NCBI GenBank assembly: GCA_019828595.1
Contig: JAHQRK010000020.1
Coordinates: forward strand, 1,054,001 to 1,118,000
DNA: 64,000 nt
Origin: Aphanomyces cochlioides
Taxonomy: Eukaryota; Oomycota; Saprolegniomycetes; Saprolegniales; Verrucalvaceae
Direction: 5' to 3'
Position numbers and translations under genes: made by a program. Below, one piece after another: positions 1-64,000 of the stretch. Position 1 is the first letter of the stretch. Each line of letters opens with the position of its first letter. The notes below the pieces were generated by a model. It was not told the DNA's origin. It was given only the letters and a program-made list of their open reading frames with translations, and did not search any database.

Positions 1-969
1 CAGCATTGTTTGTACGCGTGTTGTACCACCAGGTCGCGACGGTGCCAGCAACAGTGCACGTCATGACGTTTTGAATGACTTGTTGACCCCAGAAGATCGA
101 CACAAGCAAGAAGAAGAGAGTCACGTTAAAGCCAGCGCCACCGCACAATTCGCCGCGAGCTTCTTCCTTCTTGCATGAAGGGTCAGCCGAACGAAACATT
201 TGATAGACGCCAACAGTGCTGAGCGACCAGACGCCAAGCCACACCACCTAAAAAGGCTCTACAATCACGACACTAAGTTGTCGTTGTACGTACTTGGACA
301 AGGATAAAAACCAACGCAAGGAGGAATACCGACTTGTGCTTGCTCAATGCAACACATGCAAGCTTGAGATGCGCACTGGCAAATGCAATGCGATTCTGGA
401 CAGCGTAGATGTAGCTAGACATAGACGCTGAGCCACTGCAGGACACTCAGTCATTACCAGATGTTGATGGCAGCTCCAACAAGGAAGAAAAGACCCATGA
501 ATGGATTGACAAAGATCGACATGATCGCAAAGCCAAACATCATGCCGACATTCATCCAAAGCGCAAAACGAATCATGTTTTCTGCGCAAGCCATGAGGAT
601 TTGGATCCACAACGCCGAAAAAATGGCCGAAAAGCCAATGAGTCCACCGCTGACACCCAAGACAACCGTCAGACTCTTGTGCGCCTCCGGAGTCTTGTGC
701 TCGTCTTCAAATTGGCGCAAGTATTCGAGCCCTTTCGTAAACTAAAGAGAAACAACAATGTGAGCGCGCGACTTCAACGACATTGTGCATACAGCAAAGA
801 ACGCGATCGCAATCAAATGACCGATAAATAGAAACCCAAAGAACGCATCGTTGCACTTTGGCGCTGGTGGTTCCAATCGCATGGACTGGACTGGTGCTCC
901 ATGGTGTCGCGACGGCGCCTGCTTTCCCAGCATCGGCTCATGTTGCTCGTACTGGCTGTACATGCTCAC
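1..969 (-). CDS. Choline transporter-like (CTL/SLC44) membrane protein, 3' part outside window
   Basis: Seen: exons read leftwards from the ATG at 969. The first exon holds a short cytosolic N-terminus and a CNDAFFGFLF membrane segment. It is joined over an intron near 740-790 to the segment reaching GAAINIW, then over an intron whose acceptor precedes CYIYAVQNRIAFA, then over one whose acceptor precedes VVWLGVW. At the window edge the frame is still open (VAGTVATWWYNTRT). Several hydrophobic segments are evident. Family knowledge: the Cys-rich start, the IQNRIAFASA-type loop and the VIQNV...VAGTVATWWY stretch are typical of CTL/SLC44 proteins, multi-pass carriers of choline and related substrates at the plasma or organelle membrane. 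Substrate is not shown here. It is divergent with the next gene, with 212 bp of AT-rich sequence between them as a likely shared promoter. Confidence 0.8.
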
Positions 970-1181
970 GAGGCAATGAAAAATGCGAACCCGACGTTAT
1001 AATATTCGAGAACTTCTACAAATATTCAAATAAAACAAACATTCCAGAGATTCTCAATATATCTTGGGTATAAAACCAACGTTTTAAATATTGTTTAAAT
1101 TATTACATACACATATCCAGATAATAAAATGAAAAGCCATAAATTTCCTCACTTTCAAATTTTCTAAAGACCCAACAAGCC

Positions 1182-1514
1182 ATGACAAGCTGCTCGAGTT
1201 TGCTCCAGCATTCCCGCGTTGTCCTGAACGTTGGCAAGACGGATGATTTACCAGCAGCAACGTCTACAGCAAACTTAACGCACCATCTCCTCAACCGGGA
1301 AGTGTTCCAGTACGATTTTAGCAAAGAACGTGAGCTGGTCGAAAGCTACCGAAGTCGCTGTCTGTCCCAGGACGTGCAGCACGATGAAGAATTAGCAAAA
1401 TCTGCCATTGAGATGCTCAATGCGGTTGAAGAAATCAAGCCGCAAGTTCTTGGAAGGCGAACAAGTGCCGACGACCTCGCCGCAGCCATTGCTGCTTCTC
1501 TGAAAGACCATTAG
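1182..1514 (+). CDS. Small protein with C-terminal ubiquitin-interacting-motif-like helix
   Basis: Intronless 110-residue reading frame starting at the first ATG after the AT-rich divergent promoter region. The last 17 residues contain SADDLAAAIAASLKD, which fits the UIM pattern (acidic cluster, Leu, then Ala-x-x-Ser three residues on). The rest is mostly helical and polar and matches no family I recognise. Inference: a ubiquitin-binding adaptor is possible. The motif is short and could arise by chance in an Ala-rich helix. The codon pattern and clean stop just after the motif support a real gene. Confidence 0.55.
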   Translation: MTSCSSLLQHSRVVLNVGKTDDLPAATSTANLTHHLLNREVFQYDFSKERELVESYRSRCLSQDVQHDEELAKSAIEMLNAVEEIKPQVLGRRTSADDLAAAIAASLKDH

Positions 1515-2075
1515 CGATTTGATATGATAGAAAAAATGAACTCCTGTTAGCAAATTCATCCCACAATTGACGACAACGTTTATACCATTCAACTCTCTTA
1601 TGCTCTTTCGCTCAGCCCAAGCTCGACAAGGAGAAGCTGAGCTTTTAATCGAGTTGGAAATTCCATGCCACGCTCCCTCGGATTCCCTGCTTGACAACCA
1701 AATTAACATTAATTTTATTGTATCCAATACGATCCAAAAAAATACTATTAATTGTACAGTGTATTCAATGGAAGAATATTTTTGCTCACTCAAATAACGT
1801 CCCAAAAATGAAGTCAATAATTCGGCAGATCGATGGACTTATTGCGTAAAGAAGGAAGGGAGTTGCACTGACGGGAGCAGTCCAAAGGAAGAAATGAGAG
1901 TTTTGTGCGTATGCAAGCGACTTACTGTAGTATGGACCTGGCAATCATCGTGGTCCTGAGTATTATTAAAATATTACAATTTAATCGAAAATTGAATTAA
2001 TTTTATTGGCTATAAGTTCTCCAATGAAATGGCTTTTCCGTGCGTCTTTTCGCGCATTTTCGGATTTTCATCGTA
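1515..2075. other. Intergenic, no gene seen
   Basis: AT-rich spacer with several stop codons in all frames. A CCAAT-type stretch (attggctataa near 2005-2016) lies about 60 bp upstream of the dioxygenase start and may be a promoter element. A longer minus-strand open frame here overlaps the preceding gene and has no recognisable content. Confidence 0.5.
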
Positions 2076-3216
2076 ATGCGCATTCCACGCGTCAATTGCT
2101 TTAGTCCGTCGGCGAGTCAGCAACTCCGGAAGGTACATGAGACGCACATATTACGTAGGATGAGGATTCCCTGTAGGCATGTACTGAAGTTGGTTTCTTC
2201 TACCTGGAAGGACACCGCATTCCTGTGGAGTTGCAGCAAGCAATGTATGCTCAGATGAAGGCCTTTTTTCATCTCCCTCTTGCGGAAAAACAAAAAGCAG
2301 CGGCTGATAAAAACATGCGAGGATGGGCGCCAATGTATGAGGAAACATTGGATCCTGTGAATCAATCCAAGGGAGATACAAAAGAAGCGTATCATGTGTG
2401 TCGTCCAACACTTCCCGACGAAAAGCATCTTCCACTCCATGACACGGACAACGTCTTCCCAGACCCAAACACGCTCCCTGATTTTCGTTCAGTTACCACG
2501 GCATACTTCGACGCCATGAGCAGTTTGGGTTTGCATGTTGCCCATTTGTTTGCAGCTGCGGCTGGAGTCCCCGGGATGTTCGAGACGCCTGGAATGTTTG
2601 ATCGGTAAGTTGTACTACATTTCGTTTGACTTATCTTTACCAGACCTATGGCTGTCCTTCGAATGCTCCATTACAATGCTGAACCATCGGATCTGGACAA
2701 GGGAATCATTGGTGCCGGTGCCCATTGCGATTATGGTAGGCTTCAGGACATTAGATGACCTGATATGCTGATTTGTCGACAGGATTGCTTACATTGCTCT
2801 CGACGGATTCTGAGCCTGGCCTTCAAATTCGCCTCGATGGGGAATGGATTGATGTTCCTCACGTAGAAAATGCTTTTATTGTCAATGTCGGTGATCTCGC
2901 TGGTACGTGAACACCCCACAAATCTTTCATTTCTGTTGTGGTAGAGCGTTGGACGAATGGCTTGTTCAAGTCAACAGAACATCGTGTTGTTAACACAACT
3001 GGGCGAGAACGTTATTCAATTCCATTTTTCTTTGAGCCCAACTTCAATTGCCTCGTCACGTGTTTTCCATCGTGCGTGACGCCAGATCGACCCGCCAAGG
3101 TTCATTGACACTTCCTCGATCTTCCCATTTCACGTATATCCTAGTATCCGCCGATTCTCGCAGGAGAAAACTTGCTCCAAAAATACCGCAACACACATGC
3201 CAGTTATACTTCGTAG
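2076..3216 (+). CDS. 2-oxoglutarate/Fe(II)-dependent dioxygenase (isopenicillin-N-synthase-like)
   Basis: Six exons joined by five introns of about 40-50 nt. The start at 2076 gives a 19-codon first exon ending at 2132. The second begins after CTGTAG at 2177 and reads ACTEVGFFYLEGHRIP, the classic N-terminal signature of the family. Later exons carry the iron ligands in GAHCDYG (His-x-Asp) and STEHRVVN (distal His), then RYSIPFFFEPN, whose Arg-x-Ser binds 2-oxoglutarate. The last exon (PPILAGENLLQKYRNTHASYTS) follows an intron beginning at the GT of the codon before an apparent stop, and ends at 3214-3216. All catalytic residues are present. The substrate cannot be predicted; relatives hydroxylate or oxidise small molecules in the cytosol. 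Confidence 0.9.
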
Positions 3217-3294
3217 AAAGCGAGGAAGTCTGCATGATATGTACGAAACTGTCGTCTCTTCGCTCAGTTTGAAATCTTCTCTCTATTACACAGC

Positions 3295-5060
3295 ATGGAA
3301 GCGTTTGTACGACGACAGCAAGCAGGATTGCATGAAGCACTTGAAAACAAATTGCTCACCGACGTGACACTATGTGTCGGAACTGAGCAAATCCACGCTC
3401 ATCGACTTGTCCTTGCCCTCCACAGCCCCTATTTCTTGGCGATGTTCACCAACGGCATGAAAGAAAGCAACATGGAAGAAGTGAATGTGGACGTGGTTGA
3501 TCCTGACACCATGGCCTCTATCGTCGAGTACATGTATTCTGGCCGCGAAATCTCGATCAGTGACACAAATGTGTGGCCACTCTTGGACGCAAGTGATCAT
3601 CTCCAAATTGAGGTAAATATCTGCCCACCTGAGACTGTTCAAATCTCCATTAGGAGCTGGTCAATGCATGTTGCGTCAAAATGATTATGGAGCTCCAAGT
3701 TCACAATTGCATTGACATTTTTGCCTGCGCAGATAAGTTTCAGCTTCGTCCCCCCTGCACAATGCTCCGAAATATCGCTCTGACATTTGTCACGACATTT
3801 TTTCCTATCGTTGCTCTTTCAGAGTCATTTCGCCAGATCCCAGTTTCACATGTCTGCACAATCCTCCAAAGTGACAATCTTTGCATCGATGATGAAAACC
3901 AAGTTCTTGCTGCTGTAGTCTCTTGGGTTGCCCATGAGTCCAGCAGTCGAGTCGCGCATCTTCCACGTCTATTAGCATGCATCCGTCAAAATGGTTTTAC
4001 ACTGTCTAAGCCATGCTGGCCCCGACAAGCGTGGTATCTCTCAAGATGGCTCAATGTGCCGCCCGATCACCTCACAAACTACTTTCAATCACCACCGACA
4101 AGTCCTCGCCGTCGCATTTTCCCCATCATCTTTGCGCTTGGTGGCACAGACGGCAAGGCAATCTTGAAGTCATCCGAGTATTTCGACATGGTTTCCGGTA
4201 CTTGGCTTCCTTTTCGCCCCATGCTTACGCGCCGCGCTTATGCTGGAAGTGCCACATTCAAGAACTGCTTGTTTGTCCTCGGAGGCCATCATCACCGTCG
4301 ACGAAATCGCGCTGTCTTCTTGAAGTCCATGGAAGTGTACAGTCCCGACACGGATGAATGGCTGGAGCTTCCTTCCATGATGCACGAACGCAGCTACCTT
4401 GGCGTGGCTGTACTTGGCAACTACATTTATGCTCTTGGTGGCTACAATGGTGTCCGTCATTTCAACTGCGTCGAACGATACAACCTTGGTACCGGACACT
4501 GGGAGCATGCAGCTCCCATGCAAACCCCTCGAAGTGGTCTGAATGTTGCCGTCGCTGGCAATCGTATCTTCGCCGTCGGTGGTTTTGACGGTCGTGACCA
4601 TCTGAGCTCAGTGGAAGTCTACGATCCAGTGGCGAATTCATGGCAATTCGTGTCTCCCATGAGCGTTCCTCGCAATGGCGCTGCCCTTGTATCACTTGGC
4701 GACGACTACTTGTACATATTCGGCGGCGAAATTCGCAAAGACGAGCGTGTTTGCACCGGCGAAATGTACAATCTCGCGTTGGATCAATGGCAATCCAGTG
4801 CGAAGCTGCCCATCAGTTTGTGTGGTCATAGCGCCATCGTGTGGCAAAACCAGTTTGTCTTTTGCATTGGCGGTTCGTCCGCCATGGAGCCACATCTAAG
4901 TTCTGTCCTTCGCTTTGACGGCGTCACGCAATCATGGACACGCGTCGCTGACATGTCAAGTCCACGCGTCGGCATGACCGTCGCTTCCATGGCTTCCACC
5001 CCACTTCAACCTTTGCCACAATCCGCAGAACCATCTGCAGATCCTTCTCATCGCTCATAA
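3295..5060 (+). CDS. BTB-BACK-kelch protein (KLHL-like)
   Basis: Two exons with an intron at 3613-3653; splicing joins LQIE to ELVNACC. The N-terminal BTB domain (residues about 20-125) shows LTDVTLCVG and HRLVLALHSPYFLAMF. A BACK-like helical region follows, including IDIFACADKF. The C-terminal half has six kelch repeats, each with the Gly-Gly pair and spaced Tyr/Trp (for example YALGGYNGVR and FAVGGFDGRD). Family knowledge: such proteins are usually substrate adaptors of Cullin-3 ubiquitin ligases, with BTB binding Cul3 and the kelch propeller binding substrate. The end of the BACK region is less typical than in animal KLHL proteins. It lies 78 bp after the dioxygenase gene, same strand. 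Confidence 0.9.
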
Positions 5061-5951
5061 TATCTCAATGTAATCACCGAAATCCGCTCAAAATATTTCA
5101 ATATTTTTAATTCTTGTAAGTAACGCTCAAAATAGTCATATTTTTAGAATATCGCTCAATAAAGCTTGATATTTTGACTAGGATTTCAAGATTGGTCGTG
5201 GTGCCATCTGCCGGATCGACTTGCATGATTATGCAAGTCGACGTGAAACTTTGACATGATGACGACGATCGCCGTCGGCGACAACTTCTTCTCCGAAATC
5301 AGTCGCACTCTTCTCGGCCATAGACAAGCTGCAATTTTTCAGCGTTTTCTTTGTCCATGGATTTTTCGTTGAAAGCAATCGAGCCATTTCTATGACAACA
5401 CTAGCGGCGAGAGGATCTCGTCGGCAAAGCCATGACACGTGAAACGCTTGATGGCAGACTTGGAACGGCGATACCGTACAGAAACGACGCGCTTGCTTCA
5501 CAACCACATCAAGAAGAAACGCCTGACGGGTCTGATTGGCGTGGCAGGAATTTGTTTGGAGAAGCTATGCGTCGTACAGTACGATGGTAGCCACATGGCA
5601 CTGCAGTCGAACGCCTCTGCAAGATCTTGAAGCATCCTCATGGCCTACAATTCCTTGCACACCAAGGAATAAGCTTCAATCCAGCGAGGAATAGAAGGAT
5701 GGAGCGGAGGATCGAAGCGTGGTCTATGCAGTGGAGCTCTCTCGAGATTCGAAAGTGGAGACCGCACGTGGAAAAGAACAAGAGGAGGATGAAGGTGTGT
5801 GGGATGACTCAGATTCATCGATCCCCTTCCGACCAGTATACAGAAAAGACTGAGATTTGTATCCATCAACGCACGAAATCAGCAACGAGAGGACACAGAA
5901 GAAGAAGGCAATAGATTACAAAATAGATAGAGGAAGATAAAGAAAAGCGAT
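5061..5951. other. Intergenic, no convincing gene; two short hairpins
   Basis: Several open frames of 60-95 codons overlap on both strands but none shows a recognisable domain or plausible splice structure. A 10-bp perfect stem with a 4-nt loop lies at 5217-5240 and an 8-bp stem (attccttg/caaggaat) near 5651-5671. The part just after the kelch gene is AT-rich and may hold its 3' end. Confidence 0.4.
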
Positions 5952-6377
5952 CTAGTTGACGAGCGTCGGCTGGTCCAAGCAAACGTTTGTCGCGGACGGC
6001 GTCTTGATAAACGAAGTTGACGACCGTCTCGTCTTGGACTGCGCCACGTCATGGACAAACTGCGTGAGCATGTCGACATCTTCGACGAGCAGAAATCCAT
6101 CCAACGTGCTGAATTCCGGATCTTCCTCGTCGTTGCTGCGAAGAATGCTGTCGTCGTTGAGCCATTCCGCCAGTCTCGTTTGAAAGTCTGTCGTTGGGGG
6201 GGATTGGATCTTGAGTTCCGATGTCAAGAGGAGTTGGTATTGGTTTTGGAAATCGCGCAGTTTCCGGCGGCAGTCTGCTACAATCGCGAGCAGCGCTTCA
6301 TCATCTTGAGGCGCGTCGCGTTCCAATCGATTCAAGCGGCGGTCAATCGCGGCCAATTGCATTCCCGTGCGGTTCAT
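5952..6377 (-). CDS. Hypothetical protein with short coiled coil
   Basis: Intronless 141-codon frame. Residues about 8-60 look like a coiled coil (IDRRLNRLERD, then CRRKLRDFQNQYQLLL). The middle is acidic (NDEEDPEFSTLDGFLL) and the C-terminus is Ser/Thr/Arg-rich. No family recognised. The upstream side (6380-7110) holds several CCGGATA palindromes. It could be a regulatory or structural small protein; no function can be given. Confidence 0.5.
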   Translation of the reverse strand: MNRTGMQLAAIDRRLNRLERDAPQDDEALLAIVADCRRKLRDFQNQYQLLLTSELKIQSPPTTDFQTRLAEWLNDDSILRSNDEEDPEFSTLDGFLLVEDVDMLTQFVHDVAQSKTRRSSTSFIKTPSATNVCLDQPTLVN

Positions 6378-7250
6378 CGTAGTCGTTGCTGTGCAAATTG
6401 CAAAATGTGACCTTCCAAGAGTTCGAGAAGCTCATCCGGATAATTCAAATTATCCGGAATTCTGATTTATACAAGATTTCATATAAACTAGTGTTGGTCT
6501 TTTTAGCGATGGTCATTCCCTTAATCAAAGGGCATCCGATCGACATGGATGCGACGCTTTTCGAGCTAAAATGTCGCGCTCGTGCGTGAGTTGACGTCTA
6601 CATTGGCGTGGAAACAACAAAAAAGTGTCCACGTGCGTGCAATCCATTTCGTTAGAGACGCAATGCTTGCAACCGTACTTGATTAGGGAAACCTCTTATC
6701 TGGCGTAATATCTGGGCAGTTGAATCTCGGCCGCGGATGTCCAAGATGTTTTTTGGATGCAGCGCGGCACGACGCGAAAAAAAAAACACACTCCCACACA
6801 AAAAATATCTCATACATTTCTACCGTATTTTTTTGGACGGACATCCATGGAGCTCTCTGAATTTTTTTAAATTTTGACGTTTTTCGGAACAATCATCCGG
6901 ATACCAAAGTTCCACCACAGCACCCTTGTTACTATTCCATCGTCATGAAACCAATGCTGCCGATGCAAATGTCCTCCTGCTAGTCAATTCAAACCTCTAA
7001 CGTTATGATTGTGAACAAGTCGGATGATCTTGGGCTTGGAGGGGATGACCAGCGGTGGATCAATCGAGGAAAAGTGTTATACGGATAATTAACCGGATAT
7101 TTATCCGGTTGTTTTGGGTCTTGGATGCTCTGACGTACGATCATTACGTGGCAGTGTAACAGCGCGAGTTAACGGCTCGATGAATCCAAGTTGATACGAG
7201 TAACGGTTTGACATGGACAAGACAGAGAAAAGAACCAATCTATGAGATAT
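6378..7250. other. Intergenic with CCGGATA palindromes
   Basis: No gene seen. CCGGATAATtcaaATTATCCGG lies near 6438-6460, atccggatac near 6895, and a pair cggataattaaccggata...tatccgg at about 7082-7110. These belong to a dispersed intergenic motif discussed in the findings. It lies between two minus-strand genes, so it should hold the promoter of the small unknown gene and the 3' end of IFT122. Confidence 0.45.
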
Positions 7251-10200
7251 TTACTTGTCTAGCTCCGGCACGCGGCAGTAGACACACACGCCATCACGGA
7301 GGTACTCGAATTCAAAGTCGTCTTCGTGGAAAAACTTGCGGCAGAGCGGACTCAAGTGGATCTTGATGTCGGGAATCATGTTTTTGTAAAACTTCCACCG
7401 AAGCGCCTTCGTCGGGTACTTGACAACAAACACTTCGTTTGGTTTCAGCGCTGCGAGGATCTTGCCGTCGATATGGAGCACTTTGTATGGACTTCCCCGT
7501 GGAATCGTCTGGCGATTCAGCGCGCGTTCAAAGAGCTGAGACCCACTTGCCTTGGACGAGTCAGACGACCCTCCCGATGCTGGATCGTCATCGTCAAGCT
7601 TCATAGACTGGGTCGCCCCCGTGTCAGTCGTTTTCCATCCATCGCCGTTGTTGTTGTCCATCGAAGATGACGTTGACGGGAGGATTTCAATCAACGCGAG
7701 CGCTTCTTCGTCGGTCAAATCAGGCGTCGGTTGAAATTCCACAAGCGGCAGCGTGTCAAACGACGCGAAAGAACGAACGAACGGATGGCCAGAGTGAACA
7801 CACACATCACCCGTGCCATTGGGATTCAAGAGAGGATTTGTCGCCGAGCTGCGGTAATCAATTGGGAGGAGATCGTCGCGGTCCGAGTATGGCTTGGTCT
7901 GGAGAGTCATGCTCGTCAAGTCGACGATGGTTTGCCACTCGGGTCGGACACGCATTTGATGCAGTCGTTCGTACATTTGTCGCGCAAGTTTGAACGCTTC
8001 AAGCTGTTGAGCATGTTGGGCAAGCGTGAAAGCAACACGTGCAATGGAGATTCCAGGGGGAGGAGACTGCTTTGCCAAAACATTTAGGAGGAAGCGTGAC
8101 GCATGGAAGAGCGTTTCAGGCAGTAATGTCGTGAATGGCTCGTCCGTGTAGGCAAAGATTAAACTGTAGGCGTAGTAAATGTCGGCCAACGATTCATGCT
8201 GTAAGGCTTTCTCAATTTTCAATCGCTCTTCTTCAGTCACGGCTACGAACAAGTCTAAATGATGGAGAGACGGCGACGATCGGTACCTTCAGGAGATGCT
8301 GCTTGAACACATGCCAAGAGTTCATCGCAGAGTCGCCAGTGGTAGTACGACGCATCTTTGAATCTCGTCTCAAACACAGCGGATGCAATGAGCTGCTCGA
8401 GCAACCTAATGCATTGGTCCGGTCGTTTGGCTTCCGTGTAAGCAGCGAGAGCGTCTTCATAGCGGTCTTGTGTTGCCAACCATTCTGCATAGGGAACATA
8501 GACGTCGGCAACTTGCTTGATCTTGTCACGGTGCTAAGAAGCAAGTGTGTTAACACTGTGAGTGGCCTTCAGGCGTACCTTTTGGGCAAGACGAACAGCT
8601 TCTTCCCAATCTTGGCATGCAATGTGCATCTTCATCAGAGCATCAAAGTCACCAATCTAAACCACAATCAGCCCTTGGCCATCCAAGAAGATCTCCACGT
8701 ACTTTTAAGTAGACATCGCGGCATTGCTTGAATTTTCCAGCTTGGAGCAAGAAGTCCGCACATGTTGAGAGCACTTTGGCGTCACAGTCTTGCTTTTGCA
8801 CGACGTCCATCAAATCATTAAACCAGCCACGTGCGCCCATGATTTGCACCGCCTAGAGTCATGTCATCAACTCAGAGTCGTTGTGGAAAGACAATACTCG
8901 GAGGATGTTGCCTGAAGCCAGGTACATCTCAGTCGCAGCGCGCCAGTCGTGGACATCTTCGGCCCATTTGGCTTGGTCTTGGACGAGCTGCTGGACATCG
9001 ATCGATTTCGACGCTGCGGCGTACTTCTTCGCTTCGTCCCACATACGCAAATCAGTAAACAATTGAATTGCCTTGGCAGCTTCATCGCAGTCTGTCAATA
9101 ACTTCGCCGCCATGTGGAATTTCCCTTGGTACGCGAGGATATCAGCTTGGAGCAGCGCTTTTTGCTTTTTGTCCATCTCGGTTGTTTGGTTCTTTCGCAT
9201 GGCTTCCATGTTGTTCACGAGCTCAATGTAGCGGATATCGCGCACGCGAATGAATCCCTTCCTTGCAATATCAAAGCTCATGTTCTTGAGCGCTTCCCAC
9301 GCCAGCAGTCTCCAGTCGCTCTCTGTCACACCAAGGCAAGCAACACGGTAGGCTAGCTCAAATTCCTTTTGCTCAACGTAGCGATGAAGTGGTGCCGACT
9401 GCGGCACATCCATGGCCTGGACCAAAGTATGAACAAGCAAGTCTAGGTAAAAGACGTACTTGGACTGCTAAAGCGTGGAGACAAAAGACTTTGGAGCCTG
9501 TAAAACCGACGACAAAGCCTTGCATGCGTTGTGCATGAACTGGGAAGTTGCCCGTCTTGATCTTGAGCTGGTTCTGGCCCGCAAAACAGAGCATATCATC
9601 AAACTCAGTGTTCCATGCAACGCTGTTGGCTCCTTTTTCTTCGTACAATAGCTCCTTTGTCATCTAAACCAACACACAAAATCGTCAGCAAACAAACAAG
9701 CCCAAGGAGAGAGACGGCTTACAAGATTGTACACCAAGCACGTGTTGGTGTCATCAACGACTGCTAATTTTTCCCGACTAAGACATTTAATCAGCTGAGT
9801 TGACGCTCAAACGAGTCATGGAGTACTTGGCAGAGATGTCCAAACAAACGATTGGGTTGGATTGCTTGATGAGCGGGATTGGAAACGGGTTGTCGATGAA
9901 AATTTGGAGCACCGAGCCATCCTTGAGTCCAACCAAGAGTCCTTCTTTGCCCTTGGCACCACCAGTGACTGTAATATATCGAATGGGCGACTCCAACACC
10001 TACATCACAGTCATCTCTGGGCAAAGGAGGAGGACAAACCCATTCACGTTCTTTCTTGCCCGAGAAGTTGTATTGTTGGAGTTTGCGCTGTTGACACAAG
10101 ATGAAATGGAGCGACGTGACGACCAAGAGCGAGCATGGCAAATCTTTTTGGATGCGTTCGCGGACTCGGTAATGCATATCATACGAGTTTTCATTCGAGA

Positions 10201-11504
10201 GCTCGTAGATAATAATGCGATCGCTCAATTGCACAGCCAAACGATCGCGGTAGACGGCAATTTTCTTCACGAAATCACGCGTCTTGATGCGCACTTTCTA
10301 AAAGAATAGTCGATGAGCCATGAAGTGAAAGAATCAAAGTAGAAGACCTGCTCGGTCATGAGGTGCTGGACAATCACATCAGTCATGTTTTCTCGGTACG
10401 AGTACCGCTCTTGAAAGATGCCGTGGACTGTGCCGAATGAAACATGGTACGTTGAAATCGTGCCGTCGTCGCTGCCGATTGTAATCGTGTTGGTCTTAGG
10501 ACGACCACGAACGACCCAAATCCAACTGGAGACGTCGCACAAGCTACGAAACATAGCGATGAAATGACCGCAGAGCATTGAAGGACATACTCGGAGAGAA
10601 AAATGCCATCTTTGGTGTATAAACTTGCCTTCCGATGGGATCCACTGACCAAGAGGTACTTGCCCTTGCTACGAGAGCATTCAAAGTCAATCAGGCACGC
10701 AACTAGCGGTACCTAAAGTATCTCACACAGCATGGATCAAATTGAAGCTTTCTGTCTTTGCCATATTGCACTCCGTTGAACTGGTAAAAGCTCAACGTGC
10801 GATCCCAACACCCGACGGCAAGCATGTCCATTTGCTCGTCTCGACTGGGACTCCAGCTCAATGTCCAAATGGGCGCCGACCGCTCGATCGTTACTTTCTC
10901 ACCACCTTGCTTGTCTCGAATAAGGATCTGGCCATTAAACATGCCAAGTGCCAAGTATTCTCCATCTAAACTCCAGCTCGCACTGAGGATCTTGGACACA
11001 ACCTAGACCACAAGCCTCTTCAAATAGTATTTCCAACGTGTTCTACCTTGTGTTTTGCGACAGATTTCTGTTCTGGAGACCAAAGACCAAAGTCTGAGGC
11101 TGTGCAGCTTGCTAGGCACTGTGATTGTGGATTGTACACCACTTTTTGAATGCTCTCGTTGTGCGTATACTTGAGAATGCCTTCTGCTTTGTCCGTCCAT
11201 ATAATCACGACGTTGTCTGCTCCTCCTGACGCAAACCTCTTGCCGTCGTGGGCATAATCGACCGTATAAACAGTGTCTTTGTGTCCTAAAGAGCGCGCGT
11301 CGCCATAAGAAAAGACATGATGGAAGGACTCGCACCTTTTAAGGAATGAAGCAACGTGCCAGATCCAGCATCGTAGATCATGACGCGATTCCCGATCGCG
11401 GCAACGATTTGAGTCCCATCTGGATTATACGCCAAGTCTTGGACGACCACTTTGACGCCATTCCGATCAGGAACTTTGTCGGTCCACGCCAAGGTCGACC
11501 TCAT
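7251..11504 (-). CDS. IFT122: Intraflagellar transport protein 122 (IFT-A complex)
   Basis: Many exons separated by introns of about 40-60 nt; start at 11504 ([16 protein letters not shown]). The N-terminal half is WD40 propeller sequence with the family's highly conserved stretches [54 protein letters not shown] and [19 protein letters not shown]. The middle and C-terminal parts are TPR-like helical repeats. The C-terminus has [20 protein letters not shown] and a Cys/His zinc-binding end ([11 protein letters not shown]..., CVYCR). Overall length, about 1,200 residues, matches IFT122. Role: core subunit of IFT-A, needed for retrograde transport in cilia/flagella and for import of some membrane proteins. 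Its presence fits an organism with flagellated zoospores. No disruption seen. Confidence 0.95.
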
Positions 11505-12181
11505 GCCCGCTCAATAATCTTCTTGCGACGTTTCGTAGTTTTAAGAATATCCGGATAACTATCCGAATATTTTTCCAATTTACTTGGTCTTTGTAATCCG
11601 TTTCCATCGTTGTTTGTACCAATAAGATGAGCTAAGACACTGCCCACGACTGTGCTAAGCAACACAAATATTCAATTGTTAATGATCTCTCGAAGTCTGG
11701 TTGTCTGATGCCGAATGGGTCCATAGTTTTGCCGTTCTAACAAGTAAGGCAGTTAGATATCCGGATATTATCCGGACAGTCTTAGTAATCTGAACGACAA
11801 CGCCATGCTTTGCAACTGGATGATGTGCGTAGGCTCGCCATGCAGATGCATCGAAACTCGAACGCCGAGATAGCTTAGAGATGCGTCACAATGCATCACT
11901 TAATAATTTTAGTTGCGTTCTGTGGGTGTACTGCATGTGCTGTTGAGGGAAAATGGGTGATGACATCCGCAAATACTTTATCCGGATTTTTCTTCTCGAG
12001 ACGACAGTAAGAAGCCCAATGCCTCTGGATATTGTCAAGGCCGTGTTGCGTTTTTCACTTTACAGTTCTTTCTCTGGATGCATTGCCTTTTTCGGCATGG
12101 TGCTCTTATGCTCTTGTCAGTGTGAAAATTGTCCATATCATCCGGATAAATATCCGGCTCATTTAAACATTTAAGAGACCA
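11505..12181. other. Intergenic between IFT122 and the Helitron block
   Basis: Contains imperfect CCGGATA palindromes near 11549-11575, 11757-11780 and 12138-12156, and single copies elsewhere. A 73-codon plus-strand frame (11953-12174) has no recognisable content. The first 150 bp should hold the IFT122 promoter. Confidence 0.45.
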
Positions 12182-12192
12182 CAAGGGTGAGG

Positions 12193-12210
12193 CCAGGGCT
12201 ACGCCCCTGG
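12193..12210 (-). terminator. Helitron 3'-terminal hairpin, copy A
   Basis: ccagggctacgcccctgg, a 6-bp GC-rich stem placed 7 nt inside the terminal tetranucleotide at 12182-12185. In Helitrons this hairpin is the transposition terminator. The same structure ends copy C. Confidence 0.75.
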
Positions 12211-12679
12211 GTGGAGCGTTTTGCTTTGGAAATAACAAAGATTTGCTCACACACATGAAACGTTTGAAGCCATACTATGAATTTTGAATTTGATTCAGGC
12301 CCAGTTCGAAGTAAAAAAATAAGTTAACGCCGAGCATTCTGATTGGCTACTGTTGACTGACGAATATTTTTTTTCGTCAGGAGATAAATCATATACCCAA
12401 GTTCAGATTGCACAATCTGTGCGATCGATGAGTAGATCGAGGTCATCGTTGGTTGACAACCACGTACTTCTTCATCTTGTAATACTGTAACGTTGAATCT
12501 AAGTATATGGTGCGTAGTTTGGGGTTAGCTAATCTCGAGGATTTATCGTCCAATTCATCGGTACGATGCAATTGGACTTGATCCAGGAAGTCACGGCAAT
12601 TCCACAACAACACAGTGTATATATTTGTAAGAACATGATAACGTTTGTTAGTTATGGAGGAAGTTTTATGAAGTCCTGC

Positions 12680-14692
12680 CTATTGTAATGCTTCTTGATA
12701 CACAATGTGTTTCGTGTAGATTCCAGGCAGTCCATCGTCCTGTCCATTGGCGGTCAAAAACTTAATGTTGCCTTTTGCTTGGGCTCTTGACATGGCGACG
12801 TAAAGCTGTCCATGCGAGAAGACGGGTTCTGGAAGGTAGACGCTCACGTGAGAAATCGTTTGACCTTGAGCCTTGTGAATCGTCATTGCAAAGGCAACTT
12901 GAACAGGAAATTGTCTTCTGCGTAGCTCAAAGGGGTAATTGTTTTGCTCACCATCGTGAATTGTAGTAGTTCGGGGAATGTAAACGATCTTGTTCGTGTG
13001 GGAGCCGTTCATAATTTGAGCCTTGATACATCGTGTTTTCAGCTCAAGAACAATTAAACGTGTTCCGTTGCACATGCCTTCCGAAGTACACAAATTACGA
13101 AGCAGAATAATGGGGCAACCAACTTTCAAATGCAACTTGTGGCTGGGGAAGTTGTTGATGTCTATAGAATTCAGAAACTCGATGGGGAACTCGCATGCAT
13201 TTGTGTCCGAGTTGGGTTTGTCAGCAACAGAATCGGCGGACAAATATGTCATTTCGCAGTCGGAAGTGAGTCGCTCAAGAAGTGTTGTGTTGATGTCAGC
13301 AACAACACTATGTTTGGGTGCAAGGATAACTCGACATCCAAAGTACGATCTAAGTGCATTGATGCGCAGGTTGTTCATGTCTTGATAGACGCTGTGTAAA
13401 AATGACCCCAAATCATCAGGCGACTTGTATGGAATCGCCAAATCATCAGGTAGTCGAATGTAATCGGCACCGAATTCGGTACATGTGGGGTATGTTCCAT
13501 GACCAATAGACTTGAGCAATGCAGCAAACTCTCGAACACTCTCTGAGTTGTTGTTGGTCAACCTCATGTTCACCGTCAGATGAAACTGTGCGATATTTCT
13601 CCAAAGGTAGCTGTTCTTCAAGCACGCTTCGAGGATTAGCCCAGGTGTGCCCTTCAAAATGACTGGAAGCATTTGCTTGAAGTCGCCCGAGAATATGACG
13701 ACCTTTCCACCAAAAGGAAGCGCGTTGTCCATCAAATCTTGTAGCATGTGATCAACGGCCTCCACAACATACTTGTGCATCATCGAACACTCGTCCCAAA
13801 TGATAAGTTCTGTGAGACGTAAAAGTTCCGCAAGATGTGACTGCTTCCGAACGTCGCATCGGCTAAGCTTGTGCAATGATCTTGGAAGACAGAATCTCGA
13901 ATGCGCAGTTGTACCTCCGATCAAATTCAGAGCAGCAAGTCCGGACGAAGCAACAGGCAACGCAATTTTGTTCATTGAGCGCACTTGAGCCAGTAAAATG
14001 TTTGAGATGAACGTCTTCCCTGAGCCGCCCTCACCTTCGAGAAAATATACTTTGCCTCTTCGAACAGTGCTTTCCTTCGTAATCTCGCTCATAACGTCGT
14101 TGTAGAAGACCTCGTGCTCTTCGGTCATCGTAGACCTGCCTTCCAAAATGCTTTGGATTTGTTCTTGGTTGTGCGAAGATTCCATAGTCACTAATCGGTT
14201 GGATTGACGGCCCCTGTTTGTTTCCTCAAGAGCAAAATATTGTTCGAAATGTGCAAGCTGTGGAAGCTCCGGAAAACGATCCAAGCTTGATGCATTCGAC
14301 TCGGGGCATCTTGATAAAGCCTGAATTGCGAAAGCTGTAGATTTTTGAGAATCGTCGGGGTACATGCGGTGAAAATCTTGCCTCATTTCATCTTCGAATT
14401 TGTTCCATAGCCCTCGTGCGTCCGCAGGTTCACAGTGAATCAGAATACTGACAAAAAGTGTTCGGAGCTCATAGGGAGTTGCTGTTTCAGTTGCTTCTCG
14501 CATGCAGGTTAGCCATTCCTCGTCATTTTCAAGAAAGCCAAGGGCAAGTGCGGCTGACTTGAACGTCGGATGAACCACGCCATTGACGGTTCGCAAATCT
14601 TCGTGCGATGTCGGACCTCGTCGGTAGCATAAGAGCATTCGCATAAAAAAACAGTCTCCCGAGCGGGGTGACACCGTCATCCTCCCGATCAT
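12680..14692 (-). pseudogene. Helitron PIF1-like helicase segment, copy A
   Basis: 670 open codons. Walker A is GEGGSGKTF and Walker B is IIWDECSMMH. Further helicase motifs are VIFSGDFKQMLPVI, AMTIHKAQGQT and QLYVAMSRAQ. The region just upstream stays in the same frame but is cut off from the Rep part by a TAA. Differs from copies B and C at a few residues (TEFGAD instead of TELGAD, LHSVYQ instead of LHNVYQ, FGCRVIL instead of FGCRAIL, SVADK instead of SVPDK). The helicase motifs look intact; the full Rep-helicase protein cannot be made from a continuous frame. Confidence 0.9.
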
Positions 14693-14818
14693 ACGATCAC
14701 CACCCCTTTTACGTGATGTCCACTTGCGGAGCTTTTTGTTCCATACGAAATGCTCGGGGATATCATGGTACAGACATTCACGCGCAAGTGCTTGTGGATC
14801 ACTGTTTTCACGGCACAG

Positions 14819-15735
14819 TTAAAAAAACGCGGTGAGTTTCGTCCGGTTCCTCCTTGCCAATTCCTGAGGGCTCATCGGGCGGTCGGTAGGAATGCATACA
14901 ACTTGATCACCTTCCAAGTGTATTTCGAGGTTCTCGACAGCGTGAGATCGTTTGAACATGTCGAAAGAGAAAATGCGTGTGAGGGCCTCACAGCACGATA
15001 CATAGCGGGCATCTTGGTATTGCTTGATTTCGTCAAGTTCACTGGACTCAAGTTGAAAATTTGAGCGGTCTGAGCCCTTGTAGATGTACTTGTACAGGTA
15101 CTTGACTGCAGATATACTTGTACACGCCTCGACATTGATGTGGCAGTCGAACATGGCACTCAACGTTGGGCAGTACGGAATAACATATTGGTTGGTATAC
15201 TCAGAGGGCCGCTCTGCCGAAGAGCGGCGACGACGGTAGAGTGGATATCCATCACTGCCTTCTGATGTTTCGTTGCAGTATGCTTTTGGAAAGTTTTTCT
15301 TGCATTTCCCGTTTTCCAGGCATCGGTCGCTGCATTTGTGAATCATGCAGGTTGTAATAATTTCGTGCAGTCTTGGATTCTTTTCCTTGTCGGGGATTTC
15401 TGCACTGATAATACTGTCAATATCGGTAGCTGTCTTGATTTTGTCGTCCCCAGTGAATATGACCAATATATGGGCATAAGGCAGACCACGCTTTTGGAAT
15501 TCGACAACACGAACACACGCAGCTTGTCGACCCAAAACTGCCCCCTTGTACAGCATGGCTTCAATGGCTAAGAGCTTGAGGCGGAACATGCGCGTCACTA
15601 AGTCAGGTCGATCAGCTGGAGATCGTTTAAATCCATAGTCGTCTTTCGCCAATTCCAGCTCCCTGTCGATTTCAACCCACTTTGGATTGCATGTCACAGT
15701 GATAAAAAGGTCTGGTCGACCGACCGAACTTGCGA
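14819..15735 (-). pseudogene. Helitron Rep (HUH/Y2) segment, copy A
   Basis: Begins with GRPDLFITVTCNPKW, then the HUH region QKRGLPYAHIL and the two-tyrosine region VKYLYKYIYKG. The first His of the expected His-hydrophobic-His motif is Tyr (codon at 15476-15478). Upstream it is separated from ORF1 by a 4-bp duplication not found in copy C. It ends at an in-frame TAA after LTAFF in the shared T7 tract. Confidence 0.88.
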
Positions 15736-15766
15736 ACAATTGCCATGGCGTCAAGGTAACGTTGTC

Positions 15767-18003
15767 TCATGTACCGAGGTCCACCCGTGTAAGATGACGG
15801 CAAAACAGTCCTTTTTTAATGCTTTTGAGGTCCACATCATGCGAAACAGCGTCATGAAGTGCGCGGTACGTGTCGCTGCGGAGGTTGTTGGTTTGGTCAC
15901 GAATATATCGAAGCCTTTGGTTTTCCACCTTTGCAAAATTGTCGACTGCAAACACTTGAAATAGAGGTCCGCTGGCATGTAATGGAGAGAATGCACCGCG
16001 CTCGTGCAAATGGTATCGAGCATAATCGTTCAAACTCACGTTTTCATGATTGCGACCGCTCTTGTTGTCAAACGACCACCCCAAAGTCCCAGTGGGAAAG
16101 AGCAAAGGGTATTGAAGCGGGTCATATGCCGAATGAAATTCCTTAATGCGAAATAAGCGTTGTTCCCCAGGTTGTCGATCCAAACGCACATGTTTACCAA
16201 CGTGATAGTTTCGCTGAACTTCGCTGAGTACGGGGCCATCAATACCATGCAGTAAGATATGACGCCCTGACTTGGACGTTTCTGAAAAAAGAACAGCGAT
16301 TTCAGAACACGTAGGAAGGTTATGCGTTCGGCTGTTGCTTCGAGGCTGAGCAGTGAGCACTAATCTCATGTCGTCATCCTTTGGAATATCCTTCGCATGC
16401 TTGTACAGCTGGGTGAACGCGTTGTGCTGTAGTAGTAGACGCTGGATTTTCGTCACAGTTGACACATTAAGATTTCCCCAAGCATTCTTCGTCGTATGCT
16501 TGCTTGCGTTTCAGGATCCGTAATGTAGATCTGGGCGTAACCGGCTTGTTCTTCGTCCGCAGGCAACAGTGGTCCAATCAAATGATGCAAAGCGCCTTGG
16601 ATTGTATAAGATCTCGGCCCACCGTTGCCGTGAATAATTTCTTGGGTACCAATAGATGTAAAGGCAAAGAGGGCGTTGTACCGGCGAGTGTTATTGACAA
16701 ACCCTCTGGTTTTGAACAAAGCAATGTATTCGCGAAACTCGGGTGTGTCAGGCCAGGTAGCAACAGGCAGCACTCGAGTGCCTCCACCGCAGCAGTCCTT
16801 TTCTTCGCCTGGCCAAATCTTCGCTTCGCAATGGCGGCAAATCGAACGCTGCTCAATAGTATGAAGAGGCACCAATGATTCATCGAAGTCATCGAAACTG
16901 ACGCGTGCACTGTTGTGATCACTCTTCTTCTTCGGGCGACCCTTGGGTTTATTCCGGAGACTTAATCCTTGCTCGCGAGGAGGTACATCAATCAAATCCA
17001 CATCCACGTTTAGCGGAGGATCAGCATTTGCCAAGGCAAGTAATTGATTGTCAGTGTTGCAATCCACATTTCCATCGGAAATATCTTCTTCCTTGGTTTC
17101 TTCTTCACCTCCTTCATTCATACGGTTAGGTTGTAGCGCAGCATAGATCCTTCGATTGTCAACTCTGCGCTCGCGATCTTCTTGCTCCTGAGCTGCCAGA
17201 ATCTTGAGATGATGGTCACTTTGAGCGTGATAATGGATTCCGTCTTCTCCCTCCTTGGTTTCCTCTTCGTCGCTCTGATCCATGTCCGTATGGTGCAAAA
17301 TGATGGCACCCCGCCCTTGATTCGCAACCTCAGTGTTGTGCTTTTTTTCGCGAGCACGTTTGTTGTATTCGGCCTTCTTGGATCTTTTCATAGCCACCTC
17401 TTTGTCGAAGTCTTCCACGATAGCATGCCGTTTCTTTTCGCGAGCACGATTGTTGTACTCCGCCTTTTTGGATTTGTCGACCTCTTCCAGGAGAGCTTGC
17501 CGTTTCTGTTCGCGAGCACGATTGTTGTACTCCGCCTTTAGAAGAGCTTGCCGATTCTTTTCGCGAGCACGATTGTTGTACTCCGCCTTTTTAGATTTGT
17601 CCATTGCCACCTCTTCGTCGACTTCATCCAGGAGAGCTTGCCGTTTCTTTTTGCGAGCACGTTTGTTGTACTCCGCCTTCTTGGCCTTTCTCATAGCCGC
17701 CTCGTCGTTAGGCATCAAGGCATCGTCATCCACAGCTCGGCCATGAGCTCCAGTTGATGCAGACTCTTGTTCGGTAGCATGCACTTCATTCCGCTCTGCT
17801 TGCTTCCCAGGTTCGGAGTTATCGATCGCATGTCCTTGATTGTCATTGTCATGATTGCCATTGCCTTTGCCTTTCTTAGAGGCCGAGTAGTTGTTACTTT
17901 CTACGCAGAAAACTGCGTCAGACAAATGTTCATACAAAAACATCAACACAAAAATGATAATGTGATTGGATCGTAAAAATACTGTGGATATGTGTCCCGC
18001 CAC
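15767..18003 (-). pseudogene. Helitron N-terminal segment, copy A (frameshifted)
   Basis: Same content as the intact frame in copy C: a Lys/Arg-rich start with five KKAEYN-type repeats, a Cys-rich cluster (ICRHCEAKIW...CCGGGTRVLP), and the Helitron-like N-terminal domain. A G5-to-G4 change near 16478 shifts the frame after RRRMLG, so the segment is two overlapping frames (16453-18003 and 15767-16465). Confidence 0.85.
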
Positions 18004-18775
18004 TTAAGCTTAACATAATGTGGTTTGCCAGAAAATACTACTCATTTCTTTCATAAATCGTACAGAATTCGCGGTATTTATTAAACATCACATTGTTTAA
18101 TATCGCTTATTGAACTCGTACATCCAATGAGTCGAAACTTTGATACTGGGTAATACACCTGCTAAGTATCATGAAACACCCCTGAAGTGTTTCAATCTAC
18201 TCGCCGTAGGCCCACTATCAACAGTGGTACTCCATCAAAAAAAGTAGCACCATCAGTTGCAATAGTGGTAACCAACGTTACACATTGTCCCCTTACTGTA
18301 AAAAGTTGAACTATGGGGAGAGGATTTACTCGTCCAAAGTCAATATGAAAATACAGTAAAAACACACGTTTTAGCTGTCCCTGGCAGCTCTATGAAAATG
18401 TCCGGTATTTCGAGCCAAAAAGGCCCTACTTCGTAACATTCGCATATATAATTTTTTTATTTTTTAAAAAAATTTCTTGATCGCGTCGGAATTCGTCTTT
18501 CGGAGTCCAAGCCTCTGGCCAGGGTATGGCTTAAAGTGGCAGAAAGGGCTCGTCACCCTACTGCACAGTGTGTTGACCGCTTATTCAGCGGCCTTTTCTG
18601 CCCCAGTGAAGCTATCCTAAGACATGCATCTCACTTTGCATCGTCCCAGAAAAACCCAACTGCCATTCAATCGTCTTGGGCAGGTAGTATTGTAAATAGT
18701 AGGACAATATATTTTCATTTTGTATGTGGAATTGTTTGATTATTAATATTATCGACAACTGCCACGTCCAGCATC

Positions 18776-19513
18776 ATGCTGTGCAAGGGGGCAGTTTTGG
18801 GTCGACAAGCTGCGTGTGTTCGTGTTGTCGAATTCCAAAAGCGTGGTCTGCCTTATGCCCATATATTGGTCATATTCACTGGGGACGACAAAATCAAGAC
18901 AGCTACCGATATTGACAGTATTATCAGTGCAGAAATCCCCGACAAGGAAAAGAATCCAAGACTGCACGAAATTATTACAACCTGCATGATTCACAAATGC
19001 AGCGACCGATGCCTGGAAAACGGGAAATGCAAGAAAAACTTTCCAAAAGCATACTGCAACGAAACATCAGAAGGCAGTGATGGATATCCACTCTACCGTC
19101 GTCGCCGCTCTTCGGCAGAGCGGCCCTCTGAGTATACCAACCAATATGTTATTCCGTACTGCCCAACGTTGAGTGCCATGTTCGACTGCCACATCAATGT
19201 CGAGGCGTGTACAAGTATATCTGCAGTCAAGTACCTGTACAAGTACATCTACAAGGGCTCAGACCGCTCAAATTTTCAACTTGAGTCCAGTGAACTTGAC
19301 GAAATCAAGCAATACCAAGATGCCCGCTATGTATCGTGCTGTGAGGCCCTCACACGCATTTTCTCTTTCGACATGTTCAAACGATCTCACGCTGTCGAGA
19401 ACCTCGAAATACACTTGGAAGGTGATCAAGTTGTATGCATTCCTACCGACCGCCCGATGAGCCCTCAGGAATTGGCAAGGAGGAACCGGACGAAACTCAC
19501 CGCGTTTTTTTAA
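18776..19513 (+). pseudogene. Helitron Rep fragment, copy B
   Basis: Starts inside the Rep domain and includes QKRGLPYAHIL (Tyr codon at 18854-18856) and VKYLYKYIYKG, ending at the shared in-frame TAA. It lacks the upstream RPDLFITVTCNP strand. Confidence 0.88.
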
Positions 19514-21569
19514 CTGTGCCGTGAAAACAGTGATCCACAAGCACTTGCGCGTGAATGTCTGTACCATGATATCCCCGAGCATTTCGTATGGAACAAAAAG
19601 CTCCGCAAGTGGACATCACGTAAAAGGGGTGGTGATCGTATGATCGGGAGGATGACGGTGTCACCCCGCTCGGGAGACTGTTTTTTTATGCGAATGCTCT
19701 TATGCTACCGACGAGGTCCGACATCGCACGAAGATTTGCGAACCGTCAATGGCGTGGTTCATCCGACGTTCAAGTCAGCCGCACTTGCCCTTGGCTTTCT
19801 TGAAAATGACGAGGAATGGCTAACCTGCATGCGAGAAGCAACTGAAACAGCAACTCCCTATGAGCTCCGAACACTTTTTGTCAGTATTCTGATTCACTGT
19901 GAACCTGCGGACGCACGAGGGCTATGGAACAAATTCGAAGATGAAATGAGGCAAGATTTTCACCGCATGTACCCCGACGATTCTCAAAAATCTACAGCTT
20001 TCGCAATTCAGGCTTTATCAAGATGCCCCGAGTCGAATGCATCAAGCTTGGATCGTTTTCCGGAGCTTCCACAGCTTGCACATTTCGAACAATATTTTGC
20101 TCTTGAGGAAACAAACAGGGGCCGTCAATCCAACCGATTAGTGACTATGGAATCTTCGCACAACCAAGAACAAATCCAAAGCATTTTGGAAGGCAGGTCT
20201 ACGATGACCGAAGAGCACGAGGTCTTCTACAACGACGTTATGAGCGAGATTACGAAGGAAAGCACTGTTCGAAGAGGCAAAGTATATTTTCTCGAAGGTG
20301 AGGGCGGCTCAGGGAAGACGTTCATCTCAAACATTTTACTGGCTCAAGTGCGCTCAATGAACAAAATTGCGTTGCCTGTTGCTTCGTCCGGACTTGCTGC
20401 TCTGAATTTGATCGGAGGTACAACTGCGCATTCGAGATTCTGTCTTCCAAGATCATTGCACAAGCTTAGCCGATGCGACGTTCGGAAGCAGTCACATCTT
20501 GCGGAACTTTTACGTCTCACAGAACTTATCATTTGGGACGAGTGTTCGATGATGCACAAGTATGTTGTGGAGGCCGTTGATCACATGCTACAAGATTTGA
20601 TGGACAACGCGCTTCCTTTTGGTGGAAAGGTCGTCATATTCTCGGGCGACTTCAAGCAAATGCTTCCAGTCATTTTGAAGGGCACACCTGGGCTAATCCT
20701 CGAAGCGTGCTTGAAGAACAGCTACCTTTGGAGAAATATCGCACAGTTTCATCTGACGGTGAACATGAGGTTGACCAACAACAACTCAGAGAGTGTTCGA
20801 GAGTTTGCTGCATTGCTCAAGTCAATTGGTCATGGAACATACCCCACATGTACCGAACTCGGTGCCGATTACATTCGACTACCTGATGATTTGGCGATTC
20901 CATACAAGTCGCCTGATGATTTGGGGTCATTTTTACACAACGTCTATCAAGACATGAACAACCTGCGCATCAATGCACTTAGATCGTACTTTGGATGTCG
21001 AGCTATCCTTGCACCCAAACATAGTGTTGTTGCTGACATCAACACAACACTTCTTGAGCGACTCACTTCCGACTGCGAAATGACATATTTGTCCGCCGAT
21101 TCCGTTCCTGACAAACCCAACTCGGACACAAATGCATGCGAGTTCCCCATCGAGTTTCTGAATTCTATAGACATCAACAACTTCCCCAGCCACAAGTTGC
21201 ATTTGAAAGTTGGTTGCCCCATTATTCTGCTTCGTAATTTGTGTACTTCGGAAGGCATGTGCAACGGAACACGTTTAATTGTTCTTGAGCTGAAAACACG
21301 ATGTATCAAGGCTCAAATTATGAACGGCTCCCACACGAACAAGATCGTTTACATTCCCCGAACTACTACAATTCACGATGGTGAGCAAAACAATTACCCC
21401 TTTGAGCTACGCAGAAGACAATTTCCTGTTCAAGTTGCCTTTGCAATGACGATTCACAAGGCTCAAGGTCAAACGATTTCTCACGTGAGCGTCTACCTTC
21501 CAGAACCCGTCTTCTCGCATGGACAGCTTTACGTCGCCATGTCAAGAGCCCAAGCAAAAGGCAACATTA
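18776..21569 (+). mobile_element. Helitron copy B, truncated at both ends (loop of the inverted repeat)
   Basis: Corresponds to copy C 25620-28413 at the same length (2,794 bp) and appears almost identical, differing for example at MLCKGA versus MLYKGA. It begins inside the Rep segment at atgctgt and stops inside the helicase after AKGNI. It has neither a Helitron 5' end nor a 3' hairpin, so it was not placed here by normal transposition. At the four protein positions where A and C differ in the helicase, B has the C residue. Confidence 0.92.
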
Positions 21570-21616
21570 GTCAACAAATGAGCAATTTTTATATACTTTA
21601 TCCAAGTACAAAATGA
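19640..21616 (+). pseudogene. Helitron helicase fragment, copy B
   Basis: Helicase motifs as in copy C up to MSRAQAKGNI (21569). The frame then runs into unrelated sequence and stops at 21616, so the last 30 or so residues of the family are missing. The 42 codons between the shared TAA and this start are open and in the same frame. Confidence 0.88.
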
Positions 21617-21681
21617 GCAATTTTTACATACAAACGCCAAGCCAAAAAAAGAGTAATTTGAGACAAGTTCGTTCATGCACC
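21570..21681. other. Unrelated loop sequence between copy B and the right arm
   Basis: About 110 bp not found in the arms. It holds a short tandem-like duplication, aaatgagcaatttttatata then aaatgagcaatttttacata, about 25 bp apart. No gene. Confidence 0.5.
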
Positions 21682-21791
21682 CATGATGCTGGACGTGGCA
21701 GTTGTCGATAATATTAATAATCAAACAATTCCACATACAAAATGAAAATATTGTCCTACTATTTAAAATAATACCTGCCAAAGACGAGATG

Positions 21792-22502
21792 GGCGCTCCT
21801 CCAAAGGAACCCCACTGGACTCTTTCAACCTGTATTAAACCGTCCGCATAATTATCCGGATATCCATGGAAACATCCATGGATATTTCCTTGGACGGAAC
21901 AAAGTGACATGGAATGCAATGAACGCTGTCATGTATTAGATGTAGGTTTTACGAATAGCTATCACTAAGCCTTTAAAATACATACTACCTGTTGCGTTTT
22001 GCTTCGCCACATGAACTGATCAAGGTAAGATTGAAGGTCGTCAGTTTGAACACCTCGCATGGCCTTCAAGTACTGTTTCACACGTACTTCCCACACACCT
22101 TCAATTGACTGTGAGTTTCATTCAACAGGAGTTTCAACTTACTTTCATGCACCATTCAACAGCGGCTGACTCGCTGACTGTTTCCTTCATAACCCTGTCG
22201 AACGTGTAGTCCGAGACATCGGACAAGTCATATAGACTGTCTATTGCAAATTTCGAAATGTATGTCCAGACAAGTGAATGGCTCTTATTGTTTGTGTTTA
22301 GTGGGTTTCAACTGGAGTGGTATTCTATTTCTAAGTATAAGGATTGGATGGTTCTCTTTCAATGGCGCGCATTTGTGGGGTCAGATTGGAGTTTATAGTG
22401 TATCTGGATAATCGATTCTTTTATCTGGATACAAAATCAATTCGTCATTTGTCCGTTAATACAGGTTGAAAGAGTCCAGTGGGGTTCCTTTGGAGGAGCG
22501 CC
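21792..22502 (-). mobile_element. Merlin/IS1595-like element with 47-bp TIRs
   Basis: Perfect terminal inverted repeats at 21792-21838 and 22456-22502 (ggcgctcctccaaaggaacc... at both ends), flanked by the 8-bp direct repeat acgagatg at 21784-21791 and 22503-22510. Removing the element and one flank restores alignment to the other arm. An 8-9-bp target duplication and a DDE transposase of the ISXO2 type fit the Merlin/IS1595/IS1016 superfamily. At 711 bp it is too small to encode a full transposase. Confidence 0.9.
21989..22300 (-). pseudogene. Remnant ISXO2/Merlin-like transposase with spliceosomal intron
   Basis: The minus strand reads ESAAVEWCMK, then a 36-nt GT-AG intron, then SIEGVWEVRVKQYLKAMRGV and LQSYLDQFMWRSKTQQ, followed by a second GT donor. 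The SIEG-W-x-x-VK and LxSYLxxFMWR segments are the C-terminal signature of ISXO2-like DDE transposases. The N-terminal half and most of the DDE core are missing. Confidence 0.75.
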
Positions 22503-23235
22503 ACGAGATGCATGGCAATTGGGTTTTTCTGGGACGATGCAAGATGAGATGCATGTCTTAGGATAGCTTCACTCGGGCAGAAAAGGCCGCTGAATAAGCG
22601 GTCAACACACTGTGCAGTAGGGTAACGAGCCCTTTCTGCCACTTTAAGCCATACCCTGGCCAGAGGCTTGGACTCCGAAAGACGAATTCCGACGCGATCA
22701 TGAAATTTTTTTAAAAAATAAAAAAATTATATATGCGAATGTTACGAAGTAGGGCCTTTTTGGCTCGAAAATACCGGACATTTTCATAGAGCTGCCAGGG
22801 ACAGCTAAAACGTGTGTTTTTACTGTATTTTCATATTGACTTTGGACGAGTAAATCCTCTCCCCATAGTTCAACTTTTTACAGTAAGGGGACAATGTGTA
22901 ACGTTGGTTACCACTATTGCAACTGATGGTGCTACTTTTTTTGATGGAGTACCACTGTTGATAGTGGGCCTACGGCGAGTAGATTGAAACACTTCAGGGG
23001 TGTTTCATGATACTTAGCAGGTGTATTACCCAGTATCAAAGTTTCAACTCATTGGATGTACGAGTTCAATAAGCGATATTAAACAATGTGATGTTTAATA
23101 AATACCGCGAATTCTGTACGATTTATGAAAGAAATGAGTAGTATTTTCTGGCAAACCACATTATGTTAAGCTTAAGTGGCGGGACACATATCCACAGTAT
23201 TTTTACGATCCAATCACATTATCATTTTTGTGTTG

Positions 23236-25413
23236 ATGTTTTTGTATGAACATTTGTCTGACGCAGTTTTCTGCGTAGAAAGTAACAACTACTCGGCCTC
23301 TAAGAAAGGCAAAGGCAATGGCAATCATGACAATGACAATCAAGGACATGCGATCGATAACTCCGAACCTGGGAAGCAAGCAGAGCGGAATGAAGTGCAT
23401 GCTACCGAACAAGAGTCTGCATCAACTGGAGCTCATGGCCGAGCTGTGGATGACGATGCCTTGATGCCTAACGACGAGGCGGCTATGAGAAAGGCCAAGA
23501 AGGCGGAGTACAACAAACGTGCTCGCAAAAAGAAACGGCAAGCTCTCCTGGATGAAGTCGACGAAGAGGTGGCAATGGACAAATCTAAAAAGGCGGAGTA
23601 CAACAATCGTGCTCGCGAAAAGAATCGGCAAGCTCTTCTAAAGGCGGAGTACAACAATCGTGCTCGCGAACAGAAACGGCAAGCTCTCCTGGAAGAGGTC
23701 GACAAATCCAAAAAGGCGGAGTACAACAATCGTGCTCGCGAAAAGAAACGGCATGCTATCGTGGAAGACTTCGACAAAGAGGTGGCTATGAAAAGATCCA
23801 AGAAGGCCGAATACAACAAACGTGCTCGCGAAAAAAAGCACAACACTGAGGTTGCGAATCAAGGGCGGGGTGCCATCATTTTGCACCATACGGACATGGA
23901 TCAGAGCGACGAAGAGGAAACCAAGGAGGGAGAAGACGGAATCCATTATCACGCTCAAAGTGACCATCATCTCAAGATTCTGGCAGCTCAGGAGCAAGAA
24001 GATCGCGAGCGCAGAGTTGACAATCGAAGGATCTATGCTGCGCTACAACCTAACCGTATGAATGAAGGAGGTGAAGAAGAAACCAAGGAAGAAGATATTT
24101 CCGATGGAAATGTGGATTGCAACACTGACAATCAATTACTTGCCTTGGCAAATGCTGATCCTCCGCTAAACGTGGATGTGGATTTGATTGATGTACCTCC
24201 TCGCGAGCAAGGATTAAGTCTCCGGAATAAACCCAAGGGTCGCCCGAAGAAGAAGAGTGATCACAACAGTGCACGCGTCAGTTTCGATGACTTCGATGAA
24301 TCATTGGTGCCTCTTCATACTATTGAGCAGCGTTCGATTTGCCGCCATTGCGAAGCGAAGATTTGGCCAGGCGAAGAAAAGGACTGCTGCGGTGGAGGCA
24401 CTCGAGTGCTGCCTGTTGCTACCTGGCCTGACACACCCGAGTTTCGCGAATACATTGCTTTGTTCAAAACCAGAGGGTTTGTCAATAACACTCGCCGGTA
24501 CAACGCCCTCTTTGCCTTTACATCTATTGGTACCCAAGAAATTATTCACGGCAACGGTGGGCCGAGATCTTATACAATCCAAGGCGCTTTGCATCATTTG
24601 ATTGGACCACTGTTGCCTGCGGACGAAGAACAAGCCGGTTACGCCCAGATCTACATTACGGATCCTGAAACGCAAGCAAGCATACGACGAAGAATGCTTG
24701 GGGGAAATCTTAATGTGTCAACTGTGACGAAAATCCAGCGTCTACTACTACAGCACAACGCGTTCACCCAGCTGTACAAGCATGCGAAGGATATTCCAAA
24801 GGATGACGACATGAGATTAGTGCTCACTGCTCAGCCTCGAAGCAACAGCCGAACGCATAACCTTCCTACGTGTTCTGAAATCGCTGTTCTTTTTTCAGAA
24901 ACGTCCAAGTCAGGGCGTCATATCTTACTGCATGGTATTGATGGCCCCGTACTCAGCGAAGTTCAGCGAAACTATCACGTTGGTAAACATGTGCGTTTGG
25001 ATCGACAACCTGGGGAACAACGCTTATTTCGCATTAAGGAATTTCATTCGGCATATGACCCGCTTCAATACCCTTTGCTCTTTCCCACTGGGACTTTGGG
25101 GTGGTCGTTTGACAACAAGAGCGGTCGCAATCATGAAAACGTGAGTTTGAACGATTATGCTCGATACCATTTGCACGAGCGCGGTGCATTCTCTCCATTA
25201 CATGCCAGCGGACCTCTATTTCAAGTGTTTGCAGTCGACAATTTTGCAAAGGTGGAAAACCAAAGGCTTCGATATATTCGTGACCAAACCAACAACCTCC
25301 GCAGCGACACGTACCGCGCACTTCATGACGCTGTTTCGCATGATGTGGACCTCAAAAGCATTAAAAAAGGACTGTTTTGCCGTCATCTTACACGGGTGGA
25401 CCTCGGTACATGA
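23236..25413 (+). pseudogene. Helitron N-terminal segment, copy C
   Basis: Open from before 23176, but the first in-frame ATG is at 23236. The first about 200 residues are highly charged and contain five copies of a 17-20-residue unit, KKAEYN(K/N)RAREKKRQALL, one of them shortened. A Cys cluster (ICRHC...CCGGG) and the Helitron-like N-terminal region follow (FHSAYDPLQYPLLFPTG, LNDYARYHL). The frame is lost after KSIKKGLFC; the expected LPSSYTGGPRYM continues one frame over in the next segment. The likely lesion is in or near the A6 tract at about 25363-25368, shared with copy A. Confidence 0.88.
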
Positions 25414-26357
25414 GACAACGTTACCTTGACGCCATGGCAATTGTTCGCAAGTTCGGTCGACCAGACCTTTTTATCACTGTGACATGCAATCCAAAGTGGG
25501 TTGAAATCGACAGGGAGCTGGAATTGGCGAAAGACGACTATGGATTTAAACGATCTCCAGCTGATCGACCTGACTTAGTGACGCGCATGTTCCGCCTCAA
25601 GCTCTTAGCCATTGAAGCCATGCTGTACAAGGGGGCAGTTTTGGGTCGACAAGCTGCGTGTGTTCGTGTTGTCGAATTCCAAAAGCGTGGTCTGCCTTAT
25701 GCCCATATATTGGTCATATTCACTGGGGACGACAAAATCAAGACAGCTACCGATATTGACAGTATTATCAGTGCAGAAATCCCCGACAAGGAAAAGAATC
25801 CAAGACTGCACGAAATTATTACAACCTGCATGATTCACAAATGCAGCGACCGATGCCTGGAAAACGGGAAATGCAAGAAAAACTTTCCAAAAGCATACTG
25901 CAACGAAACATCAGAAGGCAGTGATGGATATCCACTCTACCGTCGTCGCCGCTCTTCGGCAGAGCGGCCCTCTGAGTATACCAACCAATATGTTATTCCG
26001 TACTGCCCAACGTTGAGTGCCATGTTCGACTGCCACATCAATGTCGAGGCGTGTACAAGTATATCTGCAGTCAAGTACCTGTACAAGTACATCTACAAGG
26101 GCTCAGACCGCTCAAATTTTCAACTTGAGTCCAGTGAACTTGACGAAATCAAGCAATACCAAGATGCCCGCTATGTATCGTGCTGTGAGGCCCTCACACG
26201 CATTTTCTCTTTCGACATGTTCAAACGATCTCACGCTGTCGAGAACCTCGAAATACACTTGGAAGGTGATCAAGTTGTATGCATTCCTACCGACCGCCCG
26301 ATGAGCCCTCAGGAATTGGCAAGGAGGAACCGGACGAAACTCACCGCGTTTTTTTAA
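25377..26357 (+). pseudogene. Helitron Rep (HUH/Y2) segment, copy C
   Basis: Reads PSSYTGGPRYMRQRYLDAMA and RPDLFITVTCNPKW, then QKRGLPYAHIL (Tyr codon at 25698-25700 in place of the first catalytic His), a Cys/His cluster (CMIHKCSDRCLENGKCKKNF) and the two-tyrosine motif VKYLYKYIYKG. It ends at TAA in the T7 tract at 26350-26356. The 42 codons after that TAA stay open in the same frame and read LCRENSDPQALARECLYHDI, the family's normal continuation. Confidence 0.9.
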
Positions 26358-26483
26358 CTGTGCCGTGAAAACAGTGATCCACAAGCACTTGCGCGTGAAT
26401 GTCTGTACCATGATATCCCCGAGCATTTCGTATGGAACAAAAAGCTCCGCAAGTGGACATCACGTAAAAGGGGTGGTGATCGT

Positions 26484-28496
26484 ATGATCGGGAGGATGAC
26501 GGTGTCACCCCGCTCGGGAGACTGTTTTTTTATGCGAATGCTCTTATGCTACCGACGAGGTCCGACATCGCACGAAGATTTGCGAACCGTCAATGGCGTG
26601 GTTCATCCGACGTTCAAGTCAGCCGCACTTGCCCTTGGCTTTCTTGAAAATGACGAGGAATGGCTAACCTGCATGCGAGAAGCAACTGAAACAGCAACTC
26701 CCTATGAGCTCCGAACACTTTTTGTCAGTATTCTGATTCACTGTGAACCTGCGGACGCACGAGGGCTATGGAACAAATTCGAAGATGAAATGAGGCAAGA
26801 TTTTCACCGCATGTACCCCGACGATTCTCAAAAATCTACAGCTTTCGCAATTCAGGCTTTATCAAGATGCCCCGAGTCGAATGCATCAAGCTTGGATCGT
26901 TTTCCGGAGCTTCCACAGCTTGCACATTTCGAACAATATTTTGCTCTTGAGGAAACAAACAGGGGCCGTCAATCCAACCGATTAGTGACTATGGAATCTT
27001 CGCACAACCAAGAACAAATCCAAAGCATTTTGGAAGGCAGGTCTACGATGACCGAAGAGCACGAGGTCTTCTACAACGACGTTATGAGCGAGATTACGAA
27101 GGAAAGCACTGTTCGAAGAGGCAAAGTATATTTTCTCGAAGGTGAGGGCGGCTCAGGGAAGACGTTCATCTCAAACATTTTACTGGCTCAAGTGCGCTCA
27201 ATGAACAAAATTGCGTTGCCTGTTGCTTCGTCCGGACTTGCTGCTCTGAATTTGATCGGAGGTACAACTGCGCATTCGAGATTCTGTCTTCCAAGATCAT
27301 TGCACAAGCTTAGCCGATGCGACGTTCGGAAGCAGTCACATCTTGCGGAACTTTTACGTCTCACAGAACTTATCATTTGGGACGAGTGTTCGATGATGCA
27401 CAAGTATGTTGTGGAGGCCGTTGATCACATGCTACAAGATTTGATGGACAACGCGCTTCCTTTTGGTGGAAAGGTCGTCATATTCTCGGGCGACTTCAAG
27501 CAAATGCTTCCAGTCATTTTGAAGGGCACACCTGGGCTAATCCTCGAAGCGTGCTTGAAGAACAGCTACCTTTGGAGAAATATCGCACAGTTTCATCTGA
27601 CGGTGAACATGAGGTTGACCAACAACAACTCAGAGAGTGTTCGAGAGTTTGCTGCATTGCTCAAGTCAATTGGTCATGGAACATACCCCACATGTACCGA
27701 ACTCGGTGCCGATTACATTCGACTACCTGATGATTTGGCGATTCCATACAAGTCGCCTGATGATTTGGGGTCATTTTTACACAACGTCTATCAAGACATG
27801 AACAACCTGCGCATCAATGCACTTAGATCGTACTTTGGATGTCGAGCTATCCTTGCACCCAAACATAGTGTTGTTGCTGACATCAACACAACACTTCTTG
27901 AGCGACTCACTTCCGACTGCGAAATGACATATTTGTCCGCCGATTCCGTTCCTGACAAACCCAACTCGGACACAAATGCATGCGAGTTCCCCATCGAGTT
28001 TCTGAATTCTATAGACATCAACAACTTCCCCAGCCACAAGTTGCATTTGAAAGTTGGTTGCCCCATTATTCTGCTTCGTAATTTGTGTACTTCGGAAGGC
28101 ATGTGCAACGGAACACGTTTAATTGTTCTTGAGCTGAAAACACGATGTATCAAGGCTCAAATTATGAACGGCTCCCACACGAACAAGATCGTTTACATTC
28201 CCCGAACTACTACAATTCACGATGGTGAGCAAAACAATTACCCCTTTGAGCTACGCAGAAGACAATTTCCTGTTCAAGTTGCCTTTGCAATGACGATTCA
28301 CAAGGCTCAAGGTCAAACGATTTCTCACGTGAGCGTCTACCTTCCAGAACCCGTCTTCTCGCATGGACAGCTTTACGTCGCCATGTCAAGAGCCCAAGCA
28401 AAAGGCAACATTAAGTTTTTGACCGCCAATGGACAGGACGATGGACTGCCTGGAATCTACACGAAACACATTGTGTATCAAGAAGCATTACAATAG
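26484..28496 (+). pseudogene. Helitron PIF1-like helicase segment, copy C
   Basis: 670 open codons with all superfamily 1 motifs (GEGGSGKTF, WDECSMMH, FSGDFKQMLPVI, MTIHKAQGQT, YVAMSRAQ). Unwinds DNA during rolling-circle transposition in functional relatives. Here it is separated from Rep by the shared in-frame stop, so it could only be made by readthrough or internal initiation. Confidence 0.9.
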
Positions 28497-28785
28497 GCAG
28501 GACTTCATAAAACTTCCTCCATAACTAACAAACGTTATCATGTTCTTACAAATATATACACTGTGTTGTTGTGGAATTGCCGTGACTTCCTGGATCAAGT
28601 CCAATTGCATCGTACCGATGAATTGGACGATAAATCCTCGAGATTAGCTAACCCCAAACTACGCACCATATACTTAGATTCAACGTTACAGTATTACAAG
28701 ATGAAGAAGTACGTGGTTGTCAACCAACGATGACCTCGATCTACTAATCGATCGCACAGATTGTGCAATCTGAACTTGGGTATAT

Positions 28786-29405
28786 TCTGCTTAGATTCAA
28801 CCTCAGCATTAAAATGGGAGAAGCATATCGAACAGCGGCAAGCTATAAAATTATCAAAGAGTCTGCTTCTTGGAAACAGTCTTTTTGCCGTTCACATCGT
28901 GCGCAAAGTTGCCGCAACGGGAAAGATCTCTATACCAGCAGTACAACCAGCTGCTGAAACTTCGGCATTTAAATTGACCTTCTTGGCCGTGCTCCTAGAA
29001 CCTCCACCCACCACATGCCACGCTCACATTGGACACAACCGTAGATTACCATCTATTGTTCGCCTTTCTCCATCTAGATATACTATGTCTCCGACAGTAG
29101 TCGCCTTGAGCATCATCTAAGCGCATGGTCATCAGTGTCTTGCCGTCAAATGCGCCGTGAATAGGACTGGGTACCTCGAGCGTCTGTATTATCACTGATA
29201 AGTCGTTCGTGTTATCTGTGCAAGTACTGGCATTTTTGCACAACAAAACAGGGAAACTATGGAGGCCAATTCGAAGTAAAATAAGAAAGAAGTGAATAAG
29301 GAGTGCGAAGTAAATGCCGTCTCCTTAGTTTGAAAATAATATGATCTCTGATTGGATAATTTATTTTTCTTTCGGTACGAGTCGACGGTTTTTTGGTCAG
29401 GACAT
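28786..29405. other. 620-bp block present only in Helitron copy C
   Basis: Copy A is continuous across this position (gggtatatgatttatctcc). In C an AT dinucleotide flanks both sides of the block. The minus strand holds an open stretch with EVPSPIHGAFDGKTLMTMRL, which looks like real coding sequence but which I cannot assign. The right part (about 29264-29405) contains ggccaattcgaagtaaaataag, a degenerate inverted relative of the sequence at about 29480-29505, so the region can fold back on itself. It may be a captured fragment or insertion, or sequence deleted from copy A. Confidence 0.6.
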
Positions 29406-29585
29406 GATTTATCTCCTGACGAAAAAAAAATATTCGTCAGTCAACAGTAGCCAATCAGAATGCTCGGCGTTAACTTATTTTTTACTTCGAACTGGGCCTG
29501 AATCAAATTCAAAATTCATTGTATGGCTTCAAACGTTTCATGTGTGTGAGCAAATCTTTGTTATTTCCAAAGCAAAACGCTCCAC

Positions 29586-29614
29586 CCAGGGGCGTAGCCC
29601 TGGCCTCACCCTAG
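29586..29614 (+). terminator. Helitron 3' end, copy C (hairpin plus CTAG)
   Basis: ccaggggcgtagccctgg forms a 6-bp GC stem; cctcacc follows, then CTAG and T. This matches the Helitron rule of a short hairpin just inside CTRR with insertion before T. Confidence 0.85.
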
Positions 29615-30017
29615 TTTGACTTAATGTTGGTATAGTACAGGTTGGAGCTTCAAACATGCTCACATCAACGAAGATTAGACATCCCAGACCTCTCCGTAGA
29701 TCACTCTTGGTCTAGGTATCGTCCAATATATCAGAATTCGTCGTGTGGAATCGCAGTCGTGGCGAGCTTCAGCTTTTCTTGTTTCAATGTTCTACAGTAC
29801 AAGCGTTGTTGATCGGCGGGAACTCACTTGGAGAAATCAGATTGGATAAAATTAATTCCATATGGCATTCCGATTGGATCTATTTTGAATACTCATCGCT
29901 GATTGGTTAAAAAAGATTGCCACTTCTGGGACGAGTGTTGGTCGTTCGAGTATACAAATTCCAAGTCGAAAATGCCGCGCAAGAAAGATGGCACTTTTTT
30001 AAATTTGACCTCCAAGG
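29615..30017. other. Spacer between Helitron C and the WEE1 gene
   Basis: Unique sequence, no gene seen. An ATG at 29970 opens only a 22-codon frame that overlaps the kinase start. CCAAT-type stretches (gattggat, gattggtt) near 29835-29910 may be part of the kinase promoter. Confidence 0.45.
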
Positions 30018-32033
30018 ATGAAGCAGCGCTCGCTGCATGACTTCTTCGCCAAGCGCGTTGCGACGCCTGAATCCGTGTCGAAGCGCTTGGAACTTGTAGA
30101 TGAAACAGACTCAGACATTGCCGACGATGTCGCGGACCTGCCTCCAAACGACGACGACGAAATGAATGTCACGTACAATGACGAAGACGAGTTCCAGACC
30201 CAAGACTTTGCACGCCCGAAGCGCATCTCGTTTTCGCCGAGCCAATGCAGTGAACCAGATCATGAACCTGCTGCTGTTGAAGAAGAGTCGGAAAGCCAGC
30301 TCTCGCATAACCAGCAGAATCACCCATGGAGCGAAGACTTTGCCCCGAGCTTTTCACAAATGTACAGTCAGCAGTCGTTCTGCGACTTCTCAACGCCTCA
30401 AGACCAGCCTGTTGTGCATATGTCCCATCCACGATCGCCCTCGCCAGTGAAGAAGCGACAGCGAACTCTACCAACTGTTCGCTTGATGCCGTTTGATGAA
30501 ACGAATCCTCTCGTTGACAACGAGACCAACAGTGAAGCCGGCAGTGTCAGTACGGTTTGTTCATATCGACCCAGTCACTTACTCATTAACGTAGTCGACT
30601 CTCCTCGAGGCCAAACGTCGTGCGCTTCCTCTGCCTTGTGCGTTCAACTGAAACAACTCATATCTGACGATCATCTAGGTCAACGCCATTTGCTGAAGTC
30701 AACACAAATCCGTTTGCCACCACAACTTCATGTGAACGAAAACGCAAGAAGAAGAGCGTTTCGCCTCCACGTGAGTTTAATTATCTCTCTTCAGCGTCAT
30801 TGAAGTCGTGGCTACGTAGTCTTTCTCGGAGTATCATCAGCATCGAAATACTTGAGCGAATTTGTCGAGTTAGAGGTTCTTATGGCTCCATTGATGATGT
30901 ATTCCATACTTAATGTCTAGGTCGTTGGCTCTGGAGCGTTCTCCAAAGTATTCAAGTGCATTAAACGCTTTGATGGATGGACTTATGCGATCAAGAAAAG
31001 CAAACGACACTTTCGTGGCCAGTCTGACAAGTAAGGTCAAATTTCTTGGCACCTCTCATGTCTGTCGATAGGCAGCGTGCATTACGAGAAGTCCATGCTC
31101 TCGCTGCCTTGAGTGGCAGTGCACATATTGTGCGCTATTTCGACGCCTGGGTCGAGGACGATTTATTGTACATTCAGTTGGAATACATGCACGGCTGCTC
31201 GCTTGCTACGTTTATCGATGGTGCCACCACAGTCCCAGAAGCAACCCTCCGCAAAGTTCTCGCTCACATTGCCAAGGTACCACCTCGTCTGCTTAGAGAA
31301 TTTTCTCATACTGGATTCTAAGGCTCTGCGAGACATTCACGCCATCAAACTTGTTCATATGGACATCAAGGTCGATAACATTCTTCGCACAAGTTGTGGA
31401 GTTTACAAATTGGGCGACTTGGGCACTGTAGTCCCCATGGATGGCTCGATGGAAATTATGGAAGGCGACAATCGATATCTATCGAGGTACATTTTCCTCC
31501 GACCCTGATACGGAATAGAATGAACCGATGTCTAGAGAACTGCTCGAAGGGAATCGCATGCATCTCAGCGCTGGTGACATTTTTGCACTGGGAGCGACCA
31601 TGTACGAGTTGGTCAGTCCAATATTTGTTGAAATGATGGGCTTAAAGATGGTCAACTAGGCAAGAGGCGAGGGGCTACCCAGTTCAGGAGATGAGTGGCA
31701 GAAGCTACGTGATGGTGAATTGACTGTTTTTCGGTATTGACTCATTGGTCGTGTCAAACATGCTGACTGTGGCTGAATAGACACTACTCGAGCTCAATCC
31801 AGCATTTAATCGCCAGCATGATGCATCCAGATCCACTTGCGAGGCCGTCAGCCGAAGAAATTCTTCGCCATGAGACGCTAGCGGAATTTGTGTAAATTGG
31901 AATGAAATGTGATTTGGATGATGAATACCAGGATGAAATGTTGAGGCGAGATAATGCGTGGTCGAACGCAAAGCTGCCACGTCGAAGGTTCACTCCGTTT
32001 CTATTCGAGGAAGGTTTTGTGATCTACTTGTAG
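30018..32033 (+). CDS. WEE1: WEE1-like cell-cycle kinase
   Basis: Multi-exon. The first exon encodes a disordered, acidic N-terminus (MKQRSLHDFFAKRV...). A later exon reads STPFAEVNTNPFA, resembling the conserved motif before the WEE1 kinase domain. The kinase has a Gly loop VVGSGAFSKVF, a catalytic Lys in WTYAIKKSK, the catalytic loop HMDIKVDNI and DLG in place of DFG (YKLGDLGTV), followed by EGDNRYLSRELLEG. HMDIK, DLG and EGDxRYL identify WEE1/MYT1-type kinases, which phosphorylate CDK1 on Tyr15 and delay mitosis. No membrane anchor is seen, favouring WEE1 over MYT1. The frame has TAA at 31893-31895, but a GT at 31890 and AG before 31938 splice it onward to QDEML-type helical sequence ending at TAG 32031-32033, which I prefer. 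IKVDN has Val where Pro is usual. Confidence 0.88.
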
Positions 32034-32628
32034 TGACGACTGCTGACCGACGATGCTACACTTGTATGCAAATGGCCAGACCAAAGACTAGTTCGTTCAG
32101 CTCAATGGACGTTCTTCCCTTCCGCGTGAAAAGAGAGCTGCAAATGGACTTCAACACATCTCTGAAGTTGTCACGTCTGGAGATCGTTATTTTTTGCTGC
32201 AGCCGTCACATCTCAAAAATGTGGAAGGCAAATGACAGCTCGCTGATTGTGCTGAAGAGTACCCGACACCGACGATATCGTTTAAGAACGGGGATCTTTG
32301 GTCAGGCATTTCTCATGGCTCTGGCACGAGCAGCGGTGCCAGGAGATGAGACACTGCCAGTAATGTTCAATGTGGCTGTGCTCGAGGGTCCCAGGTTCCG
32401 CATTTCCGATACTCGCACCAGCGTGGTTGACATTCTTTTAGACTGAGCATGGGTGCGTACGTCGTCAGCATCTTAAAACTGAAACCTACGATGAAGCTGC
32501 TGATTGTCATCCAGATATACTCACAGATGCGACCGTCGTGTGACGCTCTTCGTCTTTGAGGTGGGAGCGAGTTCGTCCCCTTTCCAACCACTACACTCGA
32601 TGCGAAATCAATTCAAACAAAGTTCATG
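32034..32628. other. Spacer with an unassigned open frame
   Basis: A plus-strand frame is open to 32446 (ending AVLEGPRFRISDTRTSVVDI) and overlaps the end of the kinase gene. Another frame of the same stretch also looks partly coding (HISEVVTSGDRYFLLQPSHL) but has two stops. This may be a decayed gene or an unspliced one; no family recognised. Confidence 0.3.
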
Positions 32629-33196
32629 TTACGACGCGTACGAATGCAAAAAGCGATGTGAGCTGTTGCCCACAAGGTCGCTTAAGTAGACATTGCTGGC
32701 GAGAAGACCTACTGCAACTGTGACGACTCCCATGAGGATCGTCACGGGGTAGAAACACCTAAGAGTCTCTTTCACACTTCGCCGTCGTGGAGATCACTTA
32801 CCACATGAGCACGGAAGGCTCATAGTCGTGCAGGAAAGGTTGAAGCCAGAGGCCGCTGACGCTGTGAACGATCCATCCAAATATGGCGTACAAGGTCGTC
32901 CAAATGGCGATCGTCATGCCGGTGCTCCAGGGAATGGGACACAACATGCAATAGACGTAGTCTACTCGGAGAGGGACAAGGACGTCGCCGTTGATAACCG
33001 ATTGAATGACCCACGTCATGACAGTTACAATCAAACTTGTCGGCAAGAGAATGTCAAGGGATCGAGTCGAGATCATTCGTTTGCGGCACGTGGGGGAACT
33101 GTCGAGGAATGCACGGACTGCGCTTTGTGATGCGAAATGAAATTTGGCGCAAGATTTGGATTCACCACCTCCCCGATCCCATGGATTGATTACCAC
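32629..33196 (-). CDS. Possible AIG1/ADTRP (FAR-17a)-like membrane protein, start uncertain
   Basis: Two exons joined over a 44-nt intron (about 32759-32802). The protein has four hydrophobic segments. The stretch YAIFGWIVHSVSGLWLQPFL followed by CFYPVTILMGVV resembles the C-terminal part of AIG1/ADTRP proteins (pattern W-V-H-x-V-x-G-x-W-x-x-P-F-L), which are membrane Thr/His hydrolases of fatty-acid esters of hydroxy fatty acids. The His of that motif is kept. I could not find the N-terminal half with the catalytic Thr; upstream exons between 33197 and 33460 do not join cleanly. The gene may be 5' truncated or use an intron I did not resolve. It converges with the WEE1 gene. Confidence 0.45.
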
Positions 33197-34071
33197 TCAT
33201 GGGAGCAACTGTAAAAAGTGGGACCTCAGCGTTACTCGTTGATTTCCAATACAAAGCACGATACAATCAAGAGCTCCCAGAGATCGGAGACACTTGATGT
33301 CCTGGTCTATTCGAGGGTGGCAAGCTGTTGGCGTCACCACGTTCGATTGCATTGTAGTTTCTTGGTCTTTGGGTTTCTCCAGGCAAAGAACGACTCGCCA
33401 TGAGGCATCCATAACGTAAAAGACCGACGTCGAGCACGGGCTCAAAGTCGAGCACCAATCACAGTCCAGTATTTATTAGAGGGAAAACTCTACATAATCT
33501 ATCCCTCTGATTCGATGCAAAAATGCATCACATTTTCCATACAAAATTCCATATATTCTGTTTCGGATAAACAAATGGACGAAGAAATTTTGTGAGAAAC
33601 ACCATATGATACTTTTTGTTGCTGGCGGGACAAATTAAAAATATCATTCAATCTTTTGACATATCTGACGATATTTTGCGATATAAATGGGCAAATTGCC
33701 TTCTCGATGTGGTTTGAATATGACATAGCTACTGGTGTTGCTTCCCACAATATTTGGTCAAAGCTTTGTGTAATGCTTACAATACCATTCCATATGGTCA
33801 CATGCAAAGTCGGTAGCGCCGCTCTTTTCGTGGTGAAATCGCCTCAACGTGTAGGAGTGTTTCAGTCATAGCAGCTTGTTCTTATTCGCCGAAACAGTGG
33901 TATTTCGCAGAAACAATTTATTTTTGACAAATCACAATTGTTGACATTTTATGACCAAAAAACGAGTCGAAAATCAGAATTTGATGCAAATTTGCATCAC
34001 CCGCCCTCGAAATTTTATTTATCCGGATTCCGATTGAAATTTCCCGCCAAGTGCATTGACCCTTGGTTCAA
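33197..34071. other. AT-rich spacer with two related palindromes
   Basis: No gene beyond possible 5' exons of the preceding minus-strand gene before about 33460. gatgcaaaaatgcatcac at about 33515-33532 and gatgcaaatttgcatcac at about 33981-33998 are related; the second contains a perfect 16-bp palindrome. The right part probably belongs to the pogo-like element. Confidence 0.45.
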
Positions 34072-35770
34072 TATGCCACCTGAACCACAACTTGACAAAA
34101 GGCACGAAATGGACACTGCAATCCATCAAGTATTGAACGGAGAAACGTGTCGACTGGTGTCCAATGAAACTGGCATTTCATACTCTACGTTGACAGCACA
34201 CATGAGAGCCACCAAGACCGGCAAGAAGATTCGAGCTGACGGGCGTCCACCAGCATTGCCTCTCGACTGCGAGAAGGACATTGTCTGTTGGATTATTGCT
34301 ATGCAAATTCATGGTCTCCCTGTTCGACGTCAAGACATCATGGTAAAAGCAAACAAAGTTGGTTGGAAAATGCGACCCGACTTTTCCCTTGGACACGGTT
34401 GGTACAAAGGATTTAGATCCCGCCATCCCATCTTGAGTGATCGGATTTCCCAAACAATCTCCCGAGCTCGCAATTCTGTAGACACTGATGGCGTCGAGTC
34501 ATTATATGCATTGTTGGAGAATCTGGTCGATACCCTTGACTTAACCCCTGACCGAATTTGGAATATGGACGAAACTGCTTTTCAAACACGCAAAAGGGGT
34601 CAAAAGGTGGTGGCCGTGAAAGGCTCAAGAAATGTGTGGAACCATACAGTAAATGCAAACTACCACCTGTCTATTGCTGCCTGTGTGCGAGCCGATGGAA
34701 AATTTTTCCCTCCAACATTCGTGTTTCCTGGCGAATCAGTGGAAAGAAGCTTGTCAAATTCGTGCAAGGTAGCTGGAGCGACTGTTACAATTGCACCAAA
34801 GGGATGGATGAACGAGGAATTCTTCGTTTCGTGGCTCAAACACTTTGGTGAAAGCCTTGGACCGGATGTCCAGCGCCCTGTTGTATTGACAATGGACGGA
34901 CTCTCGTCACATTGCTGTCCTGATAGTATCAAGGTTGACAATGACCTGGGAATTATGCTACTTTGCTAAAGTTCTAATGCTACTCATATATTGCAGCCTC
35001 GAGATGTTGCAGTATTTAAATCATTCAAGAGTTCAATTAAACGAAAGATATTTGAAGCTTTGATTAACGACGGTAAACTATCTCATTGTCAAGCTAACTT
35101 ATGGCGTAGACACTGGTGACTTTATGACAATTACTAAAGAGAAAGGACTTGAAATTGCATCGGACGCATGGCTTGAAAATGTGTCGTCCAAAATGTAATC
35201 GCGGGATTTACAGGCTGTGGAATTTGGCCACTATCAAAGGATAAAATGTTAGAGCGATTCAATCGCTTTCGGGAGAACGGTGTACCTGTTCGTATAGAGC
35301 AAGCTGAATGGATAGTTTTTCACGATGCCATACGAGCTGAAGTTCTCACGCTCCCACCGCAACCGACCAGCAAGCGTGGGGGCTAAAGAGTTGTCACAGG
35401 AGCCCGAATATTGTCAATCGAGGCACTGGCGGAGCAAGATGTAACCAAAGAAGCCCGCAAACAAGCAACAACCCAAGCAAAAGAGCTGAAGCTGAAGCGA
35501 CAAGCGAAGCGACAAGCTAAGCAGCAAGTCCAGCAACAAGCCAAGCGACGAGCCACAGAACAAGCACCAGCGAACAAGCAACACTGCGAGACACGGAGCA
35601 AGCCAGCGAACAAGCCACGGAACGAGCCACGGAACAAGCGACAGAACAAGCAACGAGACAAGCCACGGAAGAAGCCGAACGCACGCAAAGTGGACAGACA
35701 AAAGCAGTCGTTGAACCAGGCACTGCAGCTCTACAGATGGGGTATGAGATCATTGAGTTGTAGAGTGTAG
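34072..35770 (+). pseudogene. pogo/CENP-B-like transposase with two in-frame stops
   Basis: ATG at 34072. An N-terminal helix-turn-helix part (CRLVSNETGISYSTLTAHMR) is followed by a CENP-B/Tc5-type DNA-binding region ending GHGWYKGFRSRHP. The DDE_1 catalytic core has the first Asp in IWNMDETAFQ and the second in VLTMDGLSSHC. After GIMLLC an in-frame TAA (34967-34969) interrupts; the same frame goes on as SSNATHILQPRDVAVFKSFK, and a short intron and further family-like sequence (NVIAGFTGCGIWPLSKDK) follow. A second in-frame TAA follows TSKRGG. The tail (35411-35700) is low-complexity Lys/Gln/Arg. Related elements use TA target sites; TIRs were not located. Confidence 0.85.
35420..35700 (+). 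repeat. Low-complexity purine-rich caagc/acggaa repeat
   Basis: Degenerate tandem units such as aagcgacaagc, gagccacggaac and gaacaagc coding for Lys/Gln/Arg-rich sequence at the 3' end of the transposase frame. Expanded by slippage, by the look of it. Confidence 0.6.
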
Positions 35771-36698
35771 TCATGTACCGCTCAACATTGTGTTTTCATG
35801 TCGTGGGTCATGTGGATCTTCGTTGCTTCAACCAAGCGTCTTTTCTTCACTTGGCATGTTCCCAACTGACCTCACAAAATATGTTGTCTCTGACAGTTGA
35901 TATGCCCTTCATAAATTAATAACCTACCCCTTTAATATCTGACCTCTTTGAACTTCGCCTTTCTATAGTTTAATTGGGTCTAAAAGTATGCTCGACTTCG
36001 AGCCTAAAAAAGTAAGCAAATTTCATCTTAGACTCAAAATTGTACAAAAAGTACAATAGAATATGGCCAAATTTTTGTCTTAATCGAATTCCGCACCTTT
36101 CACTGTTTCTGGAGCAACCTCACGAGTTGTTGTGACCATTTCGGTTGCTGAGAAAATGAAGAAACAAAAAATGAAAAAAAATATGTGGTCGACTTCGGTC
36201 TTTTACGTTATATGACTTTCCATACCACGCCACGTTCGGACATAACGTTAATTGTAGTTTGTGAACGACGCGATGCGGCGCTCTCTCCAGGCGAATTCTC
36301 CGCTGATCGACTGCAGTGGAGCTCCAGTTCTGGATACAGTAAGCTCTGGCTTACAGTTAACTCCGCAGCCACTATCTCCGTATTTCACATGATGATTGCT
36401 GTGCTGAGATTACCAGACAACGACCCCATCGAGACTGCTTTTGACTGTATATCACAACCGAGTTACCCAATAGAGTGGGGTTTAGTCTTTTGAAACGTCT
36501 GGTTGGCAACTGTCACACTCAACAATCAATCACCTTTACAACAAAATATCCTGCCGAAATGGCTGGCTCAAAATAAAGAATGAAGATCATTTTCGCCTGG
36601 AAAGATAAAAAGTTTTGAAAAAGCATGCAAGTTTGAAAATATAGCTTTTCGAAGGTTCCGAACTTATAAATTTATACACACAGAGTCAGTCAGCAAAT
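35771..36698. other. AT-rich spacer, no gene seen
   Basis: Homopolymer A/T runs, a 102-codon frame (36185-36493) without recognisable domains, and the probable promoter or 5' end of the next transposon. Possible outer parts of both flanking transposons. Confidence 0.4.
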
Positions 36699-38510
36699 AT
36701 GCCGCAACTCGACGATGCTATCACTTACGTCAAAGCAAACCAACCCCACACCTTGACATTCCCGGAGAATCTCGATATCTTGATTCTCCAAGCTAACATG
36801 CGAGCGGCAGGGGCAAATGAAGTGAGTGAAACTATTGCAAGAATGTTTAACCGAGGTCAGCTACTCGTGCAAGATGTATGGCGAGAGTTTCAAGCCACGG
36901 GAGAAATCACAGTCGCCAAGCCTCCTGGAAACTCGCAAACACATGACACGCGTGTACCAAGAAACTTGTCAGTTGTATCTAAGGCAGGTTGTACAATCTG
37001 GTTCGTTGTGCAAAACGTTGTGCAATCGTTGTAGTACAACGGGTCTGTTGTACTAAAATTGAATAACGTTTTGTTATAAATCAAGAAAAGCTTGTTATAA
37101 AGTTTGTTATAAATATTCAAAGTTTTCTTTTCATATTAACAGAACAACTTGTTATAAGTATTCAAAGCCTTCTTCACTATTTTGAGAACAACTTTTTATA
37201 TTGCTAACTTACGTCGATTTGCCGAATTGATTTTGAATGTCTTTTTCTCCTCAAATGTATCTTTTACCAATAAAGGGATCCTCCTAGAACCATCAGCTAC
37301 TCTAGTGATGCGCGAGATACCATTGTTGCATCTTACCATACCATCACGACTCGGACATGCGACGCGCTTCGGACACGTACTTAGAGCATTTAAACGGATA
37401 AAATACTATTTTCCGATAAAGTGTGATTCATTGCTCCACAGGCCTCGCCAGGGAGCGGCACGGCCTAAAGGCCTACCTGCCGCTTTTCCCGACGAGAATA
37501 AAATAAAGATCATTTGGTTAACACGAGAGGCTTAGAACCGCGCTCTCGTCCGGCCGCGCTTGCGCAGACGGCCTCCCGGGCCTCGGGGCCAACACGAATA
37601 TACCCAACTTGTGCCTATACAAACCACAGGTATGTCCGAGCATATTGCATATTGTCCGAGTGTTCGGACAAAATATGTTTCCGTTAAGTCCAATACAAAC
37701 GTCAAGTATGTCCGAGGATTCATTCTCAGATATTGTCCGAAAAGTGATCATATTCTACCATAGCTTTCAGCTAACGTTTGTGCATCAGAGCTCCATGCGC
37801 CTTACTAGTACATATAGTAATACACTTCTCCATATGTAATGGCCCTGTTGCACAACGTGTAGTGCTAACAGCATTACCTTGTTGAGCAAAAACTCAAAAT
37901 CGTGTTGTACAACATGCCCTAGTTGTATCTCTTGTTCAACGATTCGTTCGCGATAGAAGAGAATCTCACGAAAGAACAGTTGCCAAAGACATTCTTCGAC
38001 TGCTCGAAGCTGAAGACAAAATCATAGTGAACCAATCAACACCCAATGGCTTGGCATCTGCTTTAAGGGCAGTCCAACGATGGCTTCGACAACATGCCTA
38101 TTAACGTGGCCGCAAAAATTGTGTATTATTGCCGCCATTGCCGACGATGGATGCCATGGGCCGAGCCAGCTGCTGCGTCTTGACATCTTTTGTGGGCAAA
38201 AGAAGATCGGTAAGAGGGCTCCAAAGGACTATCGTGGGATGTTCGACACGGCGTACTATTTTCAATTTTTCAAAAAAAACTTATCGATGAACTGGATTCC
38301 ATTGGTGTCAGGAATGCTATTATTGCTCTTGACAACGCTAACTACCATTGTAGTAAGCCACACGATACTCATCAGGTCAAGAATACCAAGGAATCGCTTC
38401 AAATAGCGTGTGTACGATATGGTATATTGTACGAAACATGGGAAACGAAGTTGTTGCTGTGGTCAAAGATGAAGCCATACATCGTTACCAATGTTGACCC
38501 AATGATTGTA
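36699..38510 (+). pseudogene. Tc1/mariner-like (DDE_3-type) transposase, disrupted by an insertion
   Basis: The N-terminal part (MPQLDDAITYVKANQPHTL...) is open to a 10-bp motif at 36971 and resumes in the same frame after the identical motif at 37921 (SLVQRFVRDRRESHERTVAK). Later parts in shifted frames show GMFDTAYYFQFFKK, LIDELDSIGVRNAIIALDNANYH (containing the catalytic Asp-Asn) and LQIACVRYGI. It has at least one frameshift at the A8 tract near 38272-38279 and a TAA after WLRQHAY. Family: IS630/Tc1-like DDE transposases by the ALDNANYH motif. Confidence 0.75.
36981..37920. mobile_element. 940-bp non-autonomous TIR element with 10-bp target duplication
   Basis: Exact 10-bp direct repeat agttgtatct at 36971-36980 and 37921-37930. 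Ends are imperfect inverted repeats (aaggcaggttgtacaa at the left; agggcatgttgtacaa as the reverse complement of the right end; 14 of 16 match). No transposase frame inside. A 9-10-bp duplication points to a Mutator-like (MULE) family; the short TIR is less typical. Confidence 0.8.
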
Positions 38511-38665
38511 AGCGTCTGGTCGCGGAATATCGACGAAAGTAAGCGTCGATGTAAGTATGATCTGGATAATGATATCCGGACGACAATCGTCGATGAATGT
38601 TTTCACTGGTCAGCGAGATGTGTTGTTGTAATTCCCATGGATTGTTGTATTGACTCTCGTTTGAC

Positions 38666-39004
38666 ATGACTGACGTTCGTTTAGTGATGGCTGGCGTTGC
38701 AATGACTATATCTACTGTCTGTGCTGTTGCAAGTGTGTATGGAATTGGCGCCTCTTTCAAGTATAACATGTGTACGATAACCAACGTCGATTTCGACTCA
38801 ATGATGGGAAATCCTAAGTTTGAGAGGTGGTTCTTGGACAATTTGAGATGTGGAGAAGCCACTTTTACCAAGCATTTTAAAAGCTCTACGTTTGGAAATG
38901 ACCGACTATGGAACTCGGCATTCGTGCCATTCGCTCGAATAGAAGATTGCCATGTATCTCAATTTTGTTGGATCACAGGGGGGTTTCGAGGGGTTTTACA
39001 GTAG
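38666..39004 (+). pseudogene. PIF/Harbinger-like transposase fragment
   Basis: 112 codons. An N-terminal hydrophobic stretch, then MGNPKFERWFLDNLRCGEAT, resembling the start of Harbinger transposases (Arg-Trp-Phe ... Leu-Arg-Cys ... Phe). No DDE core follows. It lies next to a minus-strand Myb-like gene, the usual partner gene in PIF/Harbinger elements, which supports the reading. A short inverted repeat (cgaggggt/acccctcg) at about 38986-39020 lies at the junction. Confidence 0.45.
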
Positions 39005-39021
39005 AAATGGCGACCCCTCGT

Positions 39022-39601
39022 TTAACGTTCAAGATTGAGATTTGAATGAACTTTATTCGTTTGTTTATTACTTTGTTGAACTAAATGTGCCAGCAATTGA
39101 GCTATCGTGTTTGATTGCTCGTTGATTGCATTGAGAACATCAGTCAATCTTGTAGCATTTCCCGTTGGTGCCGGCTCGGATGGATTAGACAACGACCAAT
39201 CTGACTTCAGCTTTGCAAAATTGATGTATTAGAGTTTATATCAACTGTGATTTTACCTTGTCTTTGATTTGTTTTGGTGTAAATGGACGCAGCATTCGGG
39301 TCGTTAATTCCGACGCAAGCATTGTGTAAGCGACCTTCTTTTGAAAGTTATTCTTGGAGTCGAAGCGTGAGCAAATGTCGGAGTTGTATCGCAAGTGGAA
39401 CATTTGGCCAACGCTTTCTTCACACCACATTGCTGATGGTTGGGTGGGATACTTCTTTGGCCGACCCATCCTTGCTTTTGCTACAACAAACTCAAACCAC
39501 ATTGAGGGACAAATACAGACATTTTGGCTTCGCGTCCGTCCCCCTCGATTGGACAGTTGTTGTGGTGCAGGCTCATTTTCCGTTGGTTGCGCTGATGACA
39601 T
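39022..39601 (-). CDS. Myb/SANT-like protein of a PIF/Harbinger-type element
   Basis: Two exons. The first ends in ELTTRMLRPFTPKQIKDK; the intron starts at about 39258 and the second exon begins LKSDWSLSNPSEP and ends at TAA 39022-39024. The trihelix/Myb-like pattern (F-x-x-K-V-A-Y-x-x-L-A, then F-T-x-K-Q-I-x-D-K, then L-K-S-D-W) is that of the DNA-binding second protein of PIF/Harbinger transposons. Its C-terminus is a short Leu/Gln helix. Could equally be a domesticated host factor. Confidence 0.55.
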
Positions 39602-39702
39602 CGGCTCTTATCGTTGAAACTGAATGACATCAACAAGGGTTGACCATTCATCAACGCCTGTGCATGCCAAAACTTTCGTCGACACTATCCGGCAGCCGGA
39701 TA

Positions 39703-40361
39703 CAGAACCGGAATAACGAACCCACTTAAACTTAATATACTTTATAAAATTATAATATATTGCATGGACACACATATAGATTTTAGAAGTTCTTTTCACG
39801 ATTTTGACTTCAATTTGCGACAACATGCCTGCCTCTCGATTACGACTCACAATTGAGGAGAAACAACTCCTGACATTGTGGACAAATTTGAGCTGCTTCT
39901 TGATACGGCAGACGAAGCCGACAAGGAAAATTTTGCCTCACTTGTGAAAAAACTGCACGATGTCAGTTTGTTGCAAGCGTTAGAGTGGACCATTGAGGCA
40001 TGGCAATGTGTTAGTCAAGACACAATAGCTAATTGTTGCCGGCATATAGGCATATTAGACGAAGAAGTTTATGAGTTGGTAGACGGTATTCGTAAGCTCT
40101 AAGAGAAGTGTGTGGTCTGTGTTGTGCGTTCTGTCTTCTGGAGGTTGTTTCCCCTCCAGAAACCGAATAATATTCGGATTCGGCAAGTTTTTCATGCAAA
40201 CATAGATATTCTGACCAATCAGATGCAAGTATCATGGATATTCTGACCAATCAGATGCAAGTGTCACCCATCTAAAAACCCACTTAATCTTATACTTGTG
40301 CATGACAAATACCTCTCAAAACTGATAGTTTTTGGAGGTTCGTTATTCCGGGAGAGTACTG
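39703..40361. mobile_element. Internally deleted Tigger/pogo-like element
   Basis: Ends share cag...ccggaataacgaacc in inverted orientation and are flanked by TA on each side (39701-39702, 40362-40363), the target site of Tc1/mariner/pogo elements. Inside, an N-terminal remnant (MPASRLRLTIEEKQLL, from 39825) is followed in another frame by a C-terminal remnant (LLQALEWTIEAWQCVSQDTI then CCRHIGILDEE, to 40102). The DDE core between them is gone, the usual make-up of a non-autonomous derivative. The repeated gacattctgaccaatcagatgcaag-like unit near 40205-40260 occurs twice in tandem. Confidence 0.8.
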
Positions 40362-40789
40362 TATCTCGACCTATCGTTAATATGACAATGGTGTCGAGAT
40401 CTGTAAAAATATAATAAAAACCAAAATTGATTATTTTATAAAGTTATTTCTGAGGAGTCCATGTCATCACAATGAATGGAGTGGCTGATCCCGCTCGAAC
40501 CAAGACCATGAGCTTCAACCAAGGATGTTCTTTGATCCTCGCCACTGAGTTCATCATCCTCTTTGGCAGTGTGGTTGCAGGAAATACCAAAACCGATGTC
40601 GGGCATGTCAGCTAACGTTACAGTCAGAACAAAATGTTGCCTCATCCAAAATAGTTTGTTGAATTTCACTATAATCAACCAATTAAGCACATTGTTGATA
40701 CTTATTGAGGTCTAATTGGTGTAAAATATAGATCAAAAGCTGTTTGATTGGGTATAATTGCTTCTGAATTTGCCATCATGAATATTCTC

Positions 40790-41690
40790 ATTATTGTCAT
40801 TTTCAACCAAATTTGTGGTTTTGACCAAAAAGCGAATTCATTTTCAAATCGATTTCATCATACTGAAGTGGTGTGTGTCAGTGTGTGTTTTGCGTGAGTT
40901 AGGTGGCTGATCGATTCTGATTGGCTGACTAATTTTAAATATTTAATTCTAGCCAATCAGAGAAACCCGTTCGATTCGGAATCGATTCGACATCCTCACA
41001 ATTTTGTATCAAAAGCACAATATTTTATTTTAAAAAATATTGTTGCTTTCTTTCGCCAATTTGTGTCGTACACATTTCCAAAAATATAAATTTTGCGGTC
41101 ATGACAAGGGTCATGACCCAGAAAATAAATATCCGAGATATAGTTTCCAAATTGGCTGTTTTTGAATAAATATTCAAAATATATTTAACTCTGGTCATCA
41201 TACTAATTTTAAGCTAATACAAACACTCGTTGTCATCACTCCTGCCAAGGTCAAGGCTATCATGCTCCATGATGAGAGCCATCTCGACTGCTAGAGCGGT
41301 CATTACAAAGTTTACATGTCTTGTGATGCCTGATTTAAGCTTGAAAACAAGATTTTTGGTGTCCTATTGTGAAAGAAAAATGAAAAAAACAGAATATTTT
41401 ATCATGGTCATAAAACGACCAAAAATGAACTTTGACCGCAGTCATGACCGAGAAAACTCCATATAGTTCCGAAAAATATATCTGCAAAATATAAATCATT
41501 CAGCAAGATTTAATTGTCCCTTGTCATTTTCAACCAAATTTCTACTTTTGACCAAAATCAAATCGATTTGATGTTTGGCGTGAAATTGGTAGTAACTCGA
41601 TTTTGATTGGCTGATCGATTGAAATTTTAGCCAATCAGAAATGCTCGTTTGATTTGGAATCGATTCCGAAACACAATATTTGAACTAATT
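40790..41690 (+). repeat. Degenerate direct repeat pair
   Basis: tgtcattttcaaccaaattt followed by ttttgaccaaaa, an attggctga stretch, agccaatcaga and ttcgga/tttggaatcgattcg occurs in the same order at about 40795-40995 and again at about 41520-41665. The copies differ by indels. They may be the ends (LTR-like or direct-repeat) of an old element or a local duplication; no coding sequence lies between them. Confidence 0.55.
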
Positions 41691-41783
41691 TGAGCGACAA
41701 AAATCTTGAACTGTCTCGAATATTGTTGAACCAATGTGTGGGATCGTAAATCTGTCGCAGACCCCTTTCTGAGTACAAAACGA

Positions 41784-41936
41784 TCATACCAGCGCAGCAG
41801 TCTCCAGACACTCCAGACGAGCCATCATTGCACTGCAGAAGCTTGAGGTTTCGATTTGATTTCTCTGAAGGGCTCGCATCTTTTGCTGGATATAGTCGTT
41901 ACTCCTTGCATTGGCTGTTGTAGCTGGTGCCCCCAT
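41784..41936 (-). CDS. Small open frame, 50 residues
   Basis: MGAPATTANARSNDYIQQKM..., a short polar helical peptide ending ARLECLETAALV. No family recognised. It resembles the C-terminal helices of transposon Myb-like proteins in composition only. Confidence 0.25.
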   Translation of the reverse strand: MGAPATTANARSNDYIQQKMRALQRNQIETSSFCSAMMARLECLETAALV

Positions 41937-42410
41937 GGTTCCACGAATTTAAGTCCTAGTCTGGCCACGTGTACCCCCAGGCACGTCTGAAGCGATATGC
42001 GGCTGTATAATGATCGTGCTGGTCTCCACCCGCAGAGCTAGCCATCAATTTCGAGTTGGTTGGCAGCTGAAGTTTCTCATCGAAATTAATATATTCTATT
42101 GGATAAAATATTGTGGATTCGCTAGAAATTTCCTAATTTGGATTCGTTTTTTGTATCAATCGCGCCAATACATTGGATGAATGAAAATTAGAACAGTACT
42201 TTCTTTAAAATTTTATTCAGCCAATCACAATTGCCCAAAATATTTATTAGCCAATGGCGTCGATTGGTGAATCGATCCGCCGGCGTGATTCGATTCTGGA
42301 AATTCGTATCAAATCAACAATACCAGAAATATTCATAAAATAAGCCAATCAGTGATAAAATATTGACCTTTTGGGGACAGTCAACCCAAGCTCCCTTTTC
42401 TTTGTACCTC

Positions 42411-44412
42411 ATGCTGTTGTACCGTCGTCGCAGTCTTGGCTCGAGTGCCGCTCGCCTGTTTAGCGCTGAAGCGGCGCCTTCGACATCGCATTTCAGTGAA
42501 GTTTTGCGCAATCTTCGAGCAAGTGAGCACTTTGATTTGGTCGTGATTGGCAGTGGACCGGCGGGTCAAAAGTGCGCCATTGATAGTGCCAAGCATGGAC
42601 GAAAAGTGGCTATCATTGACAAGAAAGACATGCACGGCGGTGTGTGTGTTCACACGGGAACGATTCCAAGCAAAACTTTCCGAGAAGCTATCCTGCATTT
42701 GACTGCCCATCGTCACAAAGGTTTTTACGGTAATGCTTACTCCGCGTCGCCTACGGGAAAGCGCTTGAGTCTTGATGAAATCTTGGATCGCGTCAAGAAG
42801 GTCGAAGAAGCAGAAACTGATCTCACAAGGAATCAATTGACGCGCAACGGAATTGTCCTTATCAACGGCACGGCACGTTTTCTTCCCACCGAAGACAAAA
42901 AGACAATTGCTGTAGGCATCGATATCTTCTCATTATCTTCAAAGTGTGGCGTGTAGGTCTTGTCCAACGACTCGTATGTCGAGAAAACCGATGCTCAGCG
43001 TCACAGCGATGCCAATATCTGCAAGCGGTACGAGCATCATCACGCCTCACCGTAACCTTGCTTGAATCTAGAGTCTTGACGGCTGATAAGATCTTGATTT
43101 CATGCGGCACTCGTCCAGCTCGTCGTCCAGATCTTGAGTACGACGGCCGCCTCATCTTTGACTCGGATCAATTGCTCTGGGGTGGCGTGGATATCGTTCC
43201 TAAGCGTTTGATCGTCGTCGGTGCTGGAGTTATCGGCATGGAATATGCCTCCATGATCAGCATTATCCCTGGCACACAAGTCACTGTGATTGATGGCCGC
43301 AAGGAGGTCCGAACTAAGTGACTTCTATTGACTCTAACGAAATGGCGTCGTAGATCCTCGATATGGCCGACAAGGAAGTCTCAGATGCCTTGTGTCATTA
43401 CATGCGTCAACGTGGAGCACGCTTTCTCACGGAAGAGACGATCGTCAAGGTTGAAACTAGGGACGACTCTGAAGTCATCGTGCACTTGACAAGCGGCAAG
43501 ACGATTGTCGGTGATGCTCTTCTCTACACCCAAGGGCGTCAAGTACAACTACCTCCTTGGGATCAAATGGGCTGATGAACTCGCGTAGGGCAACGTCGCT
43601 GGCTTGGACTTGGAAGCTGTCGGCCTCTCTGCCAACAAACGCGGCATCCTGGAAGTCAACAACAACTTTCAAACGGCTGTCCCTCATATGTAAGCCCTTC
43701 CTTTGCCTCTTTTCCTCATGTGGCCCGCCTTAGCTATGCTGCTGGTGACTGCATCGGTTACCCTGCTCTTGGTTTGTCTTAAGCTCTACTTCCATACAGC
43801 TAACCCTCTCATGATAGCTTCGACGTCGATGGAGCAAGGCCGATTGGCATCAGTTCACATGCGCACATCTGAACCCACCAACAAATTGCGCCCAGACGCT
43901 GAAGATCATGACCCAGCGCATCCTCGTACACGTATGCGTTCTGGTGAAGTCTTTCCCTTTGGCATTTACACCGTGCCCGAGATCTCCATGGTGGGCAAGT
44001 CGGAACAACAATTGACCAAGGAAAACATTCCTTACGAGGTTCTCTTCCTCCCTTCTCGATTCCTTCACAATATCTATCTCTAGGTCGGCATAGCTCGGTA
44101 TGAAGAGCTCGCGAAGGGTCAAATGCTCGGCGGCATGCCAGGCTTTCTCAAGTTGATCTTTTGCCCCACGACTTTGAAATTGCTCGGCGTGCATGCTATC
44201 GGCGAAGGCGCGACAGAAATCATTCACATTGGACAAGTCGTCATGTCGACCGGTATGTCGACTTCCTCCCCTCTTTTGATTCAATGGATGCTGTAGGCGG
44301 CACGATGGACTACTTTCGCAATGCTGTGTTCAACTACCCGACTCTCGCTGAAGCGTACCGCGTGGCTGGTCTTAATGGCTTGCGCAAGGTCGAAGCGTTG
44401 CGTCAAGCTTAA
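42411..44412 (+). CDS. sthA: Soluble pyridine nucleotide transhydrogenase, probably mitochondrial
   Basis: Multi-exon. The first about 25 residues ([20 protein letters not shown]) look like a mitochondrial presequence. The FAD-binding fold starts with [29 protein letters not shown] keeps the first redox Cys of the disulfide-reductase family but has Thr at the second position, as in soluble transhydrogenases. An NAD-binding fold ([17 protein letters not shown]) follows, then an FAD motif split by an intron, and the C-terminal dimerisation domain ([24 protein letters not shown]). Role: FAD enzyme that exchanges hydride between NADPH and NAD+, balancing the two pools. Introns are about 45 nt. 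All parts of the fold can be found and no lesion is seen. Confidence 0.92.
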
Positions 44413-45642
44413 GTTTCTGCCGCCAGTCGTGGCTAATGCGTTGGTTGATCCATCTCTGGCTCGAAATTCTCGTAACTTCAACAACCCTATCGAAAAAAAG
44501 ATTGTTTTTTCGAAAAAATATGTTTCGTATTTTGAAAAACGTTTTGGCTTTTTTCAAATTTTTTGGTTTTTTTCATATTTTTTTTGTATATTTCACATTT
44601 TCTCCTCGTTTTTACGTGTTTGTTTCACTTTTTCGGTGGTTTTATGCCCAACTTGAAAATTTGAAATTCGGGTTGAAGGACAAATGAACGCGATAGAAGT
44701 CCCAACCGACCGCGAGACATTTCATCCCAAGGATTTCGATCCAGATCGCCGCTTGAGATTTATTTCTGGTTCGTCTCGTTTAAAGGACATCGATCTTGCC
44801 TGAGGAATATATTGAAGGACGAATATCGAACGAGAGAGAGAAGCCCAAGGGAGAAATCTTTTTTCCAGATTTTCTTTTTTTTGTTACATCGAACGTCCGT
44901 GGATATCACCGAGTCATCCGGATATTGAAGAGGGCGAATTCCCAAGATCTCAACTTTAGATAAAACGCACTTGGACGTTTTTTCACTGGCGACGATAGCA
45001 ACATGGATGTCGTCTCTTATCCTTTTATCTCACGCCTTCGTGCACGCGCTGAGCAAAGTTATGCATGCCATAGCCAAGCGTAGTTTCTTTTCACGTTCAC
45101 ATTTGCCTATGTTTTGGCAATAGGCTTGACAAATGATGGAAGCACAAGTCACCACCGTTTTTAAGTTCAGTCCCATCTATCTATGGCTGTCAATGTTAGC
45201 CCCCTCTAGGGTACCAAATGCTTGCATTGGTTTCCGTTGCCACATGCAATTATTCTGCTCATGTCAATTTCAAGATGGCAAGCACATTGGACGTGATATA
45301 CCTCGTAGTATATACTTTTCAATGGAGATAGACACTCACAAGCTGAAACAGCGTCATGCCAGCGTCGTTGGCTCTATCAAAGACCTTCAGAGCGTGTTGT
45401 TAGTTTGTACGTTTCCGCTTCATGAGCAAACACTGATGTAAACTCGAGAATCGGTAAGTCAAAGAGTTGTCTTTGGGGGGATAATAAAAACCTAAATGGT
45501 TGGCAAGTAGGTTAAATAGGTTATTTGTTTGTAATGCGATGTGCTGAACGAATATCCGGATATGATGTTCTTTGGTACCCCTAGACCTGTTCAGTTTAGA
45601 ATTTAGCGAAGGAAAGTTCTTCCCGAAGGAACTTCTCTCTCG
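44413..45642. other. Intergenic, T-rich tract, no convincing gene
   Basis: A strongly T-rich stretch at about 44490-44645 follows the transhydrogenase stop and may be a low-complexity 3' region. A 102-codon frame at 45133-45441 shows no domain. CCGGATA motifs occur near 44920 and 45553, the latter about 90 bp upstream of the HSF gene. Confidence 0.4.
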
Positions 45643-46740
45643 ATGGACGAATCGAGCAAGGCGACGACGCCAGTGTGGACAGAGCACAAGACCCTCGACG
45701 GGAGATCGTATTACTACAACAAACAAACCAAGGAAAGCGTATGGGAGCGACCGGACGACTTTGTAAAACCGCCTCCGACCGAGACAACGACCGACAATGC
45801 GCACTGGGAAGAGCGACTTGACAAGAAGACATTGCGACTATATTACTACAACCGCGTGACGAAACAGAGTCAGTGGACACACCCGACGGGCGTTTCCATC
45901 ATCAGCTACGTCAGTCGGGACCGTCTTGACCTTGAAGCGTCGATGCTTACACCTGACTCCAAGACAGCCGAGGACAAACCGAAACTCGCGACTCCCGTGG
46001 CGGCAGCCACTCAACCGAGTACCCCCACGCTTCCATCTTTGCATTCCTTATCGTCTCATCCTCGTCATGCGTCGATTTCAAAACCCGATGAAAGTCCCGA
46101 TGGTGCCCGTACTGACATCGAAAGCAGCCCGAAGGGACAAAAACGACCACGCGAAGAAGATGTGAATCAGCGTGTTGGGCCAGAAGACAACGCGGAGACG
46201 AACGGCGACAGCGAAGCGGACCGACAAGTGCTCGAAAAACCCCGATTGTACATGAAGAAGTTGTACAACATGTTGGAAAAATGTGCGCCTTCGATCGCGG
46301 GTTGGACTGACAATGGGACGTCATTTGCCGTCTATGATGTGCCTACATTTGAACGCAAAGTGATCCCGCTCTACTTCAAACCTATCAAGTTTGAAAGCTT
46401 TGCGCGGCAGCTCAATTCGTACGGCTTTCGTCGCATGAAGCGTCAAGGTCACATGTATGAATTCAGTCATCCGCAGTTTATCCGTGGTATGCAAGGGGAG
46501 CTTCCCATCATCAAGCCCAAACCCAAAAAAGGCACGGATCATGAAGAATTCCTCACGAGCCGAATACATGAGCTCACCAATGTTGTCACGGGGCTTCAAT
46601 CAGAGTTGCAAACTGTCAAAGCTCAAATGTCCGGCCTCGATCGCAACATGCAAGCTGTCTTGTCATTTATTGCCGATCAGCAATCCAATGCTGCGCGTTA
46701 CAGCGCCGCCGCTGCCGGTGCCAACCCATCTACAAGATGA
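45643..46740 (+). CDS. Heat-shock-factor-type transcription factor with two N-terminal WW domains
   Basis: Intronless, 365 residues. WW1 at about 10-43 ([27 protein letters not shown]) and WW2 at about 50-85 (LRLYYYNRVTKQSQWTHP). The region at about 90-195 is low-complexity Ser/Pro/Asp. The HSF DNA-binding domain spans about 200-285 with LYMKKLYNML, FESFARQLNSYGFRRMKRQG and MYEFSHPQFIRGM. A coiled coil at about 300-335 (EFLTSRIHELTNVVTGL...) probably trimerises the factor. Family knowledge: HSFs bind nGAAn repeats; WW pairs bind proline-rich partners such as the Pol II CTD or splicing factors. WW plus HSF in one protein is unusual in my knowledge. The WW pair closely matches that of the NELF-C/D gene nearby. 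Confidence 0.9.
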   Translation: MDESSKATTPVWTEHKTLDGRSYYYNKQTKESVWERPDDFVKPPPTETTTDNAHWEERLDKKTLRLYYYNRVTKQSQWTHPTGVSIISYVSRDRLDLEASMLTPDSKTAEDKPKLATPVAAATQPSTPTLPSLHSLSSHPRHASISKPDESPDGARTDIESSPKGQKRPREEDVNQRVGPEDNAETNGDSEADRQVLEKPRLYMKKLYNMLEKCAPSIAGWTDNGTSFAVYDVPTFERKVIPLYFKPIKFESFARQLNSYGFRRMKRQGHMYEFSHPQFIRGMQGELPIIKPKPKKGTDHEEFLTSRIHELTNVVTGLQSELQTVKAQMSGLDRNMQAVLSFIADQQSNAARYSAAAAGANPSTR

Positions 46741-46794
46741 ACTCTCAATCTAATATTTTAATATATATATATATATCAAAGTCGGTCATCGCAT

Positions 46795-48503
46795 CTAGTC
46801 TTCTTGGTTATCCATGGGCTCGACGGCGACGTCCGCCGCGTCCAAGATGGATTTCGCCATCATCATCATTTCAGGCTGCGAAATCTCCGCCGCCGCGAGG
46901 AAATTGCTCCACAAACTGCTCAACTACGAGCAACCAAGCGAGTTAGATGAGCTAGAGAAGGTAGTTATCATACTCGTTTCGCAACTTTGTGCTCCGCACA
47001 CGCGAAGGGCCCCATGGTATCACGCAACAAGTCGGCCTTTAAAGTCCTAATGGTGGTCAGGACTTCTGCCCCCATGGAGGGGAGATTGCGTACTTGAAGC
47101 GCTTGGCTTCCGAGAAGAAGAGCGCGCGATTGATACAGTTGATCACATGATCGTAGCGTCCTTCGATCTCGACTGGATTCGGCTCACTCGAGTACCAAGA
47201 CGCCTTGGGGGGCGTGGTTTGCTTGGTACTTTTCTCGTATTGGATCTACATTGGCGTAAGTTTCAAGCATGCCTGATGGGGACAATGTACCATAGCGGCT
47301 TCACGCTGCTTGAAGATATCCTTGAAGTCTTTCACCTGCGCGACAATGTACTTGATGCCTTCGTGGAGCATCAGCTCGTGAATCGCAGGCTGATGGTAGT
47401 GGACGTCGTGCCACCCAGCAGTCGTCGTTGCTACTTGAAAGGTAAGACGAGTGCGAAGGTTGAAAGTCAACTTGTTGCAGATAGCAAGCTGTTCAAGGTA
47501 GTGTCCTTGTCGTCGCAGCCGTTGAATTCGTTGTTCTTCCATTCATTGAAGAGTACATGCAGTTCCGACAAGTCTTTTGATAGGGCGGCGGCTTTTTCCC
47601 CGAGACGCTACGCACTGTGAGGACCAAACGACGAGCTTAAAGGAGCTTACCTTGGTACAGGCGCCAATGTCGACGCAGCATTTCTCAATGAGCTCCACGT
47701 CACGTTTGATGCCAACAATAAACCTACAGCTAAGTGGTAAGCAAATTCGAGGCAGCGGTAGATACTTGTCAGGATCTTCAGGCACGTCGGTGTTGAGGAG
47801 GCATTGCATCCACTTCAAGTGACCAACGCCGCCATTCTCAGTCACAGCCGACGACTAGATAACCGATTCAGAACAAAAGGTAACAACTTTTATCCTACTT
47901 TCTTGGCTTGGTCCCATTCAACATCGTCAGCAATTGTCAAGAAAGCGACGACAGCTACATCATGGCGCAGAAATGGCGACCGCATGACTTGGTTGATAAA
48001 AATTGTCAGACCACGCATGCGGCTTCTAATGTACGCCTCTGTCTTGTAGACGAGCTTCTCCGGCAAGGATGGAACTAACATGCCAATGTAGCGTCCACTC
48101 AGAGTAGCATGCAGCCATTCAAAGTCACTTCGAGGACATTCAGTCTCTCACAATTATTTGCGATCCAAGAGTACCTGAAACGACGGCGAACCATGGTGTT
48201 TTCTTGACGAACTGCGTACGTTGTGTGCTTTTTAATATAGCTGCCTCGAATCTCAGGGTCCGATACCTTCATTAAATCGTCATGAGTTGAGATCTTCAGC
48301 CACAGGATATGAATCTTACCGTGAGGACGATCGGGTTCTTGGTCGTTTGATTGCACCACGTCTGTCGATCACGACAGTTAGCGTGTGCTAATGGCAGGAG
48401 TACGTACCTCGAAGTCTTCGATACTGAATTTAGATCCTCGGCAGAGCTTCATCGTGCACATGGAGGCAGAAATCGCATCCATCGACTTGGAGACGGCGAA
48501 CAT
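46795..48503 (-). CDS. PX-domain sorting nexin
   Basis: Several exons. The start at 48503 (MFAVSKSMDAISASM) is the first plausible ATG. The PX domain spans exons and shows ISTHDDLMKVSDPEIRGSYI, TTYAVRQENTMVRRRFR, DFEWLHATLSGRYIGMLVPS and the phosphoinositide-pocket Arg in RSRMRGLTIFINQV. The second half is long and helical, as in a BAR domain (EIEGRYDHVINCINRALFF), giving a PX-BAR layout typical of retromer-type sorting nexins on endosomes. The last exon ends MDNQED. It converges with the HSF gene, with only about 55 bp between stops, including an (AT)n run at 46761-46776. Confidence 0.82.
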
Positions 48504-48651
48504 TGTTCTGAAATGTCGCCAAACGGGACGATTCGAATGAATTGTCGAACATTTGGTCTATTATCCGGATTTCCGGAAAACGATCGTCAAGTCGAAAAAC
48601 GAACAGACGACGCCACAACTATCGGGTGTCTACAATTACTTAGTCCTACCA

Positions 48652-50232
48652 CTATCTGTACTGAGGATAATAAGCTCCAGCCTCTTCACGTCGGGGATTC
48701 CGATAGAGATGAGGATCGCTTGGCTCGTTGCTGGCTTCAGCAGTTTGGTTGTCCCTGAAGGCGTCGTGGCCGCCGCTCAAACGCAGCGAATCGTCCGTCT
48801 CGATGAAATCTTGATCCAACCGCCCTGACGCAAACGGCGGCGCATCGTCGCCAAAGCCCAATCCAAAGCGAAAGCTGGCATTGTAGGGATCCCAAGCGGA
48901 AGCTGCAGGCCGCGACGAAGCCATGTCAAACATGCCACCACCAAATACGTTGGGATTGTGCAGAGTAGGATGCTCTTGAGGCCATTGTTTCCACGAAGCG
49001 GATGAAGACTGAGGTTGATGCCAATGGTGGGATTCAGGATCGTCCGTAGCGGGGTAAGGAGGTGGAGGGAATGCACCATTAATGACTGGCGGCCGGAACA
49101 AACGGCTCTGCTCGGGTGAAACACTATCGTCTATGTTCAACTGCTCAACGGCGTCAAGTAGCAGAGATTCCGGAGCTGGCGAAGGAATAGGACGGCCACC
49201 ATAACGCACTGCTGCAGCATATCCACCAAGAGAAGAGGCAGGAAGCGATGGGCTCATGCTAGCGGGGCCAGACATTGGGGACACGGGAGTTGACCGTGGA
49301 CTCAGAAGACGACTGGGAGTAGATGACGGATCCACATCACTGAAGGAGCCCCTTGCAGATAATGGCCGGTTTGAATTTGATGAAGACGGCGGCGCATCTG
49401 TTCTTGGGACTGCACGCTTCACTTCGACCTGCCAAAAAGATCATTATGCTAACTAATAAAACAATTGGCAATACCGATTTGCCATCAATAACGTGGCCCC
49501 TGTCTTGTAGTACCAATTCCACACTTTGCTCCGTTTCAAAAATGACAAAACCAAAGCCACGCGACTTGTTGGTCTCTCGGTTGAACATGACTTCGGCGCT
49601 AACAACTTTGCCAAATTGTTGAAAGTATTTCTTGAAGTCTGCTACTCGTGGATGTGAGATCGTGGCATGACGGAGACAACCGACGTACCATCTTTGGTTT
49701 CATAATGAAGGCCACCAACAAATATTTTTTTTGTAGCTCCGACTGCACTTGATGAAATCGATCCTGCACTAACACTGCCTCTTGACGAGTTACTACCACT
49801 AGTTTCGCGCGAACTCTCTGCTCGAGGGACCGCACGCTTTGCCTCAACCTAGTCGATCGATGAGCGACGCAGTGTGCTTCGTAGCGACGTACCCTTCGAC
49901 TATCTAACACATGATTCGGCTGGGCCAAAGCTCTATCTACACAAGCTGGATCGGCGTACGTAATAAAGCCAAATCCGCGCGAGCGACGCGATATCGGGTC
50001 TTTCATCACGACTGCATCTGTCACCGTGCCGTACGCTCCAAAATACGACCGTAATTTCTCTACACATATCGACATAAGCTTGGTTCGAGCGCTTGGCACG
50101 AGGACACACCGTCTGTAGTTTCATAAGATAAACCGCCAATGAATATTTTCCTACAGAGAAAGCCACAATGATCAACATCCGATCCACCACAGCTCTGCAA
50201 ACGTACCCGATCTTGGGGGAGCTCTCTGTCAT
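48652..50232 (-). CDS. RNA-binding protein with two RRMs (Musashi/DAZAP1-like)
   Basis: Several exons, start at 50232. RRM1 has KIFIGGLSYET (RNP2) and RSRGFGFITY (RNP1); RRM2 has KKIFVGGLHYET and KSRGFGFVIF. Each RRM is followed by a short V(E)AKRAVPR- or VEVKRAVPR-type linker, a pattern seen in the hnRNP A/Musashi/DAZAP1 group. The C-terminal about 240 residues are disordered, Ser/Pro- then Asp/Phe-rich. Likely binds mRNA 3' regions and regulates translation or stability. Introns interrupt both RRMs. Confidence 0.9.
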
Positions 50233-50593
50233 GTTGCTATTCCTATCTCGACGTCGGCCGTCGTCGTCGTGCTCCAGAATTTTATCTTCCTGAATGACTT
50301 GCCTTCTTACATTGTTCCATAGTGGAAAAAACCTCTCAAAATCAATCCTCCAATTTCCAATTTGAGGTTGGGAACGCCCGGCTTAAACATATACAAAGCT
50401 GCAGTTTAACGCGCTAAAAAACCTCTCAAAATGAATAACCTGGTCAGGAAGAGATGTCACAACCTCGATCGAATGTTCGTGCTCTACAAATTCCGCCTTG
50501 TGTCACATCGGAATTGTTATCCGGATTTTGAATCCAGTATCCGGATGCCCAGAGTTCCATAGAAGCACCAATACGTCTTAACTCTTAACTACC
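50233..50593. other. Intergenic, promoter of the RRM gene
   Basis: No gene. Two copies of aacctctcaaaat-type sequence (50331-50341, 50421-50431) and a pair of CCGGAT motifs at about 50520-50548. Both flanking genes are on the minus strand, so this holds the 5' region of the RRM gene and the end of the NELF gene. Confidence 0.4.
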
Positions 50594-53286
50594 CTAGCCC
50601 TCTTTGTCCTCGTAACAGTCCCGAATTTCATCGCGCAAGTCCACGGGCACATCGTTTTGAGACTGCACGGCGTGGGAAAACTCCTTGAGCTTGGCTTTGG
50701 TCTCTGCAGGGCACGTTCGCAGCGCTTGGACGACTTTTGGATGCAAGAGAAGTGTACACCAAGCAAGCGTGAACCGATTCGAATATGGAGGGGCAATCCG
50801 GGCGAAGACCAGTTGAATAAAGTTGCGCAGCAAGGCTTGGTCAAACTCGTCCGTATTTGTCGACATAAAGTGCAGCACGGGAAAGACATAACCACACGTC
50901 ATGAGATGGACCATACACCGCAGAGTTTCTTTCTTCATCTCGAGGACCTTGACTGGATTGGCATCTGGATTGAGACGCAACGCGATGACGAGCACTTGAA
51001 ACACCGTCGGCCATTGAGCTTGATGGAGAAGAATTGCATGACGTAAGATTGTCAAAAAGACAGGGAAGGCTGCATGGAAGAAGGGACCATTGTAGAATTG
51101 CACAGATTCCATGAGGAGCTGCAGCCAGTGCAAAATGCCCATCGATACAACAGGAAATTCCATCCCACGAATTAGTTTCTCCACTGCTTCAGCTTCATTC
51201 ATCTGTTGGAAAAAAAGATAAGCATTGCTTGAGTAAAAATCGTACATTGTAGCTGAGCGTTGTGTCTGACTTGCAAATGACTGATGCGTCTTCTAACGCC
51301 CTGGCGATCGCTTGCATTTGTTCTGAATTAACGTCCACATCACGCTCAGAAATATCAAGAAGAGGTCTGTCGTCGTGCGCTGCGGCAGCATATGCGAGCA
51401 AATAAGCGCATGCTGATCTGTGGGCGTTCCCTTCGATTGCCTCATATGGATGGAAGAGAGCAGTTGTGAGACTTTCTAGGATCTAAACCAAGTTTAGGCC
51501 ATACATAAAACCTCGTGTTGGACTTACAATTCGCTCTCGAATATGGCCCACTGGAGGAGGTTGGGGAGAACTGTAAGCTGTCTTAAGCATCTTGCTCGCT
51601 GTTGAGGAACACTGGTGATCTTTCAAAATGAGGCCTAGTCGAAGCATGCATGAATTTATGAGTTGAAGATTCAAATGCACCAATTGCTTCAGATAAGGTT
51701 GGATATACTTTGGCAATAGAAGCTCTCTTGAGCACGTGGAGCGAATCTATTTTTTCGGAGCCGTATTTCTTAAGGACGCTCAAATGCAAATGCTGACGTA
51801 ATCGTTCAAGCTTCGATCGAATAGGTAATGTGTCGAGCGTTGCAGCTGCCAAAGCTGCATCCATCTCCAAGAGGACATTTTGGGTGAAGATGTACGAGTA
51901 AGCAGCATGAGTGCAAATTTTCTCGAGTGCTTGATAGTCCTCGCGAACTTCGTCAACACCAGCAAATGGAATCTAGAGACATAGTTATCCTTATTCCATT
52001 CATAGCCCAACGTACTCTTGTGAGAATATCTGCAACGATGGCAGTGAAGACGGGGAAAACATTGTTGGCATTCGTAATGGATGCGATTTCTTTGTGGTGT
52101 CCAGCTTCAGAGATGCGGCGAATTGCGTATTGCAACAAACTGCAATTCTAACCATGCAGTGGTGGGACATGGAACATTGAACTTGAGTACCTTGTGCTTT
52201 TCTGCCAATTCAATCAGCATTAGTCGCCATTTACTGTCTTGGAGCATCGATTTGAGCCAAATGGGTTCAACAACTGAATCACTGAGGACATTGGAAAGCT
52301 AGAGGTTGATTAATTGATTGTTGGCATCACGAAACGAACCATTTTGGGATCGTAGCGATCGATAATCGTAGCCTTCAGAGTATTAAATACGAGTTCATCA
52401 GCATCGAGCCAGTAATTATCTTCCTTTGCCAACGCTTTGTTCTCGGGATGTGGAACTGCGTCCAGCCATGAGCCAACCAAACGGCACATTTGTGCGTGTC
52501 CACGATATGATCGAGATAATTGTTTCACGAGCATCTCTGATTCAAATAAAATGAAATGAAGAGTGCCAAATTGCGAGCAAACCTGGGCCATCTGCATCTG
52601 TGTGCGTTCGTAGAAAAGCGTTGATAGTGCTCAAGATATCCAATTCCATGATGGAGTCTGTTTTCCCAAGGACCTATACAGGTGAATCAATATCGATCCC
52701 TACAACCATCACAAACATTAAGTATCTGTGTTGCTTCATCTGTCGGCTCTTTTTGCTCTTGCGTCTCTTCTTCCGTGTCGCGAATAATGAGGGATGACTT
52801 CTTTGCCGTCTTGGGTTTCTTTTGCTTTGACTTTGTAGATGTGCCTCGTTTTTTTCTCTTTTTCGACTTCGACGACTCATCAGCTGCATCTTCTTCAGCA
52901 TCTTCCTTTACATCGTTTGGACTTAATTCGTTTTTTGTCTCGACTTTTGTTTCTTCTGTTGTAGATACCGGTTTCTCTGTGGATGCATTTGTCGTTTGCT
53001 TCGTCGCCTCAGCCGTCTTGGTGTCATCGCGGTCTTTGTTTACGTAGCTTGTGATGTGGACACCTTCAGGTTTGATCCATTGACTCGTTTTGCTCACACG
53101 GTCGTAGTAGTACAGCCGTGCGCTTTTCTTGTCCAAACGTTCTTCCCATTGTGCTTCTTGCTTGGACGCCGTCTCAACGACTGCCGGGACAAAGTCTGAG
53201 GGTTTCTCCCACACGCTCTCCTTGGTCTGTTTGTTGTAATAGTACGAACGGCCGTCTTTTGTCTTGTACTCTGTCCATAAGCCCAT
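50594..53286 (-). CDS. NELFCD: NELF-C/D (TH1) subunit fused to two N-terminal WW domains
   Basis: The first exon (53286-52713) encodes two WW domains ([39 protein letters not shown]), then an acidic/Lys-rich linker with a nuclear-localisation-like [19 protein letters not shown] 43-nt intron (GTTTGT...TATAG) joins TQILN in phase to [20 protein letters not shown], the start of TH1. The remaining exons give the whole NELF-C/D helical protein: [92 protein letters not shown] is part of the complex that pauses RNA polymerase II near promoters. The joint rests on an in-phase intron; two separate genes remain possible but there is no space for a promoter. Confidence 0.85.
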
Positions 53287-53881
53287 GCCGTTCTTTCACC
53301 GCGCTCTCGCTGCCGGAAAGCTGATGCGAAAATCCGGATAATGAATTTTTGAATTCAATTTTTCCGGATAGTGATGGATCATTTTACAGAATGGAAGCTG
53401 AAGGAACATGGAGTTGGCACTGACGCGATCCTTGGGTTCCATTGTACATCCCAATCGACGATGAATGAAGGAGGCAGGAAACGCGATCTATGGAAGAAAA
53501 AATTGCAGTTTGAGGGAAGGCGCGCAAGGTTCAACTTTTTCTCATTTTTGCTGACCACTGATCGAGGCCATTTCTTCAGACAGGGCAGACGCTCATAAAG
53601 AAATGTCATACAGCTTGAAGAGGCCATAGTGCGAATGAAATTGATGGAATTAAGAAGTCTAAGCAGCATTTTGACAGAACCAGCGAGGAGATTTGGTGAT
53701 GTATGCGTTGTGGATGCTTAAGTGCTCATTGCCCAATTGTACGCTGGTGCCTGGGGAAATTCACACAGCGAGATCAGCATTACACGGAAAAAGAGAAATC
53801 TTGGTACACATTGAACAACAGCGCACACCCCCAGTTACGCTTTTCATGCGTTACAATTTGAACTGTGATAACCGATGATCC
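53287..53881. other. Divergent intergenic region
   Basis: Separates the WW-NELF gene (minus) from the Sfi1-like gene (plus), so it should contain both promoters. A pair of CCGGATA motifs with ttcaaaaattc in between lies at 53332-53368, some 46 bp from the NELF start. No gene seen. Confidence 0.45.
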
Positions 53882-56800
53882 ATGCTTGATCCCGACGACG
53901 CTCACGCCATGGACGCTATGTCGTCCGTTGCGTCGCTCAGTGATGACGATGAATCGCTGAACGAGGTTTCTTGTAATGCACCTCCACGACCAAACTACGT
54001 CAAGACGGTCATTTTTCAACTTCCGAAACCGGTCGACAAGAAAGTACGAGTGCGGCGAAAGCAAAAGCGAACTCATGCACAAGTGCAAAAGATTCTCGGT
54101 TGGTATACTCCGCAAGCTATTCAAAATCTACTGGAGACTGACAAAGCCGAAATTGATCGGAAGGAGTTAGCTCGTGCAGCTGAGAAGGTAAAAGAGTTGC
54201 AGGAGCGCCAACGCATTCAGACAAGGCGAAAACAGCCACAGGAAGCAAATGAAGGTGTCACTCTCATAGTGTCTCCAGATCCCATCTCTCCTTCCACTGA
54301 ATCACATCCTGCTTGCAGTCTCCCCAGCAAGGCCGCAGTTGTTTTGTCAATGGAACAAGAAGCTGCTGAACTGGAGGCCAGAATAACCCAGCTTGAGAAT
54401 CGCAATGTTGCATCAAGTGCCTCCACGATAGATTTTACTATCAACAGTACCCCTACCAATTTCAACTTTACACCTCCGTCGACGCAGGTGCTTCTTGAGA
54501 GTGGTCCGCCATCTTCCCTTGGCTTCGAACGACCACTTCAGCCCACTCGTATCTTGTCCAGGTCGTTATTGGAATTGTATCGCCAAGTAAACTCTGTTCC
54601 TGCAAATGAAGATAGCTACGCCGACCGCCGCGAATGCGATCTATTCCTCGAACAATATCGAGCTGAGGTATTTTCCTGAATGGAATGCTCTGAAATTTGT
54701 CCAGGTGCGTGCAGAACCCAGCGCGACTCGTATTCAAGCAGCTTGGCGTATGTATGCCCGACGAAAAGTCTTCATGCGGTGGAAAATATCGAGGGCAAGG
54801 AGACAGCGCGCCGTGTTGACAACATGGACCATGATCCATCGTGTAGATAAAATGGTTCGGACACGTGTTTGTCGGCGTGCCTTTTCTGAATGGGCGGAGG
54901 AAGTCGAATGCAACATTAAGGTGATCCTCACGTAGTAACAGTTCTAATATCTTGCAAACAGCTGCGTCTTATAGAGCTCAAACTTCTACAACACTCGTCA
55001 ACTTTATACCAGCTCCCGACACTTGTGAAAAATCTATTCGTAACATCAAGGCGCGGAGACGACTGGCTTGATGGCCCTCAGTCACTTGCTCGTCGGACGC
55101 CGACAGCGACGCAAAGAAGCATTCAAGTTGTCAATCCAGCCTATACCAGTGTCGAAGCGAGCGCCAGTGAATCTACGGCCAACCGAGTATATAGGCTGCG
55201 TCTCGAAATGGACCGTGCACGAGCTGCAGTCGCGCGGAAATTTGTCCAAACAACCTTCTTGAGGTGGAAGGCTGCTCATCAGGCTCATGCACGTGTTGCT
55301 ACAAACGCAGAGATGTGTCTCCGTCGGGCATTTCGCATGGCATTCATGCAACGTCCAGCGTGGGTTGGTGAGCGTGTTCTTGTTGCATTTCACATGTGGT
55401 ATCGCCTCACTGTATTTAATCGACACAAGCGGTTATGCTTGGAGGTGCCCATATTTTCAACACCACTACCACAATGGGATCGATGGCTACAAGCTTATCG
55501 AATAGAGCAAATACGAATTCTGGAAGCAGAGGCCAAAGGTTTCTATGACTTTGCAAGTTTATTCACAATTCATTTTAGGACCTTTGGCATGGCTACGACG
55601 CTACTTTTGCCTTCTTCGAAGATACTATCGCCAACGCCAGGAAAAGAAACGGGCAAATAACAAAGCAAAGATGCACTATGCACGCAGGTTGCTCTCAGGG
55701 CTCTTTCAAAGCTGGCATCAAGATACTCTGGTCCACTTGGAAACACGTGGAAGACTCAAGCAAGTCTTTCATGCGTGGCGATTTTACGCCCTTCAAAGGC
55801 AACACTGTCGGCCGCAAAAGCGCAAAGTAATGGAACAGACTTACCAACGACGAATGACAAAATCATGGGAAGCTTGGTCCGTTGAGTACGCAATATCCTA
55901 TTGACTCATAGTGGCGTTAGGAAAGAAGCAAGTGCTCGTCACGAAATGGCTCAACTCGATCGGCTTTCCAAATTTTTACAACCTCATGTTTGTCCAAAGC
56001 TTTGTCAAATCCTCTTTCTCTGGGCTGATGTCGCCTCTCAACGCATGAAACACACTGTGTTCCTCAGATGGAAGTCGTCTTTGTATCGTCGCAAAAATTT
56101 TGCAAAGCTATGGTGCACGTCAAAGTCGCTCTATGACCGCTGCTTGATTAGCAATGTCTTTTTGGCCTGGCGAGGTGTCTTCAAACCAACAATTGCCACC
56201 TCTCTCACTTTGACCCCTCAAGTGAAGAACCTTGCTGATGCTGTCGAAAAAGCACTGCCGTACATGTACGCTTGTGATGTCAAGGTCAGCATTGTTCACT
56301 TCATGTTCAATTTTGACTCTCTTGTGCTTAGATTGAGATTGAGCCATATGCTTTGTATTCATTTCATTCAGCAGTTCGAGATGGACATATTTCCACGATG
56401 GAAGCGATAATCCAGCAAGATCCACTAATAGTTCACTGCAGAGAGCCTGTATATGGCAATACTGCGCTACATATAGCTGTTAATCGTAGTGACAAGCAAC
56501 AAGGGTGGATTCACCAAAGAGACGTGCTTGCAACTCTTATTTCTCATGGTGCATCTGCGTTTGCGATCAATTATTCTGGTTTGAGTGCCATCATGTCGAC
56601 GTCCGACTTACGAATGCGTCATTACCTTCAGTCCAAAGGGTATGCAGATCCCACAAATACATGAATCTCATAGTGCTTGTAGCTACGGTTTTCACGCGGG
56701 TAACAGCCCAAAACGAATTGACATTCAAAATGCAAATACCTTAACTGTTTGGCACACGATAGCACAGATGCTGACTCAAATTGATCAGGGAACACGTCTG

Positions 56801-59800
56801 GTCGGCGACTGTCGCCTCGGCACCTGGCACAGTTTCGTTCCACGAAACAACGCAGTTCAAATTCAAACCCGTCCAACTCGTGCACCCTTTTTCTATGTCA
56901 TGGCTAATCGGCTGCTCAACCAAGATCGCGTGCAAGCTGTGCGACAGAATGTTCAGGAAATGATTGCACAAAATTTGCACAAAACACGAGAAATGTTACT
57001 TCGAGATCGAGTGCTCGTCGAAGATGATTGTATCCTGGATTGGGTTTCCATTGTTGCTCCTGGCATAACCACTGTCCCTCTCAACGAGATGGTCGCCCAA
57101 GACGATGATGACGAAGAAACAACCACGTCTTTTCATGCGACACATTATTTTACTAAAGAAATGAACAATGACCTTGAGGCTCAGCTCGCTACCGGCTTTG
57201 TTCAGCAGCTGATGACAAAACCAGTGAGTGTCAAGCCATTAGAGGAAGAAGTCAAAGTACTGGATGCAATGGTGCGATCGACGGAGAAGCAACTCTTACA
57301 GCTGGAACGACAAGGAGCAGGCTATCGAAGTTCTGATGAGTCTAAAAAGATCTTCGCATCAGTCGATGAGGTGAATTTCAACATGAAATCGCAGACTAAG
57401 CTATTTTACAGGAAATCAAGCATGTTCAGCACCACAGAATATGGACAGACGTACGAATTGCCGTTAAATTGGCACACCCAAAGAGACCCCCTCCTCAGTC
57501 ACTGAGTGAAGCAGAGATAATCACGACGTTGGAGCAGACACTACCCAGCGACGCTTCAATTCTCAGCACTTTGAATGAAATGATTGCATCCGAGGAGCGA
57601 CATGTCCAAGACACTCAAGGTGCAGCCGATGACGTTGCTTCAGATGTCCAAAGATACCAAGGACCATATCAAGAATTATTGGACAAGTATAATGGAGATG
57701 ACACAGACAATATCTTTTCCAAACTGGTTTGTGAACAATTTCAGGTTCCTAATTAACCCCTCAAAGGTTACGGCAAGATTGCAGCTTGATGAGAGCAAGA
57801 TAGCTTTGCGAGTGGCTGAAAAGAAACTTCGCAAGCACCAAGCCAAGCTTGAACAGCTGAAGATGGTTCAAACTCTCTTTGCTGGGCCTATAAATGAGCA
57901 GCGTACTTTCACAGAAGAAGAATATCTCACGTTGAGTGGGCTTTTACATCTTCCAAATCATACATTTGACCAACTTGCTGCTATTCGTAACCAGTTGGAA
58001 GTATAAACATGTCAATTGCCTCTTTTGACTTATCTTCCTAGCTACAATTGCGCAAACTTGATCAGGAAGCTGTCGATCAGCCGGAGCAGGCTGATTTGTT
58101 TCGCACCCAGCGCAAGAATTTTCGAAAAACTGCCAAACATTTACTCCTCCAGCATCAAGTTCTCTCACACATGCGTCGCAGCTCCAGTGTTTTGCGGGAT
58201 CTCAAGCAGCATAAATGGTATGTCAATTTCAAGAATTCAGCGACCACCGAAACAGTGGGATCAATTGATGAAAACGACATTTGGACACAATCGACAGCGG
58301 CAAACTCCATTTCCTCCGAAGTGGCTGCAGTACTACAACAGCAAATATCTCCTACAGCGAAAGTCTCGACAGAATTAATGAAGGCGTATCGAAGGAGCAG
58401 CAAACTGCTTTTTGAGGCAGAACGCCAACTTGTCGAAAAAGTCATGGCGTCGCAGATCAAGGCTGAAAACGAGTCTCACACATCTTTCGTCGAGATCAAC
58501 CCTCTAACAGGTACACATCAGCAAGGAAAATGTTTTTATGTGCTCTAGGAAAAGTTGACCCTCCGCCATCTGCTGTGGAATTAACCCTTCAACTTCCTAA
58601 GCACACAGCAACTACTAAGGATGTTGCCAGACTGAACTCCACCCGGCGAGCGACGCTCATTGTTCCTCCTACTTTGCAAGGCAGCGAACAATCCCTCCTA
58701 CCTCTGCAGAATCGTAAACGAGACGAAATTGCCCGCGCAATTTCACGTGGACAATCGGTATTGACGTATCTTGCACATTCCATTACTCAGAGACGTAGGT
58801 TGAAGAGCATGAAGATACGAGAATTGAAATCGATGCTCACATAGACGTCTGTCGTCGTCAAATATGGGGTCGGCAATTTGAATTCGCAAACTTTGCCACG
58901 TCGGTTGATCCATTTCTCACTTCGGTAAGAGTTTGTCGACATAAATTGGATTCTGACCATGAAAAACTAGGAAAGTACTAATACGAACTCTTACCCACCG
59001 AGTGCGCGGAGGGAAGCTCCTGACAGCGCACGAGGCGGCGGTCCCATGGCTATTTGGAAAGCTGATGGTATTCAGGCATCCGAATCAGCATCGGATCTTG
59101 CATTTGTACAAAAACGCATTTCTGAACGGACGACGGTGTCGAAAAAAGGACGCACTTCACAAAACAGTCCAACAAACAGATCGGAACATTCGCCAGCCAA
59201 GGCAAATCAATCGGCTCACACTCCAGAGCATCATTCATCGCCAACATCGCGTCATTCAACTCGCGTGCGGTCAGCCCCTGTTCGAGAAAATGTGTCAGCA
59301 CAATCCAACCGACACTCGAGTAGTCCGACAACCCGTCCACCAGTTGTCAACGACGCACCCAAGCTCCTTGCCCCACTTCCTGATGGCCCGACAGAGGAGC
59401 TACAAACAAAGCAATCCGATACGAATGACCATGTTCAAAACAATGCCAGCAGCCCACAAGATGCCTCTTCATCGACACAGACTCCCGAATCTGTTGAGAT
59501 CGAGCTAGATATGACGGAGTCTTCATCGATACTTACTGAAGTGCCAGAAATGATCCCGCCTACCGCAGCACCTCAGAATGATGAATCGCCGGATGACGTC
59601 GATGCACTTTTAGACAACTTCACACTGTTTTCCCAGACACTCTTGCACCAGTACGGAGACGATGCAAGAATCGCGTTCCTCCCAGGATCACCACACTTTT
59701 CATCGCCCCCAAATTCAGTTGTCGTGCCACTCAAATCCATGGAAGATATCATCCAGTGCGATGAAACATTCATCACAGGGCGCACGAAGCGAAAGAAAAA

Positions 59801-60833
59801 GTACACGAAGCGACCCATAGCCAAGCAATTGCCTGCGATTGATCTATCAAGTCTGGCGCTCGATGGTGCATCTGTCTTGCGGCAGGCCCAAAGTATGCCA
59901 GAGCTTCCAAAGCCACCGAGATACATTCCACAAGAACAAAATGCACCCAGAGGCAAATTCCCTCAGTCTCATGAAAATCGTCTCGGCCGCATGGCGCACA
60001 TTGATCTGCAGCTGTTCCAAACCAACTCAGACTTTTCAAAACCGCATGAAAAGGGCCAACTAGCATTCCAACAGTCGACTAAACTCCAAGACCGTCCATT
60101 CCTGCGAGAAGTTGTCCCTTTGCCCCTTACAATTGAAGAAGAACGACCCATTGATCTCATGGGCGTCGGCATTCGTCGTGATAAGCTCACTCAGTCAACT
60201 CCAGCACTCAAGGTGAGCTATCTCTGGCTAAAATCAATTATACTGAATTCGCTTTAGGCTGGACTCCAAGGCGGCCAACTAAGCAAAGAGCAACGCGACG
60301 TCGTTTGGCAATCGTTTGCAGAAAAACCAATGTCAGATGCTGTGCAGCAAGCGTACGCGGCCATATACCCCGGCGCGTATCAGTCCCAGCAGAACCAACA
60401 ACACCATCTTGAACCATCGAAAAGAAGCGACGTCGGAACCGAAAGCGCAATAGTTATGACTGCAAGCAACACTGTCGTCAAGAGGCCCGACACTCGGAAG
60501 AGCGACGTCAAAAGTAATGTCAATGGGAAGTCGAACGAAGTTTGCTTCTGGCAAGCAGTTGAAGGATTCAAATCCATTCAAGATGAAGCGATCAAAGGCG
60601 CAGCTTTTCAACTTGCTCCTGCCAAGCACCGGAGACAACGACGAAGCGCCGAAATCGTTCAAGAGTTTCTCGTTGAAACCAGCGTCAAGCCATTGACATG
60701 GCTTATGCAAGACCACCCTCTGGTTGTCGAAGCCATCAAGGCTCAAATATACACTGACAATCTCAAGCTTTTTGACCAAGCTCAAGAACTCGTAGAGGAA
60801 CACATGAAAGCCACACGAAAGCGTCGGTCATAG
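53882..60833 (+). CDS. Very large Sfi1-like/IQ/ankyrin coiled-coil protein
   Basis: One gene of about 2,000 residues with many 40-60-nt introns; exon ends join in phase (for example ITQR to HVCRRQIWGRQF over 58796-58850, and LTS to ESTNTNS). Start at 53882. Order: an acidic, basic, then coiled-coil N-terminus; an IQ motif (ATRIQAAWRMYARRK); a run of Sfi1-type units with aromatic-x-x-Trp (AFSEWAEEVE, TFLRWKAAHQ, AFHMWYRLTV, VFHAWRFYALQRQ, VFLRWKSSLYRRK, VFLAWRGVFK); ankyrin repeats (TMEAIIQQDP, GNTALHIAVNRSD, LISHGASAFAINYSG); long coiled coils; a disordered Ser/Pro region; and a conserved-looking C-terminal helix block. Sfi1 units bind centrin at basal bodies and centrosomes, and IQ motifs bind calmodulin or centrin, so a basal-body or flagellar-base scaffold is likely. 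Alternative: two adjacent genes split near 59000. Confidence 0.8.
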
Positions 60834-60924
60834 TCCAACCAAGACTACGAACATAAATAGACGACAGTCAAGTTAAGGTGCTCCATGCTGTTACATCGTT
60901 TCGTTTTCCAAGAAAGTGCAACTC

Positions 60925-61477
60925 ATGGGCGGCTGCAAACTCCAGAAGTTCCTCACAGCTCAACGCCTGCAAACTCCCCTGGGATCTACTACAGGACATG
61001 CATCGAGTTCAAGACTTACTTTAGCATACATCAAGAGTCGTCCTCCCAACGCAAAACCTGAGCTGTGGGACTCGTTCACCGCACTCAAGTGTCGGAATCG
61101 CGTGGATCGAGCTCGAGTGGTAGTCTTTATATCCATGCTTTCCCACCTTGACGGGCAATATGTAGATTCTAAAGTCTTGTGACGACGACGCCTACGTGAC
61201 GAGAGAGTACGACGCCGGACCGATCAACATCCATACGGACGAAGAGACCGTTCAGACCGCATTCGAACACGCGAGTCGCGCGCGCTATGTTACTTTCGAT
61301 GCTGACGAGCATGCTCTCGAGCTCGTCCTCTTGAATCGCAGTGCACACACTGAGGCAGAGCAAGCCGAAAGAGCCCTTTTGCAAGAGTTTCAGGTAATGG
61401 CTGGCAGTCTCGTCGACGCCCACACATTCAACTGGCTCGTACCCAAAGTGCATCCATCGCCGAAACGCCGTCATTGA
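60925..61477 (+). CDS. Small hypothetical protein
   Basis: Two exons joined in phase over a 46-nt intron (GTAGTC...TGTAG, about 61120-61165), linking RVDRARV to ILKSCDDDAYVTREYDAGPI. About 168 residues, start MGGCKLQKFL. Residues WDSFTALKCRNR and HTFNWLVPKVHPSPKRRH flank a helical middle (FEHASRARYVTFDADEHALE). No family recognised. It lies 92 bp after the previous stop on the same strand. Confidence 0.55.
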
Positions 61478-61633
61478 GGATTGAGGATGTGACCAAAATA
61501 ACCCCTTCACCCCTAAATATTTTTAAACCCCGACGGAATCGAAACCCTAAACCCCTAGAAATATCCAGATAATGAAAATTTAACCGGATTCCGTGGCGGG
61601 AATCACAAGTGAAATTGTGTCCTCTACCGAGCC

Positions 61634-63308
61634 ATGAGCGACCCATTCCACGACGAATCTATGTTGGACGATGCGCTTCTCGTGGACGCATTGACTGCAA
61701 TTGAATACATGAGCACAGTCCCGAAAGATGCTATCAGCGATGCGGGCAATTTGGAATTGGAGCCAACGAGATCAGAACTCGCAAATGCTGCCGATGTGGC
61801 GCCAGCAAACTCATTGGATGCGACTGCTGCTGCTACCGCACAATTACTTGGAGAGCACAATAGCAAAGACGAGACAAAAGAAACTAAGACCGATATGAAA
61901 CCAGAGTCATTGGAAGCGGACCCGTTGGCTCTACCAACAGATCTCCACGATATTTCAACAAAAGTCGAAATAGTGCCAGCAACGGAACCACCCAAGGAAA
62001 CGACTAGGTCGCCATATCTACATGTTACTGTGACAAAGGAAAGCGGTCTACTTGGCTTCGGTGTTGTGCCCGTGAAAGCTATGTGTGGCATTCAAGTCTC
62101 GACAATTCAACCCGACTCGAGCGCAGCCAAAGCTGGCCTCCAAGTTGGAGATGTGTTGCTCAAGCTCAACTCAAAAGATGTGAGCGCTATGCCTTTGCCA
62201 TCCATTATTCAAATCCTTCAAGCGGTTGAACCTGGCAACGCTTTGCACATTTTCCTCTTTCGACCATCAATTGGAATGCCAATGCCAAAACCATTAGCAA
62301 CTGACTCGCTCCAACCACCTGCTAAGAAACCAAAGACTCATACACCAGAATACCTCGTCAAGAAACAAGTCGAGACACTGACGAAGGATCTCCAGACCGT
62401 CACTGCGGAGAAGGATAAACTGAGTGAAAAGAACGCATCGCTAAGAAAGAAAGTCCAGCAAATGGTCATCTCTGCTGATGAAGCCCGCTTGAAAATTAAA
62501 GCCGAGTATGACCAAAAGATTGCAAGTTTGACTGCCGAGAAGACTGCCCTTCAGACAACAATAGCAACGCTACAAGCTCAAGCTCGGCTGGACAGTCGAG
62601 CTGTCTTTGATACGACTATCACAACGGACATGAAAGTCCAGCTGGATGCTTTACAACGACAAGTAACTCAATTTGAGGAACTCGACAAGAAACGCAAGGA
62701 AACACAGAAAGCTCATCTCCAATTGGAGCTTAAACTTGCAGGTACGATGATATTACTAGACGACGTGACTCATCGAGGCTGTTAGACAAACATCGACGCC
62801 AGTTGCTCGTGCTCATTGTAGACAAGGTGTCGGCAGAACTCAAATCTATTTCCCAAGTCAAGGCACAATCCAGTCTGCGCAACAATGCATTTGGATCAAC
62901 CGGACTACCCGTGCATGTGAAAATCCAACTCGAATTGGTCCGAAGGATAGCCGTGCAGCGCCTCTTTGGCCTCCAATCAAACTTGGATTCACTCGGGTTT
63001 CCAGCATTGACACCTGTCCAAGTACAACTAAATGAAAACCAGCTCACTGAGGTACACCACATGTTTGGAAGCATCTAAACGTCCATGAATGAATAGATTT
63101 TTGGCAAGCAATTGGTATGTGAAGAACGAGCAGGTCTCAATTTAGTTGCTAAAGCCCCAATGGTAAGATCAAGTCATATCAAGCGCTTAAATAACGAAAT
63201 GCCTTCTAGGACATCCATTATGACCCAACAAGTGAAACACTGAGTCTCCAATGCAAATGGACAGAGCAAAATATCATTCGAGAGATTGCCCGATCGATTC
63301 GAATGTAA
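61634..63308 (+). CDS. PDZ-domain coiled-coil protein
   Basis: First exon of about 370 codons, then three short-intron joins; stop TAA 63306-63308 after REIARSIRM. N-terminus (1-125) acidic and Ala-rich. PDZ domain at about 130-215: LGFGVVPVKAMCGIQVSTI in the place of the GLGF loop, then AAKAGLQVGDVLLKLNSKDV. A long coiled coil at about 235-375 (KKQVETLTKDLQTVTAEKDK...) follows, and a C-terminal globular part (GFPALTPVQVQLNENQLTE). Likely a scaffold that binds C-terminal peptides and oligomerises. Partner unknown. Confidence 0.82.
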
Positions 63309-63703
63309 ACTCTAGAACAATCTAGAACAAACTTTTGCGGTCATTCTCTCTGTCTTGTCCTGCTCTCACTTTAATTCCACTCAAAACTGGACCATGGTAC
63401 TTTGTTTTCACCCTGTAGCTAGCATCAATCACTCGTTTTGGCCTCATTAGTTGTTGTACATCGAACTCAAACTCATCAACAGATATATAGCATAAATGCG
63501 ACTCATAGCTGAAGCTTGGGGCTTTTCCATCGCCATAAACTCAATGCTTATCCAAGAAATTTGACCCTCTCCGATTGATTCCGCGAGTCAACGTTGCATT
63601 TATTGGCCAATCAAAACACTAAAAAAAATGACAAAACTTAATTTGATTGGCTATAATTAAGCCAATGCACTGGAATGGATCTTGAAGAGTCGCCACGTTT
63701 GTT
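63309..63703. other. Intergenic, no gene seen
   Basis: AT-rich. Contains ttggccaatcaaaac (63601-63616) and gattggctataa (63645-63656), inverted CCAAT-type motifs just upstream of the last gene's start, likely promoter elements. Confidence 0.45.
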
Positions 63704-64000
63704 ATGGAATGGGAGTATCTCCAAGTGCGCAACTTGCGCTTCTACGTCGCGATCCACACGGCATACATGCGCCAGAGAGCTAGAAGCGTTGGTGTTTCTC
63801 CCGAAAGTACGCAGTTTGACCTACGCCATCCTCACTTGGAGCTCCACTTGGAGAATTACTACATGATGGTCATACATCAATCCTGCCAAGAATTCATTGC
63901 CCACGCCCAATACGACTTACTCCAACTTATTAAAGACGAGAAGTTGCAACTGCTATCCCAGGTAAGGAGCTACGCCAAGCGTGAGCACGTTAAGATAGCT
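63704..64000 (+). CDS. Unknown protein, 5' part only
   Basis: Open frame from MEWEYLQVRNLRFYVAIHTA to the edge, with a likely intron donor (caggtaagg) at about 63961. Helical and rich in His/Tyr/Gln (HLELHLENYYMMVIHQSCQE). The remainder lies outside the window; no domain can be named. Confidence 0.55.
   Translation, partial: MEWEYLQVRNLRFYVAIHTAYMRQRARSVGVSPESTQFDLRHPHLELHLENYYMMVIHQSCQEFIAHAQYDLLQLIKDEKLQLLSQVRSYAKREHVKIA

Follow-up and report, generated by a model that had tools for sequence, protein, structure and literature searches.

The 64,000-nt stretch of the Aphanomyces cochlioides genome analysed here (the window; G000:C13:1054001-1118000) carries an inverted pair of near-full-length Helitron copies, arm A on the minus strand (12182-18778) and arm B on the plus strand (21570-29614), with their 5′ sides facing each other. 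The arms form a mosaic, in which a near-identical body with sequence states private to the locus is flanked by ends that differ between the arms as copies of the family differ elsewhere. The pair probably, if only narrowly so, goes back to two insertions in opposite orientation whose 5′ sides became fused and whose bodies were homogenised by arm-to-arm gene conversion.

Anatomy of the inverted pair

Self-comparison of the window recovered both arms in three inverted matches: 12181-12392/29404-29615 (98.1%), 12391-18669/22509-28785 (99.67% over 6,281 bp) and 18671-18778/21682-21787 (95.4%). These matches are far beyond chance and bear out the description of two near-full, near-identical Helitrons lying head to head. 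The features of the region are as follows.

12182-18778, minus strand: arm A, a Helitron with its 3′ end CTTG at 12182-12185 (complement), 5′-truncated at catgatgctgg (18778)
18775-18778, no strand: A/C junction, CATG microhomology of 4 bp
18775-21569, plus strand: fragment C, an internal piece of a third Helitron, equal to B 25619-28413 with 1 mismatch
21570-29614, plus strand: arm B, a Helitron with truncated 5′ start and its 3′ end CTAG at 29611-29614
21792-22502, no strand: element of 711 bp with terminal inverted repeats (TIRs), in B; 47-bp TIRs at 21792-21838 and 22456-22502
23047-27667, plus strand: substitution-free stretch of B versus A, 0 of 4,620 compared positions; a 1-base indel at 24700 and a 4-base indel at 25452
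23176-26354, plus strand: Rep (Helitron_like_N) coding region of B, spread over two open frames that overlap (23176-25410 and 25365-26354)
26358-28493, plus strand: PIF1-like helicase coding region of B, by Pfam match
27668-27951, plus strand: island of 284 bp with 6 substitutions between A and B, C agreeing with B
28786-29403, plus strand: segment of about 618 bp near the 3′ end of B, absent from A

On the outside, homology stops exactly at the Helitron 3′ termini, CTTG followed by T in A and CTAG followed by T in B, and on the inside it stops at catgatgctgg, both as initially annotated. The left flank (601 bp tested) and the right flank (401 bp tested) are each single copy in the genome searched (76.2 Mb in 94 contigs), and when each flank was searched singly it matched only itself, with no empty insertion site elsewhere in the genome. 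An IFT122-like gene is the left neighbour of the pair, and the open frame on its right has no Pfam match. Further along the window, an open frame with Tc5-type HTH and DDE domains (33872-34966) represents a transposase relative near the palindrome.

The two Rep frames of arm B matched PF14214 (E 2.6e-36 and 5.4e-07) and its helicase frame matched PF05970 (E 2.3e-63), the best protein match of the latter coming from Aphanomyces euteiches (94% identity, 94% query coverage). B is thus predicted to combine the Rep (Helitron_like_N) and PIF1 helicase regions of a canonical Helitron. The 3′ ends show the short hairpin, the CTRR terminus and the following host T, the CTTG of A being a variant outside CTRR. 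The 5′ ends are lost in both arms; siblings start with TCTATTACTTAAGG, and the truncation amounts to 295-306 bp in A (measured against two siblings) and to about 75 bp or more in B (measured against one sibling). Judged by sequence features, both arms can be classed as canonical Helitrons of one family. They resemble the canonical element as outlined in the available text of PMC2267711 and PMC4778049 (RepHel, 5′-TC...CTRR-3′, 3′ hairpin, insertion between A and T) in the TC start of the siblings, the CTAG end of B, the hairpin CCAGGGGCGTAGCCCTGG, the T after the 3′ end, the Helitron_like_N and PIF1 domains and the head-to-tail CTAG/TC junctions within the family; they differ from it in that the arms are inverted and 5′-truncated and that A ends in CTTG.

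The 2,903 nt between the inner homology ends (18778 to 21682) had been described as a loop of 2.9 kb. The length stands, but most of this region is a third Helitron copy, with 2,795 bases (18775-21569) belonging to fragment C and the remainder being the 5′ region of arm B itself, and the view of the loop as a plain spacer was dropped. Fragment C is cut at both ends, and its lone mismatch to B lies 8 bases past the A/C junction, where ...CAGCATCATG of A joins CATGCTGT... of C, with CATG common to both. At the C/B junction about 1 base is shared, as read by eye. Since neither internal junction has a second occurrence in the genome (a 28-mer across A/C at ≤2 mismatches and a 29-mer across C/B at ≤3 mismatches), there is no sign in these genome-wide searches of the whole palindrome moving as a unit. 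The breakpoint of arm A lies inside the loop of a hairpin, defined by 23-base stems with ≤3 substitutions per stem. Of the 52 fetched loci in which the same 5′ region is present, 10 carry this hairpin (9 distinct copies); arm B is without it.

Two large indels distinguish the arms. The TIR element of B, absent from A, is flanked by the 8-bp duplication ACGAGATG at 21784-21791 and 22503-22510, and 19 further copies in the fetched loci have its right part at the same position. It is a non-autonomous, hAT-like TIR element with an 8-bp target duplication, sitting at the same place within a Helitron sublineage. The 618-bp segment is also present in copy C8b (C8:1012-1020 kb, L071).

Divergence between the arms

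The arms were compared with 7 of the 67 other body copies, five of them long (C8a, C25, C8b, C16p and C16m, the last 5′-truncated) and two partial (C1 and C2). Within 22508-28785, A and B differ by 16 substitutions in total, of which nine fall in 22508-23046, none in the next 4.6 kb, six in 27668-27951 and one at 28746. A clean run of that length was obtained in 0 of 200,000 random placements of 16 substitutions, a control that assumes a uniform rate. Over the substitution-free stretch, the five other long copies differ from A or B at 59-83 sites and the two partial copies at 19/1380 and 16/1379. Body divergence among A, B and C is 0-0.25%, that of the seven sampled other copies is 1.2-1.8%, and A and B diverge by 1-3% at the arm ends. 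Furthermore, A and B share 39 private states that are absent from the sampled other copies (4 to 7 present per site); 26 such states are shared within a second pair on C16, and 0-9 in the other 19 of 21 pairs. Sharing of states that are absent from outside copies is expected of the arms of a gene-converting palindrome.

Statements about the closest relative of each part rest on the matches listed, 40 of which were scored from the 95-409 candidates of each search. Among the matches listed, A was the closest match of B both for a 3,333-bp body query (5980 bits, next 5794; 40 of 127 candidates) and for 22503-23003 (854 bits, next 813; 40 of 409 candidates). At the 3′ end, no difference separates the last 212 bp of B from C8b (0/212), against 2 substitutions and 2 one-base indels between B and A; the matches listed for the last 212 bp of B do not include A, and those listed for the last 220 bp of A do not include B (each 40 of 284 candidates). 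Counted by substitutions, the ends of A lie at least as close to B as to the other sampled copies: in the last 212 bp A differs from B at 2/211 and from C8b at 2/212 sites, with 3-6 for the others; in the 5′ 106 bp from B at 3/106, with 4-6 for the others; and in 22505-23046 from B at 9/538, the next value being 10/504. The case for separate ends is therefore carried by the pair of large indels, together with the small indels and the match of B to other copies.

Within the island at 27668-27951, the common family state is found in A at 3 of the 6 sites and in B at the other 3, and at one of these latter sites the state of A occurs also in C1. We tentatively regard the island as an unconverted part of A. 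The end and island differences between the arms are at family level. The initial annotation had suggested that the event be dated by arm identity, which fails because the identity is confined to a patch, the body, with family-level differences to its left and right.

The Helitron family across the genome

The 3′ 24-mer of the family has 272 genome matches at ≤1 mismatch, 136 on each strand (against 0 for the reversed control), and a helicase 30-mer has 70 matches at ≤3 mismatches, 40 forward and 30 reverse (control 0). The fetched loci contain 42 distinct 3′ ends, namely 39 CTAG, 2 CTTG and 1 CTAT, with T as the next base in 41, and 22 of the 42 run directly into a 5′ TC start. These CTAG/TC junctions are an indirect sign, at the sequence level, that the family may transpose by a rolling-circle mechanism. 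They resemble the tandem head-to-tail arrays and Helraiser circles reported in the available parts of PMC4778049 and PMC5876387, and C-B may be one such pair. The rolling-circle models given in those parts explain head-to-tail junctions and circles, but not a head-to-head arrangement as found here. Long head-to-tail arrays of short Helitron units, satellite-like and with a spacing of about 1.9 kb and 1.4 kb, respectively, are present at C10:1596-1628 kb and C1:2706-2747 kb.

Among the 70 body copies, neighbours within 20 kb are arranged head to tail in 16 cases, head to head in 3 and tail to tail in 0, in agreement with the earlier view that head-to-tail is the usual arrangement. The three head-to-head cases are the pair in the window, the pair on C16 and a non-adjacent one at C13:777/796 kb. 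The last was set aside, as it consists of two separate copies >8 kb apart, and no minus-strand Helitron match was found in the 8.1 kb upstream of the 5′ end of the plus-strand copy (L072).

The C16 pair (C16:1221000-1240400; L065 and L066) has 6.9-kb arms at 99.6%, both of which include a tandem junction. Its centre contains pieces joined together, which correspond in reverse complement to a 782-bp tandem repeat and to nearby right-flank sequence; in the right flank itself these pieces are spaced apart, with a tRNA-Arg gene at the edge of the repeat. A 3′-3′ fold-back was seen at C5:1230.4 kb (L067, about 4432-4490), where a plus-strand 3′ end is joined by 23 bases of the Helitron 3′ end in inverted orientation, the two overlapping by ACGC at the switch point.

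Origin of the pair

The exact 3′ ends in different flanks, together with end markers that are present in B and elsewhere and missing from A, suggest that each arm arose from an insertion of its own. According to the explanation that we prefer, two canonical Helitrons of one family would have inserted in opposite orientation into one intergenic region, bounded by the IFT122-like gene on the left and the open frame on the right, B arriving as part of, or beside, the plus-strand copy C. The facing 5′ sides and any host DNA between them would then have been lost and fused by end joining or template switching, A to C at the 4-bp CATG and C to B at about 1 bp. Fragment C could be what is left of a tandem C-B arrangement, head to tail, or else an insertion templated by B during repair. 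Subsequently the inverted arms may have recombined, a conversion tract of about 6 kb (roughly 22,650-28,700 in B) erasing the body differences and halting about 200 bp or less from the TIR element and the 618-bp segment, the two large heterologies. An identical body that is private to the locus and ends near large heterologies is the trace expected of gene conversion between inverted arms. The anatomy, the ends and the mosaic are direct observations, and we infer the separate insertions, the order of events, the loss of intervening DNA and the conversion with its direction; A may have been the recipient, although the direction points only weakly towards A, given that the common state in the island is split between A (3 of 6 sites) and B (the other 3).

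Each of the parts and processes is known individually. Gene conversion between palindrome arms is established for the W palindromes of willow (PMC7023750, from the portion available), which likewise have inverted arms with a substitution-free stretch and outside copies that differ; the arms there carry sex-chromosome genes, whereas the arms here are copies of a transposon and the tract measures about 6 kb. Two adjacent Helitrons have been described in maize (PMC2267711), head to head according to the abstract and head to tail according to the body text. That pair also lies side by side, but its two members are significantly unlike in sequence, and near-identical inverted arms are not described in the text available. 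The accessible part of PMC9674265 mentions a fungus in which other elements occur as head-to-head copies. Among the matches listed in the open-licence literature searched, as far as the text of these sources was available, a near-identical head-to-head Helitron palindrome was not described.

The serious rival, fairly unlikely in our assessment, is a fold-back or template-switch inverted duplication, in which the replication of one Helitron switched strands, both arms were made at once and the ends were changed later by ectopic conversion or indels. The near-identical bodies private to the locus would be expected from such an event, and the substitution counts, by which no sampled copy is nearer to the ends of A than B is, the short microhomologies, the insert C cut at both ends and the breakpoint of A in the loop of a hairpin carried by other copies are all compatible with it. 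The C16 pair, with the tandem junction included in both arms and inverted flank pieces in its centre, and the C5 fold-back with its ACGC overlap add to this side; the shared tandem junction of the C16 arms fits duplication at least as well. However, a fold-back predicts homology that runs past the element into duplicated flank or ends without relation to the end of the element, and here it stops exactly at both 3′ termini, with no flank common to the arms beyond them. Moreover, the TIR element and the 618-bp segment occur in B and other copies but not in A, and two later changes would be needed. The initial annotation had offered a fold-back or a large inverted duplication as the origin, which is thereby less supported, as the shared flank and shared ends that it predicts are absent.

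An arm that arose as a fresh copy of the other, landing nearby in inverted orientation with later deletion between the two, would account for the exact 3′ ends with T after them and for the near-identical bodies, but such a copy should keep the same ends, and A lacks both large markers of B, so this local transposition appears improbable. An assembly artefact, in which dispersed Helitrons with 98-99% identity were misjoined, we regard as very improbable. The 70 body and 272 3′-end matches make mis-joins possible, but the arm differences are fixed, the two internal junctions are found nowhere else, and A, B and C share states unseen in the sampled copies elsewhere, which joining dispersed copies would not give. 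Arm-to-arm conversion between two insertions best fits the data, at somewhat better than even probability, and the two unshared end markers support it over duplication. Against this preferred explanation, a similar mosaic would result if an inverted duplication had its ends overwritten afterwards.

The C16 pair and the C5 3′-3′ fold-back indicate that inverted copying may occur in this Helitron family. If that reading holds, two head-to-head pairs and one 3′-3′ fold-back in one genome would be traces of recurrent strand switching. It is conceivable, though we think it unlikely, that the family repeatedly makes inverted head-to-head copies through strand switching in replication or repair and so seeds gene-converting palindromes. 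Inverted transposon copies can seem identical over several kilobases and yet keep separate markers at their ends, and the identity of such mosaic arms should therefore not be taken as the age of their pairing. Should strand switching indeed make head-to-head pairs, this family would provide a usable record of palindrome formation by rolling-circle elements.
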